Part shown: piece after piece, positions 1-49,521 of the stretch
How the letters are laid out: every line of letters begins with the position of its first letter
Numbering within the stretch: the stretch's first letter is position 1
DNA from: Ochromonas danica
Lineage: Eukaryota; Sar; Chrysophyceae; Chromulinales; Chromulinaceae
Assembly: GCA_015146655.1 (NCBI GenBank)
Contig: VKHL01000190.1
Coordinates: 1-49,521 of the forward strand
DNA: 49,521 nucleotides
Reading direction: 5' to 3'
Translations under genes and position numbers: made by a program
The notes under the pieces: generated by a model
Told to the model about the DNA's origin: nothing
The model's input: the letters and a program-made list of their open reading frames with translations, nothing else
The model's database searches: none

Positions 1-2
1 AT

Positions 3-98
3 GTCATGCAGATATTCTTCAAAATACCCAACAAATCTCAAGAGATTTCTGATGAAAATACCCAAGAAATGCTCGAAGAAGAGAGGAAGAACAAGTGA
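3..98 (+). CDS. Possible 3' end of an unidentified gene entering from the left edge
   Basis: The third forward frame is open from the window edge to a TGA at 96-98 and would encode about 31 residues ending in a charged stretch (E-E-E-R-K-N-K). The composition looks protein-like, and no start or splice signal can be judged because the rest lies outside the window. Other frames here are also open for short distances, so this may be chance. No family is recognised. Confidence 0.25.
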   Translation, partial: VMQIFFKIPNKSQEISDENTQEMLEEERKNK

Positions 99-845
99 AA
101 AGGAAGGTTTGAGGGCTTGGATTGACTTGTTTTAGCTGCTGCTTTGGAGTCCAAAGGGTTTGTTTGTGGTCTGTGAGGCTCTGGTATGAGTTCTAGACTA
201 GCAGTGTTTGCCTAGTGGATGTGAGCGTCACATAGTACAGCTCCTGCTAGTTTGTTAGCGAAGGGTGTGGAGGGAGTGGATGGCAAAGGGAGAATTAATT
301 CTCTGACAAGTGAGGCTTCTAATTGTTAGTAAAGTACAGTACTAGTCTGCAGTACTACTACATGATATGAAGGCAACAACTACCTTAGCATGACAACTAA
401 AAGAAAGTGCGCATGTTCTATCGACATTAACGCAAAGGATACGGAGGGCAGGAAAGTAATTCATAGACAACATCAACATCATTGACACAATATTCGCTTC
501 GTTGGCAATAGAACAGCCATAGAATGTGAAGATCAGATAATCGTATTATAGAGAGAAGCAGGAGGAGATATGCAGCAGAACAGAGGAATGAAAACAATAA
601 CAATGAAAACAATAATAACAGTGATATGATATGATATGTACATGATACCGTATAGTCTACTGTATATATACAAACTACTATACTATAGTATACTGTGATA
701 CAACTGTGAGGAAAGAACAGCCTCACCAGCTACTATACCGCTTCTCTATCCAGTAAATGCAGCCAGTAATAGCTAGTTTGTGTTGGGTACGTACACTGTA
801 CAGTACATTTGATTCACTCCCTCACGAGGCATGCATGTGTGTGGG
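99..845. other. Non-coding stretch, no supported gene
   Basis: AT-rich sequence with alternating TA/TATA runs around 620-700 and copies of TACAGTA or its complement at 335, 658 and 799. A 99-codon reverse frame at 427-726 is mostly Leu/Ile/Tyr/Ser from the AT-rich composition and has no recognisable domain. It was not accepted as a gene. Confidence 0.5.
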
Positions 846-1385
846 CTAGGAGAGACAGCAGCAGCAGTCCACCAGACTCCATCCCTGGTAGCGCCTTCTC
901 CTCCACTTGATCTTCTTCTCGACCATTCTTTGGCTCCAGTCGCCATCGCCTCGTCGGTGGCTGCGGCCATCACCTGTTGAGCTGCTGGGGATGGCGTGGT
1001 GGTCATCCTCCACCCCCTCGCTTGGCGCCTCGCTGTAGTCAGGCAGCAGAAAGTCAGCCAATGGGACGCGGAAAGTGACTCTCTTCTTCTTCGCCGAGCT
1101 CCTTCTAAGCGAGGAGGGGGTGGAGGAGGCGAGGCTGTTGCGCAAGCTGGCGGGCGAGGGAGAAGTCTCTGTGAGGTGGTCGAAGAGGTCGCCGTCGTGC
1201 GAGACGCTCCCATTGGAGGTGATGAGGAAGGGACGGGCACGAGGGCTCTTCCTCCCGAGGCGCGGGGAGCTAAAGGATCCTCTGCGCGGCCTCTGCAGCA
1301 CGCGGTCGAAGCTGTCGTCGTCCACTTTCATCTCCACAAACTCGTAGAGGGAAGAAGGAAGGACCTTCGCCCTGGACTGCACCAT
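846..1385 (-). CDS. Small basic protein with PP1-docking motif and C-terminal CaaX box
   Basis: A single open exon encodes about 179 residues; no known family is recognised. Visible features are: Ser/Arg-rich segments with many potential phosphosites (residues 25-100); KKKRVTF around residues 99-105, which fits the RVxF docking motif for protein phosphatase 1; a polybasic cluster near the end (KKIKWRRRR, about 157-165); and a C terminus of four cysteines followed by L-S. Its last four residues, CCLS, fit a CaaX prenylation box next to further palmitoylatable cysteines. Polybasic cluster plus cysteines plus CaaX is the membrane-anchor layout of Ras/Rho-type proteins. A role as membrane-tethered PP1 regulator is inference. 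The start is the first ATG after an in-frame upstream stop, but an upstream exon cannot be excluded. Forward frames overlapping it (773-1547) look like shadows. Confidence 0.55.
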   Translation of the reverse strand: MVQSRAKVLPSSLYEFVEMKVDDDSFDRVLQRPRRGSFSSPRLGRKSPRARPFLITSNGSVSHDGDLFDHLTETSPSPASLRNSLASSTPSSLRRSSAKKKRVTFRVPLADFLLPDYSEAPSEGVEDDHHAIPSSSTGDGRSHRRGDGDWSQRMVEKKIKWRRRRYQGWSLVDCCCCLS

Positions 1386-1700
1386 CTCTTCCAGACTGCC
1401 TTGAAGGTGTTTTATCGTAGGTCAATGATTTTCTCCTATCACACAACTTTTCTCATGGCATTTGACAAGGAGAGGGTCGGCTGCTGTTACGGCTGCGTTG
1501 GCGCAACTGCTACCGCTAAGAGGCCAAATGTCCAAATATTAGGCTAAAGCTGAAAGGAAAATGAAAAATGAAAAGTGTCTTCAAGAGAACTGAAGAAGTG
1601 AATGAAGTTTGAGGAGTAAATCTGTGAAAGATATGATTGTACAGCAGTGAATGCTATTCGATGACTCAGTGTCTTGCTCTCGCCGTCACAATTGAAGAAG

Positions 1701-3254
1701 ATGAAGGTGCCAGTCGAAAGCTTTCTGTTTTGGGGTCTAATAGGAGCGTATGCTTTGGTGCTTGGAGAAGCTGGATCGAATAGAAGAATTGATGCCTCGA
1801 CGACCTTTTCCTCCACTTTGGCGGTGGGCTTGGCGGCTCCTAATTGCACTTGTACCTGCTCTTGCACTTTGCCCATCTGCCCAACGTCCGCACCAACACT
1901 ACTGCCCACCGTTTCACCAAGTCTTTCACCTACCGCATTGCCAAGTTTCCCGCCAACCCTTTTACCCAGTGTGACGCCATCTGTTTCCCCGACCACAAGC
2001 CCTTCGGCCACACCATCTGTCTTCCCAACCACAAGCCCTACAGTCACACCATCTGTCTTCCCAACCACAAGCCCTTCAGCCACACCATCTGTCTTCCCAA
2101 CCACAAGCCCTACAGCCACACCATCTGTCTTCCCAACCACAAGCCCTACAGCCACACCATCTGTCTTCCCAACCACAAGCCCTTCAGCCACACCATCTGT
2201 CTTCCCAACCACAAGCCCTACAGCCACACCATCTGTTTCCCCAAGCAGTGCGCCTTCATTTATCCCTTCCTTGCCGCCCAGTGCTCTGCCAACAGTGGAA
2301 CCTTCCTCTGCCACCCCGAGTGAGACTCCAAGTGCTGCTCCGACTGTCTCACCCTCTGTTTTACCTACAGCCGGTCCAACTGTTTCTCCGACGATAAGCC
2401 CTTCAGCCACACCATCTGTTTCACCAAGCAGTGCGCCTTCGTTCATCCCTTCCTTGCCGCCCAGTGCTCTGCCAACAGTGGAACCTTCCTCTGCCACCCC
2501 GAGTGAGACTCCAAGTGCTGCTCCGACTGTCTCACCCTCTGTTTTACCTACAGCCGGTCCAACTGTTTCTCCGACGATAAGCCCTTCAGCCACACCATCT
2601 GTTTCACCAAGCAGTGCGCCTTCGTTCATCCCTTCCTTGCCGCCCAGTGCTCTGCCAACAGTGGAACCTTCCTCTGCCACCCCGAGTGAGACTCCAAGTG
2701 CTGCTCCGACTGTCTCACCCTCTGTTTTACCTACAGCCGGTCCAACTGTTTCTCCGACGATAAGCCCTTCAGCCACACCATCTGTTTCACCAAGCAGTGC
2801 GCCTTCGTTCATCCCTTCCTTGCCGCCCAGTGCTCTGCCAACAGTGGAACCTTCCTCTGCCACCCCGAGTGAGACTCCAAGTGCTGCTCCGACTGTCTCA
2901 CCCTCTGTTTTACCTACAGCCGGTCCAACTGTCTCACCATCAATAGTGTCTCCATCTGCAAGCCCTACCTTGCGGCCCACACTTTCCCCGACGATTTCTC
3001 CTTCAGTAATACCCTCCAGAGCTCCTATTAGCTCTCAGCCCACTTCTTCTCCGACTGCCACTCCAACAGCTACCTACACGATATTTGTACCGGCTCCCAC
3101 CAGCACTCCTACTGGGGTTCCAACCACTGAATTTGAGCCGACCATTCCCCCCTCCTTAACTCCCACCACTGGCTCATTGGGCACGACACCCCGGCCCAGT
3201 GTGAGTCCGTCACGCAGTGCGAGTCAGAAGCCATGGTGGTGGTTCCGGTCTTAA
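1701..3254 (+). CDS. Secreted or cell-surface Ser/Thr/Pro-rich repeat protein
   Basis: One open exon of 517 codons from the ATG at 1701. This start is preferred to the in-frame upstream start at 1674 because it places a signal peptide (MKVPVESFLFWGLIGAYALVLG) at the N terminus. A short Cys cluster (C-T-C-T-C-S-C-T) follows, then almost only S/T/P/A/V. There are seven 12-residue repeats of the type TPSVFPTTSPTA, then four 61-residue repeats, then a less regular S/T/P tail ending in K-P-W-W-W-F-R-S. Proteins of this kind are common in stramenopile and other algal genomes as secreted, probably heavily O-glycosylated wall or mucilage proteins; that role is inference. AATAAA at 3338-3343 could serve polyadenylation. 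A long open reverse frame over the repeats is a by-product of the codon pattern. A related gene lies at 21419-23646. Confidence 0.75.
   Translation: MKVPVESFLFWGLIGAYALVLGEAGSNRRIDASTTFSSTLAVGLAAPNCTCTCSCTLPICPTSAPTLLPTVSPSLSPTALPSFPPTLLPSVTPSVSPTTSPSATPSVFPTTSPTVTPSVFPTTSPSATPSVFPTTSPTATPSVFPTTSPTATPSVFPTTSPSATPSVFPTTSPTATPSVSPSSAPSFIPSLPPSALPTVEPSSATPSETPSAAPTVSPSVLPTAGPTVSPTISPSATPSVSPSSAPSFIPSLPPSALPTVEPSSATPSETPSAAPTVSPSVLPTAGPTVSPTISPSATPSVSPSSAPSFIPSLPPSALPTVEPSSATPSETPSAAPTVSPSVLPTAGPTVSPTISPSATPSVSPSSAPSFIPSLPPSALPTVEPSSATPSETPSAAPTVSPSVLPTAGPTVSPSIVSPSASPTLRPTLSPTISPSVIPSRAPISSQPTSSPTATPTATYTIFVPAPTSTPTGVPTTEFEPTIPPSLTPTTGSLGTTPRPSVSPSRSASQKPWWWFRS
1979..2234 (+). repeat. 36-bp tandem repeat, about 7 copies, coding
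   Basis: Seven imperfect copies of a 36-bp unit inside the S/T/P-rich gene, each encoding 12 residues (TPSVFPTTSPSA or TPSVFPTTSPTA). The period is a multiple of three, so copy-number change keeps the frame. Confidence 0.9.
2235..2935 (+). repeat. 183-bp tandem repeat, about 4 copies, coding
   Basis: Units begin at 2235, 2418, 2601 and 2784 (period 183 bp, 61 codons) and are nearly identical, with single-base differences mainly in the first copy. The last unit is truncated where the sequence diverges near 2935. Near-identity suggests recent expansion or homogenisation. Confidence 0.9.
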
Positions 3255-3483
3255 TGTTCTGTGAAGCATCGAGGGTTAAGCAGTTTGATATTCTTGTTCA
3301 CACACAGTTTGCTAAATAATTCCATATATGCAAAGCTAATAAACGCCCTTTCATGACAAATTTTGTTTTAGCAGCATTGAAATCATAAATAACTGACTGC
3401 AAATCTACAAAATGCTCGCATCTATCTTCACCATCAACAACCTTCACGCTGTGATAACTGCTTCAAGATCCCTTCAAGTCGCT

Positions 3484-5045
3484 CTAGAAACGATGAGCCT
3501 GAGGCTTGCCGACAGCGTAGACCTCAAACCCGATCTTTCTCAATTCGTCATGTGGCAGGATATTGCGGCCATCAAAAATGAATGCTGGCTTCGACATAAC
3601 CTCGAAGAGCTTCTCGTAATCGTATGTGATGAATTCATCCCACTCTGTCATGATTGCAATAGCATGTGAGTCCTTAGCAGCCTCAAGAGCACTGCTGGAG
3701 GTCTGGATCATGCTGTGAAGGCCAGGGTAAGTGGCATCAGAAACATTGAGGGTGTACTCGAACTCTAAAAACATCTGTTCTCTAGTGACCTGAGGATCAT
3801 ACACGGAAAGATTGGCGCGCTCATCAAGCAGATCCTTCATAACGTAAGCAGCAGCAGATTCGCGAGTATCTCCAGTGTCCTTCTTGAAGGCAAAACCAAA
3901 GATAGCAATCTTCTTGCCCGTCACCGTGTTGAACATATGCTTAACCATGTTCATGGAGAAGCGGCGCTTCTGGTAGTCATTCATCAAAACCACTTGGTGC
4001 CAGTAATCAGCAACTTCCTTGAGACCGAAGGATTCGCAAATATAGACAAGATTAAGAATATCCTTTTGGAAACATGATCCGCCATATCCAACTGATGCTT
4101 TCAAGAACTTGTTACCAATGCGAGGATCCGATCCAATCGCACGGGAGATTTCCTCCACATCAGCGTCAGTCTGCTCGCAGAGAGCAGTGATCGAGTTGAT
4201 GGAGGACACACGCTGGGCCAGGTAGGCGTTGGCAACCAACTTTGAGAGCTCAGAAGACCACAGATTGGTGGTGAGGATCTGAGCTCTGGGCACCCAGTTG
4301 GCATAGACATCGACCAACTTGTTGATGGCGACAATTCCGTCAGGAGTCTGCTCTCCACCGATGAGCACACGGCTAGGATGAAGCAGATCATTGATAGCAG
4401 TACCCTCGGCCAAGAACTCAGGATTGGAAAGCACTTGGAACTTATGTTTGGAAGCACTCGCTAACACTCTCTTGATCGACTCGGCGGTGCGGACTGGCAC
4501 AGTGCTCTTCTCAACAACGATCTTGTCGCCCAAGGCAACCTCTGCGATCTTACGGGCGCACAACTCACAGTTCTTGATGTTCGCAGCACGGCCAGCACCT
4601 TTCCATACGCAAGCAATTGATCACTTCGAGTCAAACAAAGTTGAGAGCTGTGACAGAAGAATTAGAATTACTCACCGATGCCAGAGGTCTTGGTGGGGGT
4701 GTTGACAGAGACGAAGATGATGTCAGCCTCACGGATCGCTGCGTCAATATCAGTAGAGAAGAACAAGTTCCTATAACAGCAGAGAAACAAGCATTAGCAG
4801 GAGTCGACAAAGTGCAACAGAGTGACTAGTCGAGAAGGGCACACTCACTTTCCACGCACAGACTCCACAATCTCCTGCAAACCAGGCTCATAAATGGGCA
4901 AGTTGCTGCCATTCCAAGCGGCAATTTGTCTCTCAGAGAGATCCACGACAGTGACTTTGACGCGAGGACTCTTATTGGCGATCACAGCCATGGTGGGTCC
5001 ACCAACATAGCCAGCACCCATACAACAAATTTTCAAATCATACAC
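3484..5045 (-). CDS. UGDH: UDP-glucose 6-dehydrogenase
   Basis: Oxidises UDP-glucose to UDP-glucuronate with two NAD+, the precursor of uronic-acid polysaccharides such as alginate-like or sulfated wall glycans. Three exons read 4849-5045, 4676-4770 and 3484-4598, joined by GTGAGT donors and AG acceptors, giving 468 residues, close to the usual 470-495. The N terminus has the Rossmann motif C-M-G-A-G-Y-V-G-G. Exon 2 supplies the S-V-N-T-P-T-K-T segment, exon 3 the E-K-S-T-V-P-V stretch, and the catalytic cysteine sits in [10 protein letters not shown] (about Cys273). The C-terminal UDP-binding domain contains [13 protein letters not shown]. No key residue is missing. Faces the repeat-protein gene tail to tail. 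Confidence 0.97.
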
Positions 5046-5800
5046 TTCAGCCTATCATCGCACCCATTGAGAGAGAAAGGACAGCAATTAAATAAACGGT
5101 CGGACAGGAGAGTGTGGGAGGAAAAAACACCCGGTCCAATAATTTACAAAAGATTGATTAAGCCATATTTTCTCACCATTTCTTACGGTAATATCAGCAA
5201 AACAGAGTGGATAGGAAGGAAAAAGAATTATATTCTATGGCGATCTCAAGGGAAGAAGTGGTCGCAATCGATGACGAAGAGACAATGGCTTGTCGGGTGA
5301 GCTCTGTGAGGATTCACTTGCGACTTTATCTCCCCAAATTCTCACTTTTGACTAGTTGCTGTTTTACCGCCGCATCCTCTCGCCTCTCACCCGCTGCTCC
5401 TTGATTTACAATTGACAGTCTAACCCTTCCAGTCTAGTGATTGAAGGTCTACAGTAACCCTCCCAATCATAGAAATCAAAACCAACATCGATTCACTTTG
5501 CACGGTGCAAAATATGCACTTTACAGGAAAGAAACTAACTAGTCTATCTCCCACTCATGAATGATGAAAAAGGTGTGGTCACAGAATGCACGAATAGTGA
5601 TGAGACACCTGAAGAGGATTCCAACATTAGGGAGCTCATGCAAATGATGAAAATCAACAAGGCCAAACACAATACAAATACTATATAGCACGATCACATA
5701 AAGGAGAAAGATAACAACAAGAGGGCAAGCTGCACCTTCTTACAATATATACACAGCAGATAAGAGAAACTAACAAAAAACCTAAAGCACCGCCGAAAGC
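5046..5800. other. Intergenic region, no supported gene
   Basis: Lies upstream of UGDH and downstream of the RGS-receiver gene, both on the minus strand, so it should hold the UGDH promoter (near 5046-5300) and the 3' end of the next gene. A TACAGTA copy is at 5450-5456. Forward frames at 4926-5300 and 5207-5404 have no recognisable domain and were not accepted. Confidence 0.5.
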
Positions 5801-7511
5801 TCACCCAGTGGTCCTGCTACCTATATGTACGTCAGGAGGCAACGTGCTATCTCCGCTTGGCAGAGGAGCACCTGACACTGCAGGCACACAAGTCGAACCA
5901 CTCAAACTCACCCCCGATGAGGGATTAGAACCACTCATGGGGTTGGAATTCAGCGGGGAGAGTCCACTGGGTACTTTCTCATGTTCTGTGCCGGGTTCCC
6001 CTTCCGACAACGATGCTTGTCTTTGTTGGTTTGACATTCTGGACATCCGAATAGTCTCGATGAACTTCTGCAACGTGAAGGGTTTTGCCAGAAAGTAGTC
6101 CATGCCTACACAAAACCCAATAAGAACAAAAAGCACCATCAGCATAGAAAGAAAAGAGAAGATCTCACCAGCTTCCATCGCCTTAGTTCGCGTTTCTTCG
6201 TCAATGTTTGTGCTGATCCCGATGATGAGTTGATGATAATGGGCGGCAGTTAAGTTGGGCTTGCGATAATTCAGCTCGTAAGAAGCCAACTTGCTTCCCA
6301 TGTTGTAATTGGTTCTGTTGGAATTATCAACCCCACCTGCCGCTTCTTCCTCTCCCTCCTCGCGTTTCTGGCTCAGATCCTTGCGACTGAAGTCTCCTTC
6401 AGAAGAGCTGATAGAAGAAAGGTCATCAGAGGGAGAACTAAGATGATTATTATTGCGTTCAAACTCTCGAAAGAGACGAACAGTTTCGAAGCCGTCCATG
6501 ACAGGCATGTTGATATCGATCAGCACCACATCGTATGGTCGCGACTTCATCAATTGTAGCGCCACCTGTCCGTTATGTGCTCTCTCCACATGATGTCCAT
6601 CTTTCTCCAAAGTAAGACCAGTGAGTTTGAGGGTCACCAAAGAATCGTCGACTATCAATATATCGGGGTAGATGTCTGAGCATGTGGCGGGATTGGTTGA
6701 TATCAGGCGGCCAGAGTTGTTTGCACTGTTCACACTCACTGTATCATTGCCGCTTTCTTTCATATTCGGTGTGGAAGACTGGCCATGAGGAGTCAGAGTT
6801 CCTACTGATCGACCGCTGTTAGCATTCGTGACGCCAGTGGACTTGGGCGACGTACGATAGACACGCGACTGCTTCTCGCGCATCTTCTCTTGCTCCAGCA
6901 GAGTGTCCTGCCATGATTTGTATTGAGGAGAGTGAAGAAATGATTCAAAAGGACGCACAAGGCGAGCAAGGATCTCATTTTCCGCGATGAGCAAGTACTT
7001 CATGATGAGCGAGGCGGGCGCGTTGGCGATGTCGATCTGCCGCAACTTCCCAAGGCAATCCCAAATTAAATATTCATTGTTTTCTGGCTTCTGTCCAAGT
7101 ACTTTAACATTCTCATAAATGACCTTGTAGCGCCAGATTAGCGCGGCAGTGCGAGAGATCATTTGATCTTCCGCCAACTTTTTGATTTCCTCCATGTCCC
7201 GAAAACACACAAGGAAGGGAGCGAAGCCTGCAGCAAAACAAGGGAAACAACGCCTTAAGAAACAAAGTAGTGGCGGGAGGGGAAAAGAAAGCAGCAGAAA
7301 TAATAATACCATCTGTCTCCAGGAACTTTTGGAAAGCAGAGAAAGACTGCTCGGAGCGGCTGAGCATTTTTATTGCCCCCACTTTGGACCGAAAGGAGCG
7401 GGCATCATCTTGGATGCCACTGGATTTGACGGGCGGTAGATGATGAAGCTTGGCATTTATGTTGGCTTCTATGTCAGTATCGTTGATTTTCTTGCCAATG
7501 ACACAACCCAT
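5801..7511 (-). CDS. N-terminally lipidated RGS domain - response-regulator receiver fusion
   Basis: Three exons (7310-7511, 6169-7227, 5801-6105; introns of 82 and 63 nt) give 521 residues. The protein starts M-G-C-V-I-G-K-K, a fit to N-myristoylation at Gly2 and palmitoylation at Cys3. Residues about 55-175 resemble an RGS domain (F-L-E-T-D-G-F-A-P-F-L, D-M-E-E-I-K-K-L, E-S-F-L-H-S-P-Q-Y). RGS domains speed GTP hydrolysis by G-alpha subunits. After a Ser/Asn-rich linker comes a receiver domain from about residue 255: acidic pair in I-L-I-V-D-D (D261/D262), phospho-acceptor Asp in V-L-I-D-I-N-M-P (about D305), and Lys in F-L-A-K-P-F (about K428). All receiver catalytic residues are present. 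A low-complexity insert of about 70 residues separates the third and fourth receiver segments. An intron falls just before M-D-Y-F-L-A-K-P-F. The receiver is near certain; the RGS call is good but by eye only. Confidence 0.85.
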
Positions 7512-8031
7512 TATTGTCTTGCTATGAACGCTGTCTGCTGAAAAAATCAATGAATGAACATACTCTTTCCACTAGCAGAAATCAGGCAAGAAGCACCAAG
7601 GAGGACGACAGAAATGCTGACCAATTAGTATAAGCGAGCAGGCAGTAGACGAGGTTAATGAAGGAAACTTCTTCTTGTCTCCTCCTCCATGACACGGACA
7701 GACAGACAGAGACAGCGCCGCCTCGCCCCCATTGCCCACACACACACTCAGCACTCACACTCACCCACTGGCACTGGCACTGGCACTGGCACTGGCACTG
7801 GCACTGGCACTGGCACTGGCACACTCACGCAGACTGCAACAATCCGTTGACAAGTTAAGAAACACGTTTCTCCTTCTCTTGGCAGAGTGTTCTTTGCCAC
7901 TGCTGAGCGTTTCAATCTCTTGGCCTTGTTGGTGAAATCAAGTCAATTGACAAGACAAGATCTCAGATCTGGTCTATCAATACTCTAGTTCAATAGCTAA
8001 GGTGATCCTTTTCGTCGAGTGGGAGCTCACA
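7512..8031. other. Divergent promoter region between RGS-receiver gene and DNAI4-like gene
   Basis: A 520-bp spacer between two genes transcribed away from each other, so it must hold both promoters. It contains CAC/CTGGCA simple repeats in its middle. Short reverse and forward frames made of Cys-Gln or Trp-His repeats are products of that simple sequence. Confidence 0.5.
7767..7822 (+). repeat. Hexanucleotide microsatellite (ACTGGC)9
   Basis: Nine uninterrupted copies of ACTGGC plus two further bases, preceded by a CACT/CACA-rich stretch. It sits in the middle of the divergent spacer. Confidence 0.95.
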
Positions 8032-11000
8032 ATGGCATCGAAAGCACGATTTAATCAGCCCTTGTCGGCCAGCTCGAGCTCCACCAACAATGCGGCCAAA
8101 AACACGCGCGTGTCTGTGGGAGCTTCAGGTCAGCCTCGCAGCGAGGGGCTCTGCAATACCCGCTTTTGTCTCCTTTAGCCTGTCAATAATGCGTGGTACT
8201 ACTCTTGCGTGAGCAGGGATGGGCTCAAAGCGGACGGTCAACAAGGACACGATGGCCAGCGCTGCGACGGGCGCGAGTGGTCCGAAGTCTGGAGGGCGAG
8301 TGCAGATCATCTTCAACGGCAAGATCGCCACTCCTCAGTCTCTGCTCCCGCGCAAGTCTGATCGCATGGCGAGTGGCGAGAGTGGCAGCAGGAAGAACAA
8401 GTCCGCGCTGCCCGTCAAGCCGCAGACCATCGACGAGACTGGGTCAGACAATGCCGACCGCGTCAACCCGTCAGGCCTCACCTCCAAACTCTCCAACAAG
8501 CGCAATGAGCTCACCAGCGAGTCTCGCTCTGGAGGAAGCAAGTTCGCCCTCGCGCTCAAGTCGGCCAAGGTGGTGACGGAGGAGAATGTGACGATTTTCC
8601 TCTCCGAGACACCCACAGAGTGTCTCTTCCACATGCCCTCCTTCATCGCCGCCACAGACACAAGAGACTTCATCCAGATCGAGGAGAAGAACAACAAGTA
8701 TGAGAACGTCATCAAGTCGCACAAGAATGTCGATTCGTTCTCTTCTCGGCCAACTCAAACCAAGAACAATCCCCTGAAGAATCAAAATGAGATGGCAGCT
8801 CCCAATGCCTTCCGAGAGGTTGGCTCCCAGGCTATTTCCTATGAGATCAAAGACGAGACTGCTTCCTCCTCTGCGGGGCAGACAGAAGCGGATTTGGCGG
8901 TGAATCTCGCAGTGGCAGGAGAAGGAGACGACGACCTGGCAGGATTGACTTCCCACGTGAAGAAGTTCATCTCGGATACTGTGGGAGTTGCCTTGGCTAC
9001 TCCTGGATGTCTCTTGGATACAACCCATGCAGTCAAACCTCCAGCGCCTGGCGAGGCGAGAGAAGCGCGACCTCGCGGTGGGGCAGGAGGCAAGAATCGA
9101 TCCATGCTCTCTGTGAGTAAGCATGGATCCACAGCCAATGCTGCCTTCTCCGAGGCAGGAGGAAGTGATGACGACGCGACTCATGGTGGAAGTGTCTACG
9201 CGGCACACAAATCTGTCACACAAGCGGGCCCAGCGCACGGCGCGTCCAACACTTCGTCAAACAACAACAACAGCGGAGATGTCGCCATTCGGTCGGGAAG
9301 CAAGGTGAATGTCTCGCAAAGTAATGCTGATAACAGCAATATGGACAGTGACAATGATGGCGGAGGAAGTGGTCGACCGTACACCTTCACTGAGGAGGAC
9401 ACGCTGGCCATTCTACGCGAGGCCGAGACCAAGCGAGTGCTCAGCTCTCCTTCTCTCCTCAAGCGCCTCCACATGATTGAGCGCGCTATACAACAGAACG
9501 CTAACTACCGTGCTCAACTTGACTATCGTGACTTGCCAGATATCTCTCCTCTTGTCCTGCTCTCGCCCGATCGCGCCAAGCTGGTCGAAGGCGGCGACGC
9601 GCTATTTGGTGGAGGCGGAATAGGTGGCATTGGAGGGAAGGCATCGCTAGGGCTCAAGCGAGGTTTGATGGATCGCACCAAGTCGATCAGCTACAATTCT
9701 CATGGCTTGGCGAGTGAGAATTCCCAGCACTTTGACATCGCCTCCGTGCACAGCCAGGATGACATTTCTCTGTCCAGCAAGAATAACCCCAACGCCGCCA
9801 CTGCTGCGGGAGGCAAAGGAGAAAGCGGTGCTTCTGGAGATAATGGTGGTACAAAAATCAAGAAGTTGTTCAGCTATAGCAACTCGGAGCTCATCAAAGA
9901 TCGTGCGGTGACAGCCATGGCTTGGAATCGAGTGAGCACAGACCTGCTCGCCGTGGGCTACGGCCGCACGACGGACACACTGCTGAGCATTAATGCTGTT
10001 GCCTCTATGGTGGGTGTGAGTAATAATGACTCCCTTTCCGATGAGTCACACGAAGGATTGGTGCTGTTTTGGTCTCTTCGCAATCCAGACTATCCAGAGA
10101 AGATTCTGCGCACGTCCCACTTCGTCACTGCCCTGGAGTTCTCCAAGCAGCACCCTATGATTCTTGCCGTGGGCTTATCCAATGGTGATGTAAATATCTA
10201 TGACGTCAAAAGAGAAGGTGCGAATTGGGGGGTTCCCATGGAGTCCTCGGCTGGAATGAGTGGTGGCCATCTTTACCCTATCTGGCAGTTGAAATGGATT
10301 ATAAAAGGTGTGGAGCGCTTGGAAACGCTTGTGACTATCTCAACAGATGGTCGAGTGCTGGAATGGAATCTCAAGAAGGGTCTGGTGATGTCCACATTGA
10401 TGCAATTGAAGAAGTCCGGCACAGGCGAAGGCTGGATTTCGAACAGTTCCGCTGGCCTTTGCTTCGACTTCCACCCTTCCGATCCCAGTCAATACATTAC
10501 TGGTACAGAGGATGGTAGTCTCTATCGGTGTTCTATTAGCTATAATGAGCAGTACTTGGAAACCTATGCCAATCATGAAGGGCCAGTGTATCGCATCCGC
10601 TTCAGCCCGCGCTGGTCCAACATCTTTCTCACCTGCTCGGCGGATTGGAATATGCATCTCTACCATATGGCACACAAGACACCACTACTTACAATGCGCG
10701 CAACTGCGGAGAATGCGCCCGTGCAGGATGTGGCCTGGTCTCCTGACAACAGCACTGTCTTTGCTTGTGTCACCGCTGATGCCAAGCTACAAATTTGGGA
10801 TCTTTCTACTTCGTCCATTGACCCTGTTGTTGTTCTAGACATTGGGACGATCGAGGATCGTGTTTCCGAGGAGAACGAAGAAGCTAAAGGTGCAGACGAA
10901 GAAGCCACGCCGGGATCGCCAACATCAGCTCCTCCACGATTTGATACCTCCGCTTATGGAATTCCTGATCTTAATGCCTCGCCTGTCATGAGGTTGTTGA

Positions 11001-11248
11001 AGAATTTGGCTGTACCGCCTAAACGCAGAATTCTAACGACCGTCTTGTTCGGTGAGCAGACTCCTGTAATTGTCGTGGGGGATGATCGTGGCACTGTGAA
11101 TGTCTATCGCTTGTTCGATCCACCGCTAATAACCTTGCTGGGCCCTCTACAGCAATTCAATAAGGTGAAGGGTGCGATCATTAAACAAACTGACCCAGCG
11201 CATTCATCTGCATTGGAAGGAGAGTATATAGTTGTGGAGACGGAATAA
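8032..11248 (+). CDS. Axonemal dynein intermediate chain, DNAI4/IC138 type (WD40)
   Basis: Intermediate chain of an axonemal dynein, most like DNAI4 (WDR78; IC138 of the I1/f inner-arm dynein in Chlamydomonas). Exon 1 is 8032-8128, followed by an 88-nt intron (GTCAGC donor) and exon 2 at 8217-11248, giving 1042 residues. The N-terminal half is low-complexity apart from a conserved-looking block around S-E-T-P-T-E-C-L-F-H-M-P-S. The C-terminal half has WD repeats: G-L-V-L-F-W-S-L-R-N-P with P-E-K-I, G-D-V-N-I-Y-D-V, G-R-V-L-E-W-N-L, W-N-M-H-L-Y-H-M and L-Q-I-W-D-L. The motif V-L-F-W-S-L-R-N-P followed by P-E is typical of axonemal intermediate chains. Assignment to DNAI4 rather than DNAI3 or DNAI2 is less certain than the family call. 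Confidence 0.88.
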
Positions 11249-11375
11249 TACATTTAATTAAATTGTAGTATTTTTGTTTATAGTATGAACAGCTTTCATT
11301 CCTGGACTATCCCCATCTCACCAATAGTCTATGTCTCACATCTCTGCCCTTTTCTTCGTCTCTCTTCTCATGATT

Positions 11376-11408
<33 letters not shown>

Positions 11409-11793
11409 GCATTTGTACAATTCCTCTGTTTGTCTTCTGGAAGGCCGCGGGGCTGGTTGAATGGCCAAGTTGAAGCACAAGACTGACGTCAACTCCCCTT
11501 TCCGCCCCGTTCAACTCGCCTTTTTGAGCTTTAAAGTGCGAAAAGAAGGGATTGCCCAGCACCAACAGACACACACACACAGCGAGTGACAGTCACAGTG
11601 ACAGTCCAGCAGGCAGTGTCCAGAGAGTGTCTGCAGAGTGCCAGTGCGACGATCAAAGCAATCAATCCATCGAAGAAAAGCACTGCCTGAGCTCTCCCTT
11701 TCCTCCATTCCCATTGACACTCAATCATTCCTTTGACCACCTTATTGCTTTTCCTTCTCAACTGGGAATTTTTCTTGCATTTCTTCTTTCTGG
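11249..11793. other. Intergenic region with (TTG)11 microsatellite
   Basis: 3' flank of the dynein gene and promoter of the MYB gene. Contains eleven TTG units at 11377-11409 and CA/CAGTGACAGT-type simple sequence at 11570-11645. The frames here (poly-Asn, poly-Gln, His-Thr) derive from simple repeats. Confidence 0.6.
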
Positions 11794-13676
11794 ATGGAAG
11801 ACTTCAACTCCGCTGCTGCAATGAACAACTCGGTGAGTCTGGATTCCCTTGCAAAGACAATCTCCATTTTTCTCGTGCTGGCTCTTACAATGTCATTGTT
11901 TCCTAAGGCACTGGGAGATGATGACGATATTGGCAATGGCTTTGAATTCGACGTTCTGAATGACGGAGAAGGAGAGACCTCGGCCACCGCCAAAGAATGC
12001 ACCGGTAGCTCACTTTCCTTGCACACCATTGACTTTCCCTGGCATAAATAACATGGATATGATCTGGGCAGGTCGCTGGACCCGCGAGGAGCATCAGGCC
12101 TTCATCAAGGGCCTGGAGTTGTACGGAAAAGGTCTACTGCCTGTCTGTGCGCCGCTGCACTTCCCCTGGACCTATTGACACGCTCTCTCTCTCTGTCTTG
12201 ATAGGGTGGAAAAAGATTGCGGGACTTATTAAAACAAGAACCGTTGTGCAGATTCGTACTCACGCGCAGAAGTACTTCCTCAAACTGTCCAAGGCGCGAC
12301 AGAATGGCGAGATTACAGGTCAGCTCCTTCTCTTCCTCTTGTTGCAGCTTGCTTCTGTCAGCCTCAATCTCACCTTGTTCGAACGGCTAATTGGTCAGGC
12401 TTTGCTGATGGCCGCCCTTATTCAGCGCGAAAGGTGAGTTGGACTTGACCAGTCGATTTTCATCAGATCGAGCTGATCAGACAACTTGTTGGTGTTAGAA
12501 ACTACGGCGAAGATTGTCGGACAGGCCTTTGAGTGTAACTCCATTATTACAGCCATTCTTAGCATTGGCTTCGAATGCTCCGACTCCCACATCCTCCTCG
12601 TCCTCGACTGATCCCAATGCCGCGCCTTTAGCTCATGATGATGCTTCGATCGATCCTAATGCTTCCAATGGATCGGCCCCTTCTGCCCCAACTGCAATCA
12701 ATGTGCACAATAGTATTTATAACTTCCTCTCCCCTCCTCTTGTGGCTGAGGATCTGAGCCGCCAGCTGCGAGTGGTTAGCACAAACGATCTAGCCGCCTT
12801 GATAAGCACCTCTGCATCCAGTGCCATGGGAAATAGTGTGAGTTGTCCAAACTTGGCTGGGATCGCCAAGGACGAAGAGACTGAGCCTTCGCCGCCTGCC
12901 CCAGTGGCTGATGCTAATTCGACGGAAGACTCACCGCCGCCTGTCGATGCAACCACTGAACATGCTGGAGCAGGCAACTCTCAGGCTCAAAATGGTCGGG
13001 AAGAGGCATTGCGACTCCTGCAATCGATTATTCCGCCAGCATGGTATCAAAAGGGCGAACACATTGTGTCCTTGCTGAAGGAGGCGGAGGAGCTCGACTG
13101 GGAGGCCGACGCGGCGACGAGTTCTTCCTCTGTGACCACTCCGCGAGTCATCCGCCCTCGCGATGGGTAAGATGCTGCACAGATGATGTTTTGGCTCTCT
13201 AGTTGATATGTCGCCTTGTTTGATGCTGCTATAGAGATCCTATGATGATGCTGGAAGGTGGACCTGCTGTTCGTCGTCGCCGCACAGACCTTACCTCCCC
13301 AACAGAAGACGACAGCCATCAGTTTTCCCTTCCCTACCAGCAGTCTCAAGATACATTCTCACAAGTCCAGGGTGTTGGCATCGACCGTGCGCCTTCTCCA
13401 AGCGAGCAGATGGAGTTGGAAGACCTACTGGACCCTGTTTACCTTTCATTGCTCACAGACGATTGCGTGACCACGATGTCGCATATGCACATGCAAACCC
13501 CCGCACTCGAGTCAGATCTCCGGCCTATCGATGATGGCTCCTCTTCTCTCTCTTCTTCGGATCGATCCAATACCCATCTGCTGCCCCAGTCAGAGGCTGG
13601 GCAGGAGCGAGAGGGGCAGGAGGAAGCTGTCGCGGCACTGCCTCCACCCTCTCGCACCGAGCCAACAGCGACTTAA
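11794..13676 (+). CDS. MYB-related transcription factor, SHAQKYF class
   Basis: Single-MYB DNA-binding protein. Exons: 11794-12004, 12072-12131, 12205-12318, 12399-12433, 12499-13166, 13235-13676, giving 509 residues as read. The MYB domain spans exons 1-3: G-R-W-T-R-E-E-H-Q-A-F, G-L-E-L-Y-G-K-G-W-K-K-I-A and the signature T-H-A-Q-K-Y-F (usual form SHAQKYF), followed by a basic block F-A-D-G-R-P-Y-S-A-R-K-L-R-R-R-L. The rest is S/P/A-rich and acidic, with no further domain. Exon 1 probably contains another intron, 11833-11907: it starts GTGAGT, ends TTTCCTAAG, is pyrimidine-rich, and is 75 nt long, so removing it keeps the frame and gives 484 residues. If kept it encodes a hydrophobic segment (I-S-I-F-L-V-L-A-L-T-M). 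This class includes circadian and light-response regulators; the target genes are unknown. Confidence 0.88.
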
Positions 13677-14140
13677 TGACCTCTTTGGCTTGTGAACCTT
13701 GGTGCGTTGCCGTACTTGTCTATACAGTATCAGTTTTGGAACCGTTGCTCCCTACTTCTCTCTTTGTATATAATTTATCAAACTGTCTTGTCGTGATCGC
13801 TGCTTGACTGACTGGTTGGCAGAGAACCAAATTGAAATTCTTTGAGTGATTCCGCAGATCCCTAACAGCCCTGGGGATGTTGTTGTAGAGCGAAGGCGTG
13901 GCTCGTACTCATCGTATATCTCGCAACATCTGCGGTATCGGTCGTTATCGAAGGTGTAGACGTATTCAAACTATCCAGCCAATTAATTAGTAAGCAGGTG
14001 GCAAGCACTCCTCTCAGCCACCATACAGAGAGCAATTTGTGTAGAGAACTAACTAACTGCGGAAGCAATACTCATCACTGTCATCACACTCTATCTCTAT
14101 CTAGTCTAAACAAAAGAGAACAGTAGAGTTGAATAGTCTA
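13677..14140. other. Convergent intergenic region, no gene seen
   Basis: Lies between the 3' ends of the MYB gene (+) and M28 peptidase copy A (-). TATACAGTAT at 13721-13730 sits shortly after the MYB stop. A 68-codon reverse frame at 13862-14068 lacks a recognisable domain. Confidence 0.5.
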
Positions 14141-15511
14141 TTATCTCCTCGGCACTGGCTCTTCACTGTTCGCTAGCACCCACACTGCGACCAATAGAGC
14201 CACGAGATTGTCTCGCAGCTTTCCCTTGTCGATCTTGTCAATCGTGTCATGACACGTATGATGGAAGTGGAAGTAGCCGAAGTTAGTCCAACTATCTGAA
14301 TGATGAAGGAGTAGACCTGGCACTTGCTGAATCTCTACGAGGGGAGCTACGTCCACACCACAACCTTCCCACTCCTCACTCACATCAATCTCATCATTCC
14401 CCAAAGCACTGCGCAATGCAGGCACAAGGTTCTCACGGAAGAATGCCTGAGCCGGCTCACTCGCCGCACTGCCAAAGCCCGCCACTGGCCCAATGCCCAA
14501 GTCCGTCTCGATCGCCACCAGCAGGTTCTCCGACTCGTTCAAATGAGCCTCGTGGTAAGCCATGGCGCCACTCGAATCGATCTCCTCGTCAGTGTACAAG
14601 ACCACTCGAATGGTGCGCCGTGGCTGCCATCCGTGCTGACAGAGTAAACGCAGAAGAGCCAAGCCCAAGACTGCTCCTTGTCCATCATCATGGGCCCCGT
14701 GAGACTCCCAACTATCCACATGGGCACCCAGCAGCACCACCTTATGAGGTTCTTCACTACCTCGAAGGTCAAATACGAGATTGCGAGATGTGGCGCGAGG
14801 ACCCTCTTCACAGCCCAGCACCAGACGGGCAGACACGTGATGGCCACGTGCCACCAGCCTACGCACTTCCTCACAAGTCTCGATTGAGATGCAGGCGCCG
14901 GGGATGGCCGCCTCATCCTGGCAGCCAGTGTGCACTCCCGACAAACTGCCATCGGGGGTGATTGATCGAATGAGTGCAGCCAGTGCGCCATATTCTGCAG
15001 CACGAGCCGCTCCATCCTCAAGAAAAGGAGAAACATCTTCATAGCAGGTGAAGTGCTGATAGTCATAGAGGACGATCTTGTCGCGTAACTGGCCCGCCAC
15101 CCCCAGGCGCTCCAAGGCGTCGAACGAGTGTACCACCACCACCTCCGCCTCCAACCCTTCACTGGGAGTACCCACAGAGAGAGCGTTCGCTCTGACGGGA
15201 ACCTCTCTCACCAGGGGGAAAGGCTCGGGGAAGGCGGTGGGGTCGGGGTGGATGGTGAGGGTCAGAGAACTCTCTCTCCAGTCGCCTCGGCGCCAGTTAG
15301 GGACTGATGCCACAACTTCCTCATGGCATTGATCCTCAGGAAGGAAAGTCTGGCCCAGCTTCAGCAGGAAGTCCAACGCTTTCTCGAGAGTCGTCGACCC
15401 TGTCACTCGGCCTGGGAAGCAAATGCAGAGAGACTCCAAGTCATGGTAGGCCCTCTCCGTCTCCTCGTTGGCAGCATGTACTAGATCTTTGATATCCACT
15501 TCTTGCATCAC
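14141..15511 (-). CDS. M28-family zinc metallopeptidase, carboxypeptidase Q-like, copy A
   Basis: Intronless gene of 456 residues. The C-terminal half fits the M28 di-zinc exopeptidase fold, closest in layout to carboxypeptidase Q. Predicted metal and catalytic residues are in G-A-H-V-D-S-W (H264), H-D-D-G-Q-G (D275 or D276), D-E-E (E309/E310), E-T-D (D337) and H-H-T-C-H-D-T (H421). The first 250 residues hold the inserted PA-like region usual in this subfamily. Unlike animal carboxypeptidase Q there is no N-terminal signal peptide (starts M-M-Q-E-V-D-I), so a cytosolic place is inferred. It is one of a tandem pair; copy B differs mainly in residues 382-410. E2F-like box TTGGCGGGAA lies about 110 bp upstream of the start. 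Substrate unknown. Confidence 0.92.
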   Translation of the reverse strand: MMQEVDIKDLVHAANEETERAYHDLESLCICFPGRVTGSTTLEKALDFLLKLGQTFLPEDQCHEEVVASVPNWRRGDWRESSLTLTIHPDPTAFPEPFPLVREVPVRANALSVGTPSEGLEAEVVVVHSFDALERLGVAGQLRDKIVLYDYQHFTCYEDVSPFLEDGAARAAEYGALAALIRSITPDGSLSGVHTGCQDEAAIPGACISIETCEEVRRLVARGHHVSARLVLGCEEGPRATSRNLVFDLRGSEEPHKVVLLGAHVDSWESHGAHDDGQGAVLGLALLRLLCQHGWQPRRTIRVVLYTDEEIDSSGAMAYHEAHLNESENLLVAIETDLGIGPVAGFGSAASEPAQAFFRENLVPALRSALGNDEIDVSEEWEGCGVDVAPLVEIQQVPGLLLHHSDSWTNFGYFHFHHTCHDTIDKIDKGKLRDNLVALLVAVWVLANSEEPVPRR

Positions 15512-15931
15512 TCACAGGGAAGGGTCGCTGACTGTCTGTCTGATTGGCTGATTGTCTGGTGGTGGAATTGGAAATGGTTCGCAGACGTTGAACTTCCCAC
15601 AACACAGGCAGTGAGGTCTAACTTCCCGCCAACGGTCCAAATCTGGCTCTCTGTCTGTCTCACTGTGAAGAGATCCAAGGTTTCAAGTTTCAAGGCAAAC
15701 ATCAAACCAAATGCTCAATTACTGGCTCGTTTACTCTGACTACAGAATTATAAGATGTGAACCAGTCACATTTGTCATCGTGTCATGCAACAAGAACAAA
15801 CACACCAACACAAGGCAGAAGACAATCTATCGATGTCTCAAGTCAATCAATCCGCTAGTCGGGCCCTCACATAACACTCAAACCTTGGGACTCAAAAGTC
15901 CCTAAACAAATGACAATACAATAGAGATCTA
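15512..15931. other. Spacer between the two M28 peptidase copies
   Basis: The first part (15512-15650) aligns with the upstream region of copy B (17303-17440), with clear but much lower identity than the coding parts. Shared blocks include TTGAACTTCCCACAACACAG and the E2F-like box. The remainder is the 3' flank of copy B and holds no supported gene. Confidence 0.6.
15623..15632 (-). promoter_or_regulatory. E2F/DP-like site TTGGCGGGAA, M28 copy A promoter
   Basis: The minus-strand sequence TTGGCGGGAA matches the E2F/DP consensus core (TTTSSCGC-like). It lies 112 bp upstream of the copy A start and is retained, with flanks, in the copy B promoter although the surrounding sequence has drifted. 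Confidence 0.45.
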
Positions 15932-17302
15932 TTATCCCCTCGGCACTGGCTCTTCACTGTTCGCTAGCACCCACACTGCGACCAACAGAGCCGCGAGATT
16001 GTCTCGCAGCTTTCCCTTGTCGATCTTGTCAATCGTGTCATGACACGTATGATGGAAGTGGAAGTAGCCAAATTCAGCCCAGATATCCGAGTGGCGTAGA
16101 AGAAGACCTGGCACTTCTTGCTCTTCCACGAGCGGAGCAGTATCTTCCCCGTAACCATCCCACTCCTCACTCACATCAATCTCATCATTCCCCAAAGCAC
16201 TGCGCAATGCAGGCACAAGGTTCTCACGGAAGAATGCCTGAGCCGGCTCACTCGCCGCACTGCCAAAGCCCGCCACTGGCCCAATGCCCAAGTCCGTCTC
16301 GATCGCCACCAGCAGGTTCTCCGACTCGTTCAAATGAGCCTCGTGGTAAGCCATGGCGCCACTCGAATCGATCTCCTCGTCAGTGTACAAGACCACTCGA
16401 ATGGTGCGCCGTGGCTGCCATCCGTGCTGACAGAGTAAACGCAGAAGAGCCAAGCCCAAGACTGCTCCTTGTCCATCATCATGGGCCCCGTGAGACTCCC
16501 AACTATCCACATGGGCACCCAGCAGCACCACCTTATGAGGTTCTTCACTACCTCGAAGGTCAAATACGAGATTGCGAGATGTGGCGCGAGGACCCTCTTC
16601 ACAGCCCAGCACCAGACGGGCAGACACGTGATGGCCACGTGCCACCAGCCTACGCACTTCCTCACAAGTCTCGATTGAGATGCAGGCGCCGGGGATGGCC
16701 GCCTCATCCTGGCAGCCAGTGTGCACTCCCGACAAACTGCCATCGGGGGTGATTGATCGAATGAGTGCAGCCAGTGCGCCATATTCTGCAGCACGAGCCG
16801 CTCCATCCTCAAGAAAAGGAGAAACATCTTCATAGCAGGTGAAGTGCTGATAGTCATAGAGGACGATCTTGTCGCGTAACTGGCCCGCCACCCCCAGGCG
16901 CTCCAAGGCGTCGAACGAGTGTACCACCACCACCTCCGCCTCCAACCCTTCACTGGGAGTACCCACAGAGAGAGCGTTCGCTCTGACGGGAACCTCTCTC
17001 ACCAGGGGGAAAGGCTCGGGGAAGGCGGTGGGGTCGGGGTGGATGGTGAGGGTCAGAGAACTCTCTCTCCAGTCGCCTCGGCGCCAGTTAGGGACTGATG
17101 CCACAACTTCCTCATGGCATTGATCCTCAGGAAGGAAAGTCTGGCCCAGCTTCAGCAGGAAGTCCAACGCTTTCTCGAGAGTCGTCGACCCCGTCACTCG
17201 GCCTGGGAAGCAAATGCAGAGAGACTCCAAGTCATGGTAGGCCCTCTCCGTCTCCTCGTTGGCAGCACGTACTAGATCTTTGATATCCACTTCTTGCATC
17301 AC
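15932..17302 (-). CDS. M28-family zinc metallopeptidase, carboxypeptidase Q-like, copy B
   Basis: Same length (456 residues) and same predicted zinc ligands as copy A, offset by 1791 bp. Outside residues 382-410 only three residues differ (H12R, V437A, R456G) and the DNA is nearly identical. Within residues 382-410 about ten of 29 differ (for example C384Y, V386E, I394E, H403R, S407I, N410E). This block lies between the fourth and last zinc ligands, where substrate-pocket loops are expected. Both copies look intact. Divergently placed against CRY-DASH with a 297-bp spacer. Confidence 0.92.
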   Translation of the reverse strand: MMQEVDIKDLVRAANEETERAYHDLESLCICFPGRVTGSTTLEKALDFLLKLGQTFLPEDQCHEEVVASVPNWRRGDWRESSLTLTIHPDPTAFPEPFPLVREVPVRANALSVGTPSEGLEAEVVVVHSFDALERLGVAGQLRDKIVLYDYQHFTCYEDVSPFLEDGAARAAEYGALAALIRSITPDGSLSGVHTGCQDEAAIPGACISIETCEEVRRLVARGHHVSARLVLGCEEGPRATSRNLVFDLRGSEEPHKVVLLGAHVDSWESHGAHDDGQGAVLGLALLRLLCQHGWQPRRTIRVVLYTDEEIDSSGAMAYHEAHLNESENLLVAIETDLGIGPVAGFGSAASEPAQAFFRENLVPALRSALGNDEIDVSEEWDGYGEDTAPLVEEQEVPGLLLRHSDIWAEFGYFHFHHTCHDTIDKIDKGKLRDNLAALLVAVWVLANSEEPVPRG

Positions 17303-17599
17303 GCACAGGGAAGGGTCACCAACTGTCTGTCTGACTAACTGACTTCTTCGGATTGTTTGGGATCAACATTGAACTTCCCACAACACAGGCTAACTTCCCG
17401 CCAACTGTCCAAATCCTGGAGATCTGTCTCTCCGTTACATTCCGGTTGATGATGAGTCAGAAGTTAGTGTGAGGGACAAAGATGAGCTGTTGTCGTTCTT
17501 TTCACTTCCAATAGAAGGCACAGAACTGAAGAAGTGGAGATCTTCGTCATTGTGCTGCTCTGTCTATCTCTGTCTCTGTCTCTGTCTGCAGCTGCTGCT
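17303..17599. promoter_or_regulatory. Shared divergent promoter of M28 copy B and CRY-DASH
   Basis: 297 bp between the two start codons. Contains the E2F-like box at 17395-17404 and the block GAACTTCCCACAACACAG, both shared with the copy A promoter. TCTGTC simple repeat at 17561-17588 directly precedes the cryptochrome start. Confidence 0.5.
17395..17404 (-). promoter_or_regulatory. E2F/DP-like site TTGGCGGGAA, M28 copy B promoter
   Basis: Second copy of the box found upstream of M28 copy A, here 93 bp upstream of the copy B start and 196 bp upstream of the CRY-DASH start. Retained between two otherwise diverged promoters. Confidence 0.45.
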
Positions 17600-19423
17600 A
17601 TGAATAGTCTGACGAGGTCGAGGTCGAGGTCGAGGGTCGTCGTGTGGTTTCGGAACGACTTGCGCCTGCTGGACAATCCGACGCTCACTGCTGCGACTGC
17701 TGAAGTTCTGGCTGAGCGCCAGTGCCATGGCGAAGGATCAGCTGACCTTGTCTGCATCTACTGCTTCGATCCGCGGCACTATGCGATGACTCCTTTTGGC
17801 CATCGCAAGACTGCGCACCATCGCGCGAACTTTCTCATCAAGGCTGTGGACGACTTGAAGCGCTCTTTGCAGGCTGTGGGCAGTGACCTGGTCGTCAGCT
17901 GGCAAAAGCCTGAGGTCGCCATCCCTGGGCTGTGCACTGCTGAGAGGCAGCCAGTGATGGTCTATGTGGCGCAGGAGGTGGCGCAGGAGGAGGTGGACGT
18001 GGAAGGCGAGGTGGAGCAAGCGCTGAGGCGCCGAGGAGGAGGCAGTCGCCTGGTGAGAGTGCCAAGCGCTGCGTGGCTTTTCCATCCCGAGGATGCGCCT
18101 TTTCGATCGAAGGAGGATTTGCCCAGACCTTTCACGCCCTTTTATCAGCGCATTCAGGCTGCTGCTACCCCCATACGACCTGTTCTCCCTCATCCTCCTC
18201 GAGACTTGCTGGCAGGCTCTCTTCTCGATATCCAAGAGAAGGATCAAGGGCTGCCAACGCTGAGAGATCTAGGCTTCAGTGCGGAGGAGGAGGAAGAAGG
18301 CCGAAAGCCAGTGGACGACAGGTCTGCCTTCAAACTTGGCGGTGGCGAAAGCGAGGGTCTAGCCAGAGTCGCTAGTTGGATGTTTGCGAGAAACCTTTTG
18401 AAGGACTATTTTGACATTCGAAATGGCATGATAGGCGCAGACTACTCCTCAAAACTTAGTCCCTTCCTCGCGATTGGATGTCTCAGTCCGCGCTTCCTCT
18501 ATTACGAGGTCAAGCGGTACGAGGGAGAGCATGGTGTCAGCAAAGGAAGCGATTGGTTTATACGAGAGCTAGCCTGCAGGGATTACTTCCGCTATTTCTC
18601 TTGGAAGCACGGGAGTAAGATGTTCTTCAAAGGCGGAGTGCTCTCGTCCAGCAAGAAACCTTCAGCCGCTGCCAAGTCTTGGCGGAAAGATGACGAGGTT
18701 ATTCGTCGTTGGAAGGAAGGGCAAACGGGTATGCCCCTTGTTGATGCAAATATGAGAGAGCTACGTGCAACAGGTGAGTTGGGCTCTAATCTACTGTACA
18801 GTCGATCTCAATCTTATGGATTATAATTGCTTATTGGTAAAGGGTGGATGAGCAACCGCGGCAGGCAGAATGTGGCTTCTTACTTCACACTAGATTTGCA
18901 TCAAGACTGGCGCATTGGTGCAGATCATTTCGAGTCCCTGCTCTTGGATTACGATGTCTGCAGCAATTACGCCAATTGGAATGCAGCGGCGGGGCTGACT
19001 GGTGGGAGAATTAACCACTTCAATATCACCAAGCAGTCACATGACTACGATAGAAATGGTGATTACATTCGATTGTGGGTACCAGAGCTTCGAAGAATAC
19101 CAGCGCCACTGATTTTTGAGCCTTGGAAGCTATCGACAGATGAACAGCATCGTTATGGAGTGGTTCTCGGCAGTGACTACCCGCTGCCCGTGGAAGTTCC
19201 TTCCACATCAAAGTCCGTGACTGGCCATGCCAAGCAATTCTCAGGGGATAGGCGGCTGGATCGCGTGGGAGGTGTGAATCAGCGGGCAGGAAACAGTCAC
19301 CGGTCAGTGCAGACCTTATCAGAACCACCAGTTGAGGACCATTTTCCGTCCGAACCACCAGCTTCAATCTGCCCGAACTCCGATCTGCACCATCCGTTTC
19401 GACGCGTGCAGCATCATTGGTGA
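17600..19423 (+). CDS. Cryptochrome/photolyase family, CRY-DASH
   Basis: FAD- and usually MTHF-binding blue-light flavoprotein; the DASH class repairs cyclobutane pyrimidine dimers in single-stranded DNA and may signal. Exon 1 is 17600-18773, intron 69 nt (GTGAGT..AAAG), exon 2 18843-19423; 584 residues. The N terminus reads V-V-V-W-F-R-N-D-L-R-L-L-D-N-P. The FAD half contains R-E-L-A-C-R-D-Y-F-R-Y-F, G-Q-T-G-M-P-L-V-D-A-N-M-R-E-L, W-M-S-N-R-G-R-Q-N-V-A-S-Y-F, and the DASH-typical N-I-T-K-Q-S-H-D-Y-D and W-V-P-E-L. The C-terminal tail (about 100 residues) is basic and unrelated to known domains. The in-frame hydrophobic sequence upstream of 17600 lacks an ATG and is probably 5' leader. Confidence 0.96.
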
Positions 19424-19550
19424 TCACAAAGTAAAGCGGCAAGGCATTGATGATCTATCTCTCTATTTCAACATTTAATTTAAATAATGACCGACCGCAA
19501 CAAAAATGCTCCAAACGTTAGATAAAGGATGGATAAATAAGAGTAGCCCA

Positions 19551-20761
19551 TTACTCTTGGTTGCTGACAGCCGCATCGCGGTCGCGTCTATTGCCAGCGA
19601 TGTCTTGCTGCAAGTTGAAGGTTGGGTCATTGATAATCTTGAGGCCGTGATTGCGCAGCACAGTGAAGACCGCGTTGAGACTGAAGAAGAAGTTCGTCTT
19701 CATAGCCGCCGCGGTGGTCAATCCTCTCGCATATCTCACGGGCGAGCCAATGATGAGATCTCCAGGCTTGCCCAGGTTGTGGATACCATGCCAGAACCAG
19801 GGCGGGTTAACGAGCACGTCGCCTGCATTCACCACAGCCGTGTAGCGCACCAGTTTGTTCAGCCAAGGAGACGGGTAGGTGCCATTCTTGCCGATCATGG
19901 TTTGAGTATGGGATGAGAAACCATTCACGTTAATACTATTCATAGTTGTTGGCGGTGAAGAGTTCGGATATCGTAAGCAAGGTTTGGCCGCGATCGATCA
20001 AGAGATGGAAACTACTTACCTGGCCTTGAGATAGATCGTCTGATCAGGAGGGATGAACCACCATTTCTTGCTACCAGCGACTTGTCTGAAGCTGCAAGAA
20101 GATGACCGCGCAATCAATCATGTGGAAAAGGTGATCAAAAGCAACAAGGCAGGGGAACTAACATGTTGACGCCCATGGCGCAGTGAATGTCCGATCCAGA
20201 TCCGGGCACGCCCATGAAAACCTGCGTGGCAGTGCGCACACCAGGCTCCATGGCGCGGATGGCATCATTGTCAATCATGCCATGGAGCTCGGGGTGGCGC
20301 TCGAAGATGATGGAGGCGCCTGTGACATAGAAGGGGCGGTTCTCTTTGAGCGCATGGAAGAAAGAAGCCACCGTGCAGTTGTCAATCACATTCGAGAAAG
20401 TGCCGCACAAGAGCTCCTCGCTGCCGTACTTGTCCACCCACCACTTGTGGTCGCTCCATTTCTGCACGCCTGTGGTGTTGGCGATGAGGCCGCGGATGAT
20501 GAGCGGCACTGTCCAGCCCTTCGTCAGCCTCTCCACATTCTCTTTGGTTGCCTCAGAGGCAGGGATCTCCAGCATGGGGATCTCAGGTCTCTCGGGGAGG
20601 TTCTTCGTAAGATACTCATGGTAGGCGTCGAACAGTGGCGATTCGAAGAGTTTCCAAGAAGTGTAAAAATCCGCCAAGAGTGCCACGTGGACCCAAAAAG
20701 AGGGAAGGAAGACCACGGAGAGGCTGAAAATAACCGGGAGCACGACGAGGAGGATCTTCAT
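19551..20761 (-). CDS. JmjC/cupin-8-like protein with N-terminal signal anchor
   Basis: Three exons (20163-20761, 20020-20091, 19551-19935; introns of 71 and 84 nt; donors GTTAGT and GTAAGT) give 351 residues. The N terminus is hydrophobic (L-L-V-V-L-P-V-I-F-S-L-S-V-V-F-L-P), so a secretory-pathway or membrane location is likely. The core looks like a JmjC/cupin-8 barrel: G-V-P-G-S-G-S-D-I-H-C-A-M-G-V-N, then F-R-Q-V-A-G-S-K-K-W-W-F-I-P-P, later N-A-G-D-V-L-V-N-P-P-W-F-W-H. The usual iron motif HxD is here H-C-A (H193-A195), while the distal histidine (H273) is kept, so a standard Fe(II)/2-oxoglutarate site looks incomplete. Hydroxylase activity is therefore uncertain. Convergent with CRY-DASH. 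Confidence 0.75.
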
Positions 20762-21418
20762 GGAGTCAAATTGTTTGATCTATCTGCGGACTGTCTCTTA
20801 GCCTGCCGCCTCTGCGCACTCTTCCTCATCGTCAACTCAACGGAACAGCTCCCTCGCAACACAACAATTTGTCACAATTCAATCTGGAAGTTCCAGTCGG
20901 TGGGTATGGCAATCTCAAATTACAACGAGACTACTTCAATCAATTGATGTTCCTGATATGGTGGCGAACATTCTGATGAACTGGACTGGAGAATGAATGC
21001 CACATGCGATGATCATATCCACTGATCTGTTTGAAACCACTTCACGCAACTCCTCCTCTTCTTTCAAGTCAACACTCGAATACCCACCTTGTCGAGTAGT
21101 TGGAAGCATCGCGAGCAAGAGCCTGCATGCTAAGCTGCATAGTCGCGCTTGGATTGTGCTGGGCTAATGAAGGCAAACTGGAAGAATCCAAAACAATTTC
21201 GTTTTACATTCAAACCTGCAGTTGGAAGATTAATGGAGAATGAAGAATAAAGAATAAAGGCTTGCATTACGAGATCAATTGAATTGAGTGTAACCACTGC
21301 CTGGGATCAGAAGAATCCTCTCAACATGTTGAGAAAGAACTGTTCAAGTTTAGTTTTACTACCGCATGACTGAGGGCTTGCACACATGCATTTGAAGAAC
21401 AACAAGTATCGCTGACTG
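20762..21418. other. Intergenic region, no supported gene
   Basis: Between the starts of the JmjC-like gene and the 3' end of the second S/T/P repeat gene, both minus strand. Should hold the JmjC-like promoter just above 20762. A 60-codon reverse frame at 20936-21118 has no recognisable domain. Confidence 0.5.
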
Positions 21419-23646
21419 CTATTCTAAACGGGCGGTTGGAGGCCAACTGGGCCCCAGCGTTGCAGTTGAAGGATAATTTGGAGCTGATGGGATCTGAGAA
21501 GGTTGCTCAGATGGCAAACTGGATGTCTGAGCAAGAGATGGTCTTCGAGTCTTGATGGATGTCGGGGATCTGGATCTACTCGTTGGCTTTCGACTTCTTA
21601 CTCTGCTCGGACGGCGAGTTGGAAGAAAAGAAGGAGCCAAGATGGGCTGGTTAGATGTTGCCAAGGTGGGAAGAGTGTTTGGTGGCTGATTCCACCACCA
21701 TGAAGGCCGAGAAGCTGAAGGTCTAGATGTTGTAGAGAGAGAAGGAGCTGTGGGAGATGATGAAGAGATCTCAGTAGGGCTCTCTGAAGGTGCTTCACTT
21801 GGTGTTGAGGAGGAAGCTGATGAACTAGGAGCAATGCTTGGAGTGGTTGTTGGCGAGGCTGTGCCTGTGGGTACAGCTGTGGGAGATGATGAAGAGATCT
21901 CAGTAGGGCTCTCTGAAGGTGCTTCACTTGGTGTTGAGGAGGATGCTGATGAACTAGGAGCAATGCTTGGAGTGGTTGTAGGCGAGGCTGTGCCTGTGGG
22001 TACAGCTGTGGGAAAGGATCTTGGTGGTCTGGTTTTGCTGCGTTTGGTTGGTCGAGCTGAAATAGAAAGAGAAGGAGCTATCGCTGAAGGGGAGGTAGAT
22101 GGAGCTAGAGATGGCGATAGAGAGGGGCTTGTCGTAGGGATCTCACTAGGCACTGTGCTGGGTAGTATTGTGGGTGAAGCCGAAGGAAGAATGGTTGGGG
22201 GCAAGCCAGTGGGCGGCGCCGTGGGAGCAGGACTTGGAATAGGACTCTCTGAAGGTGCTTCACTTGGTTTTGAGGAGGAAGCTGATGAACTAGGAGCAAT
22301 GCTTGGAGCGGTTGTAGGCGAGGCTGTGCCTGTGGGTACAGCTGTGGGAAAGGATCTTGGTGGTCTGGTTTTGCTGCGTTTGGTTGGTCGAGCTGAAATA
22401 GAAAGAGAAGGAGCTATCGCTGAAGGGGAGGTAGATGGAGCTAGAGATGGCGATAGAGAGGGGCTTGTCGTAGGGATCTCACTAGGCACTGTGCTGGGTA
22501 GTATTGTGGGTGAAGCCGAAGGAAGAATGGTTGGGGGCAAGCCAGTGGGCGGCGCCGTGGGAGCAGGACTTGGAATAGGACTCTCTGAAGGTGCTTCACT
22601 TGGTTTTGAGGAGGAAGCTGATGAACTAGGAGCAATGCTTGGAGCGGTTGTAGGCGAGGCTGTGCCTGTGGGTACAGCTGTGGGAAAGGATCTTGGTGGT
22701 CTGGTTTTGCTGCGTTTGGTTGGTCGAGCTGAAATAGAAAGAGAAGGAGCTATCGCTGAAGGGGAGGTAGATGGAGCTAGAGATGGCGATAGAGAGGGGC
22801 TTGTCGTAGGGATCTCACTAGGCACTGTGCTGGGTAGTATTGTGGGTGAAGCCGAAGGAAGAATGGTTGGGGGCAAGCCAGTGGGCGGCGCCGTGGGAGC
22901 AGCACTTGGAATAGGACTCTCTGATGGTGCTTCACTTGGTGTTGAGGAGGAAGCTGATGTACTGGGAGCAATGCTTGGAGTGGTTGTAGGCGAGGCTGTG
23001 CCTGTGGGTACAGCTGTGGGAAAGGATCTTGGTGGTCTGGTTTTGCTGCGTTTGGTTGGTCGAGCTGAAATAGAAAGAGAAGGAGCTATCGCTGAAGGGG
23101 AGGTAGATGGAGCTAGAGATGGCGATAGAGAGGGGCTTGTTGTAGGGATCTCACTAGGTGCGCAGCCGGGCGGTCTGCTGTGTGAAGGTCTAGCAGACGC
23201 TTCGAGGGAAGGGGCTGTGGGACGAATTGATGGTTGTTGAGACTGCCCTGCCGGCTTTCTTGTCGGGTTGAGCGATGCATTGGTTGCCGGTGCTCTGGTT
23301 CGAGACGGAACTGTCGGCTCGAGCATTGTGGGCTCTGTTGTTGGAGCAGGTTCGGGCTTTGGCTCAGGCTTTGGTTTTGGCTTAGGCTCGGGCCCTGGCT
23401 TAGGTTTAGGCTTTGTTTTGCTTTGTAACGGATGGATAGTCTCCATTCCCGCATAGTGTGATTCTATGTGCACACTGTGTAAGTCAGAAGTCCGAAGTGG
23501 TGAGTGAGTGTATTATGGGTCACGTCACCTTGAATGACAGTCTCTCCTGTAGGGTCCAAGTCATCTCGTCCATGCCGATAACGCGAAGAGGAGACATGCT
23601 CTATCACTCCTAGAATGACCAGCAAGAGAATGGCCCATCGACCCAT
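21419..23646 (-). CDS. Second secreted Ser/Thr/Pro-rich repeat protein
   Basis: Exon 1 is 23529-23646, intron 65 nt (GTGACG donor, CACATAG acceptor), exon 2 21419-23463; 720 residues. The ATG at 23646 is chosen because it gives a signal peptide (M-G-R-W-A-I-L-L-L-V-I-L-G-V-I). The mature part starts with K-P-K-P and P-E-P-K repeats, then about four 112-residue units rich in S/P/T with a basic core K-R-S-K-T-R-P-P-R-S-F, and ends in a looser S/T/P tail. Near the C terminus is S-R-P-S-W-W-W-N-Q, recalling the W-W-W near the end of the protein at 1701-3254. Probably an extracellular glycoprotein; the exact role is unknown. The long antisense frame is a shadow. Confidence 0.75.
21907..23159 (-). 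repeat. 336-bp tandem repeat, about 3.7 copies, coding
   Basis: Unit boundaries at about 21907, 22243, 22579 and 22915 (period 336 bp, 112 codons). Copies are almost identical, with a few substitutions in the outer two. A shorter partial duplication of the flank lies at about 21755-21906. Confidence 0.9.
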
Positions 23647-23849
23647 CGACTCTCTCTTTCTTCTGCCTAAAAGTGTCTGTCCTGCGAGGAACAAGTCCCT
23701 GGCCGTCAGCCAATTGGGAAGAAGTGCACATTGTCTGCCTGTGAAAGATACCGTATCCACTTCACTTTCAGTTCATGGAATTCTGTTCTTAGCTTATCAC
23801 ATACAGTAAACGACAGAGGGAGAGAGAAAAGGGAAAGAGATAGCAATGA

Positions 23850-24311
23850 TCACTCCTTCACTTGCTTCTCAGGCATGTTGAGAGAAATCTGTTGCAGCAA
23901 AGTCGGCGAGTCCACGCCTACCACCACCGTGATACATGTCTTGTGCTATGTTGAAAGGAAAAGTGCGTCAGCAAATGTGTCATGGGTCAGAATCGACTGT
24001 CTTACCCGATAGAGTGCGAAAAGAGGCAAGCAGCCATTCTTCTCGAGAGAAATGTTCAGGTCAGGCGGGAAAGAGGCTTGAATCTGTCCGCTGAGCTTCC
24101 CAATTGAGGCAGTGGCGTACTGGAACCTCTCGTCCACGTTGTCATAGTCTAGCAGCACTCGCGACATGCTGGGGTGGATGGCTTCACAGCAGCCGCACCA
24201 TTCCTGGTGACAGTCAATGACGACCAACTTGGTCTCTGAGAGCTCCATGGCAGCTTCCCACTGCTGTTCATCCTCCAACTTGATGAGCACTTTGCTGACG
24301 TCTCGAGACAT
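23850..24311 (-). CDS. Thioredoxin-like protein, dynein light chain/TXNDC3-6 type
   Basis: Two exons (24006-24311 and 23850-23945, intron 60 nt) give 133 residues, a single thioredoxin fold. The active site reads E-W-C-G-C-C-E-A-I-H-P, so the usual CGPC is CGCC (Cys39-Gly-Cys-Cys42). The central strand L-V-V-I-D-C-H-Q and the later C-L-P-L-F-A-L-Y-R (cis-Pro region) fit the fold. Layout and length resemble the thioredoxin domain of NME8/NME9 (TXNDC3/6) and the outer-arm dynein light chains LC3/LC5 of Chlamydomonas; no NDPK domain follows. A flagellar role is plausible but inferred. Confidence 0.8.
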
Positions 24312-24570
24312 TCCTGGCGACTCTCACTAGGTACTCTGCTTGTTGTTGATTATCGTTGTGAGATGAAAGCAATCCTTGCCGTTACTGAACGCTTTTGAAA
24401 GCAAAAAACAGTTTCTTGGCACCTCAAGAACGTGATTGTGACTGACATTAGTGTAAAGCAGAAATGTACCATTTTGATTCCCTGAGCTAGATTCTATCTA
24501 CATACACAAACAAATGCTGCTGCAACTCATCTCCACTGTATGCATACAATTGTCCATTGACACCCACTAA

Positions 24571-27500
24571 CTAGAGGAAGGAAAGAATATCTTCATAACC
24601 TACAAGGACATCAATCGTCGCTTCTGCGCAGCAAACTTTGTAGATGTCCTGAATAATGGCCTTGAATCGTCTATTCTGATGCACTGCGGACAAGTAGACC
24701 ATTTGCAACACCTTCTGTCGCAGCGAGGCATCGAAAGCTGACGAAAGAGACGCTTCTGAGCAGATGGCTTGCATCAACCAGGCCTGGCATTGAGCGGAAT
24801 GGTCAGCATGATAGCCCACGATCACTGCTTGCAGCGCATCTGCCACATTACTAATAACATAAGACCCAAGCCTCGAAGAGGAAAGCTCATTCACGAGCAA
24901 AGTAAACACTTGACCACCCCAAGGCAAAGTCTTCTGCAGTAGAGCCTTTTGCTTCTCTCCCGAGCTATCCAACAGAAGTACAAGACGAGCAGGTGAATAG
25001 ATCGCTTGGAGGACACCGTGTATGTTGCGAAGTGGATCTTTCTCCGCTGAACATCGCATAATCGCAATAATCACGGGCAGCATGAGTTCCAAGAAAGAGT
25101 CTTCCAGAACAAGCCAGCGAGCTGCTGGTGAAGTGAGAGTGGCAAGGAGGAGGCGACCTAAGCTATCTAACGCCTCCAGATCATAGCCCGTTTGCTTTCC
25201 ATGATCCTGGATATCAACAAAAATTGCAGGTGAAGCAAAGACCGGGTTGCCGGCGAAATGATTGTGAAAGCTGCGCAGAACAGGAAAGATAAGATCTTTC
25301 CAAACACGTCGTCGCTCATTCTCGTCCGACACATGATTACCAATGTAATCTATCGCGACGATGCTGCAATCTAGAGCAGCAGGTGTGAAGGGAGCTCGTT
25401 GGTCTGTGGCTTGGACGATCTGCGCTATAATGTGAGGAAGCTGTGTCATTGCGTCAGACCCCAGAGACTGAAGGACTCGGCCAAAGATCTCAAAGACGCG
25501 GCTAATGGCCCTTGCCATTGCTTGAGAGGAGGCAAGAAGGAATAGATTTTGCAACAGAGGCCACAAAGAGGTGAGTGCTGGTAAGAGGATGTGACCTTGT
25601 GGCGCAGTGGGCAGCACGTCGCAGAATCGAATGGCTTGCGAGGCATAGGCTAGATAAATCTCTACAATATCTGCAGAACGCGTAGAAATCGACTGCAAGG
25701 ATGATCCAGACGGAGAGACCTGATACTGGAAGGCTTGAATGCCTTCTGTCACGGGCTCCAACAGAGCGGTCAGCCAGGCAGTGCTCAACACCAAATTAGT
25801 TTCACGAGCTATTGCACGAGAAAGACCTTCAACGACTAGCCCTCCACTCGATTCAAACACACAACTGGCTGAAGTGGACTTGTCGAGAGGAGCAGTCGGG
25901 GAAGACTGGAGATAGTGCTGAGGATTGAAGTTCTGCACAAAGAATCGAATGCATTCTTCTAGCAAATGTCCCTGTGCTGACCTCTCTTTCAGCATTAACC
26001 ACTGTCCATGCACAGAGAGCTTGTGAAAAGCCTTGGCTGCAGCAAGAGATACTTCACCTCTTGGCCCGCAAGCATAATGCAAGGTGAATTGCAGCGCTGA
26101 GCGATACAGACTTGCAAGATATTCCGTGCCGTTTACTGCCTGTGGCTTTGTTGTAGTCAGCAGGAAAGTAATACTTCCCAAATATTTGCAAATAGTCACA
26201 GTCATCACCTCTCTGGCCTGCAGGGAGCTCTTCTGATTCGTCACTGGATGATGCAAAGCAGTGAGGGCCAGTTCGAGTAGGAAAGTGTTGAGGTCTCCTG
26301 GTTGCGATGCATTATCCTTTATGCGGGACATCAGCGCCTGCAAAATGAAGAGCACTACCTCTAGATGGTACCACGATTCTTCACGAGCAGCACTCTCTCG
26401 ATACAACCGATAGTGCTCGGCAAGAAGCTGTAGGAGATTAACGGGCTGCGCTTCCCAGAGCGACAAGAGCAGATCATCAAGTCCCAGGCGAAGGTCGCGG
26501 AACGTCTCCAGGTCTTCCTCCTCATCGTATATCACCTCCTCCAAGTCTTCGGGGGATAGATTAACCAGAGAGGCATGGCGCAAAAGCAAGCGGCAAAGAG
26601 GAGGCATGAGAGTGGGGATGAAGAACGGTTCTCGCTCCTCCTGGGAGAAGTTCTCAGCCTCGCTCCAGAAGTCGAAAGTGAGCATGACCAAGCTGCGCGG
26701 CCGAAGAACAAGGAGCTGCATCCATTTGTGGGTGAGTTGCAGCAGTGAAGAGGAAGGCCCAGTAGAAGACATGAAGGCGTCTAACTGCCCGTGCAGCAAA
26801 ACCACAACCGTCTCGTTCACCTCCGTAAGGCAACGCAAGAATCCCTCGTCCCAATGGATAGCGGAAGGATAGATAACTAAGAGGTGGTCCAAGGATTGCG
26901 CAAGGCCTTGAGCCAAACTGTCCATAACCTGCGCACCTTGAGCTGAAGGAGGGTAGTCGCGCATCACAGCGATCTCGCGCACCGCTTCGAAGGCCTTCTG
27001 CAGCAAATTCCAGTTTCCACTGGCCTTCTGTGATGAGGAAGACGGTGCTGACTGCTGCGGGACGAGCAGGCGAAGGAGCACTTCAAAGCAGGTAGGATAG
27101 TCTTGGAATAGAGTCAGTCCTGTTAGCAGGCGACCACGCAGGCAGGAGGCGAGGTAGCCCAGCCCAGCCGCGATGAGATTGTGAGGGCAACCAGTCGAGA
27201 CCAGCACTTGCTGCAGGTGGGCCAGATACCGAGGCAGAGCAATCTGCAGGCGAGTCTGAAGGTCCGACTTGACGGTGCGGGAGAGATCGACTGCTTCGGT
27301 CTCTTCGTTGAGCTGAGTCAGCATTTCGAGCGAGAGGAAGAGAGTGGACAGGCTGTTCTGCTGGAGTAGATCGTCTACAATGGATAGATAGAAGAGCAAT
27401 CCTCCTGCACTTCGCAAGCATGCGCTGGAGCAGACTAGCACCAGGCGGCTGCGGTAGGCCTGAGCGTCGGAGTTGTCCGGCAGAGAGACCGCAGAGCGCA

Positions 27501-27786
27501 GCAGGAAGCAGCTCTGTTGCACCACTTGCTCCTGCTCAGCCTCGTTCAACTGGACCCATTGCTTGCGCACTTTATCACAGAGCAGGTTGGAGGCGAAGAA
27601 CTTCACGACAGCCTCCTGTGCGGGTGAGAGAAGGATCTGCAGCAAGGCGGGGAAGACCTCAGGACGAGGAAGCACCTCGAGGATGAAAGCGTTGGCTGAA
27701 TTCTTCTGCTCGGGGGATGAGAGAGCAGGGGAAGAAAAGAGCACTCGGATAGCTTCGCCTAAAGACTGGTCTAAGGCTCTATCCAT
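24571..27786 (-). CDS. Importin-beta family transport receptor, transportin-3/importin-13-like
   Basis: Single open exon of 1071 residues made of helical HEAT-type repeats throughout. The N terminus (A-L-D-Q-S-L-G-E-A-I-R-V-L-F) with A-V-V-K-F-F-A-S-N-L-L-C-D-K-V-R-K-Q-W and L-L-S-P-A-Q-E corresponds to the importin-beta N-terminal RanGTP-binding region in the TNPO3/IPO13 branch. Members carry SR-rich splicing factors or other cargo through nuclear pores. It is longer than animal TNPO3 (about 920) or IPO13 (about 960), the excess being spread through the repeats. TNPO3 versus IPO13 cannot be settled by eye. No intron is needed. Confidence 0.75.
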   Translation of the reverse strand: MDRALDQSLGEAIRVLFSSPALSSPEQKNSANAFILEVLPRPEVFPALLQILLSPAQEAVVKFFASNLLCDKVRKQWVQLNEAEQEQVVQQSCFLLRSAVSLPDNSDAQAYRSRLVLVCSSACLRSAGGLLFYLSIVDDLLQQNSLSTLFLSLEMLTQLNEETEAVDLSRTVKSDLQTRLQIALPRYLAHLQQVLVSTGCPHNLIAAGLGYLASCLRGRLLTGLTLFQDYPTCFEVLLRLLVPQQSAPSSSSQKASGNWNLLQKAFEAVREIAVMRDYPPSAQGAQVMDSLAQGLAQSLDHLLVIYPSAIHWDEGFLRCLTEVNETVVVLLHGQLDAFMSSTGPSSSLLQLTHKWMQLLVLRPRSLVMLTFDFWSEAENFSQEEREPFFIPTLMPPLCRLLLRHASLVNLSPEDLEEVIYDEEEDLETFRDLRLGLDDLLLSLWEAQPVNLLQLLAEHYRLYRESAAREESWYHLEVVLFILQALMSRIKDNASQPGDLNTFLLELALTALHHPVTNQKSSLQAREVMTVTICKYLGSITFLLTTTKPQAVNGTEYLASLYRSALQFTLHYACGPRGEVSLAAAKAFHKLSVHGQWLMLKERSAQGHLLEECIRFFVQNFNPQHYLQSSPTAPLDKSTSASCVFESSGGLVVEGLSRAIARETNLVLSTAWLTALLEPVTEGIQAFQYQVSPSGSSLQSISTRSADIVEIYLAYASQAIRFCDVLPTAPQGHILLPALTSLWPLLQNLFLLASSQAMARAISRVFEIFGRVLQSLGSDAMTQLPHIIAQIVQATDQRAPFTPAALDCSIVAIDYIGNHVSDENERRRVWKDLIFPVLRSFHNHFAGNPVFASPAIFVDIQDHGKQTGYDLEALDSLGRLLLATLTSPAARWLVLEDSFLELMLPVIIAIMRCSAEKDPLRNIHGVLQAIYSPARLVLLLDSSGEKQKALLQKTLPWGGQVFTLLVNELSSSRLGSYVISNVADALQAVIVGYHADHSAQCQAWLMQAICSEASLSSAFDASLRQKVLQMVYLSAVHQNRRFKAIIQDIYKVCCAEATIDVLVGYEDILSFL

Positions 27787-28072
27787 GGCGAATGAGAGGA
27801 AGCGAAAGCAATGATGGATGATGAGAGCGGAGAGGGAGGGTTAGTAAGTACTACGATGCGCGGGGTGTGGGCTTGCCAAGGTTTACGCTGCTGAAGGTTA
27901 CATGGATGAGGTTCTGCACGTTCTTGTCTCATGGTGTGATGTCTATTGCATTGCGTGGACTAATGGGGTATTCCATATTTAGTATATTTAGATTGGCATA
28001 ATCTACACTAACAGAGCAGGGAAGGGAAGAGAAGGGGGAAACAGGGAAGAAGGGACACTAGCCACGACATCT

Positions 28073-30293
28073 TTAGTGCTTGCGCGATGTGAGGAAGGTG
28101 CCGGGAGTGCGATGCTCCTTCTTCGTCTTGTTCCGAGGATTGAACTCTCCTTTCTTGTGGTTCTTCTTCCAGAGCTTGCGACCTGAAATGTGAGAGCTTT
28201 CTGGCCTCGACCCTCCTCGTGGCTGCTTCGCCTCCTCCTCCTCCTCTTCATCGTCATCTTCGCCATCTTCTTCCAGAGCTTCAGGGTTGAAGAGCGGGTC
28301 TTTCGCCCTCTTGCTCTCGCCCTGGTCCTCTTTGCTGAACTGCTTGCGCTTGAGGTTCTTCCTTCGATTGCTCTTCTGGTTCTTCCCTTGTGTCTGCACA
28401 TTGAGCGCGCGCATGGACTGAGGGATGAGGTAGTCGGGCAGGAAGCGCAGGTGATCCTTCTGTCTCAGGGGGTGCAGCACCGCCTTGTCATGTCTGAGGA
28501 CGTGAAGGTCCTCCGGTCTCTCTTGGAAATAGCTCTGCAGCTTGTCGGAGTGCAAGATCTCTCTTCGCAGCTCGGCGCCGCGCATTTCCTTCACCGCCAC
28601 GCGAGTGATGGAGCGGTGCACATCCTCCACGCGGTAACGGAATGCTTCCAATTCCTGGCGATTGAAATTAAGCAAAGACGGCTGGGACTCCCCTCCTGTA
28701 CCCTCTGCTTCCTCCGAGGCGGTGTAGATGGCGGCGAGGGCGTGGTCGTTCTCGACTAGTCCTCCTGCGCCTCCAGCGCCGCGACCAAGACGAGGCTGTC
28801 GACTTTGAATGTCCAGCAACAAGTCAACTTCCCTCTCCGCCCTCTCGCACTCCTTCGAGGAGGTGGCGAGGTGCGGGTTGAGCAGGAAGGACAGCGCCAG
28901 ACCACTGCTTTGGCCTCGAGCAGTGCGGCCAATGCGATGGATATAAGCTGCTGCTGTGACGGGGAAATCGAAGTTGACCACGAAGTTCACGGCCTGGAAG
29001 TCAATGCCACGAGAAACGCCGTACTCGTCCTCGTTGTCCGCCTGATGATGATTAGCAGACGATGAAGAAGATGATGAAGGGTGAGAGCTCTTGCTCTTCT
29101 TGGAAGGTCTCCGCTGCTCTTCTTCTTGCTCCTCTTCCTCTTCATTCTCTTCGTCGTCTTCTTCTTCTTCGTCATCATCGCTGCCCAGTTGTTCTCCATC
29201 CTCTGAGACATGCTCCTCCTCCTCAGCGTCACTCTCGTCATCCTCTTCGCCAGTATCCACGCTAGCATCAGTGGCAATAAGATAGTCGAAGACTCCGCGA
29301 TTGAACTCCTACCATCCACAAGGAACAACAGAAACCAACAGAAAGCATGAAGTGAGAGAGTGACAAGCGAAGGTGAGAGAGACAGCTGCTCACCTCGAGG
29401 ATGTGTGTGCGAGAGTTGAGGGGGATCTCAGCGTTGAGAACGGCCGCGGAGATGAAGAACTGCTGCAGGAAGAGCTTGAGCTTGTAGCACTTGTTCACGT
29501 CGTTGACGAAGATCAGACCCTTTCCCTGCAGAATGCCCAGCTTGAGGAAGACGTAGAGCGCCAGATACTTGTCCTCCTCGCTCATGTCCACGTAGAACTG
29601 CATGAGGTTGTTGGTGTTCTGCGCCTCCTCCAGCTTGAGCACCACTGGCTGGTGCAGGAGGAGGCGCTTGAACTTGTCCAGCTCGGCGGACAGCGTGGCG
29701 CTGACCAAGAGGCCCTGGAAGATCTTGGGCATCTTGGACGTTATCTTGTGGATGTCCTCCTTGTATCCGTAGGAGAGCACGAGGTCGGCCTCGTCCAAGA
29801 CGAAGGTCTGCGCGGAGGAAAGGTCCAGCGCCCCGCCCTTCAGCGCCGCCACGAGTTTCGCGGGCGTCGAGAGGATGATGTCTGGCAAGGCGCGCATCTT
29901 GTAGTCTAGGACGTTGACGTTGTCCTCGGTGATGGTGCAGAGAGTGAGGTCGTCTCTGCAGTAGTAGAGCAGGTCGGAGACGCACTTGGCGATCTGCTTG
30001 ATCAGCTCCTTCGTGGGGGCGAGGATGATCCCCTGGACACCTCCTGCTCCTCCTCCCTGGGACTTGTTCTGAAGGATCTTCTGCAGCAAGGGCAGCGCGA
30101 AGGCCAAGGTCTTGCCCGAGCCAGTGCGCGCTCTCACCAGAATGTCCTTCCCCTCGAGGGCCAAGGGAATGGTCTGCGCCTGGACCAGAGTGGGATAGAC
30201 AAAGCCCAGCTTGGAGATAGCCTTGATCAGCCTTCTGTCCAGATTATAAGGATTCTGTAACCATGTCGTCTGTAAGTCAAAAGGAGAGTCCAT
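28073..30293 (-). CDS. DDX56: DEAD-box RNA helicase, DDX56/Dbp9-like
   Basis: Nucleolar helicase for 60S ribosomal subunit assembly. Exon 1 29394-30293, intron 85 nt, exon 2 28073-29308; 711 residues. Q-motif region [12 protein letters not shown], Walker [13 protein letters not shown] box V-L-D-E-A-D, S-A-T, and the second RecA domain with Y-L-I-A-T-D, S-R-G-I-D-F and H-R-I-G-R-T-A-R-G. Between I-A-T-D and S-R-G-I-D-F is a long acidic insert (about 70 residues, mostly D/E), a feature also seen in Dbp9 proteins. The C terminus is basic with K/R clusters. Divergent from the plastid protein gene at 30547, spacer 253 bp. Confidence 0.94.
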
Positions 30294-30546
30294 TGCTCTT
30301 CATAACAAATAGAAGAGAGGAATGGTTGCGGGCAGAAGCCCTTTAACTTCCCACAAGAAGCTCACAAGTTAACGTCTAGAAAGTCAGAGTTTGGAGATCT
30401 GGAGCGTGTGTGAGGGGTGGGTGGTGGTTGACGCTTGGATTCATCGCAAACGCCAAGACGAAGACCTCCTCGATTTGCAGGAAGAACATTGCTTCTCTTG
30501 CATTTCCCATTGCACTGGACTTTTACCTTATAGGGATACTAACGGG

Positions 30547-32341
30547 ATGGGATTTTTACAGCTTGCTCTGGCAGTGGCGGTTCTCGCGGCCCTGCAGGCG
30601 AACGCTTTCCTTCTGCCCTCGCCAACACTCTCCAGAGTCACGGCCAAGCACAGCACCGTGCGCAGCGAAGCCTCTGGCGATGTCCTAACTGTGGGTGATT
30701 TCGCTATTCCAGACCTGCAAGACAAGATTAACGAGGCGCAGGCCGCGATGGCCAAAAACTATCGCCTGGGGCAGAACGAAGACATTTCCTTGCTATTGAA
30801 AACCGGTGAGTGAGCCTGCCGCCCCTTCTACCCGTGCACATGTGAATGATCTGGAATGGTTTGTTGCGACAGATCTGAGCCGCGCTGACGTCTACTGGGA
30901 CAGCACGCACCCGAAGATCCGCAAGCAACGCCTTCTGGCGCACCAGTCGGGCGATCAGAAAGCGCTGCAGACGGCGAACGAGGACTTCAACGCCTTGATG
31001 ATGTTCGGCCTTCGCAAGCGCTTCAGCAACCAGCTGGTGGAGCAGGAGGTGTTCAGGGCGGAGGGCAGCCAGGAGGACAGCGCGCCTCTGCATCCCTCCG
31101 CCGCCCTCAAGAGAGCCGCGCTGCGCACCTCTTCCCAGCTCGAGCTCAAGAAGCCCAAGTCTGAGCAGCTGGCGGAGATCATGCGCAAGAGGGCGTCCGA
31201 GAAGCCTGGCTGGTTCGCTGTGCTGCCCAAGGGCCTGCACAAGTACTGCGACTACCTGCTCTCTCTGCGCAAGCAGCCCACGTCAGGCCAGCTCATCCGC
31301 AATCTGTTTGTAGCCTCTCTCTTCTCCTTTATCGCGTTGATCAACTCGAGAGCGAGGATGGCTTTTATGTACGCATTCCTGGGCCAGATCGCCAACATGT
31401 CCATCTTGTTGACTCGAGGCATGCCCAAGTCCAGCGTCCCCATGGGAATGGACCGCAATCAAGTCACCAGCTGGTCTGGCCAGTCCTTCCGCACCGCAGC
31501 TGCCATCACTTTCATCACAGGCGCGTTGGTCGGGTTGGTCTCTCGCGGCGGATTGGCTCTCTTGCCGGAACTCGTGGGCACCACCAAGATGCGCATCGCG
31601 CTCGCCATTTCCGTCCTCTTGACCGGTTTCTTCACTTCTCACTTCGAGGTCTTCGAGGAGAAGGCGAAAGGCGGGTGGCGCTGGAAGAGAGCCTTGGAAG
31701 GCTATTTGCCCGAGGCGTTGTCCGCGCAGCTCGAGCAGCACCTCTTCGGCAAGCAGGAGAAGAACGTGGATTACTATGACTTCGAATACGACCCCATGGT
31801 CGACGACTTCCCTCCCAAGCCCAAGTACCTCGACGAGGTGGACCCCGATGCCCCCCAAGGCGTCACCGCTGTGGCGGGCAGCAATGAGAGCCAGCTGGAC
31901 GAGAAGGAGTGCGCTGAGCACTACGCGCGTTGGCGCCAAGTGCGCCGCGACTCTCGCCGTCCTCCGATAGAAAAGGCTAACTCCGAAGAGGCTTGGCTGG
32001 GGGGCAAGGCGGGACTGTTCCTTCGAAGCATCCCCTCCTGGCTCAAGAACTCCTACAATCGCCATGTGGTCAAGTCGCACTCGTGGAGGAGCGTGAAGAA
32101 GCGCTTTGAGAAGTCGTACGACGAGTTCAAGCCCATCGAGGGACCAGTCATCTGCCGCGACCGATCCCCCGACTGGCTCTTGGACCAGTTCCAGGAAGGT
32201 CTGTGGACGGAGAAGACGCAGGCCAGCAGGAAAGCTGCTCGCGCCTTCGGCACCTACCGCAAGACCATGTGGAAGATAGACAAGGAGGTGGTACTTCAGC
32301 CCTGCGACAGTTCCGCGGCCAAGAAGGAGAAGGAGGAGTAG
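30547..32341 (+). CDS. Plastid-targeted multi-pass membrane protein of unknown function
   Basis: Exon 1 30547-30805, intron 67 nt (GTGAGT..GACAG), exon 2 30873-32341; 575 residues. The leader M-G-F-L-Q-L-A-L-A-V-A-V-L-A-A-L-Q-A-N-A-F-L-L-P-S is a signal peptide with a cleavage region like the ASAF motif of secondary red plastids, followed by an S/T/R-rich transit stretch. The mature part has a soluble N domain (L-S-R-A-D-V-Y-W-D), at least three hydrophobic segments in the middle (around L-I-R-N-L-F-V-A-S-L-F-S-F, A-A-A-I-T-F-I-T-G-A-L-V-G-L, and R-I-A-L-A-I-S-V-L-L-T-G-F-F) and a charged Trp/Arg-rich C domain. I do not recognise the family. Plastid localisation is well supported by the leader; function is unknown. 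Confidence 0.8.
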
Positions 32342-32804
32342 ACTAGCCGTTGGTGAGGAAGGGATTGTATAGAGATTGCTAGAGTGAGGAAGAACGATAG
32401 TCTAGTGGACACAGTGTACAGTAACCACGACCATCCCCTCTCATCAGCTTCACACAGCAGTAGTAGCACAGTAGTGCACAGTACTGTACTGTAGTGTGTA
32501 CTGTAGTGTGTACAGTGGTTCTAGTCTAATATAGGCACTAATAGTGTGTCAGGCAGCGAGGTAAGAAGCAAAAAGCTGGTGGATAGTCCAGCTTGTACAA
32601 GAGCTGTCCGTCTATGGATTAGTCTTTGTACACGTTCAACCTTCAAGTGGCTTACAGAGTGCATAGCTAGTCTGCTATCTTGGGGAGGGCAGGTCTAAAT
32701 CTCCAAATCTCCAGACTTTGGCTTAAATCCAATTATTGCTCCAGTCTAGTTAAGTGCTTGTTGTGGACTTGGCGAAGAAGCGCAAGGCAAGAGCGAAGGA
32801 GACC
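32342..32804. other. Intergenic region with TACAGTA/TACTGTA cluster
   Basis: 3' flank of the plastid protein gene and promoter of SEC6. Holds TACAGTA at 32417 and a run of overlapping TACTGTA/GTGTACTGTAG units at 32482-32510. The in-frame codons upstream of the SEC6 ATG (32754-32804) lack an ATG. Confidence 0.55.
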
Positions 32805-35574
32805 ATGTCCACCATCATGCAGAAGCTGTCGAATGACGCCATCCAGAAGGCGCGCAAGATGGTGGAGGACAAGTTCAAGGACCCCAACGCCTTGGAGGAC
32901 TTGGGCACGACGACCTTCTCGCTGGAGAAGTCGCTGGCGGAGGTGGACGGCCAGCTCAACGGCGCCGTGCAGAGCAAGTTGGACTCGTTGAAGCGCGCCG
33001 TGGACCTCATGGACGAGTCGGTGGCCAAGCTGACGACTTTGTCCTCCGCCATCGCGCGCATCGACGAGCGCATCGGCCAGACCAACACGGCCATCGCGCA
33101 CTTCCCGTCCCTCATGCAGGCGGCCAACGCGCGCGAGAACTTGTCCAAGGTCATCGCGCAGGTCGAGTTCTTCGCGAGCATTCCGCAGCGCATCGCGGCA
33201 CTGGAGGATCGCCTGGCCACGCGGCCGGACCAAATCAAGGACGTCTTCGTCGAGGCCACGAAGCTCGAGGCGCTCTCCACGGCGCTCAGGCAGGAAATGA
33301 TGCGCGCCTCCTCCTCCAGACACTCCGTCTCCTCCATCGACGGCCTCAACCCTTCCCAGGAGATCGAGCGCTACCTTCAACCCGTGCCTCGCCTCGTCAA
33401 CCAGGTAGAACCTCCTCCTCCTCCTTCTCCTCCTGCTGCTTCTTCTTGGTCTAACTCTGACTCGCTGTCTTCAGGTGATGGCGCAGGTGATGGGCAGCGT
33501 GGAGCGCATGTTCGACCTCGCGGCGACTCATCCCGAGGACCTCGTCACTGCCGTGGAGATCATCGAGATGCAGCAGGACTACAATGAGAGGCGCAACAAG
33601 CGCATCTTGGCCCAGCAGAAGGCGAAGGGGGCTCAAGCAGGGCCTCCAGCCAAGCTCTACGAGGACATCTCCGCCTCCGTGCAGCAGCGCGTGCGCAAAC
33701 TGCTCGACCACGTGATGGAAGGAGAATTCGAGGCCATGCCCGGCTACTTGCAGCAGTCGCAGTCGCAGGCCACGGCGTTCATCACGGCAGCCAACCAGGC
33801 GCTCTTCCGCGTCAAGTTCTTCCAGACTGACGTGGTGCCCTGCCTGCCGCCGCACTTCGACCCGCTCTTCATGGCCTTGGAGGCCTTCGACTTCTTCTTC
33901 CTTCCGCACCTCTCCGACCTGCTAGACAAAGAGCTCGGCCGCCTGAAGGTCGCCGAGATCCTCGACGTCATTTCCTGGCTGGACGTCTACAAGGCGTCGC
34001 TCGAGGACTTGGGCTTCCCCTCTAGAGACTCTCTCACCGAAGTACCTCCTCCTCCTCCTGCTCCTCCTCGTTCTTCATCCTTCTCTGATGGCAACCTTCT
34101 TCTTGTTGTTGTTGTTCTTAGGTGGCCAATCTGAAGACCGAGCTGCTGGTGGAGTACAAGGGTCGCATCAAATCGCAGGTACAGCAATGGTTCCAGAACA
34201 TCCAGTCACAAGCCGTGGACATCTCGCGGGCCACAGACGGCACGCTTGTGACGAGTCGGCCGGAGGACATGTTCAACGTGCTGCACGCTCAGCTGGCGGT
34301 GGCGCACGAGAAGTTGCCCGCGGACTACGTCAAGGAGGTGGCGCTGGCCTGCCTGCAAGTGCTGAGAGACCTCCAGCGCCAGAGTTACGACAGTCTGCAC
34401 AGTCTCCGCCTGCAAGGCAAGCAGCTCGATGAAGGCAAGCTGTCCGTCTCTTCCGCCCGAACCACTTCTGATCGCTTTGCTTTGCTTTGCTGTGTGATGC
34501 CCAGGAGTGGACGTGGAGACGTTGTGTGTTCTCGTGAATGACAACCAGCGCATGCAGGAGAAGTGCGAGGAGTTGGGCGACGATCTCTTACGAGACATGC
34601 TGGCCGCGGAGGATCCCGACCGCGACGCCCTGCAGTCTGTGCTGGACGAGGTATCGCGCGAGTACCTCTCCATCGCCATCACGGCTGTGCAAGCCATCGC
34701 TGTGGCTATCGTTGACGTGGTCGACGAGCCTGTCTTCGGAAAGCTTTATGGACTACGATGGGAGCAGGAGGAGGAAGGGCCTGTGGAGGTGCTCGTCGTA
34801 ACCTTGCAGGACTATCTGACCGACCTCAGCGAGTGGCTGCTGCCCTACCACTTCAACAAGTTGCTCAAGGAACTGCTCGAGCAGGTGCCCACTTACTACG
34901 TGATGAACCTCAGAAGACGCGTGCATTCCTCCGCCAGCTCAACAGCCAACGCAAGCAATAGTCTGGCCAATAGCGCCAATAGCAACGCGATGGCCGGCGG
35001 CGGTCGAGGCGGGGGGTCGTCCTCTAATGCCTCCGCTGCGAATGGCGGAGCTGCGGGGGCGGCTGGAGGGGCGACGGGCATTTTCACCTTTCAAAACGAA
35101 GTGCGAGCAGCGCAGCGCATTCTTCATGACCGGGCCAGTCTCTTGGATTTCTTTCTGAAGTATTTGCCAGCGCTGCAGTCGTCTGGCGTGAAGAGTCTCG
35201 AAGATCTCTCTCGCTCTCTCGATGTGCTGCAGCAGGTGGCGCAAGTGTTGAGCACGCCGCACTTCTCCGCGCTGGAGACTCACTGCCGCGCCCTCTTCAC
35301 GCGCTATGGAATCGATGGATTGCGCCTTGTGCAGGCAGCGCTACTCTCCAATCCCGCCGTTGAGCGCAGCAATCGGCTGGCCAATGCTCAGGCTGCGCAG
35401 CGTCTGTTTGATGCGCAGCAACAGCAGATGGGCTACTCGCTCACTCCTCGGGAGGACTTCCTCGGATACGATGGAGGCTTCTCCTCATCGTCTGCCCTGC
35501 AGGGACAGAAGCAGAATAGTCGCCTGGGCTTCTTCTCGCGGTTTGGCAAGCGCCAGCCCCTCGAGACTAGTTAG
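32805..35574 (+). CDS. SEC6: Exocyst complex subunit SEC6/EXOC3
   Basis: Subunit of the exocyst, which tethers secretory vesicles to the plasma membrane. Four exons: 32805-33404, 33475-34041, 34122-34434, 34505-35574; 849 residues (family about 740-800). Helical throughout, with an N-terminal coiled-coil stretch (L-D-S-L-K-R-A-V-D-L-M-D-E-S, A-H-F-P-S-L-M-Q-A-A-N-A-R-E-N-L) and the SEC6 family region from V-E-R-M-F-D-L-A-A onward (D-V-I-S-W-L-D-V-Y, E-V-A-L-A-C-L-Q-V-L). Introns 1 and 2 have GTAGAA and GTACCT donors. The third intron (34435-34504) appears to use a GC donor (GAAG/GCAAGC), the only junction that keeps phase. An Ala/Ser/Gly/Asn-rich insert at about 34930-35080 explains the extra length. 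Confidence 0.9.
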
Positions 35575-35720
35575 CAGGAATGGCTTGTAGTGATTGATTG
35601 ACTGATTGTGTGTGTGATTGTGTTGCGAAGAATGAAAACTGTTTGGAGTCACTTCTCATCGGTCATGTTTACATAATATGTACATCAGGTTGTGCTAAAA
35701 ATAGGGCAGGAAGAGGTTGA

Positions 35721-38511
35721 TTAAGTCTTGTACCGCTTGCGAGCCATGGGGTCGGGCATCTGCGCGTTAATGCGTGCCCAAGGATTCTCAACAACCACCT
35801 GCACATCAACAAAAACAAAGCAAACAGTTAGAAGATATCATTCGGAAAGGCTTTTGGCAGAGAAGGGGTGAAAAGATGTAAACTGGCTGCTAGGACGCGT
35901 TACCACGGAGACCATTCGCCGCGATGCAAGGACGAATGGCTCTGATCGTAGACGTCGGCTAAGATACCAGGCCCACCTCCGAGGAGGTGCTAATGTATCG
36001 GACATTACTTAGACAGTGCGCCATCTGTGTCACGGCGTCACCATCCAATGGGGTCCGAAGGGAAAGCTAACAGATTACTATTATCACTCACCAGTTCCTT
36101 GTTGGGCTGTTGTCCCAGGTAGACGACGTTTCTGTAGAGCTCGACGACTGTGAAATTGTTTCCTTCTCGCCCTTCCTCTTCATGCGCCGAGTAGTTGCGC
36201 TTTCTATCTCTATGGTCACGATCGTCTTTGGTCCTGCGGTCGTCTTCTAACAGCTTCTGGTCACGGATGTTGTTGTAAATGGTGGAGGAAGTGTGCTGGC
36301 GGCGCAGGACTCGCGGATTGGCAGTGGGAGGAGGACGGGAGAGGTCGATGTGCACGCAGTAAAGCGGGCCGTAGAGCATCAAGCTACCCGAGCTGGCGGA
36401 GGAGGAGGATCGGTCTTCCTCTTCTCGCCGACTGCTACTTCGAGCCCTTCGTGTCGATGGCGTGGGAGCAGAAGAACTGGAGGAACTCGCAGAGTCTGGC
36501 AGGGCGGCGATGGCTGAGAGAGGGAAGCGGTAGTGGTTGATGTCCAGCAGGCGCTCCATCTCAGTGGCGTAGGAGGAAAGGTAGCGATGGATCGCTCGAC
36601 GGCGAAGGTCGTATAGCAGGAGGAGGTTGTTGGCGAAGAGCACTGCCATCACAGAGGTCTCATTGTCACTGCCAGAGGGCAGGAAGGCCAGCGACTGCAC
36701 GGTGTGGCCGAGTCTCTCGCGCAGTCGCCAGTAGACGCGAGAACTGCTCCCTTGAGAGGCGCGGAGGTCGTACACAGTTATCACATCTTTGGCTGAGAGC
36801 ACCGCGAGGAATCGCTCGCAGGGAGAGAGAACGAGACTGCGCACAGCGCCGCGCAGACGAGAAGACAGCGCGGCGTCGCCTTCCTCTTCCTCCACTTCCT
36901 CGTGAGGAAAGCTCAGCTGAGGCTTGGGTTCCTTCTCTTCGGAGGCTGAGGCGAGGTCCGCCAGCGAGTATAGACAGAGAGACTGCGTGGCAGGCTCGTA
37001 CCCAGCGAGGTAGTTCTTGCCTGTTGTTACCACGTTGACCTTCCGCTCCCCCACCAGACCGACCAGCTTGCGACAGACGGCCTTCCCTTCTGAGGCGGTG
37101 TTCACTGCAAACAGTTTGGTACTCGACGCACTGCCGACAACCACCAACTCTTCATCGCCTACCTGAGAGAGTGCTAGAGACTGCAGATGGTCACTACCTC
37201 GGAGGTGCAGAGCACAGAGGTGGTCACACTGCCCATCGCGAAGAGTCCAGAGGTCGACCGCGTTCTCGCCACCACAGGCAAGCATCGAATGCGAAGCATC
37301 TGCGGTAACCAGCTGCCTGGGAAGAACGCCCGAGGTGCTGAGCAGGTGCAGAGAGAACGGCCGATGGCGAGAGAAGCAGTCCCTCTCCGCGCCATACGTC
37401 GCCACTTTGCCGTCCAAGCCTGCGGAGAGGAGAAGATGGCGATCGCCAGGGTAGGTATCCGCACGCGTAGAAGGCCGAGGAGCCAGTGCTAGAGAGAACA
37501 CGTCGTGGCTGTGTGCGCGGTGGCTGTGCGCGTAGGCCCACTGACTACCCGAGGAGGTACGCTGGAGAGCTACCACTTTCCCATCGATTCCACTAGCATA
37601 GATGGAGTCCTCCTCACGGTTCACGGCGAGACAGAGAATGTCCGCAGTGTGAGTGGCGAACCCAGAGAGGTGCACCCCTTGGTTACCATCAAAGAGGTGC
37701 AGCTGTCCGCGAGAATCGCCGGCGGCGACTACACCGTCGCTCAGCACTGAGAGACACCAGATAGAGGGAGAGAGACCTCCGTGCACGTCTCCCGTCATTC
37801 GGAAGAGCGCGCGGCCGGTGGACTCTTCGAGGCAGCGAATGATTCCATCGGCACCGCCGAGGAAGAGGTGCGGCTGAGAAGGGTGATAGGCTACCGCCAG
37901 CACACGCGAGCCAGAGGTGGGAAGAGACTTATGGTAGGCCACCTTCTCCTGGTCGCAGGAGAAGAGTCTCAGCACGCCGTCCTCTCCGCCCACAGCCAAC
38001 AGCGCGGCGCGAGGACTGGCCGCCAAGGCCCACGCCGCGCCGCCGTAGCAGTCGCAGACGTTGGAGAGGTCGAGGCGGCGCAGATCGACTTCGAACAGAA
38101 ACCCGCGCAGAGAGATGCCGAAGAGTCGCTGCGAGGCTCCGGGCCGCGACTCGTCCGCCTCGTGCCAGCGAGACCAGCACAGCGCCTGCAGCTTGAAGTC
38201 CGCGGCGCCTGCAATGTGAGCCACGCTGCCGAAGTTCTCCTTCACAGAGAGGATCTAAAGCACACAGGAAGGAGGCACAGTGAGCGACAACATCCAGGCA
38301 GGCAGGCAGGCAGGCAGGCAGAAGCGAAGGGATCACTCACATCGATCTCTCCGTCCTCTCTCCCGATGGCCAGATAGGTGGCAGCCTCTTCGTCCTTGCC
38401 ATCGAATCGACTAACAGCGAGAGACTTGATCGCCTGTGGGTGCCAATTACCCACACGGAGGCGGTGTACAGAGCTCCGATCCATCCCAAAAGGAAATGGT
38501 GGCCTGGCCAT
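35721..38511 (-). CDS. UTP4: U3 snoRNP/t-UTP WD40 protein UTP4 (cirhin)
   Basis: WD40 subunit of the small-subunit processome (t-UTP/UTP-A), needed for pre-18S rRNA transcription and processing in the nucleolus. Exons: 38341-38511, 36092-38254, 35721-35798; 803 residues. Exon 1 has V-H-R-L-R-V-G-N-W-H-P-Q-A-I-K-S-L-A-V and G-R-E-D-G-E-I-D, the family start. Exon 2 carries the repeats, for example L-F-G-I-S-L-R-G-F-L-F-E-V-D-L, S-P-R-A-A-L-L-A-V-G-G-E-D-G and D-S-I-Y-A-S-G-I-D-G-K-V. The last exon gives V-V-V-E-N-P-W at the C terminus, as in other UTP4 proteins. The start could also be the Met at codon 10. Intron 1 (86 nt) contains an (AGGC)n run; intron 2 is 293 nt, far longer than others here, and is described separately. 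Confidence 0.93.
35894..36012. ncRNA. Candidate structured RNA (H/ACA-like two-hairpin) inside UTP4 intron 2
   Basis: Within the 293-nt intron two strong hairpins lie side by side. The first is bounded by GACG (35894) and CGTC (35953-35956), with an inner 7-bp stem CCATTCG/CGAATGG. The second has outer stem GATAC/GTATC (35963-35967 with 35995-35999), an internal loop, and inner stem CACCTC/GAGGTG closed by a 4-nt loop. The second plus-strand hairpin is followed after two bases by ACA (36002-36004), like the tail of H/ACA RNAs. A third short hairpin lies at 36018-36043. The hinge lacks a clear H box on either strand, so orientation and class are open; the sense orientation would be minus, as part of the host intron. 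Confidence 0.4.
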
Positions 38512-38632
38512 TTACACAGTCACAAGTACTATTGCGCGGGAATCGCTTGGATGGCTGGCAGCGGCTTGCTCCAATAATCGCGTTTCTTCCAAATGGCATT
38601 GGGAAGTCGATTTTCTGTGTGTTTCTCCACAC

Positions 38633-38684
38633 CCAGTGGTGTCCAGAAATGTGGATGACCCAGAAATTTAGACGGAGACCGAAA
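38633..38684 (+). repeat. Left terminal inverted repeat of the transposon
   Basis: 52 bp from CCAGTGG to GACCGAAA, an exact reverse complement of 40704-40755. Confidence 0.95.
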
Positions 38685-39188
38685 TATCTTCAAAATAAAA
38701 ATTCTCTTTAATAACATTTTGTTGTTGATCCTTGACTGTTATTTGCACGAATTTTCAAGCAGTTCTTTAATCATTTGCTATATATTTGTTGTAACGAAAG
38801 AAATTTCTGAATCGATGCATTATTTTGGTCGAATTGCGTCTTGGAGCCCTTGGGCCTATTCACTCGTTTCGGTGACCTGAACAAGATACCGAGGACATCA
38901 GGCAACAAAAAAGCGAATCGTACAGATGTGGAAAACCAGTGGGATTTCCATGGATCAGGTTTGTGGGGTCCATGGTTAAAAGAAAGGCACCTTGAGAGGA
39001 TGGAACAGAAAGAACGGAGAAGTGGAAGAAACGACAATCGATCAATTTCATGGAAGAAGCTGCCTTCCTCCTCTCTTCGACAAAGAGAGTTTGTCTAACA
39101 TTCGTAAAAAGATGGTTGGTGAAGTTTGTAGGTGAATATCTCTTCGCAAACGTGAATTCTGTCAGATTAGTGAGGAAGAAGCTATGCC

Positions 39189-40335
39189 ATGAAGCTGCAC
39201 CATTTTCATTATGCAGCCGGCTTTCCAGCTCCTCCTGTCTTCATCAGCGTCGATTCTATGTTAAAGAAGAACGAGTGCGAAGCCTGTAAGGTGCAAGGTC
39301 TGAGCGGAGGGACTAGATTAGATGGTTATGGACATGCCCACACCTTTCTGCAATGCTGAGTGTTATGAATGGTCTTCTGAGACTATTGTGTTTCAATTTG
39401 TCATCAAGATTAGGATTGTATATGAATGCAAGTTAAGAAAAAGGATTTTGATGGTTTAGATGCAATTAAATCTTCAACACTCTGTTTTATTAGAGATTAT
39501 TGGAAACTACATGGAATTGACACGCGAGCCCTTGTATATTGCGATGGTGAGGTCAAACAGATTCAGATTTTCCATAAAGAAGCAATGGCAAAGAAACTCT
39601 GGAACGTTTAATCGATCTTGGAAAGACTCCAGCATCTTGCAGCACGATTTGTGAAGCATTTGATGCCAGTCCTTTCTTCAGATCGGCGAAAAAGGCCCTG
39701 CCTTCAATTGAAGGCCCAATCACAATGAAAAGATCGATAAAACTCTGCGAGAACCATTCGACCTCACCAAGGATGCGAAAAGGGACACTAAGGCAAAACT
39801 GATCGATGGTTTACAGAAAATTGTCGCAGGAGTTCAACAAACGCTTACCTCCAAAATCATCCAGGAAGGCTATCTTGAAACTGGTCAATATGCTCCCAGC
39901 TTATGGCAGACCATGTCTAAAAGCAGAATTTAACTTGCATTAGATGAGTTCAGCACGTTGGAAGATCGTCGCTCACCTGATGTCATCGCCTTGTATAGAA
40001 CGAAAGGGGAAGCCGCCAAGGAGGACTATGACGCACTGGGAGTGATCAACATCGAGCCCTCCAATGACAGCAGGAAAGTCCCAAAGCTCAAAACGTTCAC
40101 CCTCATCAAGGAGAAGTCTTGATGAACAAGGAGGGGTCTTGATACCCAACAACTGAAGAAGGAACGGCAAGACGATCGCGGACAAGAACCAACTGGGAAG
40201 AAACAAAGCTTAGAGGCCAAAACGAGTCATGGCGGTGCTGAAACGCTGGTTCCCAACTTCTTACCTAATGAAAAACAAACCGCAGCACTACAAGGGATAG
40301 CTCGTTTGCCAAACTCCCTTCCATTTGTGAGGTAG
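39189..40335 (+). pseudogene. Broken DDE-type transposase (pogo/DDE_1-like)
   Basis: Successive plus-strand frames read like one protein. An early part has A-P-P-V-F-I-S-V-D-S-M. Then A-L-V-Y-C-D-G-E-V-K-Q-I-Q-I-F (likely a catalytic Asp region). After a frame change comes L-G-K-T-P-A-S-C-S-T-I-C-E-A-F-D-A-S-P-F-F, and then the C-terminal part I-I-Q-E-G-Y-L-E-T-G-Q-Y-A-P-S and L-D-E-F-S-T-L-E-D-R-R-S-P-D. The reading ends at TAG 40333-40335. At least two frame changes and several in-frame stops interrupt it, for example the TAA after M-S-K-S-R-I near 39930 and the TGA near 40120. The order resembles DDE_1 transposases; the N-terminal DNA-binding part was not recognised. Confidence 0.55.
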
Positions 40336-40703
40336 CCATTTCAGTAAATCTAAGAACAATTAAAAACACCAACAAAGAAGAGATCAATTTCATAGTTGCG
40401 TTCGATTAGACATGAATCTAGTCTATTACCTGTGTCCTTCTGTGCTGGATGCCTGGGATCATAGGTTGGTGAACGAGAAGAAAGGGAAACCTATGAGAGA
40501 TTCAGAGCCATGAAATTGTCAACCAATTCGACATTTTCAGCTATTGCTCATTCACTGTTCAACATTACCAGGTCATATTATATATCATTCGATTCGTCTC
40601 ATCGAAAGGAATTCAATGATAATGGTCTTTTTGTATGAGAACGCAGGAAAACAAAGAAATTGCTCTTTGAAAACTCTGAAAAAGAATGTTAAAAACCGTT
40701 GGT

Positions 40704-40755
40704 TTTCGGTCTCCGTCTAAATTTCTGGGTCATCCACATTTCTGGACACCACTGG
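40704..40755 (-). repeat. Right terminal inverted repeat of the transposon
   Basis: Exact reverse complement of 38633-38684, followed by ACAC. Confidence 0.95.
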
Positions 40756-41056
40756 ACACCCTGTAGACTAGCTCTACTGTAGAGTACATCCATGGGCATG
40801 GATACATGGATGAGATTGCTAACCGGCTAAGTAGACTGTGTGCCCTAAGTCGACTACAGCCTGTAACGCAGGCTTTGACTTATACATTCGTTAAATAAAC
40901 CGTTAACCTACAGTATGAACACCAACTAGTCTGTCTACCTTCCAGTAAACAAGGGACTGCCCTCCTAACCCTCCCCCCTACCCCACTCAATATACAGTAA
41001 AGTACTCAATAAACATCGAAGAGAAGAAAAGCGCTAGCAACCAATAGCAGATGTCG
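40756..41056. other. Intergenic region, no gene
   Basis: Between the transposon and the 3' end of the next minus-strand gene. Contains TACTGTA at 40775, TACAGTA at 40909 and 40993, and AGACTAG/ACTAGTCT words. Confidence 0.5.
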
Positions 41057-41959
41057 TCATATGGGGAGGATCTTGTTGAAGGAGACGGAGAGGTCGAAAC
41101 AAGAGATCTTCTTCTCGAGGTCGTCGAAGGTGATGGTGAAGGTGCCGGTGCCATAGACTACGAGGTCTCGGTCAGAGCTGACCAAGGCGGCGATGGCGGC
41201 GCGCTCTTCCTCTGTTTTGTCTTGATCGAGGTAGTCGAGGTAGAGGCAGCGCTCGAAGTGTCCCGCCATGGCGTGCAGGCGATTCCGATGGCTCGCGTCG
41301 GCGTTGACGAAGTCGATGAGCTGGTTGCAGTGCGACTTCTTGAAGACACACGTGCTGGTGACCACTCCCTCGCAGCAGACCGTGGAGGTGACGAAGAAGA
41401 CGTCATCGGGCTGGTAGGTCAGCAGCGCCTCGAAGAAGAGCGCAATGTAGTCTGCCCCTACGACGGGATCCTTCATCGGCGCCATGCGCACCAGGCAGTC
41501 CTTCTGAGCGCGCGACCCGATAATCCCTCGAATGGTGGGCAGATCGCCCGTGTTGTGGAACTGCGAGATGACGGCGGGGAGGTAGATCAGGAAGTTGGCG
41601 CGCTCGAAGGTCGGGTAGAGAGAAGTCTTCGTGGCCACGAACACGTCGCGGCCGTGGTCGTCGCGGTCAGCGCGCATTAGGAAGGACTGCTTGCGGCGCC
41701 TCTTCTGAGAGACTTTGCTCCCACGAGATGATCGCTTGCGACTCTTTGCCTCCGAGCCCCTCCGATCCTCTGAGATGTCCACCTCCAAGAAGTCCTCCGA
41801 GCTGCCCATGTCTGCCACATGCAAAGAGGAAAGAGGAGCGGAGATGGCAGGAGAGGTCATGATCTCCAAGAAATCCTCCGCCCACTCCAAGAGATTCCCT
41901 TCTTCATCCACAGCAGTCACCATCTCTGCAGCAATTCTGAATTCGTTTTGTTTGCTCAT
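41057..41959 (-). CDS. Unknown protein with basic nuclear-signal-like block and possible NTF2-like domain
   Basis: Single exon; the Met at 41959 (M-S-K-Q-N-E-F) is preferred over the in-frame Met at 42028 because the extra 23 codons look like untranslated leader. This gives 300 residues. Residues about 1-70 are acidic. A strongly basic block follows (K-S-R-K-R-S-S-R, S-Q-K-R-R-R-K-Q), likely a nuclear localisation signal or the remains of a bZIP-type basic region, but no leucine zipper follows. The C-terminal about 170 residues (L-P-A-V-I-S-Q-F-H-N-T-G-D-L to the end) could form a SnoaL/NTF2-like barrel, judged only from its hydrophobic pattern. Divergent from MKS1 with a 161-bp spacer. Function unknown. 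Confidence 0.65.
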   Translation of the reverse strand: MSKQNEFRIAAEMVTAVDEEGNLLEWAEDFLEIMTSPAISAPLSSLHVADMGSSEDFLEVDISEDRRGSEAKSRKRSSRGSKVSQKRRRKQSFLMRADRDDHGRDVFVATKTSLYPTFERANFLIYLPAVISQFHNTGDLPTIRGIIGSRAQKDCLVRMAPMKDPVVGADYIALFFEALLTYQPDDVFFVTSTVCCEGVVTSTCVFKKSHCNQLIDFVNADASHRNRLHAMAGHFERCLYLDYLDQDKTEEERAAIAALVSSDRDLVVYGTGTFTITFDDLEKKISCFDLSVSFNKILPI

Positions 41960-42120
41960 TTGCCACTTCTGGCTTCCCACTTGGCAGAGAGAAGAGAGGG
42001 GGTGGCACAACAGGCAGAACCTGATCAAACCTGATTAAACAGGAACAAATATGGCAAAATGCGGTAAAACCTTTCCAGTTCGACTAGAAACGGAGTGATT
42101 TCGATTTTATCAATGGCTTG

Positions 42121-44985
42121 ATGACAGTCGAGTATTATCACACAACTGACCCAGTCGAGAACTTCTTCCTGCGCGTAGTCGTGAGAGAGGTATGAGTGAC
42201 CTGTCACTATCTCATTGTCTCTCACTCTCTCGCTTCTGTGTTGGTCTGTGTTTGTCGAGCAGATCTCAAGGCCTCGAGGAAGTGGATCGCAGCAGTTCTT
42301 CTTCGATGAGAAGGTTCGCTGGCAGCAGAAGCTCTACTCCCCGGCGTAAGGCAGAAAACACTTCCCAGCCTGTCCCTCTCCCGCACACTCTCTTCCTCAT
42401 CGTACTCACACACTCTCTGTCTGTCTCTTGCCTGTCTCTGTGTGGTGTGTTGGTGTCAAAGAGATGTGGCGGATTATGTCGTGAACAAGAGCGACTCTCG
42501 TGGCTCTGTGGCGCAGGTGAGGCCAACCAAGCGCTCACTCCTGCTGCCCTTCACCGTCGCTTAGTCTCTTCAATGTGTGACTTAGATGGAGACGCGCAAC
42601 TGCTTGGCGCGACTGGAGCGTGACGGGCAAAACGTCCGCGCAATGCTCCGTGACCCCATGGTCGTCACGTACATCGACCGAGACAATCGCCATGCCCAGG
42701 AGGTGAGTGTGAGCATGCCTCACTCAGGCCATGCCTTACCCTTACCCTTACCCTAACTGTTGGTGCAGGAGGTGACGAATGGTGTAACTAGAAAAGTTCC
42801 CGAGACGCTGCTGAGGTAAGCGCAGCTCTGTCATGGCCTCTTCTGCTGCTGTCTCACCTCGCCCTAACCCTCTCCGTTACCCTCACCATGCAGAGGGTCG
42901 GGATGCAAAACGATGTCCATCTGCCTGGTTATGGACTTGGAAGTCGACCGCCTGCTCGAAGCATGCGAGAAGGATCCTTTCTATCGGCCCAGAGACTTCT
43001 TCGAGGAGCATCTGCTCATGGAGGTCAAGATCTATCAAGACGGACTCGTCGAGATCTCGCCCGGCCTGTCCAAGCCCCTCACTGAGCCCCGCGCCATTCT
43101 ACCGCTGGATCTTGGCGTGCAGTTTGCCTCTTCTGCAACCTCTTCCTCTGCCCAGAGCAACTGCCAGAGCCTCAACCTCTTCTTGGACGACCTCACAGTG
43201 CGCGCAGGGCAGAGGCTGGGCTTCGCGATGTCTTCCTACCGCCTCAAGAGCTCGCGGTCGGGCGCGGAGTTTGAGTTCTTTGTGTTCAACGACTCGGAAT
43301 TGGTCAACCCGGTGGCGCTCGAGGGCTTTCTCTTCCGCCAGCGCTTGCTGGACAGTCTGCACAGCCAGGAGAACGTCCTTCACACGAACTGGAAGCAAGA
43401 CCCGCCTCAAGCTACAAGCACTGCCGTAGAGAAGAACAACCACAAGGTCGACTACGAGACCATCTGCTGGCAGTTGGAGCTGCAAATGGCCGAAGGTTTC
43501 GAGGCGGACAGCTTGTTCGTTGTCTATGCTGTGCAGCTGCCGGAGGGATTTCGTCTGAGGACGGGAAACCTCACAGATGGCGCCGTCAACCAACGGGGCG
43601 CAGGGTTGGTGACGAAGGAGGAGGAGGAGGGCATGCTGCAAGGCTGCACCCATGTGGGGCGTCTCAACCCTCGCCTGCCTTGCCAGCTGGCGCAGAACTG
43701 CTTCCTCGGCAGACAGCACAGCTTCGTCGCGGGCACCGCCTACTTCATCGTCTCATGTGCGGCCATTATCGTGGGGCTGGAATACCTCATTTTCGTGGCC
43801 TTGGCGCTAGTCTTGCTGTGCTTTCTCTACCAATACAACACCTTCCCTGGGCGCCTTCTCCTCCTCCTACCCGACGATCTCGCACCTTCGGTCAACCACT
43901 TCGTCAACTACCTCCCTGCTGCTGACTACTTCAGTAAGCAGAGCGAGAGGCAGAAGCTGCTGCAAGGCAGTGCGATGCATCGAGAAGCTATCGTCCTCAA
44001 CCATCTCGTGAACTTCAGCTGCGATTACCCCGCGAGTTCTGACGATAGCACTACCACTAGCTCTAGCTCTAGCTCTAGTACTGGCCCTCGCATGCCAGAG
44101 ATTTCTTTTCAGGTCTACCGCTCTGATGGCTCCGTCACGGAGTGCATCGGCTATGGAAACTTCTCGCTGCCTGCACGCGCTGGAGGCATTTCGTTGGCCA
44201 TCCCAACGGTCATGCCCGTGGCGGGCGCCTACCACAACCTCTGCGCCTTCTTCTTGGGTACTTACGCTAAATTCAAGTCCCCCTTCTACATGAGCGATGT
44301 CTACGGGGCCTTGGACAGAAAGGAAGTTGTCAGTGGCAAGGCCTCGGGACTCAATCGATTCGGATTGGTGACGCAGTCGTCGGGCACTTTGCATGTGCGC
44401 GGCCAGGCCATCGTCACGCGCAGGCGCCCTTCTGCTGGTGCTCCTGAAGCAAACACACGCGGCAAGGTGACGGACAGGCCGTTGACTCTGCTGGCGAAGC
44501 AGGAGAAGCGCCTGGAGACGAGAAAGACTGTGGAGGAGATTCTCAGCGCATTTCGCTCCACGAACACGGTCAAGTTCAGTGATCGCCTCACCAGGACGAT
44601 GTCTGCGAGCAAGAAGCAGGATCTGCTGCAGAAAGCGCTGCGGCCCAATGCCTTGAGCGGACAGCGACTCGGTGGAGGAGGGCGACCTTCTGTGCAGGAG
44701 ATCATCCAGTCGCTGGGCTCCTCGCGCAGTGGCGCCATTCCCTCGCCCTCCACCCCGCCGCTCGATAAGGTGGCCTCCATCTTGGCCAAGGTGCGAGCGA
44801 AAGCTGCTGCGGCCTCAGGGGCGGCTGGAGGAGAGTCCAAGGCGGTCGAGCTGGCCTCTCTTCAAGGGCGAATCGATGCAATCAATCGCCAGCGCGAGAC
44901 GAGGGAAGCGGCCGAGGAGGACAAGGAAGACAAGGAGGACACTCCTCTTCTCTCAAGTAGCAATAGCAATAGCAGGCAGTCGTGA
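42121..44985 (+). CDS. MKS1: Meckel syndrome protein 1-like B9-domain ciliary transition-zone protein
   Basis: Component of the MKS module at the ciliary transition zone. Six exons: 42121-42189, 42263-42345, 42462-42516, 42586-42702, 42769-42815, 42894-44985; 820 residues (human MKS1 is 559). The N terminus M-T-V-E-Y-Y-H-T-T-D-P-V-E-N-F-F-L-R-V matches the MKS1 start. W-Q-Q-K-L-Y-S matches human W-Q-E-K-L-F-S, and T-Y-I-D-R-D matches T-Y-T-D-S-D. The B9 domain follows, with D-S-L-F-V-V-Y-A-V-Q-L-P, I-G-Y-G-N-F-S-L-P and S-G-L-N-R-F-G-L-V-T-Q-S-S-G-T-L. Within B9, roughly residues 385-475 are extra and strongly hydrophobic (two possible membrane helices at about 401-437). An (AGCTCT)n-coded Ser run and a long basic C-terminal tail add further length. 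Confidence 0.88.
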
Positions 44986-45032
44986 CCATCGCATCACTGG
45001 CAGTAGTAGCAGCAGGTTAGCTGTGTCAGTGT

Positions 45033-45133
45033 GTCAAGTTAGCTGTGTTAGTGTCACAGTGTGTTCAGTGGTGTGGCAGTGTCACAGTGTGTCAAGTTAG
45101 CTGTGGCAGTGTCACAGTGTGTTCAGTGGTGTG
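45033..45133 (+). repeat. 58-bp tandem repeat, about 1.7 copies, downstream of MKS1
   Basis: Unit begins GTCAAGTTAGCTGTG at 45033 and again at 45091. It is itself built from shorter GTGTCACAGTGTG words. Non-coding, in the likely 3' region of MKS1. Confidence 0.75.
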
Positions 45134-45218
45134 TCTTGGAAGGTGTGGGATGTGTAAAGTGTACTAGGATGTGTTTTGTGGGTCTAGCTATTTAGGGTTA
45201 TTTTATACTTGTTTTCAT

Positions 45219-45590
45219 TTACATGTCTACGTCCTGCGGGTCGTCGATGTTGACGGAGAGTCCGTAGACTGTGACCAGGCAGTGCATCGTGGCGTTCTGC
45301 CAGGGCACCTTGCAGTAGCCGTCCTTGCTCGCGTCCCAGTGCATGCTCGTGGTCGTGTTGAGACCCGCGCCCGTCTTCTGCATGATGACGCAGGTGATGA
45401 TGTACTTGAAAGGCCGCGCCAGGGCCTGCAGGTCTTTGAGGCAGTTGGTGACGATGTTGTTCGTCCACTCGTTCACCTTCTTGGCGTTATAGGAGCTGTC
45501 GTTCAAAGAGTTGTGGATGGCTTGACGCACTATGGTCTCCACGTCTTCAGCAGAAAACTCCGCAGAATCATCCTGAAAAGGTTCAGCCAT
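45219..45590 (-). CDS. DYNLT1: Dynein light chain, Tctex1 type
   Basis: Intronless 123-residue protein, full length for the family (about 113-125). Shows the Tctex-1 pattern: acidic start, V-E-T-I-V-R-Q-A-I near the N terminus, V-N-E-W-T-N-N-I-V, K-Y-I-I-T-C-V-I-M-Q-K-T-G-A-G-L, then W-D and the C-terminal strand C-L-V-T-V-Y-G-L-S-V-N-I. Dimeric cargo/assembly light chain of cytoplasmic dynein and of flagellar dyneins. Divergent from HemE with a 162-bp spacer. Confidence 0.95.
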   Translation of the reverse strand: MAEPFQDDSAEFSAEDVETIVRQAIHNSLNDSSYNAKKVNEWTNNIVTNCLKDLQALARPFKYIITCVIMQKTGAGLNTTTSMHWDASKDGYCKVPWQNATMHCLVTVYGLSVNIDDPQDVDM

Positions 45591-45752
45591 GATATTTGAT
45601 TGTTTTGATTTGTTTTGTTCATCTCCGTCGCGGCCGTTTCAGCGGACAACAACGCGTTTCTTGGAAACGGGTTTTTGATAGAAACGCGCTTCTCGTCTCC
45701 TCTGCTGGTTGGTGCTTTCATTCATCATTGAGGTAAATCTTCTCTGCTTGCC
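45591..45752. promoter_or_regulatory. Shared divergent promoter of DYNLT and HemE with inverted repeat
   Basis: 162 bp between two start codons. An 8-bp inverted repeat CGCGTTTC (45653-45660) / GAAACGCG (45681-45688) lies in the middle, and within it a small palindrome GTTTC-TTG-GAAAC (45656-45668). The latter loosely resembles an RFX X-box half-site pair, but the match is imperfect. Confidence 0.4.
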
Positions 45753-47109
45753 ATGGGCTACTTCGGAATTGCAGTTGCTTGCTTATTACTCAGCTCACTG
45801 ACTACAGTGAGTGGTTTGTCTCTGCAGCGAGTAACTCGCGGCGGAGCGAGGACTGCATGCATCATGTCTGCCTCCTCCTCCTCCTCCTCCTCTGAGCCGC
45901 TCTTGGTGCGCGCCTATCGCGGAGAAGAAGTCGAGCGCACGCCCGTCTGGTTGATGCGTCAAGCGGGGCGCTACATGGCGGACTTTCGCAAGTACTCAGA
46001 GAAGTTCAAGTTCCGCGAGCGCTCAGAGACTCCCGAGATCGCCATCGAGCTGTCGCTGCAGCCTTGGAGAAGGTTCGGGGTGGACGGAGTCATCATGTTC
46101 TCAGGTGAGCCTGAGCCCGAGCCTGCTCTCTCAATGCGTCTGCTTCTGCTGTCTCCTAAGCCTCGCCGTCTTCTTCATCTGCTGCAGACATCCTCACTCC
46201 TCTGCCAGCGCTGGGCGTGGACTTCTCCATCGTGGAGGGCAAGGGGCCGAAGTTCGAGAAACCCATTCGCTCTGCAGACCAGATTGCGGCGGTGGGAGCG
46301 ATGGTTGACGTGGACCGACAGGTTCCCTTTCTACGCACGATCCTCGAGGTAGTCACCCCTCTGACCCTCTGTGCTACCCCCCTTCCCCCCTCTCCCCCAG
46401 CTGCTAGAACTAACCCTCACAGTGACGACCTTGCTGATAGAGTCTTCGACAAGAGGTGGAGGGTAAAACTGCGCTAATTGGCTTTATTGGCGCACCCTGG
46501 ACCCTGGCAGCCTACTCGGTGGAAGGCGGACACAGCAAGCTCTGCAAGCACTTCAAAGGAATGTGTCTGGAACAGCCCGCGCTGGCTCATGCTCTGCTTG
46601 AGAAGTACACAGACGCCCTCTGCATCTATGCCTCCCACCAGATTTCCTGTGGCGCACAGGTGATGCAAATTTTCGAGTCCTGGGCGCACCATCTCTCAGA
46701 GGAGCAGTTCCTCGTCTTCGCCAAGCCCTATGCCGAGAAGATCGCGCGCTATCTGAGGGCTCGCCACCCTTCAGTTCCTTTAGTTTACTTCGCGAATGGA
46801 GGGAGCCCCTTTCTACATCAACAGCTAAACATGGGTTATGATGCCCTCTCGATTGACTGGCGAATTTCGATGTCTTCGGCCAGGAAGATCGCTGGGAAAG
46901 ACTTCGTTCTTGCTGGCAATATCGACCCTATGGTCCTCTACGGCAGCGACGAGAACATCGCTCAAGCTGTGCGTCGATGCATCAAAGAGGCCAATGGCAA
47001 GCACGTCCTCAACTTGGGCCATGGAGTCGAGAAGGACATGTCAGAGCATGCCGTGGAGGTGCTTGTCCAGACCGCACACAGCTTTTCTCTCTCCGAAGTT
47101 AGGGTTTAG
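45753..47109 (+). CDS. hemE: Plastid uroporphyrinogen III decarboxylase
   Basis: Converts uroporphyrinogen III to coproporphyrinogen III in haem and chlorophyll synthesis. Exons 45753-46104, 46188-46348, 46441-47109; 393 residues. The leader M-G-Y-F-G-I-A-V-A-C-L-L-L-S-S-L-T-T-V-S-G is a signal peptide, followed by an R/S-rich stretch, as expected for import into a secondary plastid. The enzyme starts with R-T-P-V-W-L-M-R-Q-A-G-R-Y-M (the conserved arginine motif) and keeps M-F-S-D-I-L-T-P, G-F-I-G-A-P-W-T-L-A, Q-I-F-E-S-W-A, A-G-N-I-D-P and N-L-G-H-G-V. Complete. Confidence 0.97.
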
Positions 47110-47210
47110 AAAACTGTTTATGTGACTTTTGTAAACTATTTCTGCGAGTTTTGTAAACTGTTCCTCCTAACCTACGTGAATAGGAAACCGAAAACTGGAA
47201 AACCCCCAAG

Positions 47211-49190
47211 ATGCTGTCCAGGGCCCAAGCTGTGCTTGTTCTCTCTCTCCTGGCATGGCTGCTCGTCCTCTTCAAGCTATTCTCGCTGCGCGCTGAGGCC
47301 AACGCGAAGGCCAGACTCGCTCTGCAAGAGGGCGGGCAGCAGGTCGACTTGCCTGGCATGGACTTCAAGAAAGGCAACTCCTCTCATGAACGCACTGGAA
47401 GTGAAAGTGAGTCAAAGCCTTCTCCTGTCACTGCAAATCATTCGCCCTCGTCCTCCAGACCCGCCAAAAACAAAGTGAAACAGCGCCGCACTTGGCAAGA
47501 CTACAAAACGGATGCCTCCTGGATGGACTTCGTTCACTTCCCTCACGATCCTCTTGAGAAGATGGCCGCCCCCAAGGAAGAACTATCCCGAACTTGCTCA
47601 AAAGAAGTGGTGGATCGCCTGGACTCTCGCCTCTCTGCCGATCAGCTGCAATGGTGCCAGTGGGCGTTGAGTGACAGCGGAGGCAAGGTGAAGGTGGGCA
47701 AGTCCTATGGCAAGCTGGGGCCTAAAGATCAAAACCAATATGAGAAATGGAATTGCAATGCGGTGGCCAAGGGCATGAATCCTTCTTGTAACGATGCTTG
47801 GGGAGACAATCACATTTTGAACTGGAAGAGGAACGAAATTGCCAATCTTTGCGGCGACGAGAACGCCTACACCAGTCGAGTAAGAACACTTATGCCATAC
47901 TACCCTATCCTCGAAGAACACTTTCTGTGAGCGCTTTTTGTGTACCAATGTTGCTCAGGTGCATTGCAAAGACTCTTCCAACCAGGCGCGATTTTGTACC
48001 TTTGAGAATGTCCTGGTAGATCTCCGTAAAATGCATAATGTGAAGCGACCTGGCCGAACAGATTCTCGCCGATGGGACAGGGGCTTTTTGACGACACATT
48101 GCGGTGCTGAGAAGCGAGACATTAACTATTACGAATTCTATGATTCCTCTGTACGCCCACCAACTAAGAAATGTGATTTCGTCATGAATGAAACAGTTGT
48201 AATGTATGGACACGACGATATTCGCAACCTGGGGCACAGGTAAGTCATCAACATTGTGTTAGCAACTGGACAGACAGTAACTGGATTTGCTTTAGTATGT
48301 CTGACTTCATGAACGTGTTGACCATGCTGTGGTTATCGGACCTCGCTTCGGCTGTCCATTCTCTCACCTTTCTCAACGCAGATGCTATTCGCCAAGGTCA
48401 TAACTATTACGACGATCTCGGCGCTTTCATCACCCACTATTCGACTCAGTTTGGCCGCGTTCTGAAGCTCTCGTCTTTTCCTTCTGAAGCCAAAATTTGC
48501 GTGAAACGTTTGGTTTTCATGCCGCGGCCGGTGGTACTTTACACATGGGATGGTTGGTGGCAAGACATGCCTTGCTCCTTTGCTGGGCCAAGCTCTCTTT
48601 ATCAGCGTTGGAACTTTCAGATGCGTCAGGGATATGGGTTGGTACAACAGAACAACACCACCCTAGTATCATCCGAAATAGAGATTTTACTTCTGGAGCG
48701 CAAAGCGCGCGGTGGGTCGAGCCAGCAGGCCAGTCGACTAATGAAGAATTTCGCTCAAGTTCGTCAAGCGCTGTCGTCACTGCCAGGGGTGCGTGTCACT
48801 GCTCTTGACATGTCCACGCTACCATTCCCACAGCAGGTAGCAAAGTTGGCGAGCAGTCATCTGTTGGTGGGCATGCATGGAGCAGGTATAGCGAGTGCGA
48901 TGCACATGTCCATCGGAATGCCCAATTGCTGTGGTGTCATCGAGATCTTTCCTCAGGGAGAGTTCATGCCTATTCGAGGCTACGGCAACATGGCAAGGCG
49001 AATGGGACTCCATTATCAACGACTTGAATTGTCTGGAGGCCAATCGCATGGAGATGGAGCTGTGGTGCCCACCGACGCTCTCATCTCACTAACCAGCAAG
49101 GTTATCAGAAATATGAAAGGGGCTCCCACCTGTGTCGTTCCCTCCGTGCTCTCTGATCCTTACTTGGAAGGCGTTGTGGATGCCTCCTAG
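47211..49190 (+). CDS. Type II membrane glycosyltransferase, GT61 (DUF563) family
   Basis: Exons 47211-47879, 47959-48239, 48296-49190; 614 residues. An N-terminal signal anchor (A-V-L-V-L-S-L-L-A-W-L-L-V-L-F-K-L-F) precedes a basic Ser-rich stem, as in Golgi type II enzymes. The catalytic region shows N-L-G-H-S-M-S-D-F near the exon 2/3 join and H-G-A-G-I-A-S-A-M with V-I-E-I-F-P downstream, the GT61 pattern seen in plant xylosyl/arabinosyl-transferases and animal EOGT. Probably adds a sugar to glycoproteins or wall glycans in the secretory pathway; the donor is unknown. Confidence 0.88.
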
Positions 49191-49353
49191 CATATGAGGC
49201 TTCCGATGTGCTCATAGAACGATTAAAATAACTTGTAATTTGTGTTAAGCATTATGAAGAGAAGATGTGTCAACAGGCAGCTAAGAGGTCGCCGGAAACA
49301 TGGCGACAGAAGGGAGATTTAACCGACTAGACGAGGAATGAGTGCTGGGGGCG

Positions 49354-49521
49354 GTCCACTGCTGCCCGCACCTCCTGTGTTGTGACATGGTCCACTGCTG
49401 CCCGCACCTCCTGTGTTGTGACATGGTCCACTGCTGCCCGCACCTCCTGTGCTGTGACATGGTCCACTGCTGCCCGCACCTCCTGTGCTGTGACATGGTC
49501 CACTGCTGCCCGCACCTCCTG
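49354..49521. repeat. 36-bp tandem repeat running off the right edge, at least 4.7 copies
   Basis: Unit starts at 49354, 49390, 49426, 49462 and 49498, each GTCCACTGCTGCCCGCACCT followed by CCTGTGYTGTGACATG. The only variation seen is T/C in one place. On the minus strand one frame reads a 12-residue repeat (V-R-A-A-V-D-H-V-T-A-Q-E) ending in S-F-L-V and a stop at 49327-49329. This may be the C-terminal end of a gene beyond the window. Another minus frame is also open, so coding status is uncertain. Confidence 0.85.

Follow-up and report, generated by a model that had tools for sequence, protein, structure and literature searches.

RegA of Dictyostelium, in which a receiver is fused to a cAMP phosphodiesterase and is fed by a kinase and RdeA, is by analogy a worked precedent for a kinase-Hpt-receiver chain that ends in a non-DNA-binding output (PMC11988041). 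The gene described here would resemble RegA in that a protein fusion lets a chain of histidine kinase, Hpt and receiver act upon a further eukaryotic signalling system (PMC11988041). A second likeness is to helmchrome (PMC10967245) and the RGS-LOV proteins, whose RGS domain is joined straight to a domain for environmental input. A survey of four diatoms reports a full RGS domain only for Thalassiosira pseudonana (PMC3727952). No description of an RGS-receiver fusion was found among the full-text matches listed, a body of literature from which subscription papers are mostly absent, and the same domain order may exist elsewhere, unreported or reported.

The gene lies on the minus strand of the window (the whole 49,521-nucleotide stretch of Ochromonas danica DNA that was analysed), where it runs from 7511 to 5801 and, by its splice model, consists of three exons separated by two GT-AG introns and encodes 521 residues, all in agreement with the coordinates, strand, exon number and length of the original prediction. 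Exon 1 (7310..7511) encodes the acylation-type start M1-G2-C3 and the first part of an RGS-like domain, to residue 67/68, and ends at the GT-AG intron 1 (7228..7309, 82 nt). Exon 2 (6169..7227) is one open frame of 352 codons that holds the remaining and larger part of the RGS-like domain, a linker and most of a receiver. Intron 2 (6106..6168, 63 nt, GT-AG) is itself open in frame; its removal restores the receiver sequence by joining EAG to MDYFLAKPF, and its retention would insert 21 mostly hydrophobic residues ahead of the last receiver strand. Exon 3 (5801..6105) supplies that strand and the helix with K428, followed by a Ser/Pro/Gly-rich tail and the stop. The RGS-homology domain (6896..7385, about residues 43-178) is thus split by intron 1 and the receiver (6038..6664, about residues 256-443) by intron 2, all of these features being on the minus strand. 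Since exon 2 alone carries most of both domains, their join is independent of the splice prediction, and the claim that an RGS-like part and a receiver are fused in one gene holds.

A truncated copy of the gene is found on contig C55 (about 64802-66132), where it is 89.6% identical at the DNA level over window 6283-7654. This copy has decayed, with stops, indels and a change of D305 to Tyr; it aligns across exon 1, retains intron 1 and keeps the RGS-receiver order, and the end of the receiver could not be matched there. The two copies differ at 20 of 371 first, 22 of 370 second and 43 of 368 third codon positions, with an uncorrected ratio of nonsynonymous to synonymous differences of 0.34, which is the substitution pattern of a coding gene. 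The third-position excess indicates that, during some of the period after the duplication, one or both copies were evolving as coding sequence. Intron 1 differs at 5 of 82 positions and the 5' flank at 18 of 146; with 5 of 82, the intron has diverged no further than the first two codon positions, which counts against our reading. It could be argued that an erroneous gene model or assembly has merged two genes, or that the locus is a pseudogene, given that the model was drawn from the DNA sequence alone. However, a single unbroken exon reaches from one domain into the other, their order recurs on contig C55, and differences are twice as frequent at third codon positions as at the first two, so that an artefact is hardly credible. 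The fusion gene is real.

The fusion gene is arranged head to head with a gene resembling axonemal dynein intermediate chain 4 (window 7511-8032), the two start codons being 521 nt apart if the dynein gene starts at 8032, as we infer, and the two genes possibly share a promoter. Together with 47 light-harvesting matching pieces in the genome, this axonemal dynein gene makes the organism look both photosynthetic and flagellate. Elsewhere in the window, an open frame at 1665-3254 consists of Ser/Pro/Thr-rich repeats of the SPSxSPT type in long, near-identical units.

The C-terminal part of the protein matches Pfam Response_reg (PF00072) at 2.5e-22 and 79.6 bits, against a curated cut-off of 30.2, and all of the phosphotransfer residues are present, namely the acidic pair D261 and D262, the predicted phospho-acceptor D305 (codon at 6515..6517, minus strand), S406 and K428. 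A complete receiver with both acidic residues, the phospho-acceptor Asp and the Lys had been claimed from the start, and judged by this profile match and these residues its identity is beyond doubt. Some 76 inserted residues (325-400) precede its fourth strand. When the receiver was searched as protein against the alga's own genome (31.2 Mb in 337 contigs), at least 125 matching pieces were returned, the fusion gene and its copy included. The best ten other matches share 36-40% identity and lie in open frames of 556-657 residues; the receiver frames that were read belong mostly to hybrid histidine kinases, many of which appear by eye to have an insert at the same place. The C-terminal receivers of these kinases are the best matches to the receiver of the fusion protein, whereas the histidine kinase part that they possess is absent from it. 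The many receiver loci matched at 'receiver 1-68' were considered as further RGS-receiver fusions and rejected, those read being mostly hybrid kinases. In a tree of 32 rows, two of which are the receiver of the fusion gene (one of these entries reading through intron 2), L017 and L020 stand apart from the other 30; the bootstrap values had yet to stabilize. The receiver of the fusion gene falls among kinase receivers, L010 and L016, with its nearest kin not separated out, and L010, which is one of the 30, is not a kinase.

The N-terminal part is far harder to recognize. A Pfam scan of the full 521-residue protein with a maximum E of 10 did not report RGS (PF00615), although the filters of HMMER drop most matches above about 0.1 despite that setting. 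When the domain was cut out and compared with Pfam, RGS came out best, but its 15.2 bits (E 0.029) fall short of the 23.9-bit cut-off. The designation of an RGS domain by Pfam was accordingly rejected for want of a Pfam call, and a profile of RGS domains from the same genome was used instead, together with controls. Of 12 stretches in the genome that match RGS, seven Pfam-matched domains went into the profile, which leaves out three on C20 and those on C94 and C150. Against this profile, the domain of the fusion gene scores 28.4 bits, and 1000 shuffles of it (921 scored) reach at most 7.3 bits. A stand-alone relative with an MGC start (C48:73053-73556), 31% identical over residues 29-195, scores 23.8 bits, with a shuffle maximum of 13.0 bits (1000 shuffles, 976 scored). 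Reversed, the two sequences score 0.2 and 0.1, respectively. Leave-one-out profiles give 21.6-33.9 bits for the fusion-gene domain and 15.5-24.3 bits for the C48 paralogue, and without the hand-spliced member from C3 the former still has 26.3 bits. Among 422 open frames from the loci examined and the window, scores above 5 bits occur only in RGS genes and the family of the fusion gene; the best frame outside them has 4.6 bits and is perhaps an RGS fragment, and the next has 4.4. In addition, hhalign gives 95.6% over 121 columns, so the similarity to confirmed RGS domains extends through the entire domain.

Several other results could suggest that the N-terminal part is an unrelated helical domain that merely resembles RGS. 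Besides the subthreshold or absent Pfam match, the C48 relative likewise gave no RGS match in a Pfam scan with a maximum E of 10, which we count against our reading. A PDB profile search with both paralogues was unspecific: it returned five matches at E up to 10, among which RGS3 (0.72) ranked fourth, after two LAGLIDADG endonucleases (0.21) and Tas protein (0.6), and because of this rank it lends no support by itself. The structure predicted for the exon-2 part only (residues 69-190) is all-helical but, at a mean pLDDT of 56.9, too poor to interpret, and it does not confirm the fold. Nevertheless, mere resemblance is very unlikely, given the distance between the profile score and its shuffle maximum, the co-linear alignment over 121 columns and the low scores of all frames outside the RGS genes and the fusion-gene family. 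We conclude that the N-terminal part is by sequence a real but very divergent RGS-homology domain, presumably with the nine-helix RGS fold. The homology that had been proposed is thereby upheld, while the expected match to an RGS profile was obtained only with a profile of the genome's own relatives and not with that of Pfam alone. Outside its own genome, the protein has no confirmed relatives among 70 and 5 pattern matches from viral contigs or among 97 from prokaryote genomes.

RGS homology does not by itself imply GAP activity, and the RGS-homology domain of the GRK type, for example, need not be a GAP. The canonical contacts with G-alpha, which from RGS4 we take to be an E-N pair in helix 4 and the D and R of DSxPRF, were located by alignment with RGS17 and RGS9. 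In the fusion protein the helix-4 pair is replaced by P71-F72, the contact D by R159 or P160 (two alignments differ) and the R of DSxPRF by S163, and of these contacts the C48 paralogue retains only the Glu, the N, D and R being gone. In contrast, several Pfam-positive RGS domains of the same genome keep more of the contacts, with E-E-N and PRF in the one on C3 and D and PRF in the one on C49. The domain of the fusion gene thus reads as an RGS-homology domain and not as a canonical GAP, and the proposal that it switches off G-alpha is not supported as it was put. A true GAP switched by phosphorylation of the receiver, such that the phosphorelay sets the duration of a heterotrimeric G-protein signal, would fit the RGS homology, the two G-alphas of the genome with their switch I glycine (TTG/TSG) and the fact that this alga links other RGS domains to sensors or kinases (as in the RGS-PAS genes on C49 and C28 and the frames with kinase motifs, identified by eye, on C21 and C162). 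Since the canonical contacts are replaced, this is one possibility but not the best-supported one, and we consider it unlikely. For the same reason, the loss of the usual contacts, we favor a docking or scaffold role over a classical GAP.

The RGS genes of this alga are of several kinds. L001 and L002 (C49) and L056 (C28) hold RGS-PAS genes; one has repeated RGS and PAS domains, as helmchrome does, and the other starts with MGASSS. On C21 (L003) and C162 (L005), RGS frames that start with MGC contain what look by eye like protein-kinase motifs in the same frame and so resemble G-protein-coupled receptor kinases. Beside the RGS gene on C3, on the minus strand (L004), a second frame starts with MGSAAS; it scores 4.6 bits with the RGS profile and to the eye resembles the beginning of a further RGS domain.

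The receiver rows of the genome searches were merged by hand into 86 loci. Since the search works exon by exon and gives a score to none but its best candidates, this number and the kinase counts are minimum values. A kinase signature (a G2 box or one of six HATPase rows chosen from 38) lies within 2.5 kb upstream on the same strand at 72 of the at least 86 loci. The G2 box pattern occurs at 74 places in the genome, five of them without a listed receiver, and the same pattern read backwards at four. Of the 14 loci without a signature, two are the fusion gene and its broken copy; judged by eye, seven resemble kinases, degenerate kinases or the ends of such genes (on C4, C39, C48, C52 twice, C105 and at C146:57796), three on contig C12 showed no kinase part in the frame read, and the last two are short pieces on C146 outside the frames read. 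Among the at least 86 loci, the intact kinase-free receivers that were read are only that of the fusion gene and the three on C12. A receiver on C12 (L020, C12:324302-324637) is fused to an AhpC/TSA-like, peroxiredoxin-type domain in a protein with an M-G-N start, with Pfam values of 1.1e-17 and 3.1e-06. The kinase set includes, among others, L009, L011-L015, L019, L021, L025-L027 and L033-L037, many of them with long receiver inserts.

All of these kinases must act through some output, and there are several dozen of them. A single Hpt was detected in the genome, on contig C62, and confirmed at 5.4e-10. Given this Hpt, the two G-alphas and the dozens of hybrid kinases, both pathways exist in the genome. 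In an alga where roughly 70 or more candidate hybrid kinases face a single detected Hpt and receivers lacking a kinase are few, the fusion protein would be one of few exits from the phosphorelay. The disparity between one Hpt match and dozens of hybrid kinases, together with the lost G-alpha contacts, would also suit a receiver that serves as a phosphate sink or Hpt tether at the membrane, with an RGS-like part that merely positions it and has no role in G-protein signaling. However, the C48 relative stands alone, with no receiver found in the surrounding 9.5 kb when the fusion protein was used as query, suggesting that the RGS-like part has a function of its own; a mere sink or tether is therefore quite unlikely.

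N-myristoylation calls for an M-G start with a small residue at position 6 and no Pro at position 7, a pattern that the MGCVIGKK start of the fusion protein fits by eye. This start is at the first ATG of the frame, with an in-frame TAG 21 codons upstream, so the acylation-type M-G-C start that had been claimed is borne out. Met-Gly starts were read in the fusion gene and in the RGS genes on C21, C162, C3, C28 and C48, and can be surmised from a separate upstream frame for those on C20 and C150. Cys occupies position 3 in five of the eight. The RGS gene on C1 is an exception, and those on C49 and C94 were outside the starts surveyed. Both G-alphas also begin with Met-Gly. That several RGS genes and both G-alphas share this start makes acylation of the fusion protein more believable, and its M-G-C is predicted to be both myristoylated and palmitoylated.

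Taken together, we suggest, as the best and a moderately probable account, that the fusion gene encodes a membrane-tethered, doubly acylated response regulator that is fed by the Hpt and has the RGS-homology domain as its output. A hybrid kinase would pass phosphate to the Hpt that serves the many hybrid kinases of the genome, and from there it would reach D305 of a protein held at the membrane by its acylated M-G-C terminus. Phosphorylation of D305 may then alter whether the RGS-homology domain binds a partner at the membrane, which could be G-alpha, contacted through another face, or another membrane signaling protein; the domain would thus be a docking or scaffold module under regulation, and not a classical GAP. 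If it acts on G-alpha or on another membrane switch, the fusion would be a direct molecular link from phosphorelay to G-protein, wiring a bacterial-type phosphate receiver and eukaryotic G-protein signaling into one protein. It is possible, although doubtful, that this represents a new class of response regulator, through which, as one of few exits, a His-Asp phosphorelay acts directly on G-protein signaling at the membrane via an RGS-homology output.

In RegA, the receiver precedes an output that is an enzyme, and the protein is listed as cytosolic (PMC11988041), whereas in the fusion protein the RGS-homology output precedes the receiver and the start is of the acylation type. Proteins of the GRK type likewise have an RGS-homology domain, as do the MGC-started frames with kinase motifs of this alga, but GRKs carry a kinase domain where the fusion protein has a receiver. 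The RGS-PAS gene on C49 with its repeats is likely a helmchrome-type protein in the same genome. In helmchrome the input is a light-sensing LOV (PAS) domain, whereas in the fusion protein it is a phosphate receiver, joined to an RGS part that is more divergent than those of helmchrome and the RGS-LOV proteins.
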